DNA of 64,000 nt from contig SIJG01000051.1 of NCBI GenBank assembly GCA_023374025.1, positions 684,845-748,844 of the forward strand, written 5' to 3'. Both the position numbers and the translations under genes were made by a program. Position 1 is the stretch's first letter. Every line of letters starts with the position of its first letter. Below the pieces are notes generated by a model, which saw only the letters and a program-made list of their open reading frames with translations, did no database searches and had not been told where the DNA came from. This document shows, piece after piece, positions 1 through 64,000 of the stretch. The DNA is from Heterodera schachtii. Its lineage: Eukaryota > Nematoda > Chromadorea > Rhabditida > Heteroderidae.

Positions 1-1052
1 ACTTTTGTGGACCCGACACCTAGGGAACCCGACATTTGGGGATCCCGACATTTGCGGACCCGACTTATGGGAACCCGACAATTAGGGAACCAGACACTCA
101 GGGAACTCGGCATTTAGGGACCGAACGACATTTTGGGATCCGACACTTAGGTAACCCGACATTTGGCGATTTTATTAAAACAAAAAAAGATTTAAAATTT
201 AATTTTATGCCCAAAATTAGACAAAATTACGTCTGCTTTAGCCAGAGTTAATTCCATTGCAAAAAAAAAATAATATTTTTAAAATTAACTCTGTTTTCGG
301 ACTCACCGCGAGAATTTTGAGCCCATAAACCAAGATTTTGTATTCATTATTTATTGTTTAATAGTGGCTAAGTTTGCCCGTCTTCAATCTACGATTGATT
401 GCCTGTCCTAAGAAACAAGCAAAAACGAATTTGTAGATTTTCTCCAAAACGTTTGTATATGCATTTTTTGCTGCTAAATATTTTAATATAATGCGTTGAA
501 AATTAATAGTAACCCATTTTGAAGGCTTTGATGCCATTGAGAACCCAAACGATGATGAGATTCTTGCTCATCTCAGATCTTTGCAATACAGACTTATGCG
601 CATGATTTGGAGAATTGGGACGACCCAAATGGTGTATTCTGTTTTCACATCCCGTTGGCCCTTGGGAAAGGCACTTTAAATAAAAGTTGAAAAATGGTGT
701 ACTGTACATAAAAAGTTTGTGATTTGTCTATTGTGTTGTGGTTAGTATGGGCTCAAAATTCTGCTACCTCCTCGCGGTGAGTCCGGAAACAGAGTTAATT
801 TTAAAAATATTATTTTTTTGCAATGGAATTACTCTGGCTAAAGCAGACGTAATTCTGTCTAATTTGGGCATAAAATTAAATTTTAAACATTTTTTTGTTT
901 TAATAAAATCCCCAAAAGTCGGGTTCCCAAAAGTCGGGTTCCCAAATGTTGGGTTCCCTAAGTGTCGGATCCCCAAATGTCGTGATCCACAAAAGTCGGG
1001 TCCCCAAATGTCGTGATCCCCAAAAGTCGGGTCCCCAAATGTCGGGTTGTCA
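1..1052. mobile_element. Fold-back (long inverted repeat) element, 5' end cut by window
   Basis: Positions 1-325 and 746-1052 are imperfect reverse complements. For example GAATTTTGAGCCCAT near 311-325 matches ATGGGCTCAAAATTC from 746, and GGACTCACCGCGAG matches CTCGCGGTGAGTCC. The outer parts of both arms consist of irregular 15-18-bp direct repeats around CCCGACATTTGGGGA (left) and its complement TCCCCAAATGTCGGG (right). Long inverted repeats carrying internal tandem repeats are the hallmark of fold-back DNA transposons. The 420-bp spacer (326-745) is less AT-rich and holds a small reading frame on the minus strand. The left end lies outside the window, so no target-site duplication can be read. 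Many translated frames here (G-N-P-T-F-type repeats) are products of the tandem units and are not genes. Confidence 0.8.
503..709 (-). CDS. Hypothetical 68-aa ORF in the fold-back element spacer
   Basis: An ATG-started frame of 68 codons lies entirely in the spacer between the two inverted arms. Codon use is varied (CCC, GGG, GTC, CTC and CAC are all used), unlike the AT-rich open frames elsewhere in the window. The product is basic, with a G-P-T-G-C-E-N-R stretch, a H-A-H motif and a hydrophobic N-L-I-I-V-W-V-L segment near the C-terminus. No signal peptide and no recognised domain. It may be cargo or a captured gene fragment; it is too short to be a transposase. I do not recognise it. Confidence 0.3.
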   Translation of the reverse strand: MYSTPFFNFYLKCLSQGPTGCENRIHHLGRPNSPNHAHKSVLQRSEMSKNLIIVWVLNGIKAFKMGYY

Positions 1053-1060
1053 ACAACAAA

Positions 1061-2934
1061 AACTACCTGAAATGCTGTCCTGTAAGAATGTTAATTCTCT
1101 TAGACATATTTTCCAAATAATTATTTGGATAAATTTTATTAATTTGTTTGAGTTTCCCGACAATTTTTCGGAAATTTTATGTATTTATTTATTTTTATTT
1201 TGTGCAAAAATGAATTAAATAATTTATTATAACATGATCAATAACGAAATTATTTTTTAAAAGCATTCATTTTATTTGATTATTTTTATTTTTTCTGCAT
1301 TTTTCTTAATTTTAGTTTATATTCTTTCAACTTCATCTTGATCAGCTGCCGAAAAATTTGTAGATCCCAAACAAAATGTTGTTTCTTCATTTCATTTTAA
1401 TAACATTTTCCGTTGTTATTTTTCAAAAAGATAATTAATTAATTCTTTATTTCGAAAAATTTTCTGTTTTTTCTATCCAAAGAGGAATTTTTTCTTTCTA
1501 CGAGGATTTATAGTATTAAATGAAGTTTTTTTTATAATTATTTATATTTTTTCCTGGATTTTATATTATATCATAATTAACACATTCCGTTAATCATTAG
1601 ACAAAATTTCTTACATCTTTATTTTTTATCAAAAGAGGAATTATTTCAGGCATTTTACTTTTTCTCATCAAATATTTGTTTCTAAAAGGATATGATTATT
1701 ATTTATAAAAATTTAAATTTATTTTTAAAAAATTAGATATTTTTTCCTGAGTTTTGTATTATATCATAATTTAGCATATTTTTTCATTGAGGGAATTTAA
1801 GTTTTTTATAATATTGGAATAATATAATTGCTTTTAATTTCCTTTATTTTTTACACATATTATTGTTTTTAAACATTCGTCTACTTGCGTACATAATTTT
1901 TTTCACGTTTGGTTGTTTTTTAGTAGGTTTATGTCGTATCAAAAATTTGTTTGGTATTTTCTTGATGTATTTTTTTCTATTTTTATTGTACATAATTTTA
2001 TTTCGTGTTCATTAAAATAAAACATTTTGATATTTATTATTTTTATATATTTTAATGGATTAATTATTTTGAAATTGTTCATTTTTTGATTTTATTACAC
2101 CACATACATAATTTCTGTAACGGAATTTGTAATTTTAAAACTGTGAAAACCTTTTTTTAATGATCAATATTATAAGATGCCTTTTTATTTTTTAGTCTTA
2201 TCATTTTTTTGGCATATATAATACCATTTCTGTTTTTAAGCTTGTAATTAATTGATGAGAACTTGCTGAGATGTAGGGAGTTCCAGGTTGGACCGTACCG
2301 ATACTGCTTATTCAATTAAGATATTTATTTATTTTCTTTTGTGAGTAAATTTAGTGTGATTAAATTGCCTTTTTCTTCAAATTCAAATATCTTTCAACTA
2401 ATTGGGATAAATTAATTTTTTAATTATATTAATAATGTTTATAAATTTTTGTTTTATATATATTAATTTAAAACCAGAAATTTGTTAAATTTTATTTTTT
2501 TATTTAAATTTATTCCATTCTCTTTTCGATACCATCACTTCTTCCCTAATTTTTTCTTAGCTGGGAAATAATTAGAAATTAAAATCATTTTTGTATATAA
2601 AATCGTTTATTCCACCTTTTTCGTATTTTTTTCCTTTTCTTTTTTCAAATCTTTTGGATTTCTATTTTATTTTAAATATTGTTTTCATAGAAAATATATT
2701 GTGTTGCTTTAAAACTGTCATTCATGAATTACTAACACAACTAATATATTACTCATTTTTTCACTATTATATTTTTCAAATAATTTAATTTTTGTATTTA
2801 AAATTGTCTCTCATATTTGATCATATTCAATAAAAGATACGATTTTTTTTAATAAAAAAGGCTTTTTAGATGTATCATATATTAAACATTTTGGTTTATT
2901 TTTTATCTTCTATAAATATCTTTGTTTTAAGTTG
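1061..2934. other. AT-rich desert, no gene seen
   Basis: Homopolymer-rich A/T sequence with frequent stops in all frames. Two short normal-GC islets stand out: about 1340-1375 and 2262-2308. The second, read on the minus strand, follows an AAGCAG and opens a frame of about 49 codons (Y-R-Y-G-P-T-W-N-S...). At this base composition such open runs arise often by chance, so no gene is called. Confidence 0.6.
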
Positions 2935-3694
2935 TTTTCATTATTTTTTAAGATTTATTTTGATTTAATTGTTCAAATAATTATTATTCTTAAATCATAC
3001 GAATTCACTTCATTTTTAATATAAGCTCTTCATATTAACTTAATTCTGACCTTATTCTTAAGAAGCATATAAATTTTTTTCTTATATGCAAATACTTCAA
3101 AAGCATATAAATTCATTTTTTGTGTTTTTTCATCTATAATTTGTTGTCATATACAAAAATTGCAACATTTAAAATGTTTTATAAAATAATATTATGAAAG
3201 ACAAAAAAGAATCTAAATATTATTAATTTCTTGTTTACATCCTTGTTCCAATTAATATATATTTTACGATATATGTTCGGTTGCAATTGGGTTCTCTTCT
3301 TGCATCTTGCGCCGCAATAATTTAAATATTCTTTTATGTTCTTAATATTTATTTTATTTAAATATTTTCCACGTATATGGCTTCATTTTACTGTTGTTTA
3401 ATTACTACTTTTGGTTTTAATTTAGTTATAATTTAACAGGCAGAAACAATTTTTTTTTCTTAAGCAACTCAAATTATTTTTTCTACCGTGATTCAACAAT
3501 CTTTTTTTGCGACATGGGGCCCGACCGTGACTCAGGGTTATAATGCCTTTAATTAATATAAATTAAAAAAAAAATTACATACAACTCGCTGTTTATTTTC
3601 GTTTCAAAAAAAATGCAAAAATGAATATTATGTAATTAATATTTTATTATATATTTTGGTATGCATTAATAATTTATCATATAATTCATTTATT
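2935..3694 (+). repeat. 760-bp duplicated segment, copy 1
   Basis: Matches 9061-9819 in the same orientation, base for base as far as I could compare by eye, apart from one A in a poly-A run near 3606. The unit begins TTTTCATTATTTTTTAAG and ends TATAATTCATTTATT. It has no terminal inverted repeats. It includes two normal-GC islets: TTGCATCTTGCGCCGCAA near 3299, and GACATGGGGCCCGACCGTG near 3512. The near-identity implies a very recent copy, gene conversion, or an assembly duplication. Confidence 0.9.
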
Positions 3695-3908
3695 ATTTGT
3701 TTCTTTTTTTAATTCGGTATATATTCATTGCATGAAAATGCAAGTTCGCTTTAAAATACTAATTCCTTTACTTTATGAGTTCCTCTATTTTTATATGTAT
3801 TATTTTTAAACACTCACGTACATCAAGTACATAATGCTTTGTCTTTTTGGTTGTTTTTATGAGTATTTGTTTGTTCTTTTATGCAATTCTATCAATTTTT
3901 ATATTTTT

Positions 3909-4575
3909 CAAGCTCCTCAGAAAAGGGGGGGGGATAATTAGAGACTGGGGGATAAATGGAGACTGGGGGATTATAAAACTAATAGTAGCGCCAAGGAAAA
4001 ACAATAAAAACATGAAAAATCGGCTTAAAACAAATTTTATTAGCGTCAAAACCAGGCCTGGAATGCGGGAATCCCGCCCCGTTCATTTTCGTTTTCCCGT
4101 TCCCGTAATTTTTTTCTCAAAAACGGGAATAAAAGTACACTGATAAGAATGGAGATCTGAGTGAAAAATTATGACAAAATTTGGGGGAAAGAAAGTACAA
4201 ATTTTTTGAGAAAAAATTAAATAAATAAATTCATTTTTAAATTATTTTACTTGAAATTTAATTACCTAATAAGAAACTTTGTTTAATTTTAAAAATTATT
4301 ATTTTTTTATTTTTAAAACAGCCATAAACCCACAAAATAAAGCGCAAATGATGTAAGTTTTAGAATCGGAGATGAGGATGAATTTTTTGTTTGTTAAATT
4401 TTTACTGTTGATTTTGTTTTGTTTTTTGAAAAAATTGGTGCCAAACATTTTTTAAAAATTCTATTTACTCCCCATGGGGGATAAATAGAGACTGAGGGAT
4501 TATTTTTTAAGCTCCTCAGAAAGGGGGGGATAATTGGAGACTGCGGTATTGATAGAGATTGGGCTATAATTAGAG
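3909..4575. repeat. Direct repeats of a GGGGATAAATxGAGACTGGGG motif
   Basis: The block AAGCTCCTCAGAAA followed by a G run and ATAATTAGAGACTGGGG occurs at about 3909-3976 and again at about 4510-4560. A further partial copy, GGGGGATAAATAGAGACTG, is at about 4476. The direct copies sit about 600 bp apart and the motif also repeats locally, so these look like relics of a dispersed repeat with tandem ends. No coding content. A C/G-repeat fragment at 4046-4142 lies between them. Confidence 0.6.
4046..4142 (+). repeat. Dispersed CGGGA-rich repeat fragment (related to 16590-16770)
   Basis: A GC-rich patch reading GCGGGAATCCCGCCCCG, then CCCGTTCCCG, then AAAACGGGAATAAAAGTACA. Position 16590-16770 carries the same string of motifs: ACGGGAATCCCGTTCC, then AACGGGAGTAAAAATGCACT. 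The two are diverged copies of one repeat family. Palindromic GGGAATCCC cores suggest secondary structure. Not coding. Confidence 0.6.
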
Positions 4576-4600
4576 CATATACGGTATTTATTTTGAGAAC

Positions 4601-6882
4601 AGTTTATTTCTCCCACTTTAATGAAAAGTTTCTTAAAATTGTTTCTTAATATTAAATTTATTATATTTATTAATTTTTATATAAATTGAATTTTAAATTT
4701 ATTAATTTACTTTTTATTTTTTCAAAAATTTGATAAATTTGTTTTGTTTATTCGAAACATTAATTAGTAATGATAGTAATTTTTCTAAATTTTGCGTTAA
4801 TCAAATATTTAAATTATCTATTCATTTTAATATTTATTTATTTTTGCTGGGTTTTTGTCTATGATGCTTAATTAAATTTTATTTTTTTTTATTGAATTTG
4901 TAATAAATATGTTATTATTATCTATTGTCTATTGCAATTGCAATTGTATTTTTATTTCCATGTTGAGCCACAATTATTTTTAATCAAATATTTTCAAGCA
5001 TATGAATTAATTTTATTTTATTAATTATTATTGTTCAATAGCAGACATATAGTTTATAATTTTTCCCATCATTTTTCTTTCTTTTTTATTTTCAAAAAAA
5101 TATTTAATTTTAATTTTCAAATTTTATGTTTATTTCTTTAAACTTTTTATTGTAAAATATAATTTTTCTTTCAAACTCTTGTCGAGAGTGAATATTTTCT
5201 TTAATTATCGGGGCCTCCAATATAAATTTTGTGAATTTGTGGCATAATTCGTTTTTTAATTTTCAATTTATCGTAAATATTTTTTATACTAATCTGTTTT
5301 TTAGGCGATTTCTTTATATTTATTCAATTCTTCTTTGACTACCTCATATTGAATAGTTAGAATTTTTTATTTCTGGTTAAGCTCTTAACATTTATTGAAG
5401 TGTAAAAGGCAAAAAAAGACTAGTCGTATTGGATATACTTATTTCTTCATTCAATTAATTTTATAATGATAATAAATAAATATTATAAAATTATCAAAGC
5501 CTATTTTGATTCTAATTTTTCATTATGCTAATAATTTAATATAAATTTGTTATTCTTCAAAATCTTGCATATGTATAATATCGGCTTGTTATTTTAAAGT
5601 TATATAAATTACACATTCTTATAACAAAGGTTTTTAATTAATGAAATTTTATATATTTTTAATATTTTGGCTGCGTCCTCGGCCACGCCCTTTCAATTCA
5701 TCAAGGAATGAATGTAGGCATTTAATTATAATTTGCTGTAATATTTTAGATACTGTGTATTTTATTATTTTTATTTCTTTTAAATTATTGAAATGGTAAT
5801 CCACATTTATCAAACAAACATTTTTTGATATTTTTTGATTTTATAGATTATGATAAAGATGTTCATTTATACTTTTTCATATTTTCAATGAATGCAGAAA
5901 ATGAATGTTTGATTATTGTTTTTATTTTTTAAGTTTTAAGAAATTTTCTTTAATTACAGAAATCTTTTTATATTTATAGTATAAAATATAAATGTTGTTC
6001 TTTATCGCTTTCTTTGTCTCAAATTTTATTTAGAATAAAAATAAAACTAAGCTAATTTTTATATAAATTTTTATGACATTTTACTAAATGTATATGGTGA
6101 AAATGAATTACATTTCGCGAAATCTTCAAGAAAAATAAAAATTCCGATAGATTTTCGATGATTTAACAACTTTTTTAAAAATGATAAAAATTATTCAAAA
6201 TGCCTTTTTAAAAAATTGTTTTTTTTCATCAAAATAATTGGAAAAAAATAATAAATACTAAAATAAATATAACGGCATAAATTTAAAAGATAATTTTTAA
6301 TTTAAAAATTCATTAATTAATACAAATAAATAACATTTTTTAAAAAACAAAGAACACTAATTAAGGCGTTATTTCACTTTAAATCAATTAAAATTAGTCC
6401 GCCGTACTATTTGCAAAAGACCGAATCGCGATCTTATTTTAAACTGATAAAAAATTTATATTCCTTTTCTCAAAATATAAAAAAATGTAGAATTTAATTG
6501 AAGACGTTTTAATAAAAAAAATTTTTAAATCACATTTTTATTGAAAAAAAAAAAGTTTAATCCTGCTACAAGCATGGGATTAGAAGAAAAAACAGAGTAA
6601 AAAGATGATAATAATTTAACTTATTCTAAATATTATTTAAAATTAAAAAAAGATGCAAATAAAGACGAAAATTATGTATGTATCATTAAAAGATTTTAAC
6701 AAAAAAAAAACAAAAATGAATTTATTTATTTTATTTGATTTTATTTTTTTCATACAACTAAGTAATATGTTTGCCATTAAGTCTCCTGTTTAAAAATATC
6801 ATTAAATAAATTTCATTTTGCAAATGAGTAAAAAATACCAAAAATATTTTAGATAAAATAAATATTATGTTTTATTCCATGT
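4601..6882. other. AT-rich desert with one small ORF
   Basis: Long A/T runs with no gene apart from the weak 52-aa frame at 5641-5799. A normal-GC islet (TTGGCTGCGTCCTCGGCCAC, about 5668) lies inside that frame. Nothing else is supported. Confidence 0.6.
5641..5799 (+). CDS. Small hypothetical ORF with hydrophobic N-terminus and R-P-R-P-R-P motif
   Basis: An ATG frame of 52 codons. The first ten residues (M-K-F-Y-I-F-L-I-F-W) form a short hydrophobic leader, then L-R-P-R-P-R-P-F-N-S-S-R, then three cysteines (one in N-E-C-R-H and two adjacent), then a hydrophobic C-terminus. The R-P-rich part coincides exactly with an isolated GC-richer islet in otherwise very AT-rich DNA, which is why it is listed. 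It could equally be a chance frame: open runs of this length are expected in AT-rich DNA on both strands. No family recognised. Confidence 0.2.
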   Translation: MKFYIFLIFWLRPRPRPFNSSRNECRHLIIICCNILDTVYFIIFISFKLLKW

Positions 6883-7123
6883 TTTTTTTTAAAAAATTAA
6901 AATTTTTAGCAATTATTAGAGATATCGATAAATAAACAAAACCAATACAATAATATTAATTTTTTAATTTAAACAAAATTTAATTTTTTATTTCGCTAAT
7001 GAATATTTTTTAAAAAAATAATATTTTTAGCAATTATTAGAGATATCGATAAATAAACAAAACGAATACAATAATATTAATTTTTTAATTTAAGAAAATT
7101 TAATTTTTTATTTCGCTAATGAC
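6883..7123 (+). repeat. 121-bp tandem duplication (2 copies)
   Basis: Two consecutive copies with a 121-bp period, marked by GCAATTATTAGAGATATCGA at 6909 and 7030, and each ending in TTTTATTTCGCTAATGA. Differences are few (CCAATAC versus CGAATAC, AAACAAAATT versus AAGAAAATT). No gene. Simple local tandem duplication. Confidence 0.85.
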
Positions 7124-9060
7124 TAAATGAAGTTAGAAACAAAAATACAAAAATTCAAATACGAATTTTACAAATGAAAAATATTAAATTAAAATTAATT
7201 TAAATAATTATTGAAAATGTTAAAAAAATCCAATTTATTGAATTAGCATTTAATTATAAGCAATCTGAGAAATAAAATAAATGCATTTCTTAATTTATAG
7301 GCAATACCGACCGAGGAGCTGAACAGCACAGAGCGTATACATCAAGAAAATTTATTAAGCAAAAACAAAAATAAAAAATAATAATAAAAAGTTAAATTAA
7401 AAATTAGTCAATTGTTGTAAATAAGTCACTTATGTAACATCGATCTCTAATAAAATAAAGAAAGATTTATTTTAATTAATAAATATTTCTCTATTCACGT
7501 TTATTTTAATGTCAATAATAAAAAATACAATAAAAAGACGAAATTCCGCATCTGATCCGTGTTCCAACATTATCGTTTATTTTAATGGATTTTCACAAAA
7601 TATGAAATTTCAAATCACTTTGAAATTATATATTTTTTAACAAAAGTGGCAAATATATTATTGAAATTTAAAATAAATTGACTGTTAATTTGTATATTTA
7701 AAATATAAGAAATTTTTAATTTATGAAATAATATGATATATGGTCTACATTACATAAAAATTAAAGAAAAATTTAAAGAATTAAAAAATATTTAAAGAAT
7801 TTAGAAAAGATTTAAAATAAAAGATATAAATTAAATCAAGAAATCATGATTTAAGAAAACATTATTTATTAGATAAAATATAGTCTTTAAATAAACGTTC
7901 CTACTCAATTAATTAATCAATTCAATTAATTTTCATCAAAATGCCATTCGTTTATTTTTTATTAAAAGATATTAAGAATATATATTTTATTAGTAATGAT
8001 TCAATTTAAACATCAAAAAAATAAGAGTTTCAAAAATTGAGAAAATATTAACAAAAATCATTGTTTACCTAAATTTCACCAAAATTACAATTTTCTGTAA
8101 AAAACTGATTAAAAATAGTCAAAAATACAATTTTTCTAACGGCAGCGCAAGTCGGCATCTACCCATTAAAAACTCTTATTTGTTCTTAAAAAATGACTCA
8201 GGACTTTTTTGTACATAAACATTTTTTAAAAATTTGATATTTTATTATAAAATAAAAAATTTTTGTATTTATTTATTTTAATTAGATTTGCAAAGATTTG
8301 AATTTTCACGAACAAAATAAAAATTTTTTTAATTTAAACAAAAATAGAACCAAAAAATAAAATCGGAGGCATTTAAATACAAAAATCATTAAAAAGTTGT
8401 ATTTATATTGTTTGTTAAAATAATTAAGCACGGTCCGAAAATAATTAGATTGGTAGAAATCAATTTTAAAAATTAATTATTAAAATGAGGAAAAAGTTAA
8501 AAGTGGTAATATTCTAATCTTAAGCTAGAAAAATGTGTCTAACATAAGAAATGCATTTGCGGGAGATGCACGCAATCAAGAAAAAGCTCCGCAAAATACA
8601 TGAAAATATTAAATAATATTTGATGTTTCAATTGTAAAATCATATCAAGATTTAAAAAAAATAATCCTTTTTAAAATTTCAATAATTACTCTAGCAAGAA
8701 AAGAAAAAATTAACTTGACTGTTTAAATTTTTTTATATTTATAAAAATTTTCAATAAGATATATTCAAGTTTGAAAAAAGCAAAAAAAAAAAAAATTAGT
8801 AAAAACCAAAAATTGAAATATATAAATTTTAAGCGATTTTGAAATGAACAAAAATTTTACGAAAAGAGAAAAAATAGTTTGAAAAATTATGCAATTTTTT
8901 AAAAATAAATATTATAAATAAAATAAAATACAAAATGAAATAATCTTCTTAGCTCAGGAAAAAATATTTTTTGAAAAGAAAAAATTTTTTATCTTTTAAT
9001 TTCAAAGATAACAATGAAAATTTAAATATTATAAAATTTTTTGTAATAATTGAAATTTAT
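7124..9060. other. AT-rich desert with sparse normal-GC islets
   Basis: No gene found. Islets occur at 7301-7334 (listed as a candidate exon), about 7540-7580, 8143-8200 (repeat family shared with 16.83 and 33.57 kb) and about 8550-8600. The last is a 21-codon frame starting ATGCATTTGCGGGAGATGCA. The rest is A/T homopolymer-rich sequence. Confidence 0.6.
7301..7334 (+). other. Candidate isolated 34-nt exon
   Basis: A normal-GC islet lies exactly between a consensus-like acceptor (TTAATTTATAG, ending 7300) and a GT donor (GAGC|GTATAC at 7335). One frame reads A-I-P-T-E-E-L-N-S-T-E. Its length is not a multiple of three. No partner exon could be linked, so it may be an internal exon of a gene with very long introns or a coincidence. 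Confidence 0.25.
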
Positions 9061-9819
9061 TTTTCATTATTTTTTAAGATTTATTTTGATTTAATTGTTC
9101 AAATAATTATTATTCTTAAATCATACGAATTCACTTCATTTTTAATATAAGCTCTTCATATTAACTTAATTCTGACCTTATTCTTAAGAAGCATATAAAT
9201 TTTTTTCTTATATGCAAATACTTCAAAAGCATATAAATTCATTTTTTGTGTTTTTTCATCTATAATTTGTTGTCATATACAAAAATTGCAACATTTAAAA
9301 TGTTTTATAAAATAATATTATGAAAGACAAAAAAGAATCTAAATATTATTAATTTCTTGTTTACATCCTTGTTCCAATTAATATATATTTTACGATATAT
9401 GTTCGGTTGCAATTGGGTTCTCTTCTTGCATCTTGCGCCGCAATAATTTAAATATTCTTTTATGTTCTTAATATTTATTTTATTTAAATATTTTCCACGT
9501 ATATGGCTTCATTTTACTGTTGTTTAATTACTACTTTTGGTTTTAATTTAGTTATAATTTAACAGGCAGAAACAATTTTTTTTTCTTAAGCAACTCAAAT
9601 TATTTTTTCTACCGTGATTCAACAATCTTTTTTTGCGACATGGGGCCCGACCGTGACTCAGGGTTATAATGCCTTTAATTAATATAAATTAAAAAAAAAA
9701 TTACATACAACTCGCTGTTTATTTTCGTTTCAAAAAAATGCAAAAATGAATATTATGTAATTAATATTTTATTATATATTTTGGTATGCATTAATAATTT
9801 ATCATATAATTCATTTATT
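9061..9819 (+). repeat. 760-bp duplicated segment, copy 2
   Basis: Second copy of 2935-3694, direct orientation, offset 6126 bp, with one A fewer in a homopolymer. Beyond 9819 the copies diverge abruptly (CATGAGTTGG here versus ATTTGTTTC in copy 1). No target-site duplication was recognised. Confidence 0.9.
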
Positions 9820-10263
9820 CATGAGTTGGAGATGAATTACATTTTGTGGCTTTTTGGTAATTAAATAAAAAATATTAGGAACAAAGAGGATAATTATAAA
9901 GAAAAAATAAATTTACTAAATAAATCATAAATTAATTCTCATTAAAGTACCTTTATAAGAATTTTTTTTGATTTTTTAGAGCCAGATGCATGTATTAAAA
10001 TAAATTATCATTTTGCAATTTTATTATAATGAATTAAATCAAATTATTTACTAATTTAATTATTAAAAAGAAATAAAAATTCATAGAATAAATAAATAAT
10101 TTAGAACAAATGCCAAATACCAATTTTTAATTTTTGAAGAAGTAACTAATTCCGAACCGTCCCGTTGCCGCTTGTGGGCCAAGCCGCAACAAGTGGCGAC
10201 CTGGGCAGGGACAAAAACTTTGGTGGGTTTTTGGAGATTTGGTAGGGAAGGGGGAGTAAGACC

Positions 10264-10590
10264 CCACGGGTTTTTTGTAACCCGTGGCGCCTTGCGCGTC
10301 CGGTCCCTCGGGTTTTTTGTAACCCGAGGCGCCTCCTTTTCCGCGCTTTCCGGCCCCTTGGGTTTTTTGTAACCCAGGGCGCCAAATTCCGCGCCGCCTC
10401 CCGTTCCGCCGCGCCTCATCCCATTCCGCGCTTCCTCCCAATCGTCTGCTCCCATTCGCTCGCGCCCGTTCGGCCACTCGGGCTTTTCGTAAACCGAGTC
10501 GCCTCGTATTTGCGCCGGTGTGTTCCGCGCCCTCAGTACAGTACCTCGTGTTCCGCGCCTATAGCCCCTCAGGTTTTTCGTAACCGGAGG
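10264..10590 (+). repeat. Five hairpins with a conserved TTTTTTGTAA loop and compensatory stems
   Basis: Hairpins at 10264-10287 (CCACGGG/CCCGTGG), 10306-10329 (CCTCGGG/CCCGAGG), 10356-10379 (CCTTGGG/CCCAGGG), 10476-10499 (ACTCGG/CCGAGT) and 10567-10590 (CCTCAGG/CCGGAGG, one mismatch). The loop is TTTTTTGTAA in the first three and a close variant in the last two. Most are followed by a G-C-G-C-C or similar. The stem bases change in both arms together, so pairing is preserved while sequence drifts. Frames on the minus strand give repeated Y-K-K-P-type peptides, but these follow from the repeat and I do not call a gene. Confidence 0.7.
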
Positions 10591-10990
10591 AGCGCTAATC
10601 GTTCAGGGCAGAGAGCCCGCAACTCAAAGGGTGGCATTGGGCCGAACCCTCCAAACGTCAGTATGCCGAGCCAATTGAACAAGTGGCAAAACTGAACATG
10701 CGCAATTGAAGAAGCGCTAACTGAGAGGCGCAAAAAGCGGAGCAAGTTGAAGCGCTAATCATTCACGGCAGAGAGCCCGCAACTCAAAAGGTGGCATTGG
10801 GCCGAACCCTCCAAACGTCAGTATGCCGAGCCAATTGAACAAGCGGCAAAAATGAACATGCGCAATTGAAGAAGCGCTAACTGAGAGGCGCAAAAAGCGG
10901 AGCAAGTTGAAGCGCTATCATTCAGGGCAGAGAGCCTGCAACTCAAAGGGTGGCATTGGGCCGAACCCTCCAAACGTCAGTGTGCCGAGC
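10591..10990 (+). repeat. 160-bp tandem repeat, about 2.5 copies
   Basis: AGCGCTAATC starts at 10591 and 10751, and AGCGCTATCA at 10911, a period of exactly 160 bp. Each unit carries GGCAGAGAGCC, GGTGGCATTGGGCCGAACCC and GAGAGGCGCAAAAAGCGGAG. The third copy breaks off near 10990 into a shorter array. Copies differ at only a few positions. Confidence 0.9.
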
Positions 10991-11105
10991 CATTGAAGAA
11001 GCGCAAGCACAGGCGCAAGTTTGAGGCGACATTGAAGAAGCGCAAGCACAGGCGCACACATTGAAGAAGCGCAAGCACTGGCGCACACATTGAGGATGCG
11101 CAAAT
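10990..11105 (+). repeat. Short tandem array (GAAGAAGCGCAAGCACAGGCGCA units)
   Basis: About four imperfect units of 27-40 bp built on TTGAAGAAGCGCAAGCACAGG and GCGCACACATTGA. The array continues directly from the 160-bp repeat and shares its ATTGAAGAAGCGC element. Plus-strand frames give K-K-R-K-H-R-R repeats, interrupted by stops. Confidence 0.75.
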
Positions 11106-11159
11106 CGGAGGCACACATTTGAGGAAGTGCACAATGAGGACGTGCAAATTGGAGAGGCG

Positions 11160-11612
11160 CAAATGAGAAGAAGCGCCAAGGGAGACGCATTTGGAAAAAG
11201 CCAAGAGCAAAGAGCCCGAAGTGGACGAGAGAAAGTCGGAAGAATAAGCGCAACCGCTACTGCGAGACAAAGCGGCCAGCAAGAAGTGCCAAAAGTCTGC
11301 CGAGGATGCAGACACCACAAAAGCGTTGGTCATTCCGCTGGGAATGTCGCAGCTCAGCGAGCTGCGACTGTCCGATGATCGGACATTTTGAACGAAATGA
11401 GCAAAGAGTGGAATGGGGCACAAAAAGGGCAACAAACGAATAAATCGCAAAAGCAAAAAGGACGTGCAACGAATGAATGCGCTGATTAATGGGCACGCAA
11501 ATGGGCCAAATGGAGTGAGAAACCGGCGGCAACACTCGTCTGCGCAAATGTCACCCGATGGAACGGCAAAAAGAGTCCAATTCAGCCAACGACAACTCAA
11601 GGAGTGCATGTG
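11160..11612 (+). pseudogene. Degraded basic reading frame in the GC-rich island
   Basis: One plus frame reads a charged sequence (E-K-A-K-S-K-E-P-E-V-D-E-R-K) through about 11612 with three in-frame stops. It includes K-A-L-V-I-P-L-G-M-S-Q-L-S-E-L-R-L near 11325 and an open stretch from 11413 (G-H-K-K-G-N-K-R-I-N-R-K-S-K-K) of about 66 codons. The minus strand also has an open frame of 216 codons (10977-11627), rich in C, F, L and S, as expected for the complement of a K/R/A/E-rich frame. Neither strand gives a family I recognise. Broken gene or repeat-derived frame. Confidence 0.25.
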
Positions 11613-11944
11613 AAGAACCGGCCGCAACAGCGATGCCCAATGAACAGAAGGAAGAAAAACCCCGAATGATCACCCCATTGCTTATTAATTTGTTATTGTG
11701 TGTAGCCCCACCATTTTCGATCGTATTTAAGCCCCGTAAATTGTTCATTTCAGTGGCTCCGATCGTACACCGAATAAAGAGAACAAAAACCCAGCAATTG
11801 GGTATTCGGTAGCCCCTCCCCCTCTCCTTCCTCTCCTACCCCCACCCCGAACCATGGACGACGAACCGTCCCGTTGCGGCTTGTGGGCCAAGCCGCAACA
11901 ATGGTCAATTTTTTGGAAAACAATTCGTTGTAAATAATGAAATA

Positions 11945-12550
11945 GGCACAAAATGCCATAAAAATTACCTAAATAGGCTCAGAATTACCTTTTAATATTT
12001 AAATCAATTATTGATTATCTCTTTAAAAAAACCAATGTTTGTGTGTATATTTTCAAAAAAAATTTAATTTTTTCAAAAGAAACCTTGATAAATTCTCAAA
12101 AATTATTAAAAATTAAAAAAATATGTACGAAAAAATGCGAAAAAGTCCAAAAAAACATTGAAATTGAATATCGAAAATACGAACGAAAAAATTAAAGATA
12201 TTATCGGGATTAACATTGCAATGGTAATTTTGATCATTTGGTGAGCAGTGTTAATCTTGATTATGACATTGTAGCCCGATGTGAACAAGCAAAAGTCCAT
12301 TGTTGTGAAAAATAAAATAATTTTTACCTCACTTTTTCAAATTTTTCGTACATATTTATTCTTTTTTACATATTTTGGAATTTTGGAGAATTTATAAAAA
12401 AAATTTTAAGAAAAATTTTAAAAGTTTTCTGATAATGTCCCCTAAAAAAAATATTTTTATTCCAAAAATCAGATATTAAAAATTAATCCTTAAAATACTA
12501 AAAAATGATTCTAAGCCTATTTTGGCTCTTTTTATGGCATTTTGTGATTA
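11945..12550. mobile_element. Inverted-repeat element (MITE-like), about 600 bp
   Basis: The left end, GGCACAAAATGCCATAAAAA then TTACCTAAATAGGCTCAGAATTAC (11946-11990), is an imperfect reverse complement of 12500-12545, which reads GATTCTAAGCCTATTTTGGC and GGCATTTTGTG. A target-site duplication is not clear. The interior is AT-rich and holds a chance hydrophobic frame on the minus strand. A run of TTTACATATTTT repeats (about 12600-12715) follows the right end. Confidence 0.55.
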
Positions 12551-15234
12551 GTTCATTTTTTATGAAGAATTTTTTTCCAAAAAAAAGTCTATTTAAAAAT
12601 TTTATTTACATATTTTAGTACATATTTGGGGGTTTTTGTACATATTTCATACTTATGCATTTTTATACATATTTTATTTACATAATTCGCAAATTTTCTT
12701 ACATAAAATTAGCAGCCCTATTAATTAGTTTAAATTCTGCAAATATTACAATTAGTAAATGATTATTATAATTTAGTTGACCTTAATTTCAAAAAAACAC
12801 AACAATTTTTAATGTTTTACTTAATAGAATTTATGCTGCATTAATTTTAATAGGTGTCTATAATATGAATTAGTTATGAAACAATCCTAAATCAAATAAT
12901 TATTTTATATTTTTAAATTATATTGAGGCAATATTTTTCTATTCGAAAATTGAAAGTTTTTTTAAAAGGTAACTTTTTTCTGGTATAAGTTATATTATAA
13001 AGAATTCTTTACAAAACAATAAAAATACCTTAAATATAATAAAGGAAAAACAAAACAATTATTTGAAAACGTTTTTTTTTTGTTATTTAGTTGAAGTAGC
13101 AACAAAACTTAAATTTTCAATACAAAAAAGCTTTGTAATAATATAAAAAGGGGCCATTTTATCGAATGAAAAAAATATAATTTATATTCTAATAATATTT
13201 TGAAATAATTCTTTATCAATTTAACAAAAGAAAAATGTTTAACTTTAAATTAAAATAATTTATTTTTTATATAATAAACCGAAATATTATATTGTATTTT
13301 AAGTTTTGTGCATAGTTTTCATAGCGACAATTCGCATAATATTCTTTGCTTTCTTTACTATTTTATAAAGATTTAATTTTTAAATTATGAAGAGCAACAA
13401 AAATCTGAACTCGGTTCTGAAATCCATTAGAAAATCAATCATTTTGTTTAGTTATATGTCTTTTCCTTTATTTTGGTTCTTCGCTTTATTATTAATTGTT
13501 GTAATGAATATTTTTTTCATCTTTAATTGTGCTTAAAAACAAATAATAAAAAAAACTTTTGTTCACATTATTTAATTTCTTTATAATTTATAAATTTATA
13601 TTCGATATTCTTCAGCTTTTTTAATTTTATTAAAAATATTATTTTTGTTAATATTTTAATTTATCATTTTTGAAAATAATTACTGTAATTAATGTTATTA
13701 GGTTTTCATCATATAAATGTTTGAATATTTAAAATATAAATTTTTTATTAACATTTTTATATTAAGTTATATTATTATTTGTATTTATTATTTTTTTTAT
13801 TATTTTATATTAATTATTTATTATTTTGGGAAAAATTATAAAATTTAATAGAGGTATATTCAAAAAACTAATGAATATAGTCAATATATTTTTATTTAGA
13901 AAAATAAGTAAATAATAATTGGACAAAACAAGGGATCTACAAAGTGTTCACACGATAGCAAGTGAAAACATTATTGCGTAAAAATAAATAAACAATCAAT
14001 AATAAAACGAAACAATTAGAAAATAACTTACAAAAATTATTTGATTAAAATTAATTATGCAATAAACGTTGACATTTTAGTAAAGAAAAATAAATTGAAA
14101 CCAAAGCATTCAAAGTTTTACATCCCAACATTACAACGATAAAAATAACTTAATTTGTTTTAATTGAAACTGAAAATAAAATTTTATATAATTTTTTAAA
14201 TAAAAAATAAAAACATGGAATTCCTTTCAATTCATATTTGATTCTGTGATTATAGTGAATGTGAATTAAATAAATTGTGAAACTTAATGATGAATTTAAA
14301 ACAAATAACTAAATTTTTTTTAAAGAAAAGGTTTGTCATTAATACATTATGCGGATTACCATTTAAATATTTTAAGGAAATAAAAAAGATAAATGTGCAG
14401 TGTTTTTAATAAACTTTAAAAGAACTATTAGAAAAAGGGATAAAGATTAAAAATAAATAAGTAAAATTAATTTAATTGATACCTTTTATTTATATATAAA
14501 TTAAAAGTTTTTATGCAAATTTTATAATTTTTAGATAAACTTTTATACTCGTAAAAATAATTTTGATCTTAATAGGGTAATGAAAAAATTAAATGATTTT
14601 TGATTTTTCGTACAATTTATTGGTGTGCAAATATCTTTTCAATAACACTTTTTTGAATATAACCCTAAACTATTTATTATATTCTCGATATGTTCTATAG
14701 TTTGTAGAAAGTGTCACATTACTTTGAATTATTCAGTTTTATTCGAATAATTATATTTTTTAGGCTTAGTTTATTTATTTTGAATAAAACATAATTTATT
14801 ACTTCTTTATGCAGTTTAATATTAACTTGAGATTATGTAATAAAGTTTGGTTTCTTTATAATAATTTCCGTTTATTTAATATGTATTAAATTTTCTATCA
14901 TTTATTTAATATTTTAATTCTTTCACTTGCAAATATAATTTTTTGCTAATTTTTTCCTTAATTCAATATTTAATTTTCTTTTAAATATTGATTTTCATAT
15001 TTTATTTTTTTTTGTTGAATTTTTATTAAACATTTGTTTTCTTATTTAATATGCACAATTCATCAAATTATTGTTAAGAATTTATTGTTTTTACTTTCAT
15101 GTCTTTTTACAGAAATTTCTTTTATTTTGCGATTTATTATTTTTTTTTAAAACTATTCATTTAAAAACATTATTTGGTATGATTTAATGAAAAATTTATT
15201 AGATTTTATGTAAGCAATAACTTATATTATTCAG
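12551..15234. other. AT-rich desert
   Basis: No gene. TACATATTT-type repeats near 12600-12715, then near-continuous A/T sequence. One islet near 13930-13965 (GGGATCTACAAAGTGTTCAC) shares GGGATCTACAAA with the reverse complement of the islet near 1365. Confidence 0.6.
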
Positions 15235-15390
15235 GTGCCAGCGCCTTTCTTAAAACTACCACACCTAATTTCAAGAAAATTCTTGAAAAATTTTGAAAAT
15301 TTGAAAAATATTCTAAAATTTTCTGAATATTATAAAAACATGGGAAAAGAAATTTTTAATTTCTTTTTGGAGTTTAAACATTTTGTATAA
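15235..15390 (+). CDS. Candidate terminal exon of an unknown gene (51 aa)
   Basis: After an acceptor-like ATATTATTCAG (ending 15234), a frame of 51 codons runs to TAA at 15388-15390. It begins V-P-A-P-F-L-K-L-P-H-L, followed by an amphipathic lysine/phenylalanine-rich helix-like stretch (F-L-K-N-F-E-N-L-K-N-I-L-K). A GC-richer islet marks the first 40 bases. A nearby ATG frame (M-K-N-L-L-D-F, 15187) is followed by AT|GTAAGC, but the intron would be only 25 nt and the phase does not fit, so I do not join them. No family recognised. Confidence 0.3.
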   Translation: MPAPFLKLPHLISRKFLKNFENLKNILKFSEYYKNMGKEIFNFFLEFKHFV

Positions 15391-16503
15391 TCTATTAAAC
15401 ACTAGAATTTCAAAAATTTCAATGATTTTAAAAAGGGTCATGGCCAAAAAATTAGCTTAAATTTTTTTAATTTTAATACAATCTTTTTTTTATACTTTTT
15501 AAAAATTAATCGCTTTTTTAAAATTATTCATTGAATTGGAATTTTGTATTTTTTAGACATTGTCTATTTTTCAACAAATATTCTATTTTTAGAAGAATAA
15601 TAAAAAACTTTTAATTTGTAACTAATTTATGTTAATTTTTTTTTTGTTATTTTAAATTCACTGTTATATTCCAAGATTTTACAAGTTTAAAAAATCTTTT
15701 ATTTTTATTCATTTATATTAAAATGATCTCTTCAAAAAGTTTTTTGATCAATTTTTATGTAGTAACAATTAAACATTGTCTTAAATGTAAGAAACTTAAA
15801 TATTTGTGAGGTATAATTTTTCTACTCAATATTTTAAATTGGCTTATTATCAATATTGAAAATAAATCTATAAATCCAACCTTAATGGTCAGACTCAAAA
15901 AAATTTTCCTAAAATGATCCTTAAAATTCAAAAAGAATGAATTTTCTGTCAGAAATAATTTTAATTATTTCAAAAAGTGAAATAAAAAATTCCCTAGGGT
16001 CGGTTTTTAAAATTTCATTAAAAGTCAACCTTAATTTATTTTTAATTTTGTGATCAAAAATTAATAAATGATTAAATACGTGATCAAGCTATTTGCTTTT
16101 AAATTTTGAGTATTTTACTGCTAGTAATAAAAAATAAAATTAATTTAATAAAGCTACAAAAGAATGCTTATGGAGAAAAATGAAGCTAAATATTAACTAC
16201 ACAGAAAAATATTAAATATATGAAGCAAGATCCCGGCATCTCAACAATTTCTCTGGAGCCCGGAACATTGGATAAAAAATCATTGTTATTCAAATTAAAA
16301 ATGAAAATTCATAATACAGATTTTAAAATAAGAAAATAATTAATAATTAAGAAATAAAAATAACTATATGAAATTCATTAAAAACCAGAATCTTAGAAAT
16401 TAAAAACAACATAGTAAAAATGAATAATTACTATTGAACCCAAATTTCATGCAAAGAATTTAAAATGTAATAAGAAACTGAGTACAGAGACAAATTGATA
16501 ATA
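15391..16503. other. AT-rich desert
   Basis: No gene supported. One islet at about 16228-16270 (ATCCCGGCATCTCAACAATT) is open in two plus frames, one starting ATG at about 16220 (M-K-Q-D-P-G-I-S). Short open frames in GC-richer islets are expected and carry little weight. Confidence 0.55.
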
Positions 16504-17033
16504 CAGTCATAGCCATATGTTTAGACTCGCTTAGTGCTTATTGATTGAATTTATGATAAAGCTTAATTTGCGGCCAAATGGTTAACTGTAGAGCCCGGCG
16601 GGTTCGGGGCTCCCGCGGGTTTTTTACGGGAGCGGGATTTTTACGGGAATCCCGTTCCGGACTCGTGTCTAAGAAAATTTTCAACTCCCGATCCCGCTCG
16701 CGCTCCTGGAAATTTTACCCAAAAAACGGGAGTAAAAATGCACTGGTAAAAATTGAGTTTTTTGATAAAATTAATAATTTTTATTGAAGATCTGTTGAAT
16801 ATATAGCCAAAATTTCAAAAAAAAATTCTCGGCGGCGCTTATCGGCACCGCCGGACCCATAAAATCCTTAATTTCTTAAAAAATGGCTCAAAAAATTGCA
16901 AAGATTGGTTGGTATTAGTTGCAATGAGCATTATTTTGAAAATTTTCTTCATTTTGTTGGTCTCATAAATTAAGCTTTTATCATAAATTCAATCAATAAG
17001 CACTAAGCGAGTTTAAACATATGGCCATGACTG
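16504..17033. mobile_element. Tc1/mariner-like MITE, 530 bp, TA target
   Basis: Terminal inverted repeats of about 63 bp begin CAGTCATAGCCATATGTTTA (left) and CAGTCATGGCCATATGTTTA (reverse complement of the right end), with only a few differences. Both ends are flanked by TA (16502-16503 and 17034-17035). Tc1/mariner elements insert at TA and often start CAGT, so the assignment follows from target and termini. There is no transposase frame, so it is non-autonomous. The interior carries a GC-rich repeat (16590-16770) and a block shared with 8.15 and 33.57 kb (GGCGCTTATCGGCACCGC at 16834). Confidence 0.85.
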
Positions 17034-19188
17034 TACTTAATAAAGTCAATGTATAAAGCACTTAGAATCATTAAATAACAAATTCAATTTAAACTAAATA
17101 ATCACATAAGTTAATATTTAAAAATAAAATTGACAAAAAGAAATTATTAAAAGCAAATCAATATATGATATTTTATTTTATTTAGTTTTAAAAAAATGTG
17201 ACTAAATCATTACTTAATTTCTTTGCTATAATTTGTCAAGTCAAAAACATTAATTTTTCTTAATATTTCTATATTTTCGAATAAAATTATTCGCGCACAA
17301 AAGAACAGTTGGTGTGCATAATCGCAAGATAAAGATATAATATTAAATAATATATTATAGAAACAACTTAAAAAAGATTTTTTTAATAATAAACTTTTCC
17401 TAATCTCTTATATATATTTTTTCTGCATCATTATATTGAACTTTTTTGCTTATTGTCGGTGTCATTTAAAAATGTGTTTTTTTTAAATAATTTATTATTT
17501 TTGTATTTCTAATGAGCAAATAAATAGGGCAGTGGATTGTTTTATATTAATTTTATGCTTTTTATTTTACTTTCATTGTTGTTTATAATTAAATTTTTAT
17601 TATTAAACATTTAATTATTATTTTTATTTATATTACGTCTCAATAGAAAATTCAATTTATTTTTTAAATACATTTTCTTATACGTAATTTTTAAATATAA
17701 TTTTTTGCATTGTTCGCCAGTAGTTGCAGCTCTTTCAGTTGTAAATGTACGTTATTAAAAATTATTTTTTTTCAAATGATTATCAGTTGTATTTATACTC
17801 CTTAAAATTTTTTAATTGTAAAATAAGTTTATTTAATATTAATATTTTCAACTCTTTTTGCCCTTTTCTCATGTGTACGAGCGTGAATTATAATAATAGA
17901 GTGATTATGCTCGGTTTTTCGAAATAATTTTGATTCACTTGATATTAATTAAGTACAATGATATACTATGCTTGTTTATTTAAATTTATTTCCATTTATT
18001 TATTCTCTTGTATTTTTTCCTTTATTTTATTTTTAAAACTATAATTAGCCATTTTTGAAAGTTTTATTTTACATTTAACGAACTTTAAGAAATTTTGAGA
18101 AAATTTACAAAATTTATGCCTGTATTTGTTGCAATTAATTTTTGAAATAACTTTTTTTAAATTAAATTACTAATACAAATATTAAAACTAATATTTAATC
18201 TTTTAAATCTCAAAATAAAAATTAAATTAAATTAGTTACATATTAAAAAGAAAAACAAAATTAATTAAAACCAAAAAATTAAAATTAAATTTACTTAAAA
18301 ATCATATAAATAAAGCGATATAATATATTGAGACCCGAATTAAACTGATACAAAAAAATAATTAAAATAAATATTCTCCTTCCTTATCAACCAAATTAAT
18401 TCACTTGAATAAATTTGATATTCAATTTTGGATTTACCATGAAAAATTTTTGAAATTAGAAAAACTTCAATTTCCATTTTTGAATTCGTAATTTCCCAAT
18501 TTCCTTATATTTTATGCCTTGGATTCCGACAATCTAGTCGGGATAAATCCAAAATAAATTATTTAAATAATTGAAATTTCAAATGAATAAAACTTTGATT
18601 AATTTCATATCAATTACAATTGAAAGCATTATACAAAAAGTAAAGGCGCCTAAAATATGCCATACAAAAAATATTAAGGGAAACTAACTTTATACAAAAA
18701 ACTTCAAAGTAAAAGAGGAAAAATTATTGAAATTTTAAACAAATTTTAAAAATCCCAAGTATTATAGCATCCCAAACTAACTCTTATAGCTGATGTAGTA
18801 CCTATAACATTTTTAAACCAAAAAACGAAAAATATGTACCAATATGCAAATAAAAATTTTATGATTTTTTTTGTGGTTCATAAATATTGTATTGAAAATT
18901 AACTTTATAAATTTTTCAATAAAAAATTAAAAAAATTAATTTTAATAAAAGTTAGAATGTTTCAAAAGAAGAAATTGCACAATTATTTTAATTTCTTGTA
19001 TTTATTTATTTATCTAACATGATATTATCACATTCTTTTTTAAATATTTTTATATTATTATTATTATAAGTAAAATAAAATAATTTTCATTTAATAAATC
19101 TCTTGTTCCTAGGTTTAGATTTTGCAGACGTTTAAGAATTTGACTTATATTTGCATTATTTCTTAATATTTTGGTTAAATACATTTTT
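17034..19188. other. AT-rich desert
   Basis: No gene or recognisable repeat. Open frames such as 17745-17927 are hydrophobic products of T-rich DNA. A CTCTTTCAG at about 17726-17734 resembles an acceptor, but the frame after it closes at once. Confidence 0.6.
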
Positions 19189-19341
19189 TTAATATTTAAT
19201 AAATTGTTTTTTATGATATAATATTACTAATGTTTCTTTTACTAGATATTTTTTATGGAATGTCGTTCCGCCTGTAGAAAACCGAATGGAAGCCATTCCA
19301 GTTGTTGCATTAACGTGGGGACAAACTGGAACTTTCATTAA
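19189..19341. other. Normal-GC islet, open on both strands
   Basis: An 85-bp normal-GC islet (about 19255-19335) sits alone in AT-rich DNA. On the plus strand, ATG at 19255 opens 28 codons to TAA at 19339-19341, with four cysteines (C-R-S-A-C near the start, an S-S-C-C pair later). It follows a TTTACTAG that could act as an acceptor. On the minus strand, ATG at 19338 opens 49 codons to 19189 (M-K-V-P-V-C-P-H-V-N-A-T-T-G...). Both cannot be right and neither matches a family I know. Confidence 0.2.
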
Positions 19342-19959
19342 CTGTTTATAAGCTTTTCGATGGATTATTATAATAATAATTTATATTATATTACTTATTT
19401 TGATTCAAATTATATTTTTAAATTAAAGAAGGAAGCTTTATTTGCTGGGTTTTTTTTTTTATTAAAATGCTTATTTTGCTTACATTTTTTTAATCATTTC
19501 TTTTAAATTGTTAGCTCGAATTTAATTATGTAAATTATAAAAAAAATAATACTATAGTAATTTTTCTTTTGTTATTATCATAGAAAGTCTTAAACGAGTG
19601 CCAACATTATTTTATAATATTTGATTATATATTATATATTAAAAGAATTGTCTATATATTAATTATTCAAACTTGATTTTTATTATTTTTATTTACATTT
19701 GAGCTTATCGTGAACTGACCCGAAAACTTTAGGCAATGTTTGAGCAAAAAAAAAACATTTATTTTATAATAATCAGAATTTTACAATAATAATAAAAAAG
19801 TCGACGTTTTGTATGCGGTAAAGTATAAATGGAGCATTTTGCAAAACATTTAAACTGATTTATGTTAAATTTAACAGCTAGCTAAGTTATTAGCATTATT
19901 ATTAGAGTGAATTTATAAATTAAAAATAAATAAATAAAGAAATATCAATATAAAAAAAA

Positions 19960-21950
19960 TAAAATAAATTCTTAATACAAAAACTAAAAATTCAATATCT
20001 GAAATAAAAATTTGAAAAGGTAATGTTGAGAAACAATTGTCCATTTTCATTTGTTCATCAAATTTGTACTTTTAGCAATTTTTTTTTTCAATTTATTTGC
20101 AAATTTAATTGGTCAATACCAATTTTAAAAAACGCAAATTAATAAATTTTCAACTTTAAAAAAATCCCACAAAAATTGTCAGATAATTATGGTCAGAGAA
20201 AATGTTATATTTGCTGTGTTCACTATTTAAATTTTAAAAAAATAATTTTTACTAAAATTGTATAAACAAAACTTCCAAAATAGTCAAATTTGTTTAATTT
20301 TTAGTTCATTTTATCTCTTATTTTTAAGGTTTTTTTTACCTTTTTTATTTCTATTTGCGAAAATATTTTCGCATTCATTAAAATAAATATTGAATTTTGT
20401 TAATTATTTCTATATTAGGAAAATCTTTATTTAATTTATTTTTAAACTAATGTTTTCTGGACGACCCACTCATGTTGCTGATCAACTCTCTTTTAAAATA
20501 ATTATTTTTTATTTTTCTAATTTCATTGATTTGATTTGACATGCTAATCCTGAGATTTAAAAAATATATAATCAAATGAAAATATGAAAAGAAGAATATT
20601 TGTTTCCTTTATTCAAATTATGTTCTGAATATAATTTTTTTTTTTTAGTTAATAAGAATAAATAAATTGTTAATTCGTAATTTGATAAATTGATTAGCAT
20701 AATTATCTGCTTCAGTTTTTATTTCTTATAGGACTAATTAATATTTATTTATTATTTTTACTATGGAAATATTAATGGTTTTTATTTAAATAATTTTCTG
20801 ATTTTATGTGAATAGCCTTAAGTTTAATTAAAATTTTATAAATTGAATGTTTCGGTATGTAAATAATGAGAATATAGTATAAATAAAACTGCTTTTATTT
20901 ATTTTTAATTTCAATTTAATTTTATCAATTTACATATTTTTCCCTATTTTTTACCTCCTTGCCAAATCCACCAAAAACCTAATGCAGCGCCGCCGCCTGC
21001 CTTGATTACGCTTGCCTTAGTTCGTAAGAGTTTATTTTTATTATTATTTTCATAAATTTATTCAAAATCATTTTTATTTTGTGTATGACTTTTGGTAATT
21101 TTCTATACAATTGGTTTATTTCGACATATTAAATGAAATAAATTTTACATCATTTTTAGTGTTTATTTGAGTTAATTTAATTTATTTAAAAACAAGAAAA
21201 ATGTCTAATGTCGTCCTGACAATATAAAATGAACAGGAAAAACAACCTTTTCAAACTTATGAAATTTATTTACATAAAATTTGCAGCCATAATAATTATT
21301 AATATTATTTTTTTCAGTTTTCAATATTTCATTAGTTTTTTCAAATCTGTGCTTTTCAGCAACTTTTTTTCAGTTTTATTTGCAAATTTGTTGGGGTTTT
21401 ATGAATATGAATTTATAAAATGTAAATTAATAATTTTTCAACTTTAAAAAAAAAATCCTTCCAAATTTGTCAGAAAATTAGAGGCAGTGAAAAAGTGATA
21501 TTTGCTGTAAAGCAGCGCCGCCTGTGACGATGCTTGCCTTCGTTACTAAGAATTAATTTTTATATTATTTCATATATTTATATACAAATAATTTTATTTT
21601 TTTAAATATTTTTCTATTGAAATTTTTAAATATAATTTCTATTTTATTCTTTGTTATTTTCTACTTAATTGTTTTATTTCGTCACATTAAATGCAACTTA
21701 AATTATTACATCATTTTTTGCGTTTATTTATTTTATATAAAAAAGAAAAATATCGAAGGTTCTGACAATAATAAAATGAACATGAAAATAAACATTTTCA
21801 AACTTAGTAAATTTGCAGCCATAATAATATGAATATTTTTTTTTCAGTTTTCAATTTTCATTAGTTTTTTCAAATCTGTGCTTTTTTAGCAACTTTTTTA
21901 AATTTTTTTGCAAATTTAATTGTGGTTTTATCATTTTTAAGGTGTTTTGT
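19960..21950 (+). repeat. Diverged tandem repeat, about 530-bp units
   Basis: Units around 20960-21500 and 21505-21950 align throughout: GCAGCGCCGCC at 20984 and 21512; the TTTATTTCGACATATTAAAT-like block; TTTGCAGCCATAATAAT; and TTTTTCAAATCTGTGCTTTT. A third partial copy at about 20045-20220 matches the end of the unit (AAATTTTCAACTTTAAAAAA, TTGTCAGA.AATTA, TATTTGCTGT). Divergence is substantial. The small hydrophobic frames at 21229-21447 and 21617-21832 are in corresponding parts of the units and are probably not genes. Confidence 0.7.
20988..21023 (+). other. Candidate 36-nt exon, duplicated at 21516
   Basis: This islet sits between an AG (AATGCAG, ending 20987) and a good donor (TTC|GTAAGAG at 21024). 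One frame reads A-A-C-L-D-Y-A-C-L-S. The sister copy in the next tandem unit (21516-21546) reads A-A-C-D-D-A-C-L-R-Y and has CTAAG where the donor should be. Conservation of the A-A-C-x-D-x-A-C-L pattern while the surrounding A/T sequence diverges is suggestive of an exon, but short GC-rich sequence may also look more conserved simply because it is easier to align. Confidence 0.3.
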
Positions 21951-24900
21951 TGCAGAAAAGTAACAATAAACTTATGAAATTGGCTTGGAAACTTTTTATC
22001 TTAACCAAAACAAAATTTTTAAATTATAAAAATTAATTTTATAAAAAATGAAAATTCATAAAATCCATTTTAAAATTTACAATTTTAAAATTTATTATTT
22101 AAATTTTTGTTTGTTAAATTTATTTATGAAAATTTTAGATAACTTAGATCAAGATATTTAAATTATTTTCTTTCTTTTGGTTTAAATATTTAATTATCTC
22201 TTGATTCCTTCATTCGAAATTTTCCGCTTATTTTATGTGCATTTAAAATTGCTGAAAATTTTTATTAATAATAATATAATCGCATTTGTAAAAAAAATTT
22301 ATTTTGTTTAATTTATATTATATTATAAATAAATTTCTTGCTAACTTTGTAAAGTCTTTAATTATTATATTTTATTATAATTTTTTCTTTCTTTGTCAAT
22401 TTGTTCAGAATTTTTGTGATTTAAATATTTTTTCGTTAATATTTTACTAGAACAAAAATATAAGCAAATACTTAGACAAAATTCTTGCTAATGTATGTTG
22501 CAACTCGAATTTGTTATCCTTATTATTAATTTATTTTATTGTGACTCTTCTTTGGCATTTTTTTTATTATTTTTCATCAATTTAACTTCTCTTCATTTCT
22601 ATATAAAATAAAATTTTAAAAATCTAAGCTTATTCTTTTGTTTCGGAGCTAACATCAATTAAAAATGTGTTATTTTTTATTTCTTATTTAAATGTTTATT
22701 TTAGAAATTCAAATTGTGTTTATATTTTTTTATAATTTTTGTTAATATCTATAAATTATTTCTATATTATGGGAAATAGCTATTCAAATCTGTGAATCTC
22801 TTTGGTGACATTACTCTTTATTTTTTCAAAAAAAATAATTTTTTTTAAATTAACTCGACGAATTTTCTGTTTATTCGCTGACTTGTTGCTAGGCGGGTTA
22901 AAGGTAAACATAATCTTTTTTGAAAGCTTAAGAAAAGAAATAATTTAATTTGAATTTACACAATTAAAAGCTTTCCACATTTTCTAATTTGGTCTTTTAA
23001 ATTAGGTATTTTTAACATAATTAATGTTATTTTTTGCTACAATTACTGTAAAGTCGAGTAAATTTCATAAGAAATGTTTTTGTAAAATCTCAAGTATAAC
23101 TTTATTAAAGATTTGAAATTTACATAAATAAAATTGTGCAATTTGCAAATAATTTTAAATAATTACTTAATTTATAATCAAATTTAAATAATTCTATATT
23201 ATAGCAAAAAAAATATTAATTTGATTTAACAGTATATTAATATATAAATTTAAATTTAATTCAGAATTTGATGGTTACAAATAAGAAAACGAACTTTAAA
23301 CTATTTTCTATTTTTAAAAAATTTTATAATATTTTAAATTTGGGAAAGACAAATTTCGAATTTAAATTAATTATTTTATTAAATTGATTTAATATTCAAC
23401 AAAATGAATACTTAATTCCTATATATAAATGAAATGTTTTTTTTTGAAATTTAGCTTAAATATTAATATTTATTGCTTAGGTGTCTTTCTTAAATATTAA
23501 TAAACTGTGGGTAAATTTTGATTTTTAAATTTTTTAATGATTTTCAGAAGTTAGCTTTATTTATTGAAGGTATTAAATAATGGCTCTTACTTCTGCCAAA
23601 AGTATTATTGTTATTTCATCTTAGTCATTTATTCAAAATTTTTATTTTGTTTAGTATTTTATCATTTTAATTTTGTCTTAATGTTATTTAAATAATTTTT
23701 TGGTTTTTGTATAAAATTATTTTATTTATTTTGGTATATTGGAATATGTATTTAAGCAACTCTATTTTTATTTTGAATTATTAAATATTTCTGTTTAAAA
23801 CTAATTACTTATTTTATTTATGAACAAATTAATCATTTAAAGTATGTTGTTCGGAAGTATTTATTAAAAAATTCTTCATTTAAAAATTTCAATTAATAGA
23901 AAAATTTTTTAATTGGTGAAAAAGTAAAGAAATCGTTAAAAGTTATATGTAATTTATTAAATTATTTTATTTTTTCATGCATTTAAAAAAGAATTTTAAA
24001 AAATTATTTAATTTTATTCGTGTGTCATCCTTTATAGCTAGATTTCAAAATTGTATTCAAAATATTTTATATTTTATTTTATTATATAAAAAATAATTAA
24101 GGTTGTAAACTTCCAAAAATTGATTTCAATAAAATGTTTAATAAATTCATCATAATTTATTTTTCTCATTCACTAATCGTTTAAATATGGGTTTTTCTCT
24201 ATTCAAGACAATTCGTATGTTTTATATTATTCAATAAATAAAACATGGTTTTTAAACGCTAATATTTGTATTTTATTAGTCAATTTAATTAGAATTTATG
24301 ATATTATAAAATAATTCTTTACTTTTTGATTATTCTTTGTAAATAATTTATCTGTGCTGCCTGTTCTTTGGCGCATTAGAGCGTCCATTTTTTAGGGAAT
24401 TCCTGACATAAGTGAATATAATTGTAGGTTTTAAATAAATATTATTCAACTTTTTTTTTATTATTTTCTATATCGGCAATAATTTTTAAAATTTTGATAT
24501 TAGACAAAAAAAAAATTTTTTTAATTTATTTTTATTTGTACTAATCGAATGCAAATATAACGAGATATTTTTTATTGATTATTTATTTTCTGTTTATATT
24601 TTATGTGAATTTAGCTTAATTTAATTAGTAAATTTAATTTCCAAAATTTGTAGAACCCATTAAAATTTAAGCCATCATTTTTGAAAGTAAATTCACAAAT
24701 CTAATTGTCTTTCTTTTAATTAGTATAAAGTTATCTAATTGGCTTAAAGTTGTTAATTGGACTAAATATCTCTTTTAACGAAAACAGAAATAATGATATG
24801 TTGGAAGTAATAAATTCCTGCTGGAAATCACTGAAAGTTATTATTACAATGTTTTTTTTTTCCAAGAAATGAATAAACTAATGAAAGAACTGATTATTTT

Positions 24901-27430
24901 AGCAACATAACATTCTATTTCTTTCTTTTCTTTTACATTTTTTGTATTTAATTTTCATAAAATAATATATTTTTTATCTTATATTTTTAATTATAATTAA
25001 CCAATGCTTCTAATTAATTTTTTTTTAAATGCTCATAATTTTAACTCTATTATTTAGTTTAATTAAAACTTTATTTTTTTATTTCTTTGTTTATAATTAT
25101 TTACTTAATTTCTATCAGCAAATTTTTTAAATTAATTTTTATTTATGACTCAATTTTATTTAGTATTACATAAATTATGATGTATCAAAGTAGATTTTTT
25201 AAATTTAATTAAAATAGTTAATTGTTTTTAAAAACTGAAATTAATTAAAATATCTTTTTTCAAAAGAATTTCTAATATTTTCATTGTTAACTTAATACCT
25301 CTGTTTTTTAAATTGTTTTTATTTTAATAATTCATTTTAAAAATTATTTATAATTTTATTATAAAGATAAATATAAAATATAAAATTTTAAACTTTGATT
25401 CAATTTGTTTATAAATATTAGATTTGTGAAAGAGCTTGATTGCTGGTTGTTTTTTATTATAAAATTTTAATTTAATGTCTTTTTTAAATCATTTTCAATC
25501 ATTTTATTTAATAACAAAAAAAGAACAAATAAAATGAGTTTACAATTAGAATTTTTTGTCCCTTTTTTCGAATTTGGATGCCTAATAGTAATGTCTTTTC
25601 AATGCAATCCTTTGAATATTTTAAAATTAATTATTTAATAAAAGGTTTTTTTGTTTTAAACTTAAATATATTTCAAATAAATATTTTCTTTTGCGAACTT
25701 TAATGTTAAAACTTAAAATCAATTAAATTATTTACTTTTTATGTAGAATTATATTGTACAAGTTTGCCATTGATTGTCTCGGCTGTCATTTTATCTATTT
25801 TTATTTATTTTCATTTCTTTCCATTTTTAAATAATTATTAATTCCAATAAGGGGTTATATTCTTATTTTTTAATTTTATTTAATATATCGAGGGGGAGAA
25901 TTGGTGTAAATTCTGATCTATCATTAATTTTTTTTCATTATGCTATTTAATAAAATTATACATTTTTTGTGATTTCGTTTATTACACAATTGCATAGAAA
26001 TTTCTTTTATTTTAAATCAATTTAATTCTTTATTACTTCTCTTTTTTAACTAATTTGTTTACAGGAAATACCTAATGAAAATTTAAAATAATATAAGAAA
26101 GATTTTCTTTCTATGAAATTTAATGAAATTTTTTCTAGAAATATAATTTTGTGAAAGAAAATTAATTCGTCGAACTGTTTGCCATTTTTAAAAAGAAAAA
26201 ATAATTAAGTATTTTTATTTCCAACGAGCCAATATATTTGTTTATTATGCACAAATTTATGACTATATTTATCGATTATTAAGCCATGAAAATTGCTACA
26301 ATTTCATATAAATATTAATACATACAATTCTCAATTTTTGAAAATATTTAATAATATTTTTAAGAACTTTTAGGAATTTAATGAATGAAGTTCAAAAAGT
26401 GATATGAATTTTATGTCAAGATATTTTTTGTCACTGTGCAATTTAAAAAAATATATATAAGTTTTTCTATATATCAAATCGCATATTTTATATTTAAAAT
26501 CATATACAAAATTGCGCACATTTTCTTTATTCACATTTAATTAATGTCATCATTAAATACAATAAATATTCAAAGAAAAGCAAAAATTTCAGAAGCATTA
26601 GTAAAAATGCTTTTAGCTTTTTTGGTCATCGAAAAATCAATAAATAAATTATTTATTAATTCAATTATATCCAGACATAAAATTGTTAAAAATTAATTTT
26701 ATAAATTTCTCAAATTATTTTCAATTTTTTTTATTTTAAAATTTTAATTTTATGCTGTATTTATTTTAACAACAAGCTTTTAAATTTTACATCTGCTTCT
26801 TTTTATTTAATTTGCAACATTGGTATTATTAAATATTTTCTAAATAATATTCTTATGAGTTTTCAATCATTTCAATACGTATTATTTATTTTAATATATT
26901 TTTAAAATTACTTAAAAATATAAATAAGCTTATTTATTAATGCTTTTCTTTTGTCGGTAATTTTGAAATAAAGCCGCGATTTATCATTTCATTTTGTTTT
27001 TTCTCTTGTTCTGGCACCCTTATCGTTTTCTTTTTTGTGTCCGCATATTAATTATGTATGAAGACAAGTTTAGTTTATCATTTATTTATGTGTTTTCATT
27101 GTTTCATTTGATATTAATCATTTAATTTAAAGCTATGAAAGTTTTCTTATAAATTGAATTATAATGCAAATTTAAATTATAATTTAGTTAATTTTTTATT
27201 AGTTCGGTATTAAAAGTTCATTAATAAAATATGAAAATTATACATTTATAAAAAAAATTCATTTTTATTTAATACATAATAAAAAAAATTAAAAAAAAAG
27301 AAAATTTTTATTTTATTTTATTCGCAGTGATGGGATTTTTAAAAATTTATTTTTGACCATCGCGAAATTTCATAGTTACAAAAAATAAATATACTATTTA
27401 ACAAATGTTTTTTTTTAATATTTCTTATCT
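21951..27430. other. AT-rich desert with isolated splice-site-bounded islets
   Basis: No complete gene. Noted islets: 22855-22890 (open frame ending G-G-L-K before AAAG|GTAAAC); 23548-23569 (22 nt between TTTTCAG and GAAG|GTATTA); 24355-24415; 25762-25800; and 26065-26091 after TTTACAG, which reads E-I-P-N-E-N-L-K then stop. All are too short to call genes. Confidence 0.55.
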
Positions 27431-27770
27431 TCGATTTTGGAAGTATTTAGCATAAATGGTTCGAAGTTGTATGATTTTGCATATTTTTTCTGCGCTTATG
27501 CTATGAAGAAAGGGCTCAAAAATAACATTTCTACGTTAAAATTTTTTGGTTTGGTGAAGGTTTTTAGTGCATATAAAAGCATATTTTGGGGGTTTTCGAG
27601 AATAAATGCATATTTTGCCATTTTTGCATTTTTAGAGCATATTTTGGCAATTTTTTGGAAATTTTCACAAGAAAAATGTGAAAAAAACGAAAAATACACA
27701 CCTAAGGATCGACTTTTTTGGAATTAAAAAAAATACACCCTTAAAAATCGAAAAATTTTAAGAATTTTAT
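27330..27770 (+). repeat. Dispersed repeat with GCATATTTTG units
   Basis: Several irregular copies of (T)GCATATTTTGxxxxTTTT occur between 27475 and 27660, and a closing block GGATCGACTTTTTTGGAA / CACCCTTAAAAATCGA. Similar text occurs at 32830-32865 (CAATCGACTTTTTTCAAAAA, CACCCATAAAAATCGACC), so a repeat family is likely. The open frame 27437-27727 (F/W/Y-rich) is explained by this repeat and is not called a gene. Confidence 0.45.
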
Positions 27771-29848
27771 AATTATTTATATTTTATTTTTCATAAATGT
27801 TTTCGGGATTTTTCCCCTTGGCAATAATATTTGACTCTAATGACAAAGAATAAATTACAAATAAACTGAAAAATAAGCCGTCAATTTTAAAAAATAGAAT
27901 TAATTATATAATCTTTATAAAATATTAATATTTCAAATAAATAATATCGATATTTGTTATTTTTTACAAATTAAGAATTAAGAATTAATTAAAAATTACC
28001 TGAGAATTTTTTCGAAAAAAATGGATGTTTATTTATTAAAATTTTTTAACCATTTTTTTTAATTTAAAAAGTAAAGCAATGAAAATAAAAATATATAACA
28101 ATAATTAAAAATTCATTAGAAAGACACAAATATACATTTTAATGATATTATTCTATTATTAAACATATTCAATTCAAAAATAATAAAAAATAAATACATA
28201 AATTTTTCGATTATTTATTTTAATTGGTTAATTACGAATGCAAACAGATAAAAAGATTATTAGTAAACTTAATTAAACATTAATGTAACAAATGTGCTTT
28301 TTATCATAAATAGGGCTGTCATTATTTTGGAATTTTTTGCTTAATGTGCCTATTTTCAGGATTTTTTGAAAAATCCTTAAAAAACGCAAATAAAATGAAA
28401 ATAACCCCTAATAAATGACGCTAAAATTTCAGAAAATAGATCCCTAAGAATGTAAACATTTTCCCAAAAATTGATTCCCTAATTTTTTTTATTTTATTTA
28501 AAAACTGTCCTTGTTCGCAAAATTTAAAATATAAATAATTTCATTTATGATTGAAACATAACAAAAATAATTTTTTCTTGATTAAGGTTTTTAGCTTTAC
28601 ATCAAAAAGAATGTAATGATTGATATATCTACCAAATTATTAAAAATATTAATCTACCGAATGAAGCAAAATTTTAAATATCAAAATAATTTATAAAAAT
28701 TAAAAAAAAAGAATAATAATTCTATTTAAAAGAATAATTTTTTTAAAACTAAGAGATAAGTTAATACATTTATTATTAAAAAGAAAAAATTTGAAAACCA
28801 TTGAAAAATTGTTATTGAAAATTAATAATATTTCGATAAAATAAAAATTAAAAGTCGATAAAAATATAAAAATAGCGGGCTTAAAGGAAAAGTATTATTG
28901 TTTAATGAAAAGCATTTGGTAAAAATAGGTTAAAAACATAATTTTTAAAAATAATAATAAAATAAAATATGGAAGAGATAATTTTAAAACATATGTTTAA
29001 AAGTTTATTAAAGAATTACTATAATAATTAAATTAAAATTACGAAACATTTGAAAAATAAAAAATAACATAAAATTTAAATTTCGGTAGTCACCAGAGTT
29101 TTTGCAAATCAACTAAAATTACAAAAAAAAAAGAAGTCATTTTGCACTTCAACATTTAGAGACAATGAAGATAACACTTATATTGACCAATTCAGACTAT
29201 GAAATATTTAAGAAACTAATTCTAATTTATGTGATTAATTTCTTTATTATCAAAAGTAATACTCTTTAAAAAATAATTTTTCAGAAAAAGTATTGATGAA
29301 AAACTGGGAAAATTTACATCTTAATTAAGAAAAATGAAATAAATTTCTTCAGATAACCTAATGCTGAAACAAAAAATTAAATCAAAAAAAAATAAAATAA
29401 AAATTCATAAATTAAATTTTAAAAAAGTTGGATACATTTGAAATGCATTATGGAATTTTTAACGATTGTTTTGAGTATGAATAATTAATTTAATTTTAAT
29501 TATACAAATAAAATAATTGAATGATTTTCATAATTTTTGCAACCAAAATAATTTAATGACAAAATACAATCAAATTTGACAAACAAAATTTGAAAAAAGA
29601 TTTTCAATTTCATTTAAATCTTTGAATTTTTAATCATAAATTATTCTGTTTTTACATATTTTTGTCCTGATTTTGGCTTTCAATCAAAGCCTTTTAATTT
29701 ATTAATAAGTAATGATTAGCGTATGAGAAAGCATTTCCTAAATTAATTTTAAATTTGCTATCAAATGAGAATAATAAAATTCATATTTTTATTCTTAACT
29801 TTTTAATTATAAAAATATTAAAAATGAAATGTTCAAAAATTTATTGTA
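27771..29848. other. AT-rich desert with one MITE end
   Basis: No gene. TAGGGCTGTCATTATTTTGG at 28312 closely matches the right terminal repeat of the element at 30064-30467 (reverse complement TAGGGCTGTCATTTATCTGG). It is probably a degraded relative; its other end was not found. Confidence 0.5.
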
Positions 29849-30582
29849 ATGTCAAATGAATATAAGCAAAAAGGAAGAAAATATTCGACAAAAGAATGGC
29901 AAAAATTTATGACAAAATGTGTAAGAAAATTGGAGTTAACAATTATGAAATGGAAAAAGCAATTTGAAATTCGTTGCCAAAAATTAACTGAGGAAGAAAA
30001 GATGGAAAAACTGAAAATTTACTGGCAAATAAAAAAAGAAAATTCTAAAATAAGTAATATTTAGGGCTGTAAAAATATGGATATAATATCGCAAAATACC
30101 GTAAATCCGCTATTTGAATGCCCGGGCATTCTATTGTTAAACCCCTCCAAAAAAGGGCATTTAATTGGAGGGGGCATTCTACCAGAGAGGCGCACTGTAT
30201 TGTTCAACCCCTCAAATCTCGGAAATTTTTTTGAGGGTCAAAAAGGGGTGAAAACCATTTTTCTAACCGGTTTTATAGTGCAGAGCATGAATATGAGTAT
30301 TATTTTACGTTTTACAAATTTTTGAATTTTTAAAAAATTTCGAAAATTTTTCATTTTGGCCCTCGGGAATTTGGACTCGTATTTGAAAATTCATAACTCA
30401 TTTCAAAGTGGGTCAAATAGGTGAACAGTCCAGGAAAAAATATGGATTTCCAGATAAATGACAGCCCTAGTGATAAGGAAATTGCCAAAATATTGAAAGT
30501 TCATTTTCAGAAAATTTCCGATTGGAAGAATCAATTTGGAGAAGAAATGTTTCGAACAACATCAGAAGAAATAGAACAGTGA
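29849..30582 (+). pseudogene. W-K-x-x-F helical module gene, split by a MITE
   Basis: Part 1 (29849-30064) reads K-Q-K-G-R-K-Y-S-T-K-E-W, then a helix with M-K-W-K-K-Q-F-E, then E-E-E-K-M-E-K-L-K-I-Y-W-Q. Part 2 (30469-30582) resumes with S-D-K-E-I-A-K-I-L and I-S-D-W-K-N-Q-F-G-E-E, ending at TGA. Between them lies a 404-bp inverted-repeat element. The modules resemble the helix-turn-helix-like pattern K-I-A-K-x-L ... I-x-x-W-K-x-x-F-G, one per about 50 residues. The open frame begins right after a stop with no signal peptide, so the 5' end may be missing. Related modules lie on the other strand at 30800-31604. Function unknown; the DNA-binding-like look is inference only. Confidence 0.5.
30064..30467. 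mobile_element. 404-bp inverted-repeat element (MITE), TA target
   Basis: Starts GGGCTGTAAAAATATGG, ends CAGATAAATGACAGCCC, and is flanked on both sides by TA (30062-30063, 30468-30469). The first G of the element together with the duplicated TA makes the TAG that ends the upstream coding part. The terminal inverted match is short (GGGCTGT plus a shared ATATGGAT-type block). The interior has GC-richer stretches (GAATGCCCGGGCATTC at 30117, an imperfect palindrome; repeated CCCCTCCAA/TTGGAGGGGG). The open frame at 30077-30325 is element sequence, not a gene. Confidence 0.7.
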
Positions 30583-30707
30583 TTTGTTGAGATTTTAAAT
30601 GAAAGTAATATTTTTAAAAAATATTATTAAAATTATTTTCATTGAATTTTATATAACATTTCTTCAACTTTGATTTTTTAATCTGGACTTGACTTGAAGA
30701 TTTTAAA

Positions 30708-31604
30708 TCAATTATTGTATTGTTCGATTAATTTCACGGAAAACATCATAATAATTTGTTCGCCAATAAAAGGATGTGGTAAATTGTCCATGTAAAATAG
30801 GACGACAAAAAATGAGGGAAAATGCACTTTTAATGAGGTTAAATGGCCCAATAAAACTGAAATCCTCTGTTGGTAAATTTTCAACATTTCATCACTCATT
30901 TTCGGATTTTCTTTATTTTATTTCCCTGTAAATTTTATTTTGGCCTTCTAAAATTGAAAATTTTATTCTCCAAATTTGTTTTCCATCTCCTAATGTTCTG
31001 TGCCGAAATATTCATCATTTAAGAAATTTTCATATCAATTATTTTGAATTTCTTTTTTATTGCCAATAAATTTTAATTTTTTCAAATTTTTCTTTTTCGG
31101 TAAAAAATTTACTCATTCCAAAATTTCTTTTCCATCTTTTAATGGTGAATTTGTTAACTCCGTTTCTCTTGCAAATTTCGGTATAATTTTGCTGCCATTT
31201 CTTTTCTTGAATATTTTCTTTTTTGTTTATATACATTTTTCATTGTAATAATTTTTTTACAATTTCAAATTTTTCTTCTTTTTTTTTAAATTTATAGCTT
31301 TGTTGAATTTTCTGATTAAGCCCTAATTTTTTGAATTTCTAAATTTGTTTCGATTTGTCACCAATTTTTTTGCTATTTTACTTTCAATTTTATTCCATTC
31401 TTTTGTTGAATATTTTCTTCCTTTTTGCTTAATTTTTTCTTTTATTTTATAAAATTTTCTAATTATTTCCCGTTTCTTCTGTTCATTTTGCGCTTTTTCT
31501 TCCCATTTTTCTCCAAATATTTCTTCAAATAAATTTTGTTGTAGTTTTTTATTTTGTGACTTAATTGGACTAATTAGAGCAATTATAATTAAAAGCATTT
31601 GCAT
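30708..31604 (-). pseudogene. Secreted-type W-K-x-x-F module gene, frameshifted
   Basis: ATG at 31604 opens 93 codons. A signal-peptide-like start M-Q-M-L-L-I-I-I-A-L-I-S-P-I-K-S is followed by a glutamine/lysine/glutamate-rich helical region, K-R-E-I-I-R-K-F-Y-K-I-K, then K-Q-K-G-R-K-Y-S-T-K-E-W-N. That last block is shared with the plus-strand gene at 29849. The frame closes at 31323, but homology continues in other frames: K-Q-K-R-K-Y-S-R-K-E at 31243-31154 in one frame, and a 59-codon frame at 31236-31057 with F-T-I-K-R-W-K-R-N-F-G and F-E-K-I-K-I-Y-W-Q. Further on, near 30975, N-I-R-R-W-K-T-N marks yet another module. So at least three consecutive modules survive with frameshifts and stops: a decaying gene, or one with indel errors. 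Confidence 0.55.
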
Positions 31605-32074
31605 ATTTTTGAGAGCCCTATTAATTTATAATTTAAAAAAATATATTAATCGCCCTTTTGATTTAATAGGGTGAGAAAAGAAATATTTTTAATTCCTTTT
31701 TAAAATCAATTAATCCACCTACATAAAGTATATTCATTAATTTAAAGGTTCTCTTGACTTATACGATGTTTTTTTCTCGTGGACCAATCTCGACGAATAT
31801 GGTATTTTTGAGGGATTGGCAGCGATTTCCAATTTGAGTTGACAATTTCAATTTATTTAAATCATGTACAGTAGTAATAAGACATTCGTAACATATACAG
31901 TAGTAGATTTTCGTAAAAAAAATTATTAAAATGTCTATTTCATAAGCTTTTTTCAGATATAACAGTATCATTGCATTTTTAAAGTACCATCCTCTCCGCC
32001 CTCAGTTCGTCAAATAAACCATCGGAATGCTTTGAGCTCGGAGGCTTTTCTAACAGCATACTAATAAAGATTGG

Positions 32075-32453
32075 TTAATGGTACGGGACTTGCAGGGTGT
32101 AACTGGTGTAACTAGCTAATTTCCCTGGAAAAATATCACCATCGGTAGACGATCTGCCTGATTTATCTCATCAGATCACCATATTCATCCGCCTTTCTAA
32201 CCTCGCAAATCACCGAGTATTGCGGAGCATGATTCGGAAAAGCTGTATCGCCCTCTACCACCGCCCCCGTAACTGGAAGATGAACCTCGGGCGTCATATT
32301 TTGCGCTACTGGCTGTCCCCCCAAAAAAACAACAGTCCCCACAGCAGTCGCACCGCCACCACCACCGCCGCCGCAACCGCCGCCGCCACCCCCACCGCCA
32401 CCATCCGCAGCTGCAATAATTAAGAGAGCAATTAGCCAGCAGAAAGCGATCAC
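32075..32453 (-). CDS. Small secreted glycine-rich protein, two exons
   Basis: ATG at 32453 begins a clear signal peptide (M-I-A-F-C-W-L-I-A-L-L-I-I-A-A-A). A run of glycines with one cysteine follows (encoded by GGC/GGT/GGG repeats), then V-V-F-L-G-G-Q-P-V-A-Q-N-M-T-P-E-V and a V-I-C-E-V-R-K-A-D-E-Y segment. Read straight through, the frame is 96 aa, ending at 32163. Better, a 55-nt intron fits at 32179-32125 (Y-G|GTGATC...TTTTTCCAG|), joining to 32124-32075, which ends in L-A-S-Y-T-S-Y-T-L-Q-V-P-Y-H. That gives about 107 aa. Codons are much GC-richer than surrounding DNA. An extracellular or cuticle/gland-secreted role would fit, but no family is recognised. Confidence 0.6.
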
Positions 32454-32589
32454 AGAAAGATGATATTAAGCAGAGTCAAGCTGATGCACTTCAGCCATGC
32501 CCTCCAATCAGAGCGAGCTCTCCATCCTCCACGCTTACGGCGTCGCCTCTCCTTTTTTGGACCTACGATTGTGATGTCATCAGTAGAAT

Positions 32590-32775
32590 ATATTTTTATG
32601 TTTTAGCCTATTTTTTCCTGCCTCCCCGGGCCTGAAAGAACGAAAAACACGTTTTTTCTGTTGTTGTTAAGCTACTTTTCGAGTTATTAATGCCTATTTT
32701 CTGTAGGCTTTTAGTTTAACGCTTAAAAAGCCTAAAAATTTTTGAAAAAACCTATTTGACCTATTTTGGTATTTT
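32590..32775 (+). repeat. Dispersed repeat (CCTATTTT/AGGCTTTTAG family), copy A
   Basis: The segment containing GAAAAACACGTTTTTT, AAGCTACTTTTCGAGTT, GCCTAAAAATTTTTGAAAAA and CCTATTTGACCTATTTT matches, in reverse complement, the segment at about 48415-48565 (AAAATAGGTTTTTCAAATTT, GAAACTCGAAAAATAGCTTA). Two diverged copies of one element. No coding potential seen. Confidence 0.5.
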
Positions 32776-33011
32776 GCCCAAGATTGTTAACAAAAATAAA
32801 TAAAAGAAAAGAAACATTCCTAACAATCGACTTTTTTCAAAAATGCACCCATAAAAATCGACCCTAAAACTTTCAAACCCTAAGAAATTGAAAATGTTAT
32901 CAAAAATTCGTCTCAAAAATTTATTTATTTATTTTCTTAACAAATTTTTTATTTTCAAAATTGTTTAGTCCTAATATTGATTTGGCTTAATTCGTTACAT
33001 TTTTCAATATT

Positions 33012-33212
33012 TTGTCATTTTGCACCAGGGATTGGATCGAAAATTTTCAAAATCAGAACATCGCGTCCATAAAATCAGATTTTGGGGTCGAAAATTTGAA
33101 ATTTTGCAAGATTGTTTTAGATCAGTTGTTATTACAATCAAACATTTATATTTTTAACCCCATGGATTTAAACAATTTAAACAATTTTGCGGAGGGAATT
33201 AGCAAATTGTAA
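33012..33212 (+). CDS. Hypothetical 66-codon open frame
   Basis: An open frame with non-random composition (R-D-W-I-E-N-F-Q-N-Q-N-I, then V-L-D-Q-L-L-L-Q-S and N-P-M-D-L-N-N-L-N-N-F). There is no ATG near its start; a possible acceptor TTTGCACCAG lies just before the G-G-A-T-T-G-G region at about 33028, so it could be an internal or terminal exon. Immediately followed by the fold-back element at 33.2 kb. No family assignment. Confidence 0.25.
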   Translation: MSFCTRDWIENFQNQNIASIKSDFGVENLKFCKIVLDQLLLQSNIYIFNPMDLNNLNNFAEGISKL

Positions 33213-33214
33213 AT

Positions 33215-33710
33215 ATGGGGATCAAAAAATTTCATTTTAACAAATTTTTTTGCTGCGTGCTTTTTTCAAAATTTTGGGAAACCGGGGAATGATTCCGGCA
33301 GTGCCGATAGGCGCAGCTGAAATCTTTTTCCAATTTTTTACAGATTTTGTTCAAAAATGACCAAATTTGGCATCACACTTTAAAATTTTTTGGAAAAATA
33401 TTGACCTTATGCCATAAAATAATTTAAAATTATGAGAAGGGCTTCTAATTCTGCTGACTTATGATCATTTTGTTGCTAGTTCAATGAGATGCTGATTAGG
33501 TGTTTTTGATGCTTTTTGAGAAATTTGAGGATTTATGCAAACAGCACCATTAAAAAAAAATTTTCCTGGAGGCGCCTATCGGCACCGCGGGTCCTCCTCC
33601 TGTTCCCAAAGTTTTTGGAAAGCACGCCGCAAAAAAGAAACATTCTTTTAAATTCTTTTCAATATAGTGAAATGTTCCAAAATGATGAAATTTAATTTTT
33701 GACCTGAAAT
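33215..33710. mobile_element. Fold-back / MITE-like element
   Basis: The left part (33240-33320) has GCTGCGTGCTTTTTTCAAAA, TTTTGGGAAACCGG and GTGCCGATAGGCGC. The right part (33570-33640) has the reverse complement: GGCGCCTATCGGCAC, TTCCCAAAGTTTTTGG, AAAGCACGCCGC. Flanking weaker matches (TTTCATTTTAACA against its complement near 33680) extend the arms. No clean target duplication. The open frame on the minus strand at 33550-33792 lies in the right arm and is not called. Confidence 0.6.
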
Positions 33711-34073
33711 GTTTCCCAATGCTGATTTTGTAAATTTTCAGTTGGGAACCCTGGTTATGAATGTTTAAGAAATCAGAACAAAATTGGTTCAAACCTCCAA
33801 ATTAGGATATTTCGGATAAACCAGAACATTTTTACTTTTCGATTTGGACCTTCAAAATTGGAACCTTCCTGAGAAGTCAGAAGAGTTCCAATTCCTGTTT
33901 TACACCTCTAAATTTGAGTTTTTTAGTGCCTATTACATTTTTTGTGCCTATTTTGGCGGCTTTAGACCCAAAAATCGTATCCCTAGTAATCAGGCCAATT
34001 GCCGAACTCATTAAAAAACATGAAACGAGCACACGATGGTTATCAGTTTCAAACCCATAATTCATTTTATTAA

Positions 34074-35372
34074 TTAATTACCCTCATCTGTTTGGAGAAA
34101 CAATCGGTCGAAAGCAGTCTTGAAGAAACGAGCGTTGTCTTTTAGCCATTTTCCATATTTCTTTTGTTTATTTTTTTCACTGTGTTCACCTTTGTGCTTC
34201 TGTTGTCCCTTACTGGCCTTTTTTGGTGTGACGAACTCAATGAGTTTTTTGGTACCAGATTCAATGCCAATTTTCAAAAAGGCATTTAGTGCCGAAAAAC
34301 CGTTCATTGCGAGTCGCCAATGGGACATCTCTTTTGTGCTGAAGATGGCAACTTGATGCCAATTAATGCCCAAATGTTTCGTCATCAGCTTGGATACCTT
34401 TTCTAAATTACATTTCACCCCTTCCTCCGATGGAATTCCCGTCTTTTTGAATTGGCTTAAATTTTCCACTAGTTGGCCAATCATGTGCTTCATCTCTTCA
34501 ATTAAAGACTGATGTTTTTTGTGCGCTTCTTCACCCATGCTTTGTTTCGAAGATGCTTCCTCTTTTCCCAATTTCTCAACCATTTCTTTTACATTTAATC
34601 GGTTCAAAAATTTTTCAATTATTTTTTTTGCTTTCTCTTTCTTTTGCTCATCACTGCCAAATTTTACGCATTCCTCCAACAATTTTTCATATTATTTCGT
34701 CGACTCTAAATTCGAATCAGCCATCAAAATTTCCAACTCATATTTAACGCTTTGTTCACTTGAAATTGATGACGACACTTTTCCACTTTTATTCTTCTCA
34801 TTTTTTGGCATTTTTTCGTTCGTCTCTGCAATTTTAATTATCAAATCCTTTTTCATCTGCAATACTTCTTTCGCATTTTCTCCCTCTTTCTCTGGGGAAA
34901 TTTTCAAATTTTCCTCCAAATACATCAAATTTTCATAATCTCCCGCTGAAAATTGCGTCATTGGCAGCATTTTAATAGTCACTTCAATAATGGCAATCTC
35001 TTTTAATTGGTTTAAAACATGTTCTTCCACCGTCCCGTCTCCTTCGTTTGCCTCCTGATTATTAGAATATAACTTATGCTTTTTTAGGATTTTTTGTGTT
35101 AAACTATAAAATAATTATTTATTACATACAAATATACTAAAATTTCAAATTATTTAAAATTAGGATGGACTTAATAAAATTTTTGCTTAAACTCAAACTT
35201 CGTTTTTGTTATATGAGTCTCTAATCATGAACTAATTAATTACCTTCTTAATTGAGTCGATTATTTTGTTCTTAATTTTTGTGATTTGAGTGTTCAATTG
35301 CAGTAAATCTGGAGTCAATTGCGAGGGCGGTTGTTGAGCATTGAGCAAGATTAATCAATTTGAACCCAGCAT
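34074..35372 (-). pseudogene. Lysine-rich helical secreted-type protein gene with two in-frame stops
   Basis: Exon 1 (35372-35244) starts M-L-G-S-N, meets TGA at 35357-35355, and then stays open: L-I-L-L-N-A-Q-Q-P-P-S-Q-L, then an I-T-K-I-K-N-K-I-I-D helix, ending at AAG|GTAATT. Exon 2 runs to 34074. A CAT-AAG start at 35078 keeps phase but has a poor acceptor (CCTAAAAAAG); the better-looking acceptor at 35104 (TTTTATAG) would shift the frame. Exon 2 is open for about 335 codons except for one TAA at 34694-34692 (E-S-T-K-stop-Y-E-K-L-L). It contains charged helices (E-N-L-K-I-S-P-E-K-E-G-E-N), then K-T-G-I-P-S-E-E-G-V-K, L-G-I-N-W-H-Q-V-A-I-F, M-S-H-W-R-L-A-M-N-G-F-S, and a basic tail. The intact continuity around both stops suggests recent inactivation or sequencing error. 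The product may be secreted (hydrophobic start); no family recognised. Confidence 0.6.
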
Positions 35373-35477
35373 GAAAATCGAATTGCTTAAGGCAAATATT
35401 TTAAAAGAGTAATCATATTAAACATTAATAAAAAAAAATAATAAAAGAAGAAAATAAACATAACTAATTGTTACTCA

Positions 35478-36028
35478 CAAGGGAACCACCCGAACTGTAA
35501 GTCGGAAAATGCATATGTGTTATATAACATTGGATAGAGCAGGGTCGACTTCTATTGTGAATTTCTAATATTACGGGCCCATAGGAAGAAATCGAAAAGT
35601 TATGAGGCCTCAAAAATCGAAATTTTAGGCCTAGGGCCAATTTCCAGCTTTATTCACTTTCTATTAATTCCCAACCCTTACATTTATTAATTTTTTTTGC
35701 TTATTTTTATTAAAGAAAAACTGTCAAACATTTTTTTAATATAAAAAAGCATTTTTTGAATTATTTAGTTATATTAAACATTAATTAAAATTTATTTATT
35801 TTTATGTTGGATTTAAACCCGAGCTCCAAAAACGCAAATTTAACCAACTGAGCCATCAATTTTAAGAGGAAACACAGCCAAATTTTCGATTTTTGAGGCC
35901 TCACAACTTTTTGGTTTCTTCCTATGGGCCCGTAATATTAAAAATTCACAATAGAAGTCGACCCTGCTCTATCCAATGGTATATAACACATATGCATTTT
36001 CCGACTTACGGTTCGGGTGGTTCCCTTG
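35478..36028. mobile_element. 551-bp element with about 150-bp terminal inverted repeats
   Basis: The arms begin CAAGGGAACCACCCGAACTG and, from the right, CAAGGGAACCACCCGAACCG. They stay matched through TAAGTCGGAAAATGCATATG, AGCAGGGTCGACTTCTATTG and GGCCCATAGGAAGAAA into GAGGCCTCAAAAATCGAAA. TCA flanks both ends (35475-35477 and 36029-36031), a 3-bp target duplication. Three-bp duplications are known for PIF/Harbinger and CACTA elements; the CA terminus leans to the latter, but this is weak. No transposase. The middle holds a tRNA-like remnant on the minus strand. Confidence 0.85.
35812..35866 (-). tRNA. Degraded tRNA-like sequence (tRNA pseudogene or SINE head)
   Basis: The minus strand reads GATGGCTCAGTTGGTTAAAT (an A-box-like D-arm) followed 20 nt later by CGGGTTTAAATCC (a B-box-like T-arm). 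The spacing is right for a tRNA, but the D-stem, anticodon stem and most of the T-stem no longer pair, so it cannot be a functional tRNA. It lies in the loop of the inverted-repeat element. It is either a tRNA-derived SINE piece inserted there or part of the element carried along by transposition. Confidence 0.45.
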
Positions 36029-36031
36029 TCA

Positions 36032-37113
36032 GTAAGAAATATTTGCTTAAATTTACTTATAAATTACTAAATTCCTCGGTTTTCTCATTCATATATTAAT
36101 ATAAAAAAACTCATGAATTTACAATTACAATAAAAAATTTTTGCCAGTTTTTTTTGTTCTAAATTGTTTTGAAAAGATTATAAATGCATAATAGTTAGAA
36201 CAATTTCGATCAAAAATTAAAATGACTTTTTTGCAATATAAATTGAATATTTTGCAAATCCGCAATGAACAATAGCGTTGTGGACTAATGATCATTATCC
36301 AAAATCTAAATATTTAAATACGAAAATTAGTAACACTAGAAAATTCTCTAAAATTGCTATAAAAAGCTGATTTAAATGAAATTTTTATCAAAGCCAATTT
36401 TTTCATAAAATCAATTTTAGACGCAAAAACATTTTTAAATTTAATTTTTAAATATGTTGGTATTTTGGCATTTGAAATCAAAGAAATATATGAATTTGTT
36501 TATTTGCTTAAATATTTGGCTTTATCTGCTAAAAAAGAAAATTCTCGAAATGGCATCATAATATTTGTCACTGTGTGATAATTTTTATTTATGAAATTGT
36601 CACGTATGAAGAATAATTATTTAAAATTCTATTTTTAAACGCATTAAATTCTTTTATTTTTAATTTCCTTTAAATCTACTACAACAATTTTTTTCTTTAA
36701 TTTAGTGTCATTCGAATTCACACAATTTGCATGAAAAATTATCGAAATTTTACTTTCGAGAATAACTTAATTAATTCATGAAAAAAAGTATAATAAATAC
36801 AAAAAATTTTGAAATAAATTAATGTGCAATTTAGTTTAAATAACCGTAAAAAGTTCAAATTTATGAAGAAAAAATAAAAAATTTAAAAGTAAAATTATTA
36901 GAAATTCTAAAAACTTTTTTTACTATTAAATAAATATTTATTATAAATTCACAAAAATAACATCATTTTAATGCACTTAACTTTTATATAAATTTGTATA
37001 TTATTTCTAATGATAATATAATAATAAATTATATTAACTTTAAATTTACTTCAAAAAATCTTCAAAAAAATTTAATTTTGAAAAATGAAATATAATTTCG
37101 AATTATTTAGTGA
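36032..37113. other. AT-rich desert
   Basis: Nothing beyond A/T-rich sequence; no repeats or genes seen. Confidence 0.6.
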
Positions 37114-37625
37114 ATATCAAATATATTTTTTAATCTATACTTCATTAGAAAATAATTAATGAAATTAATATAAATATTAAAAAATGCTAATGAGGCTATT
37201 AAAATTCTCAAATGCTTTATTTTTTATTTATAATCAGTTAAATTTTTTAAATAGTAAAAATTTAATTTAAATAATAGATAATAGCTAAAAATATTCATAT
37301 TAATTTAAATCAAAGAATATTAAAAATTCAATAAATTTTTACAAGGTAAACATTTTTAAATAAAGCAACGAACTCAAAATTAAATAACTAAAAATATTGA
37401 TATAGAAGCCCAATGCACTCGAAATAAAGTTGGGGGTATACGACGAGGAAATTTTAAAACTTTGAAAAAAAAAATTATTAAAAAAGAATTTTTGCTTAAA
37501 AAAATCCTTTATAAAAATGTAAACAAATTTATGAAAATTTAATGTTAAATAAATTACTAATTCAGTCAATTAAATATAACCAAGAAAAATTTATATTTTA
37601 AACAGAATTTATTATGTTGAGCAAT
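37114..37625 (+). repeat. 512-bp duplicated segment, copy 1
   Basis: Direct repeat of 38894-39406 (offset about 1780 bp), from ATATCAAATATATTTTTTAA to TTGAGCAAT, with a few indels in A/T runs and rare substitutions. Both copies contain GCCCAATGCACTCGAAATAA and GGTATACGACGAGGAAATTT, read on the minus strand as S-S-S-Y-T-P-N-F/V-I-S-S-A-L-G-F. That frame (76 aa at 37339-37569 in this copy) is hydrophobic and may be chance. Confidence 0.85.
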
Positions 37626-38796
37626 CTACCTATCTTAATATAGTAATAAAAATATAAACTAAATTGATCGAAAATACCAATAGGACAATAAGAAATTTAT
37701 TTAAATGATTATTAATTAATAATTATTAAAAAATTCATTATAATATAAAATTTATCTTTTATACAATACAATAAATAATAATAATGAAATCTTTTTTAGG
37801 AAACAGAATTTAACCATTTAAAAGGGAAAAAACATATTTGCTCATAAATTTTTTAATCGACTTAAAAATAATCTTTCAACAATTCTTTTATTGATTTACC
37901 ATTGAAGAAAAAAGAGAAAATTGAAGAGTAAATATAATTGAAAAATAAATTTTGAAAAATATAATTTAAATATGCATTAAAATTTTCGTCATTTTAAATA
38001 TAAAGGTTTCTTAAGTGCATTGGTATTGTAAAAGTATTGTCAACAAACAACTATATTATCAATTTATCAATTAAGAATGTATAAGAATAATTTAAAATTA
38101 TTAATTAATAAGAAAGTAATATAAATTAATGGGGATAAATAAATAATTAATTAATTATCGCATTAAAACAATTCCCCGTGATTAAGCTGAGAAATTAAAA
38201 AAATTTACACATCATTTAGCACTTATAATCTGCTAAAAATTATTCATATGGCTGTCTTCGTGCAAAAAGCAATTTTAATGTATAAATACAAATAAAGAAG
38301 ATAAAAACAATAAAAAAATATAAATTTGTAGTCATGCGAATATTTAAAAATATTTCAACACTGCTAATTGTTGATAAATATTGCAGAAAATATTAAAATC
38401 TTTTCGTTTACACCAGATTCCTTTCTTTGAAACACGAGAAAAGACAACTTAAAAAATTTAAAAGCAAATAAAATAGACAGGAAAAGTCAAGAAAAATAGA
38501 AAAGCTAATACGTTGATTAAAAATAATTCTATAAAAAGCTAATTAAATCCACATTCTTGATATATTTTAAAAAAAGCATGTCCAAATACATAGGCATGGT
38601 TGATCTAAGCAATTTCACAATAAGCATTAATAATACAATAGTTTATATTAAGATGATTAAAAATTTAATTTAACCTATTTGAAACTTTATAATTGTTTTA
38701 ATATTTTAGCTTGAAAAATAATAAAAATAATTTTAAAGAGCTTAAATTCAAAAAAAAAAATCAAAATTGAATTGATAAATGATTTTTTAAAAAGAT
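37626..38796. other. AT-rich desert
   Basis: No gene or repeat found between the two copies of the 512-bp duplication. Slightly GC-richer short patches occur near 38260 and 38590. Confidence 0.55.
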
Positions 38797-38909
38797 AGTT
38801 AAAAAATTTGTTCTTAATAAAACTATATTTACGGAACATATCAAATATATTTAGTTAAAAAATTTGTTCTTAATAAAACTATATTTACGGAACATATCAA
38901 ATATATTTT
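38797..38909 (+). repeat. 56-bp tandem duplication
   Basis: AGTTAAAAAATTTGTTCTTA starts at 38797 and 38853 with an identical continuation to ACGGAACATATCAAATATAT. The second copy runs straight into the 512-bp duplication (38894), so this may mark its junction. Confidence 0.85.
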
Positions 38910-39406
38910 TTAATCTATACTTCATTAGAAAATAATTAATGAAATTAATATAAATATTAAAAAATGCTAATGAGGCTATTAAAATTCTCAAATGCTTTAT
39001 TTTTTATTTATAATCAGTTAAATTTTTTTTAAATAGTAAAAATTTAATTTAAATAATAGATAATAGCTAAAAATATTCATATTAATTTAAATCAAAGAAT
39101 ATTAAAAATTCAATAAATTTTTTACAAGGTAAACATTTTTAAATAAAGCAACGAACTCAAAATTAAATAACTAAAAATATTGATATAGAAGCCCAATGCA
39201 CTCGAAATAACGTTGGGGGTATACGACGAGGAAATTTTAAAACTTTGAAAAAAAAATTATAAAAAAAGAATTTTTGTTTAAAAAAATCCTTTATAAAAAT
39301 TTAAACAAATTTATGAAAATTTAATGTTAAATAAATTACTAATTCAGTCAATTAAATATAACCAAGAAAAATTTATATTTTAAACAGAATTTATTATTTG
39401 AGCAAT
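38894..39406 (+). repeat. 512-bp duplicated segment, copy 2
   Basis: Second copy of 37114-37625 in the same orientation. Differences include extra T/A in homopolymers and CGTTGGGGG for AGTTGGGGG. Confidence 0.85.
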
Positions 39407-39570
39407 ATAAAAGGCTTTAAAAGTCAAATAAAGGAAAGACAAAAGATGATATTATAAGAAAGCATTTTTTAATATTAAAGAATAGAAATAATTCATATTA
39501 GGTGAAAAACGTATTTCAAAATAAATTTTATTGTTTCTTAAATAATTAAGTAATATAAGAATAAAACGTG

Positions 39571-39815
39571 GTGCGACATTTGAGGACCTGACTTTTGAGG
39601 ACCCGACATTTGAGGAACCGACTTTTGAGGACCCGACATTTGAGGAACCGACTTTTGAGGACCCGACATTTGAGGAACCGACTTTTGAGGACCCGACATT
39701 TGAGGAACCGACTTTTGAGGACCCGACATTTGAGGAACCGACTTTTGAGGACCCGACAATTGAGGATTTGACTTTTGAGGACCCGACAATTGAGGATTTT
39801 CCCGACATTTGAGGA
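39571..39815 (+). repeat. 30-bp tandem array (CCCGACATTTGAGG / ACCGACTTTTGAGG)
   Basis: About eight units of 30 bp, each made of two related 15-mers: ACCCGACATTTGAGG and AACCGACTTTTGAGG. The core CCCGACATTTGxGG is the same as in the arms of the fold-back element at the window start. Because 30 is a multiple of three and no stop falls in the unit, all three minus frames stay open (S-S-N-V-G-S-S-K-V-G and relatives). These are not called genes. Confidence 0.9.
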
Positions 39816-40038
39816 TATACACAATTTCAAAAAAAAATGAAATTTTATTTTATATCATTAGAAAAAAAGATAAAGCCTTCCACAAAGGCTAATGTGAGCA
39901 AATAAAGCTATCCGTTATTTTAATCATCCAAGTTTTTAAAATCTTATGCGTAGAGCTGGGATTTTTATGTTTTTGCCGGACCCTAAAACTGCTTATTTTC
40001 TTGAAAAAATTGCTCAAATTCGATAAAAATCGCATTAA

Positions 40039-41194
40039 TATTAATGGGAGGTATTTTGAATCATGGTTGTTTTGTTAAATTAAAAAAAAATATTTTTTTA
40101 AATAAAACCCGAGATTCGCAGATTTCAAACATTCGATATTTTATTAATAAACATTCATTGATTCCGTTGAATTAATTTTTTTTTTCTTTTACTTTTGTAG
40201 ATTAATATTTAATGCCTTTAATCATAATTATTATTTCAAAATTTATATTGTTATATTTATTCTTTTAAAATTTGCTTCATTTTTATATTCGGCATTATGT
40301 TAATTAATAAATTCGTTTATTTAATTTATTTGATTTACAAAATATGAAAATTTTTTAATTTTTAATTAAAATGCATCTTTATTTATTAAAAATAATTATT
40401 TATTAACCTTGCTAATTCCATTCATGAAAAATTCCTTTTTTAATGGTTATATTATATCAGAAATATTTCCTAGATTATAAAGTAAATTTTATTTTTCTTG
40501 GTGGCTTATTCTCACGCGCGCAGCATTCGCTGGATTTAATTGGATAAGAATTATATTAAAAATTATTTATTTTAATTTTTAATTTGTAGATTTTTTTTTG
40601 GGTGTAATAATTATTATATTAATGGGAGGTATTTTGAATCATGGTTGTTTTGTTAAATTAAAAAAAAATATTTTTTTAAATAAAACCCGAGATTCGCAGA
40701 TTTCAAACATTCGATATTTTATTAATAAACATTCATTGATTCCGTTGAATTAATTTTTTTTTTCTTTTACTTTTGTAGATTAATATTTAATGCCTTTAAT
40801 CATAATTATTATTTCAAAATTTATATTGTTATATTTATTCTTTTAAAATTTGCTTCATTTTTATATTCGGCATTATGTTAATTAATAAATTCGATTATTT
40901 AATTTATTTGATTTACAAAATATGAAAATTTTTTAATTTTTAATTAAAATGCATCTTTATTTATTAAAAATAATTATTTATTAACCTTGCTAATTCCATT
41001 CATGAAAAATTCCTTTTTTAATGGTTATATTATATCAGAAATATTTCCTAGATTATAAAGTAAATTTTAATTTTTCTTGGTGGCTTATTCTCACGCGCGC
41101 AGCATTCGCTGGATTTAATTGGATAAGAATTATATTAAAAATTATTTATTTTAATTTTTAATTTGTAGATTTTTTTTTTTGGGTGTAATAATCG
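40039..41194 (+). repeat. 578-bp tandem duplication (2 copies)
   Basis: Units 40039-40616 and 40617-41194, both starting TATTAATGGGAGGTATTTTG and ending GGGTGTAATAAT. They share CCCGAGATTCGCAGATTTC and CTCACGCGCGCAGCATTCGC. They are almost identical, differing by single bases in homopolymers and one T/A change. No gene content. Confidence 0.9.
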
Positions 41195-44100
41195 AACTCG
41201 AGCTGAAACGGAAACGAACGTCAACGAGACATGAGATAAAAATAATAAAACAAAAAAACAGTAAATTTAAAAGTTTCAAATGAATGAAAAAATATTATTA
41301 AAATATCATATTGGAAATTTAAAAATCAACTTTATTAACTGAAAATATTCCCAATTAAATACAAAAAAAATTTTTTTTTTTTGTAAATTTCAGTCTTTTT
41401 TTATGAATATTTTAATTAATGTCTCAGTTTAATTTAAAATTAATTTATATTTCTGTTAAGAAAAGTAAAAAAACTGTTGAGAATAATATAGAGACAATTT
41501 TATACCTAATGGTACATTTAATAATAAAATTAAATAATTGGCAAATCTTAACATTATTGGTCTAGTCCTAATGAGAATATAATATGTATATTTTATTAAT
41601 GAGTTTGCAGAATGAAGAATGGAAAGAATCTTCCGAGAATTTAAAAAATATGTCAAAAATAGATAATAAATATATGCATATTATCAACCACTTATAAAAA
41701 TAAGGTAAAATAAAATATTTAATATCACTACACATATATACTAATATTTCAATAAATAACGGATTATAATTGCTGAATTAATTAATTTTTTTTATGTAAC
41801 TGAGGAAAAATTTATTTATTTTCTTTTTATAATTTTTTATATTAATTGTTTATCTGTGATTACTCACTTTAAATATTTGCTTTATCAAGTTGCTTAGCGG
41901 ACTTGGACGATGGTCGCGGGTTACGCTGCCATTTTAAAATTATTTATTGATTATAAAAAAAAATTTTGATTTGCAAAATTACAATTAAATTTTTAAATTA
42001 ATAATTTTGGCAAATATATAAAAAAAAACTTAAAAACTTTTTTTTGTATATTTATATTTTTTTCTTTTTTTAATTAAATTTGTTTCTTCTTAATTAAATT
42101 TTTTAAAGTTATTGTTCTTTTTTTGTTTATTTCATGAGTATAATTTTGAATTTTTATTTAAAATTTTATCTTTTTAATTTTGGTTTTTGCTAGTTGCATA
42201 TTTGAATTATAAAATGTATTCAAATATTCTTATTTTTTTGCCAATTTTATTTATTTTAGTGAACACGTGGTGTCCTTTTTCGTTCTCTTTTTTATGTGTG
42301 CTTTATTTTTTAATGATGATCACAATAAAATTCGTTTTCGCAAAAGGTAACTTATAAAAAATCTACGAATTAATTATCATAATTTTCATTTTATTATCAT
42401 AAAAACTAATAAATAATGAATTTAATAGTTAAAAAAATAATAATTTTTTTAAAAAGTTGATAGCAAAGAAGAAAGATGAAGAGAAATGTGAACAATTCGC
42501 ACAAAAAAAATTAAAATTTATAATTATTGTTATTATTTATTAAATAGTAAAAAGGAAACATTTATAAATGAACAAATAATGTATGAGGTAATATAAAAAT
42601 TATTGATTATTTTTATAAAGCCAGAATTAATGATGCAAATAACAATAAATTACAAAAAGCACATAAATATCATTGTCATTTATCCAAGTCAACTATAAAA
42701 GCAAATAAAATTATCTTTTACAAAACTATCCATAAATAGGAATCCGTATCAAGCATTTTTTCATCCCCTCGAGACAAATATTTTATAAAATTTTCAATAA
42801 TTAAAATGTTTAAATAATATTCTAAAGAAATATTAATTTTTTATGTGATTTTAAATCTTTAATAAATAAAATGTGAAAATTTTTAGTCATAAAAGGCCTA
42901 AAAATTTCACAAAATGTAACTATTCCAAATAAAATAACTCCGTTTATTAAAATTTAAAAATAATAGAAATTATATTATATACGAAACCAATTTATAAAAA
43001 TGAGAGGAAACGTTGTCAAGCAATGCAGTGGCATTAAACCGACCAAGATTAATAAAAATGAATTACTAAGCAAACAAACAAAATTATAACACACAATTTA
43101 TAATATTAATAAAAAAAAAAGGAATGGAAGTGGAAAAATATAAATAATAATTCTGGATTTATTAAAGAGTTTTATTTATATAAAAATTTTTATAAATTTT
43201 TTTAAAAATAGATAATTTTGTTGAAAATAAATTAATACAAATAGTGTTGAGAATAAGCATGGAATAAAAAAAAAAATTTTTTTTTTGTTTAATTTAAGGA
43301 ATATATTAAATTGCATTGCAAAATTAAAGAAAATATAAAATTACAATTTTATAAACGGAATTGCTACACTTGATTAAATAAATAATTTTATAATTAATGA
43401 ATCAATTAAAAAAAAACGCTTACCATTCTGTTAATGGGCATAAAAAAACCAGAACTCAAATTAAATCTATATTTTTTTATTTCAATCTTTCCAAAAATTC
43501 AATGAAGTTAATTTAAATAAATTAAAAAAAATTGTATTTATAAGTGAAAAAATAAATATTTAGAATAATAATCAATAAGAAGCAATCATTGAATTAAAAA
43601 CACTTTTATTAATGAGAATTCTATTAACAATAAATAATTTAATAAATTTATATCAATTTGTAAATGGGTGTGAATATTTGATTATTTATTTGATTGGGTT
43701 AATTATTGGAACTCATAAATTTTTCCTAATTATCTCATAATTTTAATGTTATTGCTGAAACATCTCAAAAAATTCAAAAAAAATTGTAAAAATGGCAAAA
43801 TAATTTAATAAATAAAGAATACCAATAAAAATTATTATTATTTTATGAAATTAATCTCGTGGTAGAAAATACTTGCAATAACACAAAAAGTATGTGCCCG
43901 ACTAACAAACAATAAAATTTTAATAATTTAAATATATCCACCATCTGATTATTATACTTTTATTGAAGCTATTTAATAAAATTAAGCATTAAGAAGTCAG
44001 ACAATATATAAGATAAATTTTAGATATCTTTTAAACAAAACTTCAAATACAACCAACCCCAATAGACGCAGCAGGCGAGATCTTAAAAGTGAAAAACCGC

Positions 44101-44771
44101 CTCACAATTTATAAATTAAAAGGGAAATTTTAAATTTTCAAAATTTCTTATATGAGAAAAGTGTGGAATAAATAAATTCTCAATTATTCAAAAACATTTT
44201 TATAAAAAGGATTAGTGGATTATATAATTTTAAATGTTTTTAAAACGCTATTTTGATGAAAATTTTTACACTTACAAATATTTATTAAGGAATACCGGTT
44301 TTTCATCATTCCGCAAGAAATTACAAAAATTAAGCAGAAATATTAAATACACAAATAAAACCCCTTTCAACAAATAAGCACTTTAAAGAACCTGAAAATA
44401 AAATAAAAGAATAGATGATATTACAAATAAATTAATAGAATTAATTTTTAAAAATTTAATGATGTTAAGTTATCTATCTTTATAGAAACAAAAATATGAT
44501 TGTAGATAAACTTTAAAATAATTAGTTTTTTATATATTATTTTACTTTTTCGCATTAAAATTAAGCAAATTTAAAAACCAATCTATAAACATTTAAATTG
44601 AGCAAGTTTAAAGAGTAATCATTTCCGCAACACTACACGAAGTAAATATGATTTTCACACAAAAATAATTGAATTTGGATTTTCAGGTTAAAGATTACTT
44701 TAAATATTTATTAAAAGTTTTCGGTTTAATAATGAAATTTAATACATATAAAATATGATAAAATTCACAAG
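41195..44771. other. AT-rich desert with scattered islets
   Basis: No gene supported. Islets at about 41893-41930 (GGACTTGGACGATGGTCGCG), 42755-42778, 43000-43046 (an ATG frame of 29 codons, M-R-G-N-V-V-K-Q-C), 43855-43910 and 44050-44100. Each is open in at least one frame for its length, which is weak evidence. Confidence 0.55.
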
Positions 44772-45042
44772 CAAATTTGAATCGACAACAAAACCCGAAA
44801 TTCAAAGCTTTAGTCGAAATTAGATTATTGAATTTTCTTTTATCGGATAGCAAATTATTTTATCAAACAAACAAATTTAATTTTGCAAATTCAGATGCAA
44901 TAGATAATAAAAATTTTATTATTAAAGAGGTGACAACGCAAAAGAAAGAAGGAATTGAGGTGAGTAATGAATCCAATACTTAAAAATATTATCTTTGGAA
45001 AATTTAATATAATTTCAGCAATTCATTGAACCAACAAAATAA
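44772..45042 (+). CDS. Two-exon 3' end of an unknown gene
   Basis: An open frame (from about 44772; no ATG) reads N-R-Q-Q-N-P-K-F-K-A-L-V-E-I-R-L-L-N-F-L-L, then S-D-A-I-D-N-K-N-F-I-I-K-E-V-T-T, and Q-K-K-E-G-I-E. It then meets a consensus donor, GAG|GTGAGT at 44960. After 59 nt an ATAATTTCAG (ending 45018) leads, in phase, to Q-F-I-E-P-T-K and TAA at 45040-45042. Intron length, both splice sites and the in-phase stop fit together, which makes this the most gene-like structure in the 36-59 kb desert. The upstream exon is not found; ACAAG at 44771 is a possible but weak acceptor. Product about 70 aa of C-terminus; function unknown. Confidence 0.5.
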
Positions 45043-48000
45043 AAATTATTTCATTTATAATAATACAAAATATTGATAAACAACAGTTTTTAATAAACTC
45101 AATTAACAAAAAATATTTCACAATGCAAAATTTTAATTAAACATCTAATATTTACACATTTTCAACTGTTGTAAATTTAATTATTCAAAAACTTCGGATC
45201 GTTTATTAATATTTTCTTTAACGAATAAATTGTTGAAATAATTAGAATTGCCAAGTCAAAAAAGAAAATAAATCCAAAAATAATAATTTTTTTGTTTTAA
45301 CTTATAACTATTAAGAGAGAATATTATTAACTCAAATATAATAAATTGTAGCAAAAACTTTAAAAATTATCGACCAAAAATAGAAATTAAAAGAAATCTA
45401 TAAAATGAGTGAATAATTTAATGATAAAACAGAACAATTATTAAAATTCTTAGTTTCATTCATTTAAATTGAAATTTTAAGAAATTACAAGCTTTAATTT
45501 ATCAATAAAAAATTAAAGATAAATATTTTACCAAAAATCAGAAATAAAAATATTTTTATTATTCGTAAATAAAATCTTCATAAATGAACTTTAATAAAAA
45601 CATTTAATCATCATTTCTTTTTAAAACTAAAATCAACAAATTAATAGTTTATCAATTAATAAAGGATTATTAATATTAAATGAAAATTGAAATAACAAAA
45701 TGTGTATAACATTAGTTGAAAATGATAATTTATTAAATAAATTCTTTAAGAATCTAATAAATTTCTTAATTAAATACTAATGAATTTTAAATTAAACTAA
45801 ATTCGTCTACATCATTCCTTCTGCATCAGGGAAACAACTCGGTCGGTGTTAGATGACACTTGAAAATACACCAAGAAAGGAAAAGCTTAAACTTCACTTA
45901 AACAATAAAAATTGAATTACTTTTATAAAAATAAGATAATAAATCTAATAAAAGATCTCAGTAAACAAAATATAACATAACAAAAAGTTCATTTAATAAT
46001 TTAAATACTAAATACAAAGCTATTTATTAATTATAAAAGATTAAGAAAGTAAATCTAGTACTAAAATTACAAAAAAAAAATAGGTATGAAATTTAATATT
46101 TTTTTAAGAATTTAAATGATTAAGTTTGTGCATAATGTAAAGGATATTATGAGAAATAGGAAAATTAATGAATGCTCAAAATTTTTTTTAAATAATTATT
46201 AGTGATGCTCGAGACCGAAAATTTCCCGAGATTTGAGGCCGTGACTTAACCCCGAGACCAAATACCGGAGACCAAAAAATAGAATTTAAAATTTAATTAA
46301 TTTAACAAAAAAAAATTTTGTTGAGTCTAAAAAGTAAAAATTTATTAATTTATTAAAAATGCAAATAAAAATGTTGTGTTTTTTTAAAATTTAAAAAAAA
46401 GAATTAACATTTTACACATGTAATTAATCAAATTACAATTTAAGAACCAAAAAAGTAAAAAAAGATTTTACACAAACAAAATTTAAATATTTTAACGAAA
46501 AATTAATATTATAATTGTAGAGGAGTCAAGGGCAGAAAATTACTCGAACTGTACTATCCCAAGAAAATTAAAAAATATACAATTATAATCTAAAAAACAT
46601 TTTTAATATTATGTAATTATGAAAAATTTTTATGATAAAATAATTAATTCATAAATTTATTCATTAAATTTAATTTAGAATAGTTTTTATAAATAAAATT
46701 AAAATATTTTCTCACAATATTTTACACTTTGAAAGAGTATGAAAAATAAAATATAAAATAAATTCCTCTTTTTTATTAATAATTATTAACAATAAAAATT
46801 TATCAAAAAACAAAGAAAATTTAATGAAAAATGAATAAAACGCCTAGCGGAAGAATTAAAATTAAATCAAAATTCATCCATTGCATAAATTAAATTTTCT
46901 AAATTATTAATTTTAAATGACTACCACCAAGAAAAGAGTCACAGTCAAGGACAACAAGAGTTAAAACACATATTTATATTTACAATAGAAAAAATTAAAA
47001 GACTAAGTCAATAAGTTAATTTATTGTAAAAAATAATTAATATTCAGATGGGACGAAAACGAATTGCAATTATTAAATTAAATAAAACATAAAAAAAAAC
47101 ATTATTTTTAGCAAGATTTAATGATAAATTAATTAAAAGATATTATTTTCATATATAACAAAAAGCTTCGAAAATTTTCACAAAAAATTTCGAAAATCAA
47201 ATAAAAAACTTAAACATGTTTCACTCTTGGTTTAATTTGAAAAATAACTTATTTAATTATTATAAAAAATAGATAATATTCTAATGTAAGGAAATGAAAC
47301 AAATTTCCAAAATAACTATTAAATTTCAAATCAAAATAAAATTAATCCAAAATTGTCAATTTAAATTTAAAATTATTGAAACGATAAATTTGCAGTTTAA
47401 TAATGCAATTTAAAAGAAAGACGACTAGCATATGAGAAAAAGAAGCATAAATCATAAAATTATCCAGAAAATAAATACTTAACCAGAAAATAAAAAATTC
47501 GAAACATTCTTATGATGAGGCACCAATAAATAAAGAAATTAATTTATTAAGAAAAACAATAAATAAAATAAACAAAAAAATAATCAAAATCTTCAAGATC
47601 CTGAAAGTGCCCTGGATGGATTGACTCGGTAATTGTTTATTAATTCCATTTTCCCCTCTAAAAACCGTAAAGTAATCTGCGCCTGCATGAATAGACGAGA
47701 AAAGAAATTGACTCATACAAGCATAAACATGCACAAGAATTCAAAACTTTAAAATTTTTTATAAAGAATACAAATTTAATTGCTTAAAATAAATATATTA
47801 TTTTGTATTATATCAATCAATTCAATATTTTAAATCGTTTTTCAGTTAATTTTAAATTTAAAGTATTTATTCATAAACTACAGATAAAGTCTTATAAAAA
47901 GTATCAAAAAATATTTATTTAATAATTTGTAAAAGAGATGTACCACTGGTGCCGAAAGAAGCAACTAAAAATTCGAAACTGATTTTTTATTAAGAAAATT

Positions 48001-48240
48001 TTTCAAAAAATTATTTTTTAGATTGTTAAGAAGGATTAAAAATATAAAAAAAAAATAAAAATTTAAAATGAAAAACCAAATAAATGAATAGATAAAGTTT
48101 CAAAAGGTTTAAAAATAAGTTAATAAATAGAGCAAAATTTAAAATAAAAAAATCAAGTTATTATTGAATAATGAAAATTATAAGACAGAAAAGCAAAGGG
48201 ATTTATTAATTTTAAACAAAATGAACTTTTTAAGTAATAA
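45043..48240. other. AT-rich desert
   Basis: No firm gene. An islet near 45805-45860 has CTGCATCAGGGAAACAAC. A repeat-like patch at 46205-46275 contains three CGAGACC/GGAGACC units and CCCGAGATTTGAGG, the latter resembling the CCCGACATTTGAGG repeat core. Position 46921-46968 is a 15-codon ATG frame. Confidence 0.5.
47510..47734 (-). CDS. Hypothetical 74-aa membrane-type ORF
   Basis: The frame starts M-H-V-Y-A-C-M-S-Q-F-L-F-S-S-I-H-A-G-A and passes through G-A-D-Y-F-T-V-F-R-G-E-N-G-I-N. It ends with a strongly hydrophobic segment (I-L-K-I-L-I-I-F-L-F-I-L-F-I-V-F-L) and G-A-S-S. The GC-richer part (47600-47710) is also open in a second minus frame after a TTCATGCAG, which could be an acceptor, so the true frame is uncertain. 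No family recognised. Confidence 0.2.
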   Translation of the reverse strand: MHVYACMSQFLFSSIHAGADYFTVFRGENGINKQLPSQSIQGTFRILKILIIFLFILFIVFLNKLISLFIGASS

Positions 48241-48620
48241 AATTATGTATTATCGGGACCGTCTGACACTTAGTTAAAATTTTCCCTCCATTTTTTCACT
48301 ATGAACCATTAATAGGGCTTATATTTTTAGGCACTAAAAACAGCCAAAAAAAGAAGGTCGATGATACTCAGTGCTGTATTTTTCGGTTTTATTGGATTTT
48401 TATTAATAATTTTGGCAAAACGTCAAAATAGGTTTTTCAAATTTTTAGGTTTTATGGCTTTAAAATAAAACTTAGAAATAGAAACTCGAAAAATAGCTTA
48501 ATACCTCCCCCCCCCCCCAAAAAAAACTTGTTTTTCATGCGTTTCAGACTCTAGGGAGCTCAGGAAAAAGATTGACAAGAACCTAAAAATATTAGCCTAA
48601 AAGGCCTGGCCCATTTTCAA
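48241..48620 (-). repeat. Dispersed repeat (AGGCTTTTAG family), copy B
   Basis: About 48415-48565 is an inverted, diverged copy of 32590-32775. The surrounding stretch (48250-48620) has the same style of text (TTTTTAGGCACTAAAAACAG, AAGGCCTGGCCC) and includes a run of 11 C at about 48507-48520. Not coding. Confidence 0.5.
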
Positions 48621-51600
48621 ATCTGATTTTCTAAGCCATATTGCACTTAAATATACTATTTGCTTATTGTAAGAATTTATTATTCTTACAGTTAATTACT
48701 TTTTCAATTCTAATTGTTTTCGGCTTTTGTGTTGGCATTTGAATTATATGAATTTTTTCTTTCCTGATCCGTTTCCATTGATATGGTGTGCTTTGTTTTT
48801 TTTAAATTCGTTTTTATCTTTGGGTCAATTTGTAATTTCTAGAAGAAATAGATAATGCAAGAATTTAAACAAATTTATTGTATCTCATTTAATTTAGCAA
48901 ATAAAAAATAATAATTTTGGCAGAAGTAAGCGAATTATGCTCAAAAAATTTAAAATAAATACATAAAATTCATTTATTAAAATATTATTTTCATAAGTCG
49001 CGTTATTTTTCTAAAAAAAATATTTAATTAGAACAAACCGAATTCGAGAAATTAATTTTTCTAAATTGGCATTATTTTTCTGAACTCATTGTACTGTTTG
49101 ACTTTTTTATGTTTTTTAAAATAAACCAAAAAAATTTCAGCAATATCAATCTTTATATGCATCGAAAAATTGTTTATATTTGATGAATTTACATTAAAAT
49201 TAAATTTCAATTTTTTTATTTTATTTATTTATTTAAAAATATTTTTTTTGAAAGCAATCAGTTTGTTTAGCACTATTTTTTAGCTTAACTTCTTTAAATT
49301 TTTTAAAGAGTAATTCTATTAATTTATTTAGAAAATAATTTTTGTTATTTTCTTTTAAATTTCTATTCGCCTCATTGATACTTTTTTTAGGTTCGATCTA
49401 GAACCGAATGCCGGAACCTTTTTTATTAATAAATGCACTTTTTATCTGAGTTCCTTTTGTAAAATACTTTTCTTTTCCTTTTTAAAATTTAATTAAGAAG
49501 TTTAAAATTCATAATTATGAATTCTTAAAGCGCTTTGTTTCTCTAATTACAAATAATGAATTTCAATTTTTTTTATCAAAATATTGTTATGCATTTGTAA
49601 ATTCAAAAAAGTAAACATTTTATTATTTTTTTCATCTTATATAGAAGAAACATTAAATTTTTTTGAAATTGCAAGACTTTTAAAGTACTATTCATTTAAA
49701 ATAAGATAAGATAGTAATATTTGGTATTTTAATCAAAATTGAGATTGTTAAATTATTCATTAAAAGATTATTAGAATAAATATTTTAAATATTTTTTGGG
49801 CGGCCTTGTTGCAGTGACCTTGTTTATTGTGCAGTCCGTAGTATAAATTAACAATTTTTTTTCTTTTTAAGTTATTACTTTTTCTGTTAAAATTAGGTAA
49901 ATAAATTAAATTATTCTATTGGTATTTTATAAATTTTCTTGTAAAAATAGACATTAATAAATTCTTTTACATTATCCTATTTATTTTTTCATCTCTTATT
50001 TTCAGTTTCAGTATTATTATTTTAAGCTAAACTTTATCATTATTTTAATTATTAGAATTAACAATAAATCATTTTGATTTATGAATAATAATATTCTTTG
50101 TATTTTTTTTTAAATTATAAACATTTCATTGTTCAAAATCACAAAAAAAAAAAGACATTTGCATAAGTTATAGCAAATTGTAAGACTAAGTAAGACTAAC
50201 TGTTGTTAATTCTTAGTTTCTATGCTTAACTACGGGGAATTGTTCTAATGCGGGAAAATTTTAAATGCTTGAAGAATAAACAATTAGTAATTAAAAAATT
50301 TATTTTTTTAAATATTTTATAATTTATATTTTAGTATTAAACATTACTTCATTTGATAGTATTTATTTTTTTATCAAATGAATTTAATTCTTTTAATAAA
50401 AAAAAGTTTGAAAAATAATTTCTGAGAAAATTTCAACTAATAATTTATTATACAATGATATTGTTTGCTTAATATTTTATAATTATTTTTATTTATTTGT
50501 TTTCTCATGTTTTAAGGAATATCGAATAAAAATTCATTATGACTGCTTTAAATTATTAATTAATTAATTCATTATTTCTAGTTGTAAATCATGCTCATAA
50601 TTTTTTGTTGAAATAAATATTTATAAAAATAAATTTAATAATTAAATGTTTGTCTTATTATTGTATATAATAAAGGCTATTTTTTAATATGTTGTTTTAT
50701 TAATTGCTGTTAATTTTTCTCCGCTGCAATTTAATAGAAAATAATTTTATTTTATCTTTTTTCTTATAAGTTTTAATTATTAGATGCATAAATTTTTTAA
50801 TGAATCCAAATATCCATTTTTATAAAAGAACATTTATGCAATAATTTTTCAGATTTTTTTTTAACTTATTAACTAAGTTTTTGAATTTTTTATAATTATT
50901 AATGTTAAGCATAAAATTTTTTCTTTAATACTTTGTGCAATTATAAGTTATCTTTAAACTTTAAAACAACGATTTAAACCAAATAAAATTTTTTCAATAT
51001 TAATCCAATGGAAAAGAAAAATTTCAACCTTTCAAATTCCATTTGATTAAATCATTTGACAATAATTTTATTTAATATTATAAAGATTTAACTAATAAAT
51101 AAAAAAACCCAAAATAAATGTTGTAAAAAATAAATAAAATAAAATCTTATATTTCTAATTTAAATTTTTATCAATTACTTTCATGGAGCCTTGGGTAATT
51201 AATAAATAAAAGTTACAATTTTAAATTTAAATTTATTTTGTATTTTTGGTACTTAAAAAATCGTTAATAAATTTCATAAAATGAATTTATGTATGTAAGC
51301 ATATGTGAAGTCAATTTAAAAATATGGCAATAACAATTAAAGATAACAGAAATAAATTTCTAAAAAAATAATACAATTTAACAATTGATAAATGACACCT
51401 ACCAAGTTAATTGCATTGAGACTGGGCCGCAGTCAAGAAAAATGAATAACATTAAAAGAAGCCACAAAAATATTGATTTTTTATTTTTATGAAATTTGAA
51501 TTAATAAAATTACAATAGAAGTATAAACAAATAAATAAAATATTAACAATACTATGACGATAGTCAAAAACCATCAATATTTTTTGATATAACTTTGCTC

Positions 51601-53399
51601 AAAAGCAACTAAATATTTATAAAATCCTTTTTCAAATGAATTTATTGTTTTGATTTAATCAATCAATCAACAGTTTTAAAATTAATATAGAAATTATTCA
51701 TGAATGACATTAAAGTATTGTTTTTTATAATTTAAACAAATTGCTTATTTATATTTCAATTAATTTGCATATTATAATAATAATATGTTTTAAAAACATT
51801 AATTGATTTAAATTTTTTGATAAATTTACTTTCATATAAAAGGATATATTGTATTAAGATTGGGAATTTAAAATAATAAATTAGACAAATGATTAATGAA
51901 ATATATTTTTTTATTCACATTAATTAATAGTTTCATTTATTTTTTCTCCTTATTTTGCCATCGTTAATTTCTTTATACTTTTTGTAATATTTCTTACCTT
52001 CAAATTTACAAATTCATAAAAAGAATATCGTGACATAAATTAATAAATGATTTTGATTTATTTTGTCGTTTAATATATAATTTTTCTTAAACTCATTTTT
52101 ATAATTTTGAAATTGTTTTTCAATAGATGATAAATTAATATAATTATTATTTTCAATGTAAATTAAATTTTAATTATTTTACAAGAATTACATATATCAA
52201 AACATGTTTTATATTCATTGACAGCTTTTTTTTTTCTATATAAATATATTTATTACATTGCGCAAAAGATTTTTTAATAGTAAACATTTGAAATGCTAGA
52301 TTTCGTTAATTTTTCGTACATATTTTCTTTTACAATAATATAAAATAATAAAACATTTTTAGAGGATGAATTAAATAGGAATTTATAACAATAAAATATT
52401 TGATTTATATTAATATTTTAAAAATATTAAAAAAGCAATTTTAAATCTCCAGATTCAATTTTAATTAATCAGTTTAAATTAAATTAAACAAATGTTAGAA
52501 ATGAATATAACTAAATACGAAGTAATTTTTAATTTATATAAAATCCGCCCTTATTTTGCACTAAAAAAGTGTGTTTTTACATTTTTGCCATTAATTCGGT
52601 ATTTTCTTTTTCACATTAAATTTTAGAAAAATTTAAAGGTAAGATTATTATATAAATTCAGTTAAAAATTGTGCGGGAGATTAATGAAAATCATTTATTG
52701 AAAATAATTTGAATTTTGATTTATTTAATGCAAATGTTGAAACTTAATCGCTTCTATAGTAATCATAATGCTCAACAATGCGATCAAATTCAAACTAATT
52801 TAAATTGTTTAAAATTTTTAACAAATCTATAATGGCATTACAGTTAAAACATGTTTTTTCCCAAATAAGAGAATAAAAAATAAGAGAGAAAACAGCATAC
52901 ATACTATACAGGATTAAATTCATCGAAATAAAAATGACTAAAAAAATTTTAATTGGAAATAAACCTATGCTTACTTAGAAAATTTTATTAAAAAAATAAA
53001 ATTTTACAAAAGTTTTTACTGTAGAAAAAAATAAATAAAATTAATTTAAAACAAAAGCAATAATTATGAATATACAAACTAAATACTAAATTACAAATAA
53101 ATATTTAAATGCACAGCGCACTATCTTGAAATGGGAACAGAGTACAAAAGACATGAGGCAAATTAAATTAAATATTTTATAAAGATGTAATGAGAAAAAT
53201 TAACTCAATTTAATTTAATTTCAGATTTTATTACAAAGTTTTTCTTAAAAATCTCATTTTTCACTAAAATTCATCCATTGAGACTTTGTTTTTATCGATA
53301 AAGAAAAAACAAAAAACTTTAATAAATTAAGCTTATTTACTTTAATTAGAAATTAAGATGGTTTATAAATTCATAACTCATCATTTCCTTTGATCTTTT
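48621..53399. other. AT-rich desert
   Basis: No gene. Small features: AGGTTC/GAACCT hairpin at 49390-49420 followed by T6; normal-GC islets at about 49798-49850, 51400-51440 (17-codon ATG frame M-T-P-T-K-L-I-A-L-R-L-G) and 53108-53160. Confidence 0.55.
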
Positions 53400-54345
53400 C
53401 TCCCATAAACATTTTATTATTCCTTAAAAATCCTTCCCTTCCATTCCCTTCCCCTAACAAATTTGTCCAATTTTGGATTTTCCCAATATATTTTTCAGCT
53501 CCTTACCCATTGTCTCTATAATTTCTCCCAGCAGAGAGAGCTTTTCTAATAAGAGAGTGGAAAAGAACTCATACGGTTTGAGAGACATATGCCTCCGCAC
53601 TCTTTCTCTTTCCAATTTTAAATCCCATAATGTTAATGCGAAGAAAATTACCATAAATTCATTTCTATCAATGAATTTAGAAGGATGATGGTAGGGACCG
53701 TTGAAAGAGGATGAAAAAAAATTTTGAACGGCCAGACTTCGATCTACGGGCTACAAAGAAAAAGTTGTTCTCGAATTATCGTCCAATTTTTGATTTTCCA
53801 TTCATTTTTTTATTCGTCACATTTTTCTTTTGTTCATTGTCTCCCAAAAACATTTTCTTTTTCCTTAAAAATTCCTCCCGTCCCACATCTTCCCCGAACA
53901 AATTTTCTCTGTAATTCTCGTCCAATTTTGGATTTTCCGTTAATTTAATTGATTCCTCACTTTAAGCCTATAGATCGGGGAGCTATAGGCAACCCAAAAA
54001 TGCATTTTCTATTGCTTTTCACCATAATTGTACTTAACAAGGGCCGCAGTTACTTGCGCCCAACTAACGCCAAAAAGGGCGGGGACAGAAATCCCCAATT
54101 GGTAACTTCATTAAAAAATTTTAATGAATGTACTTTAAAAAGAAAAATTTTTTGAATTTATTAGATAGGATGGAAAAAAGGAAAGAGAAAAGAATGCAAC
54201 AGCCTTCTTTCTCCAACCAACTGTTTTTTTTCCACTCTCTTCATTTCATATTGTGTCTCCCTCCATCCGTGGATTGGTGTACAAAATTAAAATTATTCTG
54301 TTAATTTTTGACCAATTTTGGATTTTCCTCTTTTTTTCTGCTTTG
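53400..54345 (-). repeat. Region of repeated coding-like modules (G-K-S-K-I-G)
   Basis: CCAATTTTGGATTTTCC, or a one-base variant, occurs at 53467, 53783, 53922 and 54312. On the minus strand it reads G-K-S-K-I-G-(Q/R). After three of these, related sequence continues for about 60-100 bp (ACAAATTTGTTxGGGGAAG; GGAATTTTTAAGGAA; TGTTTxTGGGAGA). A minus frame at 53654-53454 (66 aa, L-W-D-L-K-L-E-R-E-R-V-R-R-H-M, then L-L-E-K-L-S-L-L-G-E-I-I-E-T-M-G) is the most protein-like part and contains a GGGTAAGG donor-like site. Stops interrupt the rest. Likely a degraded repeated gene or a repeat family with ORF-like units. Confidence 0.45.
54000..54155 (+). CDS. Small ORF with signal-peptide-like start
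   Basis: ATG at 54000 opens 51 codons: M-H-F-L-L-L-F-T-I-I-V-L, then K-G-R-S-Y-L-R-P-T-N-A-K-K-G-G-D, then a mixed tail. The hydrophobic leader followed by a basic peptide would fit a small secreted peptide precursor, but the frame lies beside a repeat region and has no second exon or homolog that I can see. Listed as a weak possibility. Confidence 0.2.
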   Translation: MHFLLLFTIIVLNKGRSYLRPTNAKKGGDRNPQLVTSLKNFNECTLKRKIF

Positions 54346-57300
54346 GAGGATTTAAAAAAACAGAAAATGTATTTGTGAGTGAAAGATCTAAGAAAATGAG
54401 TGAGTAATCAATTAAATGAGATAGGAAATATAACAATGCTAAAGCCCAGCCCAGAGTTCAATTTGTTAAAGAGGTATTACAAGATGACTGACTGCATTAG
54501 GTTATTAAAATAAAATGAAAAATAAGAACCCACAATAATTTTAAAAAATATTAAATTTATTTAATCTTTGTTTTTCGAAGACTTGAAGGAAATAATTGAG
54601 TTTTTATGATTGTGAATAAGATTTAAATGATTATAACAATAAATTTTCAAAATAAACATAAAATCAGATACAAGAAATTTAAAAACTTAAAAAACAGAAA
54701 TAAATATATAATTTTTTAATAGTGAAATTTATAAATTCAAATAAAAAACAATAGAAAAAGAGAATTTTAAATGAATTAAAAAACATTTTTTGCGGAAGAA
54801 TTGCTGAAAGAGTACAAACTATTTCTATGTCAAGATAATGAATAATTATACAAATTTCTTATATGGTATAAGTTAAAAATAATTTATGTTTGCTTAATAA
54901 CAATCTCAACTATTAACATCTGAAAAAATTAGAAGAATAAACTAATATAACTTTGGGTAGCTTTCAAGATTTATTGATTTTAATAACATATATTTTAATG
55001 TATTCATCGATATTTTACTTTTATTATTATTAATATTGTTTATTTTTCAGTAATGTTTTATCTCATTTATATTCGTAATAAATCGTGCAAGAATTCGCCA
55101 AAAATTTTTTGTTGTGAAGGAAAATGGTTTTTTTGTGAATTGGTCTTACTGATGTGATTTCTTAGTCAAATTCGAATTGCAAAAAATAAATGAATATATT
55201 TTATGAAGTTATTTATCTTTTCGAAATTTTAAGTTTTTTGGAGTAATAATAAACCGATTAACAAAATATTTTCAACAGATATTTAGTTTTTTTGTTTAAA
55301 ATAAATTAAATATTTTATTATTATTTAATTTCCTAAATTCGTAATTCATCAAATTTACATGAGTTTTAAACTTGCAATTTAAATAATCCAAATTGGAAAC
55401 ATTTAAAACCAAAAAAAAATCAATAATGTTTTTCATTTTAAATTAAAATTCACATCCTTAAATTACTTTCTATGTAAAATAACAATTGTCATCTGATGGT
55501 TCAAATACCCAATTATTATAAAAATATTTTCAATTCAATTTTCAATTAAAAAAATTTCTTATGAATTGCCACAATAATTTTTTCAAAAAATAAAAAAGAA
55601 TTGAAATGAATAAGTAATGTGATAAAAATTTAAAGAAAGATGTTAAATGTTTTTTAGTGCAGATAATTTCGAGCCCTATTTATTTCATATTATCCGTTGC
55701 ATATTTCATAGTATAATTAAATTCATTAGGCGGAACATCTTAAAGCCAAAATAAGAATAAAATATATGAGTTGCATATAAAAATACATTAACTAATAAAC
55801 GAGGTATGCTATGCACATAATAATAAAATAAAAAATTCTTTGGGAGTGAGGCGGGTCCGCTTGGACAGGTAAATCATGGTCGGAAAGCTCAAAATTATTA
55901 AGAATCTGTAATCCTACAAGATAAAAATTTAATTGATTTGGAAAAATGAATCCAACTTTGAAAATTTCTGTGGCCAATCAGTAAAAATGGAAATTAAACC
56001 AATAATAAAAGAAATAGTTAGGCAAGGCTTAAAACCAACAACGATATTTGCTAATCAGTATGTTTAAATTTAATTAAAAAAACTCAAAGTTATCATGGAC
56101 ATTCTTTTTTTATGATGGTTAAAACAAATTAATATATTTTTCATCATAAAAAGAACAAAAAAATAAATAAATCAATAATATTTATAAAAGGATAATTTCA
56201 CAAAATCTTTATTGAAGCTCAAAACATATTTGAAGATAGAATATTATTTAGTTGTTAATAGATTTTAATAATACTAGAAAATTAAAAGTAATTCGTATAA
56301 CACACAAAAACATTAATTATAACATTTCTAACAAATTAAAAAAATATATATATGATTTGTAGTTAAAAATATGTTTTGAATTTATTATATTAAACATTTA
56401 ATTTTGATGGAGTCTTAAATAATATTTTAAAATTCATTTAAAAAGCCTATTAATTCTAAACAAGATATAATGAAATTAAATTAAAAATTTTATTTTTTAT
56501 TAAATTATTAATAAAAAAAATAATTTTATTTTTACTTTTTCACTATTGAATAAATGAGATTAATAAAAAAAACATAAAAAGTATCATTTTTTTATTATAT
56601 AGTATGAAATGATAAATATCTCGTTTTTTGCTTTATATTATAAATTTTAAATTTTAAAACAATGCAAATTTTCTGGTAAAATAAGAGCATTAATTTAAAA
56701 ACTTTTATTTCGACTATTAAATATTTTTTTAAGTTTAAATTTATTAATTTCTCTTTGTGTTTATCTCTTGGCAGCAAGGACGAAATTCCTTCTCAGAAAT
56801 GTCAATCAAGTGGATATGTCATTTTTAATTTAAAGAATAATTATTTATTTTTGTAATTATTTTTATTTACAATTAAGCAGCATTTTGATGTAATTTTTAA
56901 TTGTTCGTAATAATTGTTTATATAAAATAAGTTAATTTGTCTAAAGGCATCGCTGATGACCGCTTTTAATGTCTTTTCATAAGGTTATAAATATTTCCGT
57001 TAAGATCAACATTAAAGCTCGTTTGTTATGCTTTACACTTTTAAATATATTGTTTTATTATTTCTTTTCAATTAATTGCACTTATTCATTAGGTTGAGTT
57101 TTGCTGTTATTATTTAAATGGTTCGTTTGTTTTTTTCTTTAATAGATGAATTCAAATTTTGATCCAGAATTTATCAATTAGGTTTTTCTATTTGATTTTC
57201 AATAATTTTTTCTTGAGTAAAATTCACAATGTATTTCGTCCATTTGGCGTTTAAATATTTACAGTATTTTATTATCTATAATTATAAATGTTTTTCAGGT

Positions 57301-59827
57301 GCTCACCCAAAGTATACAAGACACGAAATGTCCACACTTGTAAAAAGCCACTGAATTATAAAGAAATTTTTAAAGCTTATAAACGATGAAAATGAAGCCA
57401 AGCAATTAAAAAATGGCAATAATTTTAAAAGAATAAATAATAATATTAAATTAAAATAATGATTCAATTAAAATAAATCAAAACCATAAATCTTTGCTAT
57501 GAAGGACTGATCTAATCTTTTCTAATGGTTTTAAGAGGAAACTGTGCTTTTATGAATGAACATCTATGTATGTTTGAGAAAATTTAATTATTATTATTTA
57601 TTTTTTGGTCTATAAGAACATTAATTATCAAAATAATTTGATTTTTTCATAATAATGTACACATATAAAATTCATAAATAGATCGAATTTATAAGATAAA
57701 TGTACTAAAAATCTTGAAGCCTTTTTGCTTTGTGGTTAAACTATTATTACATTTATTGCCTTTTTATTTTTTGAATTTTGATTAATTTATTCAGAAAAGC
57801 ATTTTAATATTTTTATTCGTTGTTATTTGCTGTTATTTTATTTTTGTGTGTTTTATTTCGATTTATTCACATGATCAGTAGGACAGATTTTGAGTAGCCG
57901 GATTAGCACTTGGGAAAAATAAAAAATAATTTTAATTTGCTTAGATTTTTTATCATGTGGTGTTCTGAATTTATATTTTATCAATTTAATTATGAAAATT
58001 AACAAACTTTTTTTAATATAAAATTAATAACGGAAAAATAGACAGTACTTCTCAAAAAATCTTATTATGTTTTTAATTAGTTCTAACAAAATTATTTATG
58101 ATAAAAAAGAAATAATAAAAATAAAAGCACATAAAATTATTATTATGAAACTAATAATAAATTTTTTTAAGCAAAAAAACAAGTATAAAAAAGTTTTTTG
58201 ACTATATGGCATAAGGCAAAAATTGAAATAAAGAATGAAAAATAAATTTGGATTAATAAAATCTTAACATATATTTATTGCTTAAAAAATAATTTTAAAT
58301 CAATAAAACAAAATTATCATTCGGGATGGGATTTTTATTGACCAAAATCCCAAAATAATTAATAAACTAATAATTTTATAGATTATAATAATCAATTAAA
58401 CCTTATATTTTATTTAATATAAAGGCTAAGTCCATCACAATTAATATTCTCTCGCCTTCTTGTACAATTTGCCATTTTTTGAACAAAAAAATATAAATTT
58501 TAGCGTATAAAATCTTTTTTTTAACATTAAAACAAAAATAAGAATTTTCTGAATAGGCAAAAAAATGATTACATTTACATTTTTTCAACAATAAATTATC
58601 GAAAACTTATAAACTAGCCGTTGATTTGTAGTTTTAAGTTTTTTGGGGAATTTGTCTGGTGAGAAATATTTAAATATTTAAATTTGGAAACTTTTCATTT
58701 AATTGCCATTAGTTGTTTTGACTTTTATCAACAAAAAAAATACGTCCAAAATATTAATTATTTAATTTTGTAAAATTTATCATGATGAGACGATGATTTA
58801 AAGGAATTCAAAAAGTAAAAATGAAATTGATAAAAATAATCCAAATTAAATATTTTTTGAATTTGTTCAATTTTAATGAATATTTAATAATCATTAAATT
58901 TATAAATTTAATTAGAAAAAATTTGCCAGAAAACATATTTTGTAGCGTATTTTGCGCATAGAAAATTTATAGGTTTTATAACCTTTTGATTAGCAAAAAT
59001 AAAATTTTAAATAAAAGATTGAGTATGCAGGTTGCAGCCTCAATATTGATTATTTTAAATTGGTAAATAAAGATAATCACCTTCACCTTATTTGCTTAAT
59101 AGGCCATATAATTCATTATGAACAGCAAATCAATTAATGCGGAAAAAAACAATGCTGTTGACAACCAAATTAATTTTGAATAATTCAATATACATAAATT
59201 GGACAAACTAAAAATTTCGAATGAATTTCCATAAATTAATTGTAATTGATATAATTTCATTTAAATACTGTCAAAAAAATATTGTTAAGAAAAAAACTAA
59301 TGAAAAAAATTATTCATGTCAATTAATGAAACAGAATATAACAAAGGAATGCCTATTTAAAATAAGCTAATTTAATTGCTGCTGACTCCAATCTAAATTT
59401 ATAAGATATAAAAAGCACTTTAATAAATGAATAAGAATAAAATATATAAATTTTTCATATCGAAATTGAAGACAAAAATGTTCATTTTAATTATATAATC
59501 ATTATTATAAATAATCAAACCAAAAATTCTGTTAAACGACGCACTCATAGCCGAAGGGATGAATGCAAAAGTTATGTGCTGAGAATAATATGGGACTTTA
59601 AACAAAAACCTATTAAAATAATGAAATAACAAATATAAACAATACAAAGATCGACTAATAGGCATGAAAACAAATTTTCTTTTATCATTAAATAAACTTA
59701 CAATTTTTTACTGAGTTTCAAAAAATTTAGACAAAAATAGAGACAAAAATACTGAGTCTAATTTAAAATAAGTTTTTAATGATGGAGCTTTTTGTCTTGG
59801 TCTTTTGTGATGTGATTTATATTATAG
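54346..59827. other. AT-rich desert with a possible terminal exon at 57299
   Basis: No complete gene. At 57299-57339 a 41-nt islet lies between TTTTTCAG and CACTT|GTAAAA and reads V-L-T-Q-S-I-Q-D-T-K-C-P-H-L, then stop if not spliced. Upstream, TTTCTTTAATAG leads to M-N-S-N-F-D-P-E-F-I-N (about 57145-57177). A GC-richer patch at 55840-55890 has GGCGGGTCCGCTTGGACAG followed by GTAAAT. These could be exons of a long-intron gene but cannot be linked. Confidence 0.5.
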
Positions 59828-62104
59828 TTCACTACAAAATGGCGCCTCTGTCGGCTACTGGATTTGTCCCTGCGCGAGGCCCCAGAATCCTCGACTCCGA
59901 CAGGGATACGTGCTGCCGCGTCTCCTGAACGTGCTGTCCGTCCGTCAGCGTCCGAAGTTGAAGTTCCCGCCGACATAAATTTGTCAATCTTTAAGAAGCC
60001 AATTCATGTGAAAGATAATCGTTCAACAGATCTAAAAAAAAATATTTAGGGACGAGACTTCGAAGCAGATTGCCTGGGCATGAACTTTGTCTGCATATTC
60101 ATTCGCAAAAAACGACGAGTGGAGGTGAAACTCCGGCGACTAATCACGGATATGTCGCAATACGCACACTTCGCAAAGTCTAATTAGATCACTCCCGCGG
60201 AACCGGTGTGGAGGTCAATCCTTTGGTGGAGGTAGCCGCGGGGGTAATTATTTTGAATTATTTTAATTAATAATCACTATTATATGGCAAAAATTGCCAG
60301 TTTTTATTGGGTTAAATTTCTAATTTCAGCAGAATGAAGTGAATGAATTGGTGGTGGCAGCCGTTGGGCAGAATGTAAGTAATTTAAAAGGATTTAATCA
60401 ATTAATACTAAAAAATGTTTTAAATGTTCAAAAATCATTTTAGCAAGAAAAGGATTTAATAATTGAATTATTCTTATTGTAATATGGATTTATTCATATT
60501 CTTAATGTTTTTCAGGTCATTGATGAAGTGGTAGTGGCGGCTGTATACCTGCAAGATCACGTAAAAATAAAACTGACAATTTTTAATATTTAAATTAATA
60601 AAATGAAGTTTTTTATATTTTTTAACAAAAACTAATAATATTAATAAAAATAATTTTTAAAACTAATGCAATTTTGAGACTAATGGGACGGAAGAGAAAA
60701 CGGAATATGTGAATAAACCGGCCAACTGTGATTGTCTAAATTGGTATAACAATTGAGGTTCCTGATCAGTCGACCATCAGCAGTATTGGCGACACATTCC
60801 GATATTGGGTTACAGATTTAATTTTATTAATCACATATCACATATTGATTGGATCAATAGGAATGATAAAAAGTATTATAACAAAGTCACATTAAAAAAG
60901 AAAATTTCAACCTTTAAAATTCATTTTTTTATTATTTAGGACCCTCGTGACGGTTTGGCGTCAGCCGCGCAACAGCATAACTTTTCAATTGATCAATAAG
61001 AATTTGAGAAATAGAATTATTTTGAAGAAATTTTAAATTTTAAATAGATTAATTTAATTAATTGATTATTAAATATTAATGAGTTTCTTAAGCAGGAAGT
61101 GAATGAAGCGGCAGCTATCCAACAGCATGACGTAAAAATTAATTAGACTATTTTAATTAATAAAGAAGTTTTTTATATTTAACACCAATTGAAAAATTGG
61201 GCAGAATTTAGTTAGTTAAAAAATGCTCTTAAATGTTCCAAAATCATTTTAACAGCAAAATGAATTAGTGGCGGTAGCCGCGGGGGTAATTACTTTGAAT
61301 TATTTTTTAATAATCACTATTATCTGGCAAAAATTGGCAGTTAATGATAATATATTAATTTCAAAGCATTTAATTAAGAGAATAATCCATTCTTTTCAAA
61401 GGTTTGGACATCAAAGTTACAGAAACGGTCCCAGCGACCGCAAATGTTTATCGCCAGCAACCCACCACGCAACTCAAATTAATTAATATTAGAAATTAAT
61501 TGTTGAATGAAGGGAAGAGGAAGCGGAACAAAGAAAGGAAGGGAATAGGAAGGGGAAGAGGAACAGAAAAAGGCGGGGAAGGACGACAGAAAAAGGAAGG
61601 GAAGAGGAAGGGGAAGAGGAACAGAAAGAGGAAGGGAAGAGGAAGGGGAAGAGGAACAGACAAAGGAAGGGAAGAGGAAGAGGAAGGGGAAGAGGAACAG
61701 ATAAATGAAGGGAAGAGGAAGGGGAACAGGGGAACAGAAAAAGGAAAGGAAGAGGAAGGGGAAGATAAACAGAAAAAGGAAGGAAAGATTACTGACTTGT
61801 TTTAACTATGAATTTGCTAAATAATAATTAATCTTTTTTTGTTAGTTCATAGAGGAAGTGGTGGCGGCAGACAACCAATAGCTAAACGTCCACACAAACT
61901 CATTTTTCTCATTTTACTTATTAAAAACATAATTTATTTATTTTTCAGGTCATTGATGAATCGGTGACGGTAGTCGACCCGCAGGAAGTAATTAATTTAA
62001 ACAATATTTTTAATAAGTTTATTGAATGAATGAATTTGCTCGCGGCTGCACAGGAACAGCCGCCTATCATGAATACAACGCTTTTATTTTATTTACCGTG
62101 TTGA
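59828..62104 (+). CDS. Small-exon array gene (repeated V-V-A-A exons), possibly broken
   Basis: Exon 1 starts after TTATATTATAG (59828). It reads W-R-L-C-R-L-L-D-L-S-L-R-E-A-P-E-S-S, then A-S-P-E-R-A-V-R-P-S, and hits TAG at 60047 after a run of nine A; one more A would continue the frame (L-G-T-R-L-R-S-R-L-P-G-H) to a TAA at 60181. Then come small exons: to 60243 (V-N-P-L-V-E-V-A-A-G), 60330-60374 (N-E-L-V-V-A-A-V-G), 60516-60560 (V-I-D-E-V-V-V-A-A-V), 60941-60982, 61096-61131, 61256-61285 (E-L-V-A-V-A-A-G), 61846 (F-I-E-E-V-V-A-A-D, then a stop), 61949-61987 (V-I-D-E-S-V-T-V-V-D) and 62054-62104 (terminal, ends L-P-C). Sizes 45, 45, 42, 36, 30, 39 and 51 nt keep phase 0. Most have TTTCAG/TTTAG acceptors and GTAA donors; 60982 has lost its donor. 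Family unknown. Confidence 0.55.
60679..60895 (+). CDS. Additional coding-like stretches between small exons
   Basis: 60679-60743 follows TTTTGAG and reads T-N-G-T-E-E-K-T-E-Y-V-N-K-P-A-N-C-D-C-L-N, ending before TTG|GTATAAC. At 60758 a second frame opens for 45 codons to 60895: V-P-D-Q-S-T-I-S-S-I-G-D-T-F-R-Y-W, followed by a hydrophobic L-I-L-L-I-T-Y-H-I-L-I-G-S-I-G segment. The two frames differ, and only 14 nt separate them, so a one-base indel or alternative exons are possible. They probably belong to the small-exon locus. Confidence 0.3.
61502..61797 (+). repeat. Polypurine tandem repeat (GAAGGGAAGAGGAAGGGGAA)
   Basis: About 295 nt almost without pyrimidines apart from scattered C in AACAGA. 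It is built from units of about 35-36 nt with GAAGGGAAGAGG, AAGGGGAAGAGG and AACAGAxAAAG. The frame from 61500 to 61805 stays open (K-R-K-G-K-R-N-R-K-R-K and E-E-E-G-E-D), and another frame reads E-E-E-G-E-E-E-Q repeats. It may be a repetitive exon of the small-exon gene or only a minisatellite. Mirror-repeat polypurine tracts can form triplex DNA. Confidence 0.75.
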
Positions 62105-63149
62105 CGTAATTGCCATACAAAATTTGTAAAATACTTGACCTCATAAATTCAACAAAAATACAAATTATTTTTATTGTATTTCAAAACTTTTATATTCGAT
62201 AAAAAACTGAAAAAGGTCTTCATCATTTGTAGTATCTCCATAATTTCTAAAATGTGATATAATATCATTATAAAACAAAAAATCAGCTCAGTTCAACAGT
62301 TTAGAAATTAATAAGAATTTTCAAATTTTGAGTAATTCCTTAAAATGTGATAAATGTTCGTCCAGTAAATTAAATTCACAATTATTTTTTGTTGTAGGGA
62401 CATAAAATCCACTAATTAGGACTAGTATACAAAAAATCAGTTCAGTTCAACAGCTTTGAGAAATTAATACGAAAAAGCAATTTGGCCATTTGCAACTGAA
62501 CTGAAATATGCAAGTTTGGGAGAATTTTTTAAACGTTTATAAATTCGTACGAATTTTTTAAGTGGTTGAACTGGTCTGAATCTTTATCACAAATTCAAAT
62601 ATAGTTTTTTTAATTAATATGATTAATTAAACAACTTACTGATCACTTCTCAGGAATTCATTCACTTCTGCTGCTGATCAGTGATCGCTTGGCCAGGAGT
62701 TGTGTAAAGAAGTCTAAAAAAGAAATAAAATAAATTCAGAATTTTTAAATAAGCATTCATTCTCTGACTCATCCACAATGTCTCAGTAAGATCGTATTTA
62801 TATAGGATACATGTTTAAATCCGATTCCGAAATTTTTTGTTCAAACTTCGGGTATATAGTCTCGCAATTTGTTTTCACGATTTAAAAAATAAGATGCCAA
62901 AATTATTGTAACGAGAATATTAAACTGTGCTACCTTTTTAAATTTGGCCACCCCAATCAAAAATTGGAATTGTGCCAAGAAATTGAAAAATTACAAACCC
63001 TCGCCGTGCTCGTCCGTGTCACTAGATCAAGCGAAATAAATAAATGAAAAGTAAAATTGTGTGATTTCTTTCAATCCGACATAAAAGATTAATGATGTAA
63101 TGCATAAACTTATTCGTATTTTTAAGGAATTTAATACTATATTAACATA
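62105..63149. other. Mostly non-coding stretch
   Basis: No gene seen. AAAAAATCAGTTCAGTTCAA-type text is repeated (62278-62300 and 62433-62460), hinting at a local duplication. A short GATCACT...TGATCAGTGATC inverted match lies at 62641-62687. Confidence 0.5.
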
Positions 63150-63747
63150 GGTGCTGTAAAAATTTACGTGGAAGACAAATATGATGAACAGAAAGAGAAC
63201 AGATTTGCTACAAATGTCCTTTGGATGACGGTTCTGTGATACGTCACCGCTGAGGAAGGAAAGCCTAAAAATCGACGGTGCTAGGTCGTTTCGTAAAAAC
63301 TGCCAATTTACAGATTTTTCGAGAAAAATCGCTCATAATTTTCTTAATATAACTTAAAAAATTAATCTTGGTCTCATACGATAGCTCTTGACTTGCTCTA
63401 TTAGCCTAAAAATTTAAGAAAATTTCATTGAGTTTTCAGAAGTTCTGACCAAAAATGTTTAAAAAATAGACATGCCTTTCTGAAAGCTTACTGAAATATT
63501 CTGAAATTTTTCATGCTTAAGCAAGACAAGAGTATCGTATGGTACCAAAATATTTTATGTAGTATTTAAAAAAGCGGATTTTTCTCGAAAAATCTGTATT
63601 AGGCAGTTTTACTAAACGCGCATGTTTGCAGTTTTTACGAAATGACCCAGCACGCGTAGAAACATCACCAAAAGGCCATTTTGTAGCAGATTTTGTGCTC
63701 TTTCTGTCCATCTTATTCGTATTCCACGAAAAATTTTTTACAGTTCC
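63150..63747. mobile_element. 598-bp inverted-repeat element, TA target
   Basis: The ends are GGTGCTGTAAAAATTTACGT and, from the right, GGAACTGTAAAAAATTTTTC. Arms of roughly 170-240 bp stay partly matched (TTTCGTAAAAACTGC; AGATTTTTCGAGAAAAATC; the CATACGATA/TATCGTATG block). TA flanks both sides (63148-63149, 63748-63749). The terminal G-G-x-x-CTGTAAAA resembles the GGGCTGTAAAA of the 30064 element. No transposase; the frame at 63517-63711 on the minus strand is arm sequence. Confidence 0.75.
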
Positions 63748-64000
63748 TAGTAAATAACAATATGAATTTTTTATTCTTCTATAAAAAAGTTATCTATTTA
63801 AAAAAAGTGAACTCATATTTATTGGACAGTCAGTTTTTCCAAATTATTGCATAACTTTGGATAAATTTCTGTAATTCTTTTATAATTTTTATCACATATG
63901 AAATTCGTTTCGGAGACGATATGCCGAAGATTCAATTGAATCCACTCAATTTGCCTGACTTTTTGTTTTATAAAATATAATTTTTTTTAAATAACATTTC

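Follow-up and report, generated by a model that had tools for sequence, protein, structure and literature searches.

An array of duplicated, phase-0 exon-like islets in Heterodera schachtii as a candidate partly decayed copy of a small micro-exon gene family

The window analysed here, 64,000 nt of the Heterodera schachtii contig C51 (SIJG01000051.1; C51:684845-748844), carries ten GC-rich islets on the forward strand at window positions 60214-62104. Their pooled GC content is 51%, while eight of the nine gaps between them have 15-27% GC and the remaining one, which holds a purine repeat, has 41%; the gaps measure 66-379 nt. All ten islets can be read in phase 0 directly 3' of an AG, and six of them (A, B, C, E, F, and I, of 30, 45, 45, 36, 30, and 39 nt, respectively) end at a GTAA donor. 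An in-frame stop ends PQ, H, and T, and islet D has neither donor nor stop. The islets were delimited by hand, PQ, H, and T being bounded by their stop and the 3' end of D being taken from its copy at a second site on the same contig (stretch L009, C51:1.0656-1.0667 Mb), and divisibility by three is therefore informative only for A, B, C, E, F, and I, which have both AG and GT. The initial annotation had described an in-frame array of seven or more islets, which was borne out with ten islets. The features are as follows, with counterparts at L009 and on contigs C234 and C61:

59828..60222, strand not given: GC-rich block adjoining the array and unrelated to it; the part homologous to L009 begins at 60223
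60214..60243, +: islet A, 30 nt, VNPLVEVAAG, a further copy of islet F with a doubtful acceptor
60330..60374, +: micro-exon B, 45 nt, phase 0/0, QNEVNELVVAAVGQN; counterpart B2 at L009 5989-6033, retaining acceptor and donor
60516..60560, +: micro-exon C, 45 nt, phase 0/0, VIDEVVVAAVYLQDH; in its L009 counterpart C2, 3 nt are missing and the donor is GC
60940..60981, +: micro-exon D, 42 nt in the L009 register, DPRDGLASAAQQHN; without donor in the window, with GT donor at L009
61096..61131, +: micro-exon E, 36 nt, phase 0/0, EVNEAAAIQQHD; L009 counterpart with a 42-nt insertion
61256..61285, +: micro-exon F, 30 nt, phase 0/0, QNELVAVAAG; counterpart F2 at L009
61402..61482, +: PQ segment, 81 nt including stop, VWTSKLQKRSQRPQMFIASNPPRNSN then stop; related segments at L009 and C234
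61509..61788, +: purine-rich minisatellite between PQ and H, dispersed genome-wide and not array-specific
61846..61881, +: islet H, FIEEVVAADNQ then stop; acceptor present, in-frame TAG in place of a donor; resembles L3 of C234 (FIGEVVASANPQN)
61949..61987, +: micro-exon I, 39 nt, phase 0/0, VIDESVTVVDPQE; C234 counterpart I3 not immediately preceded by AG
62054..62104, +: terminal exon T, EQPPIMNTTLLFYLPC then stop; frame-shifted relative to C234 and C61

At its 5' side the array is cut by unrelated sequence at about 60222/60223. Window 60223-60302 matches L009 6230-6153 (the F2 region) at 94%, and as this homology begins only at 60223 the acceptor of islet A is doubtful; its AG sits in GC-rich, pyrimidine-poor sequence (0.40 of the last 20 nt). 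The array had initially been drawn from 59828 onwards; the islets at 60214-62104 belong to it and the GC-rich block at 59828-60222 lies outside. An open frame in this block (59828-60046) has weak protein-level relatives on C175 (E 2.9e-4) and C1 (E 0.0014), with weaker ones on C160, C264, and C92, and by this comparison it is a separate small family abutting the array.

The occurrence of such islets was compared with chance by scanning for GC-rich islets of 27-57 nt between AG and GTA, whatever the remainder modulo three. In 60200-61490 five of six donors were open and in phase 0 (B, C at two donors, E, and F) and in 61790-62100 the only donor was (I), with none on the antisense strand in either interval. 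When 60200-61490 was shuffled 500 times with dinucleotides preserved, open phase-0 donors averaged 0.088 and never exceeded 2. The suggestion of tiny phase-0/0 exons is supported. The C234 stretch gave six open phase-0 donors out of nine (shuffled mean 0.21, maximum 3; antisense 0) and the L009 stretch three out of six (antisense 0), and the first 59.8 kb of the window gave 3/11 on the forward and 5/15 on the reverse strand. A hand tally of 21 islets flanked by two splice sites, which omitted A, D, H, I3, and the terminal exons, counted 18 multiples of three, a figure that is biased as many of the islets came from a scan demanding divisibility by three. Some islets depart from the rule, such as P (41 nt) and N (55 nt) of C234 and E of L009 (35 nt).

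Related exons were found at four further loci, the second site on C51 (L009), C234 (stretch L011), C61 (L036), and C1, the first three by DNA searches of the whole genome (178.5 Mb, 356 contigs), in which C234 and C61 showed partial copies, and C1 by a motif pattern search; the genome-wide search for more module copies proposed earlier was thus productive. L009 holds D2 (42 nt), F2 (30 nt), B2 (45 nt), and C2 (42 nt, GC donor), and its E region, with the 42-nt insertion, does not keep the frame at its first donor (35 nt). Its counterpart of V, read by hand, runs into an in-frame stop at full length, but a 51-nt version after AG stays open. On C234 six open phase-0 exons have GT donors (O 33, V 75, R 54, L 39, J 51, and K 42 nt), M (M3; 36 nt, phase 0, open) has a GC donor, and the terminal exon reads EQQLIMNTTQFILFTVLMYLPYKIIKHLTS before its stop. 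C61 carries R (54 nt), a short intron-like gap, and then an in-frame terminal exon, EVGEQPPIMNTTKFILFTVLTYLTYKLLNI, and a hydrophobic tail is common to the C234 and C61 ends. On C1 a 30-nt exon encoding ENEDLAAAAG is flanked by both splice sites; beside it lies a 970-bp inverted repeat (L070 3191-4149 and 4529-5496, 98.6% identical) with long poly-G/poly-C tracts. Similarity between the window and C234 ends near 63019, on the side of an AT-hook-like motif (GKRGRPP) that is found in a hand-read open frame at L011 about 1750-1500, on the strand opposite the array.

Within the reach of these searches, the modules occur in few copies, at five loci. The motif pattern matched 16 times, and its reversed control 4 times; four of the matches lie in known array loci (three on C51, one on C234), two led to C1, those on contigs C2 (two), C12, C19, C42 (two), and C139 look like ordinary coding sequence or chance, and the other three are on C75, C150, and C165. 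A sequence model (R1) was built from 20 training exons, on which its scores follow from its construction, and gave 26 matches. Those outside the training set are L009 6355-6397, 6400-6454, and 5730-5795 (E 3e-6 to 6e-5), L011 3466-3513 (E 0.022), window 62018-62061 (E 0.67), and window 60223-60252 (E 4.7), and the window outside 60223-62061 gave none at E<=10. C11, C18, and C203 share short stretches of DNA (45-69 nt) with the window array; these fall on sequence of the inter-islet gaps, and R1 found no exon in the fetched surroundings (L040-L042). It had been proposed that identical islets in unrelated repeats would count against the array, and this applies at most faintly: a 35-nt stretch similar but not identical to exon B (83-89%) occurs in a dispersed repeat at C75:241892, C150:174648, and C165:180269 (L065, L067, and L068). 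These segments are 95-99% identical to each other, carry HELVAKAVGQK, and are without a clear acceptor; the stretch may reflect exon capture or chance.

The islets have been copied together with their introns. The sequence of islet F is present twice in the window, as A and F, and intron flanks are shared between different exons, C2 of L009 and I3 of C234 being 78% identical over 120 positions and B2 of L009 and M3 of C234 78% identical over 97 positions that extend into the introns. As the flanks were duplicated too, exon-plus-intron units were copied, in agreement with the mutual duplication suspected at the outset. The exon orders F-B-C-D-E-F in the window and D-E-F-B-C at L009 are permutations of each other and fit a tandem unit of about 1 kb, as would be expected had such an exon-plus-intron unit been copied in tandem and then undergone unequal exchange. 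An origin of the array from the purine minisatellite was rejected, as this repeat (GGAAGAGGAACAG-like) is dispersed on many contigs and lies here only between PQ and H. One whole-genome DNA search gave 170 matches, nearly all of them on this repeat, and among the matches listed all but four fall on it. A purine-only strand cannot hold stop codons, so the long open frames of the minisatellite mean little.

Judged from its sequence the window copy is probably no longer fully functional, being cut near 60223 and damaged at D, H, and T. As T is frame-shifted relative to C234 and C61 the hydrophobic tail is not read and T ends early, whereas the loss of the D donor would merely lead to skipping of D, the modules being symmetric. 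We regard a functional product from the window copy as unlikely; C234 and C61 may or may not give one.

Comparison of paired copies gives a measure of constraint. In B, C, F, I, and R there were 26 substitutions in 210 exon positions vs. 56 in 699 positions of the surrounding gaps (Fisher p 0.056, exons faster), and a single gap event in the exons, of 3 nt and in frame, vs. 18 in the introns (p 0.093); neither test is significant. D and E were set aside from this comparison (7/78 substitutions, 2 gap events), and an alternative count with 45-nt flanks, including D and excluding E, gave 32/250 substitutions in exons vs. 53/492 in flanks. The pairs of equal length (B, F, I, and R) differ by 16 non-synonymous vs. 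6 synonymous codon changes, D adds 9 non-synonymous and 0 synonymous ones, and C was left out as its copies differ in length. Three of the 14 splice sites of the seven paired exons (B, C, D, E, F, I, and R) have changed, i.e., the C donor, the D donor, and the I acceptor, which is near the intronic rate of change. Among 12 distinct exons the variability at first, second, and third codon positions was 0.354, 0.328, and 0.432, and a third-position excess as large was reached in 211 of 2000 column permutations; with third positions only slightly more variable, the codon-level sign of coding selection is weak. Exons and splice sites thus change at roughly the pace of introns, as relaxed or absent constraint would predict. 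A coding origin is supported by the structure, whereas present-day constraint on the compared copies is not supported by these counts.

A test for an upstream signal-peptide exon had been proposed. A crude scan, requiring an ATG, a hydrophobic run, and a phase-0 donor, found no such first exon on the sense strand in the 3 kb preceding the arrays of the window, L009, and C234; the same scan gave one match on the opposite strand at C234 and none in two control stretches. Sequence comparison of the loci found no 5' exon common to them, and a start codon was not placed. A hydrophobic open frame from 59782 (MELFVLVFCDVIYII...) is closed after 48 codons by a stop within the GC-rich block, and the crude scan gave it no phase-0 donor. 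A 128-residue model of seven C234 exons yielded 16 word-sharing candidates but none at E<=10 in a protein search, and a 63-residue C234 segment had no homologue, both in a database that may be without nematode gene sets; as a positive control a COX1 fragment retrieved 270 proteins at E<=0.001. Nine window ORFs gave no Pfam match above cut-off and the window gave no Rfam match at gathering score. The dorsal-gland "DOG box" is the hexamer ATGCCA, and its absence from either strand of 59000-60330 is uninformative. The genome has 27 matches to the pectate-lyase family PF03211 at E<=0.001, and 245 matches with at most one mismatch to the nematode spliced leader SL1 (reversed control 0), both of which point to a plant-parasitic nematode.

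The islets, their frame, their splice consensus, their duplication with introns, and their presence at five loci are direct observations; from this structure we infer a gene, and with it the transcription and splicing of any copy and the effect of splice-site loss. It is probable, in our judgement, that this plant-parasitic nematode has a small, lineage-specific family of micro-exon genes whose coding region was built from copied exon-plus-intron units, and that the copy in the window has partly decayed. Each unit would contribute a symmetric phase 0/0 micro-exon, mostly of 30-54 nt, encoding a module rich in Ala and Val whose approximate pattern is (E/N)-x-V-(A/V)-A-A-x-x-x-Q, and in an intact member splicing would string the modules together ahead of a terminal exon with a hydrophobic tail. 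As every module starts in phase 0 and has a length divisible by three, their gain, loss, or skipping would leave the frame open, so that a splice-site mutation would drop one module and the protein would survive. D, with its lost donor, and C2 and M3, with GC donors, may be natural cases of such module removal.

The same symmetry would be expected of a live family resembling the micro-exon genes (MEGs) of schistosomes, in which alternative inclusion of micro-exons generates many secreted or surface variants and the amino-acid change reflects selection for diversity. The excess of substitutions in exons and of non-synonymous changes, the in-frame 3-nt event as the only one in the exons of B, C, F, I, and R, and the hydrophobic C-terminal exon kept at C234 and C61 would all be consistent with this, but we find it doubtful. 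GC-rich exons in an AT-rich genome may mutate faster, so that the exon excess is no evidence for positive selection; neither Fisher test is significant, D and E add two exon gap events, splice sites have changed at near the intronic rate, and the crude scan gave no signal-peptide-like first exon. For the window copy in particular, which according to the initial annotation could, if expressed, make many secreted or surface variants, the missing 5' side, the lost D donor, the shifted last exon, and the intron-like divergence leave such an output unsupported.

Exon substitution that is not below the intron level would equally be seen if all five loci were dead relics of a once functional micro-exon family drifting neutrally. 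C2, D, E2, H, I3, and T have each changed in a splice site or in frame, and the L009 counterpart of V is stopped at full length, though its 51-nt version is open. We nevertheless consider it unlikely that every locus is dead, as six exons of C234 still have AG, GT, and an open frame, C61 keeps R followed by an in-frame terminal exon, and exon lengths are in frame in the five compared pairs, a small number. Highly improbable is a non-coding origin, in which GC-rich islets of a low-copy tandem repeat would resemble exons only outwardly: the copies did duplicate together with their introns, the codon-position signal is weak, and a purine minisatellite lies within the array, but open phase-0 frames with AG and GT are confined to one strand where 0.09 would be expected, and they are kept at C234 too.

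The partly decayed family copy that we favour can be compared with systems in other parasites and plant feeders. Schistosome MEGs have, in the available part of one account, many very short exons, mostly multiples of three, that encode tiny peptide modules and are hard for gene predictors; they have an N-terminal signal peptide, mostly 15-nt exons, and introns of up to about 5 kb, with 100-500 bp near the ends (PMC10526429). As far as that part goes, the short multiple-of-three exons are a likeness, with six AG/GT islets of 30-45 nt in the window. In contrast, the gaps here are 66-379 nt rather than up to about 5 kb, so that the long-intron feature is absent, the islets measure 30-81 nt, the exons are clear copies of each other, and a signal peptide was not found by the crude scan; the phylum is different and the comparison is one of architecture. 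Membership of the MEGs is not claimed, given the short introns and the signal peptide not found. The bicycle genes of aphids are, in the accessible text, a plant-feeder family with on average ~17 exons, many of them small and internal, almost all in phase 2, and with high divergence (PMC9168663). On that description they share with the array a plant-feeding host, small exons of uniform phase, and high divergence, but their phase 2, against phase 0 here, rules out identity. The KQY/KHI cassette effectors of the pea aphid are described, in the excerpt available, as small families arising from miniature exons by duplication, with splice isoforms and a conserved signal-peptide region, and are present in salivary-gland proteomes (PMC7495047). 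Miniature exons and duplication are alike within that description, whereas a signal-peptide region was not found here by locus comparison and crude scan. The HYP effectors of potato cyst nematodes have, according to part of the source, near-duplicate short motifs in variable number and order, in a variable domain that one exon encodes and whose variation is genomic and not due to splicing (PMC11228951). A plant-parasitic nematode and short near-duplicate peptide motifs are common to both on this partial account, but here the modules sit in separate islets with intron-like spacers, and the YERGGG motifs are by eye unlike the V-A-A modules; identity was ruled out by exon structure. Among the matches listed in literature searches on nematode micro-exons, exon duplication, and exon skipping, no title or abstract opening contained such a gene, subscription papers being mostly outside the scope.

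It is tempting to speculate, though with little confidence, that plant-parasitic nematodes possess an independent MEG-like or bicycle-like system, i.e., a low-copy family of tandemly copied symmetric micro-exons with a conserved hydrophobic tail that are gained, lost, and spliced in varying sets to give fast-changing modular proteins, with C234 and C61 live and the window recently rearranged. Were any member expressed, a nematode would provide an example of micro-exons duplicated in series, and parasites and sap-feeders would seem to have converged on a micro-exon architecture. If the copies are relics, their pairs still show the fate of symmetric exons as splice sites decay, and the array marks a gene class that is likely missed by standard predictors.

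Elsewhere in the window three arrays of similar-looking 15-16 bp repeats (e.g., ACCCGACATTTAGGGA and CGACATTTGAGGACC) lie at 4-170, 909-1048, and 39574-39815, and at 10001-12000 an island of 50% GC that contains a tandem repeat of 160 bp stands in surroundings of about 20% GC. Two abutting ORFs of 205 and 140 aa at 34077-35114 on the reverse strand, with no Pfam match above cut-off, could be a lineage-specific gene. A KGRKYSTKEW segment occurs in ORFs at 29828-30061 (+) and 31326-31625 (-), and a similar sequence, read by hand, adjoins the second array copy at L009 about 8060-7800 (-).
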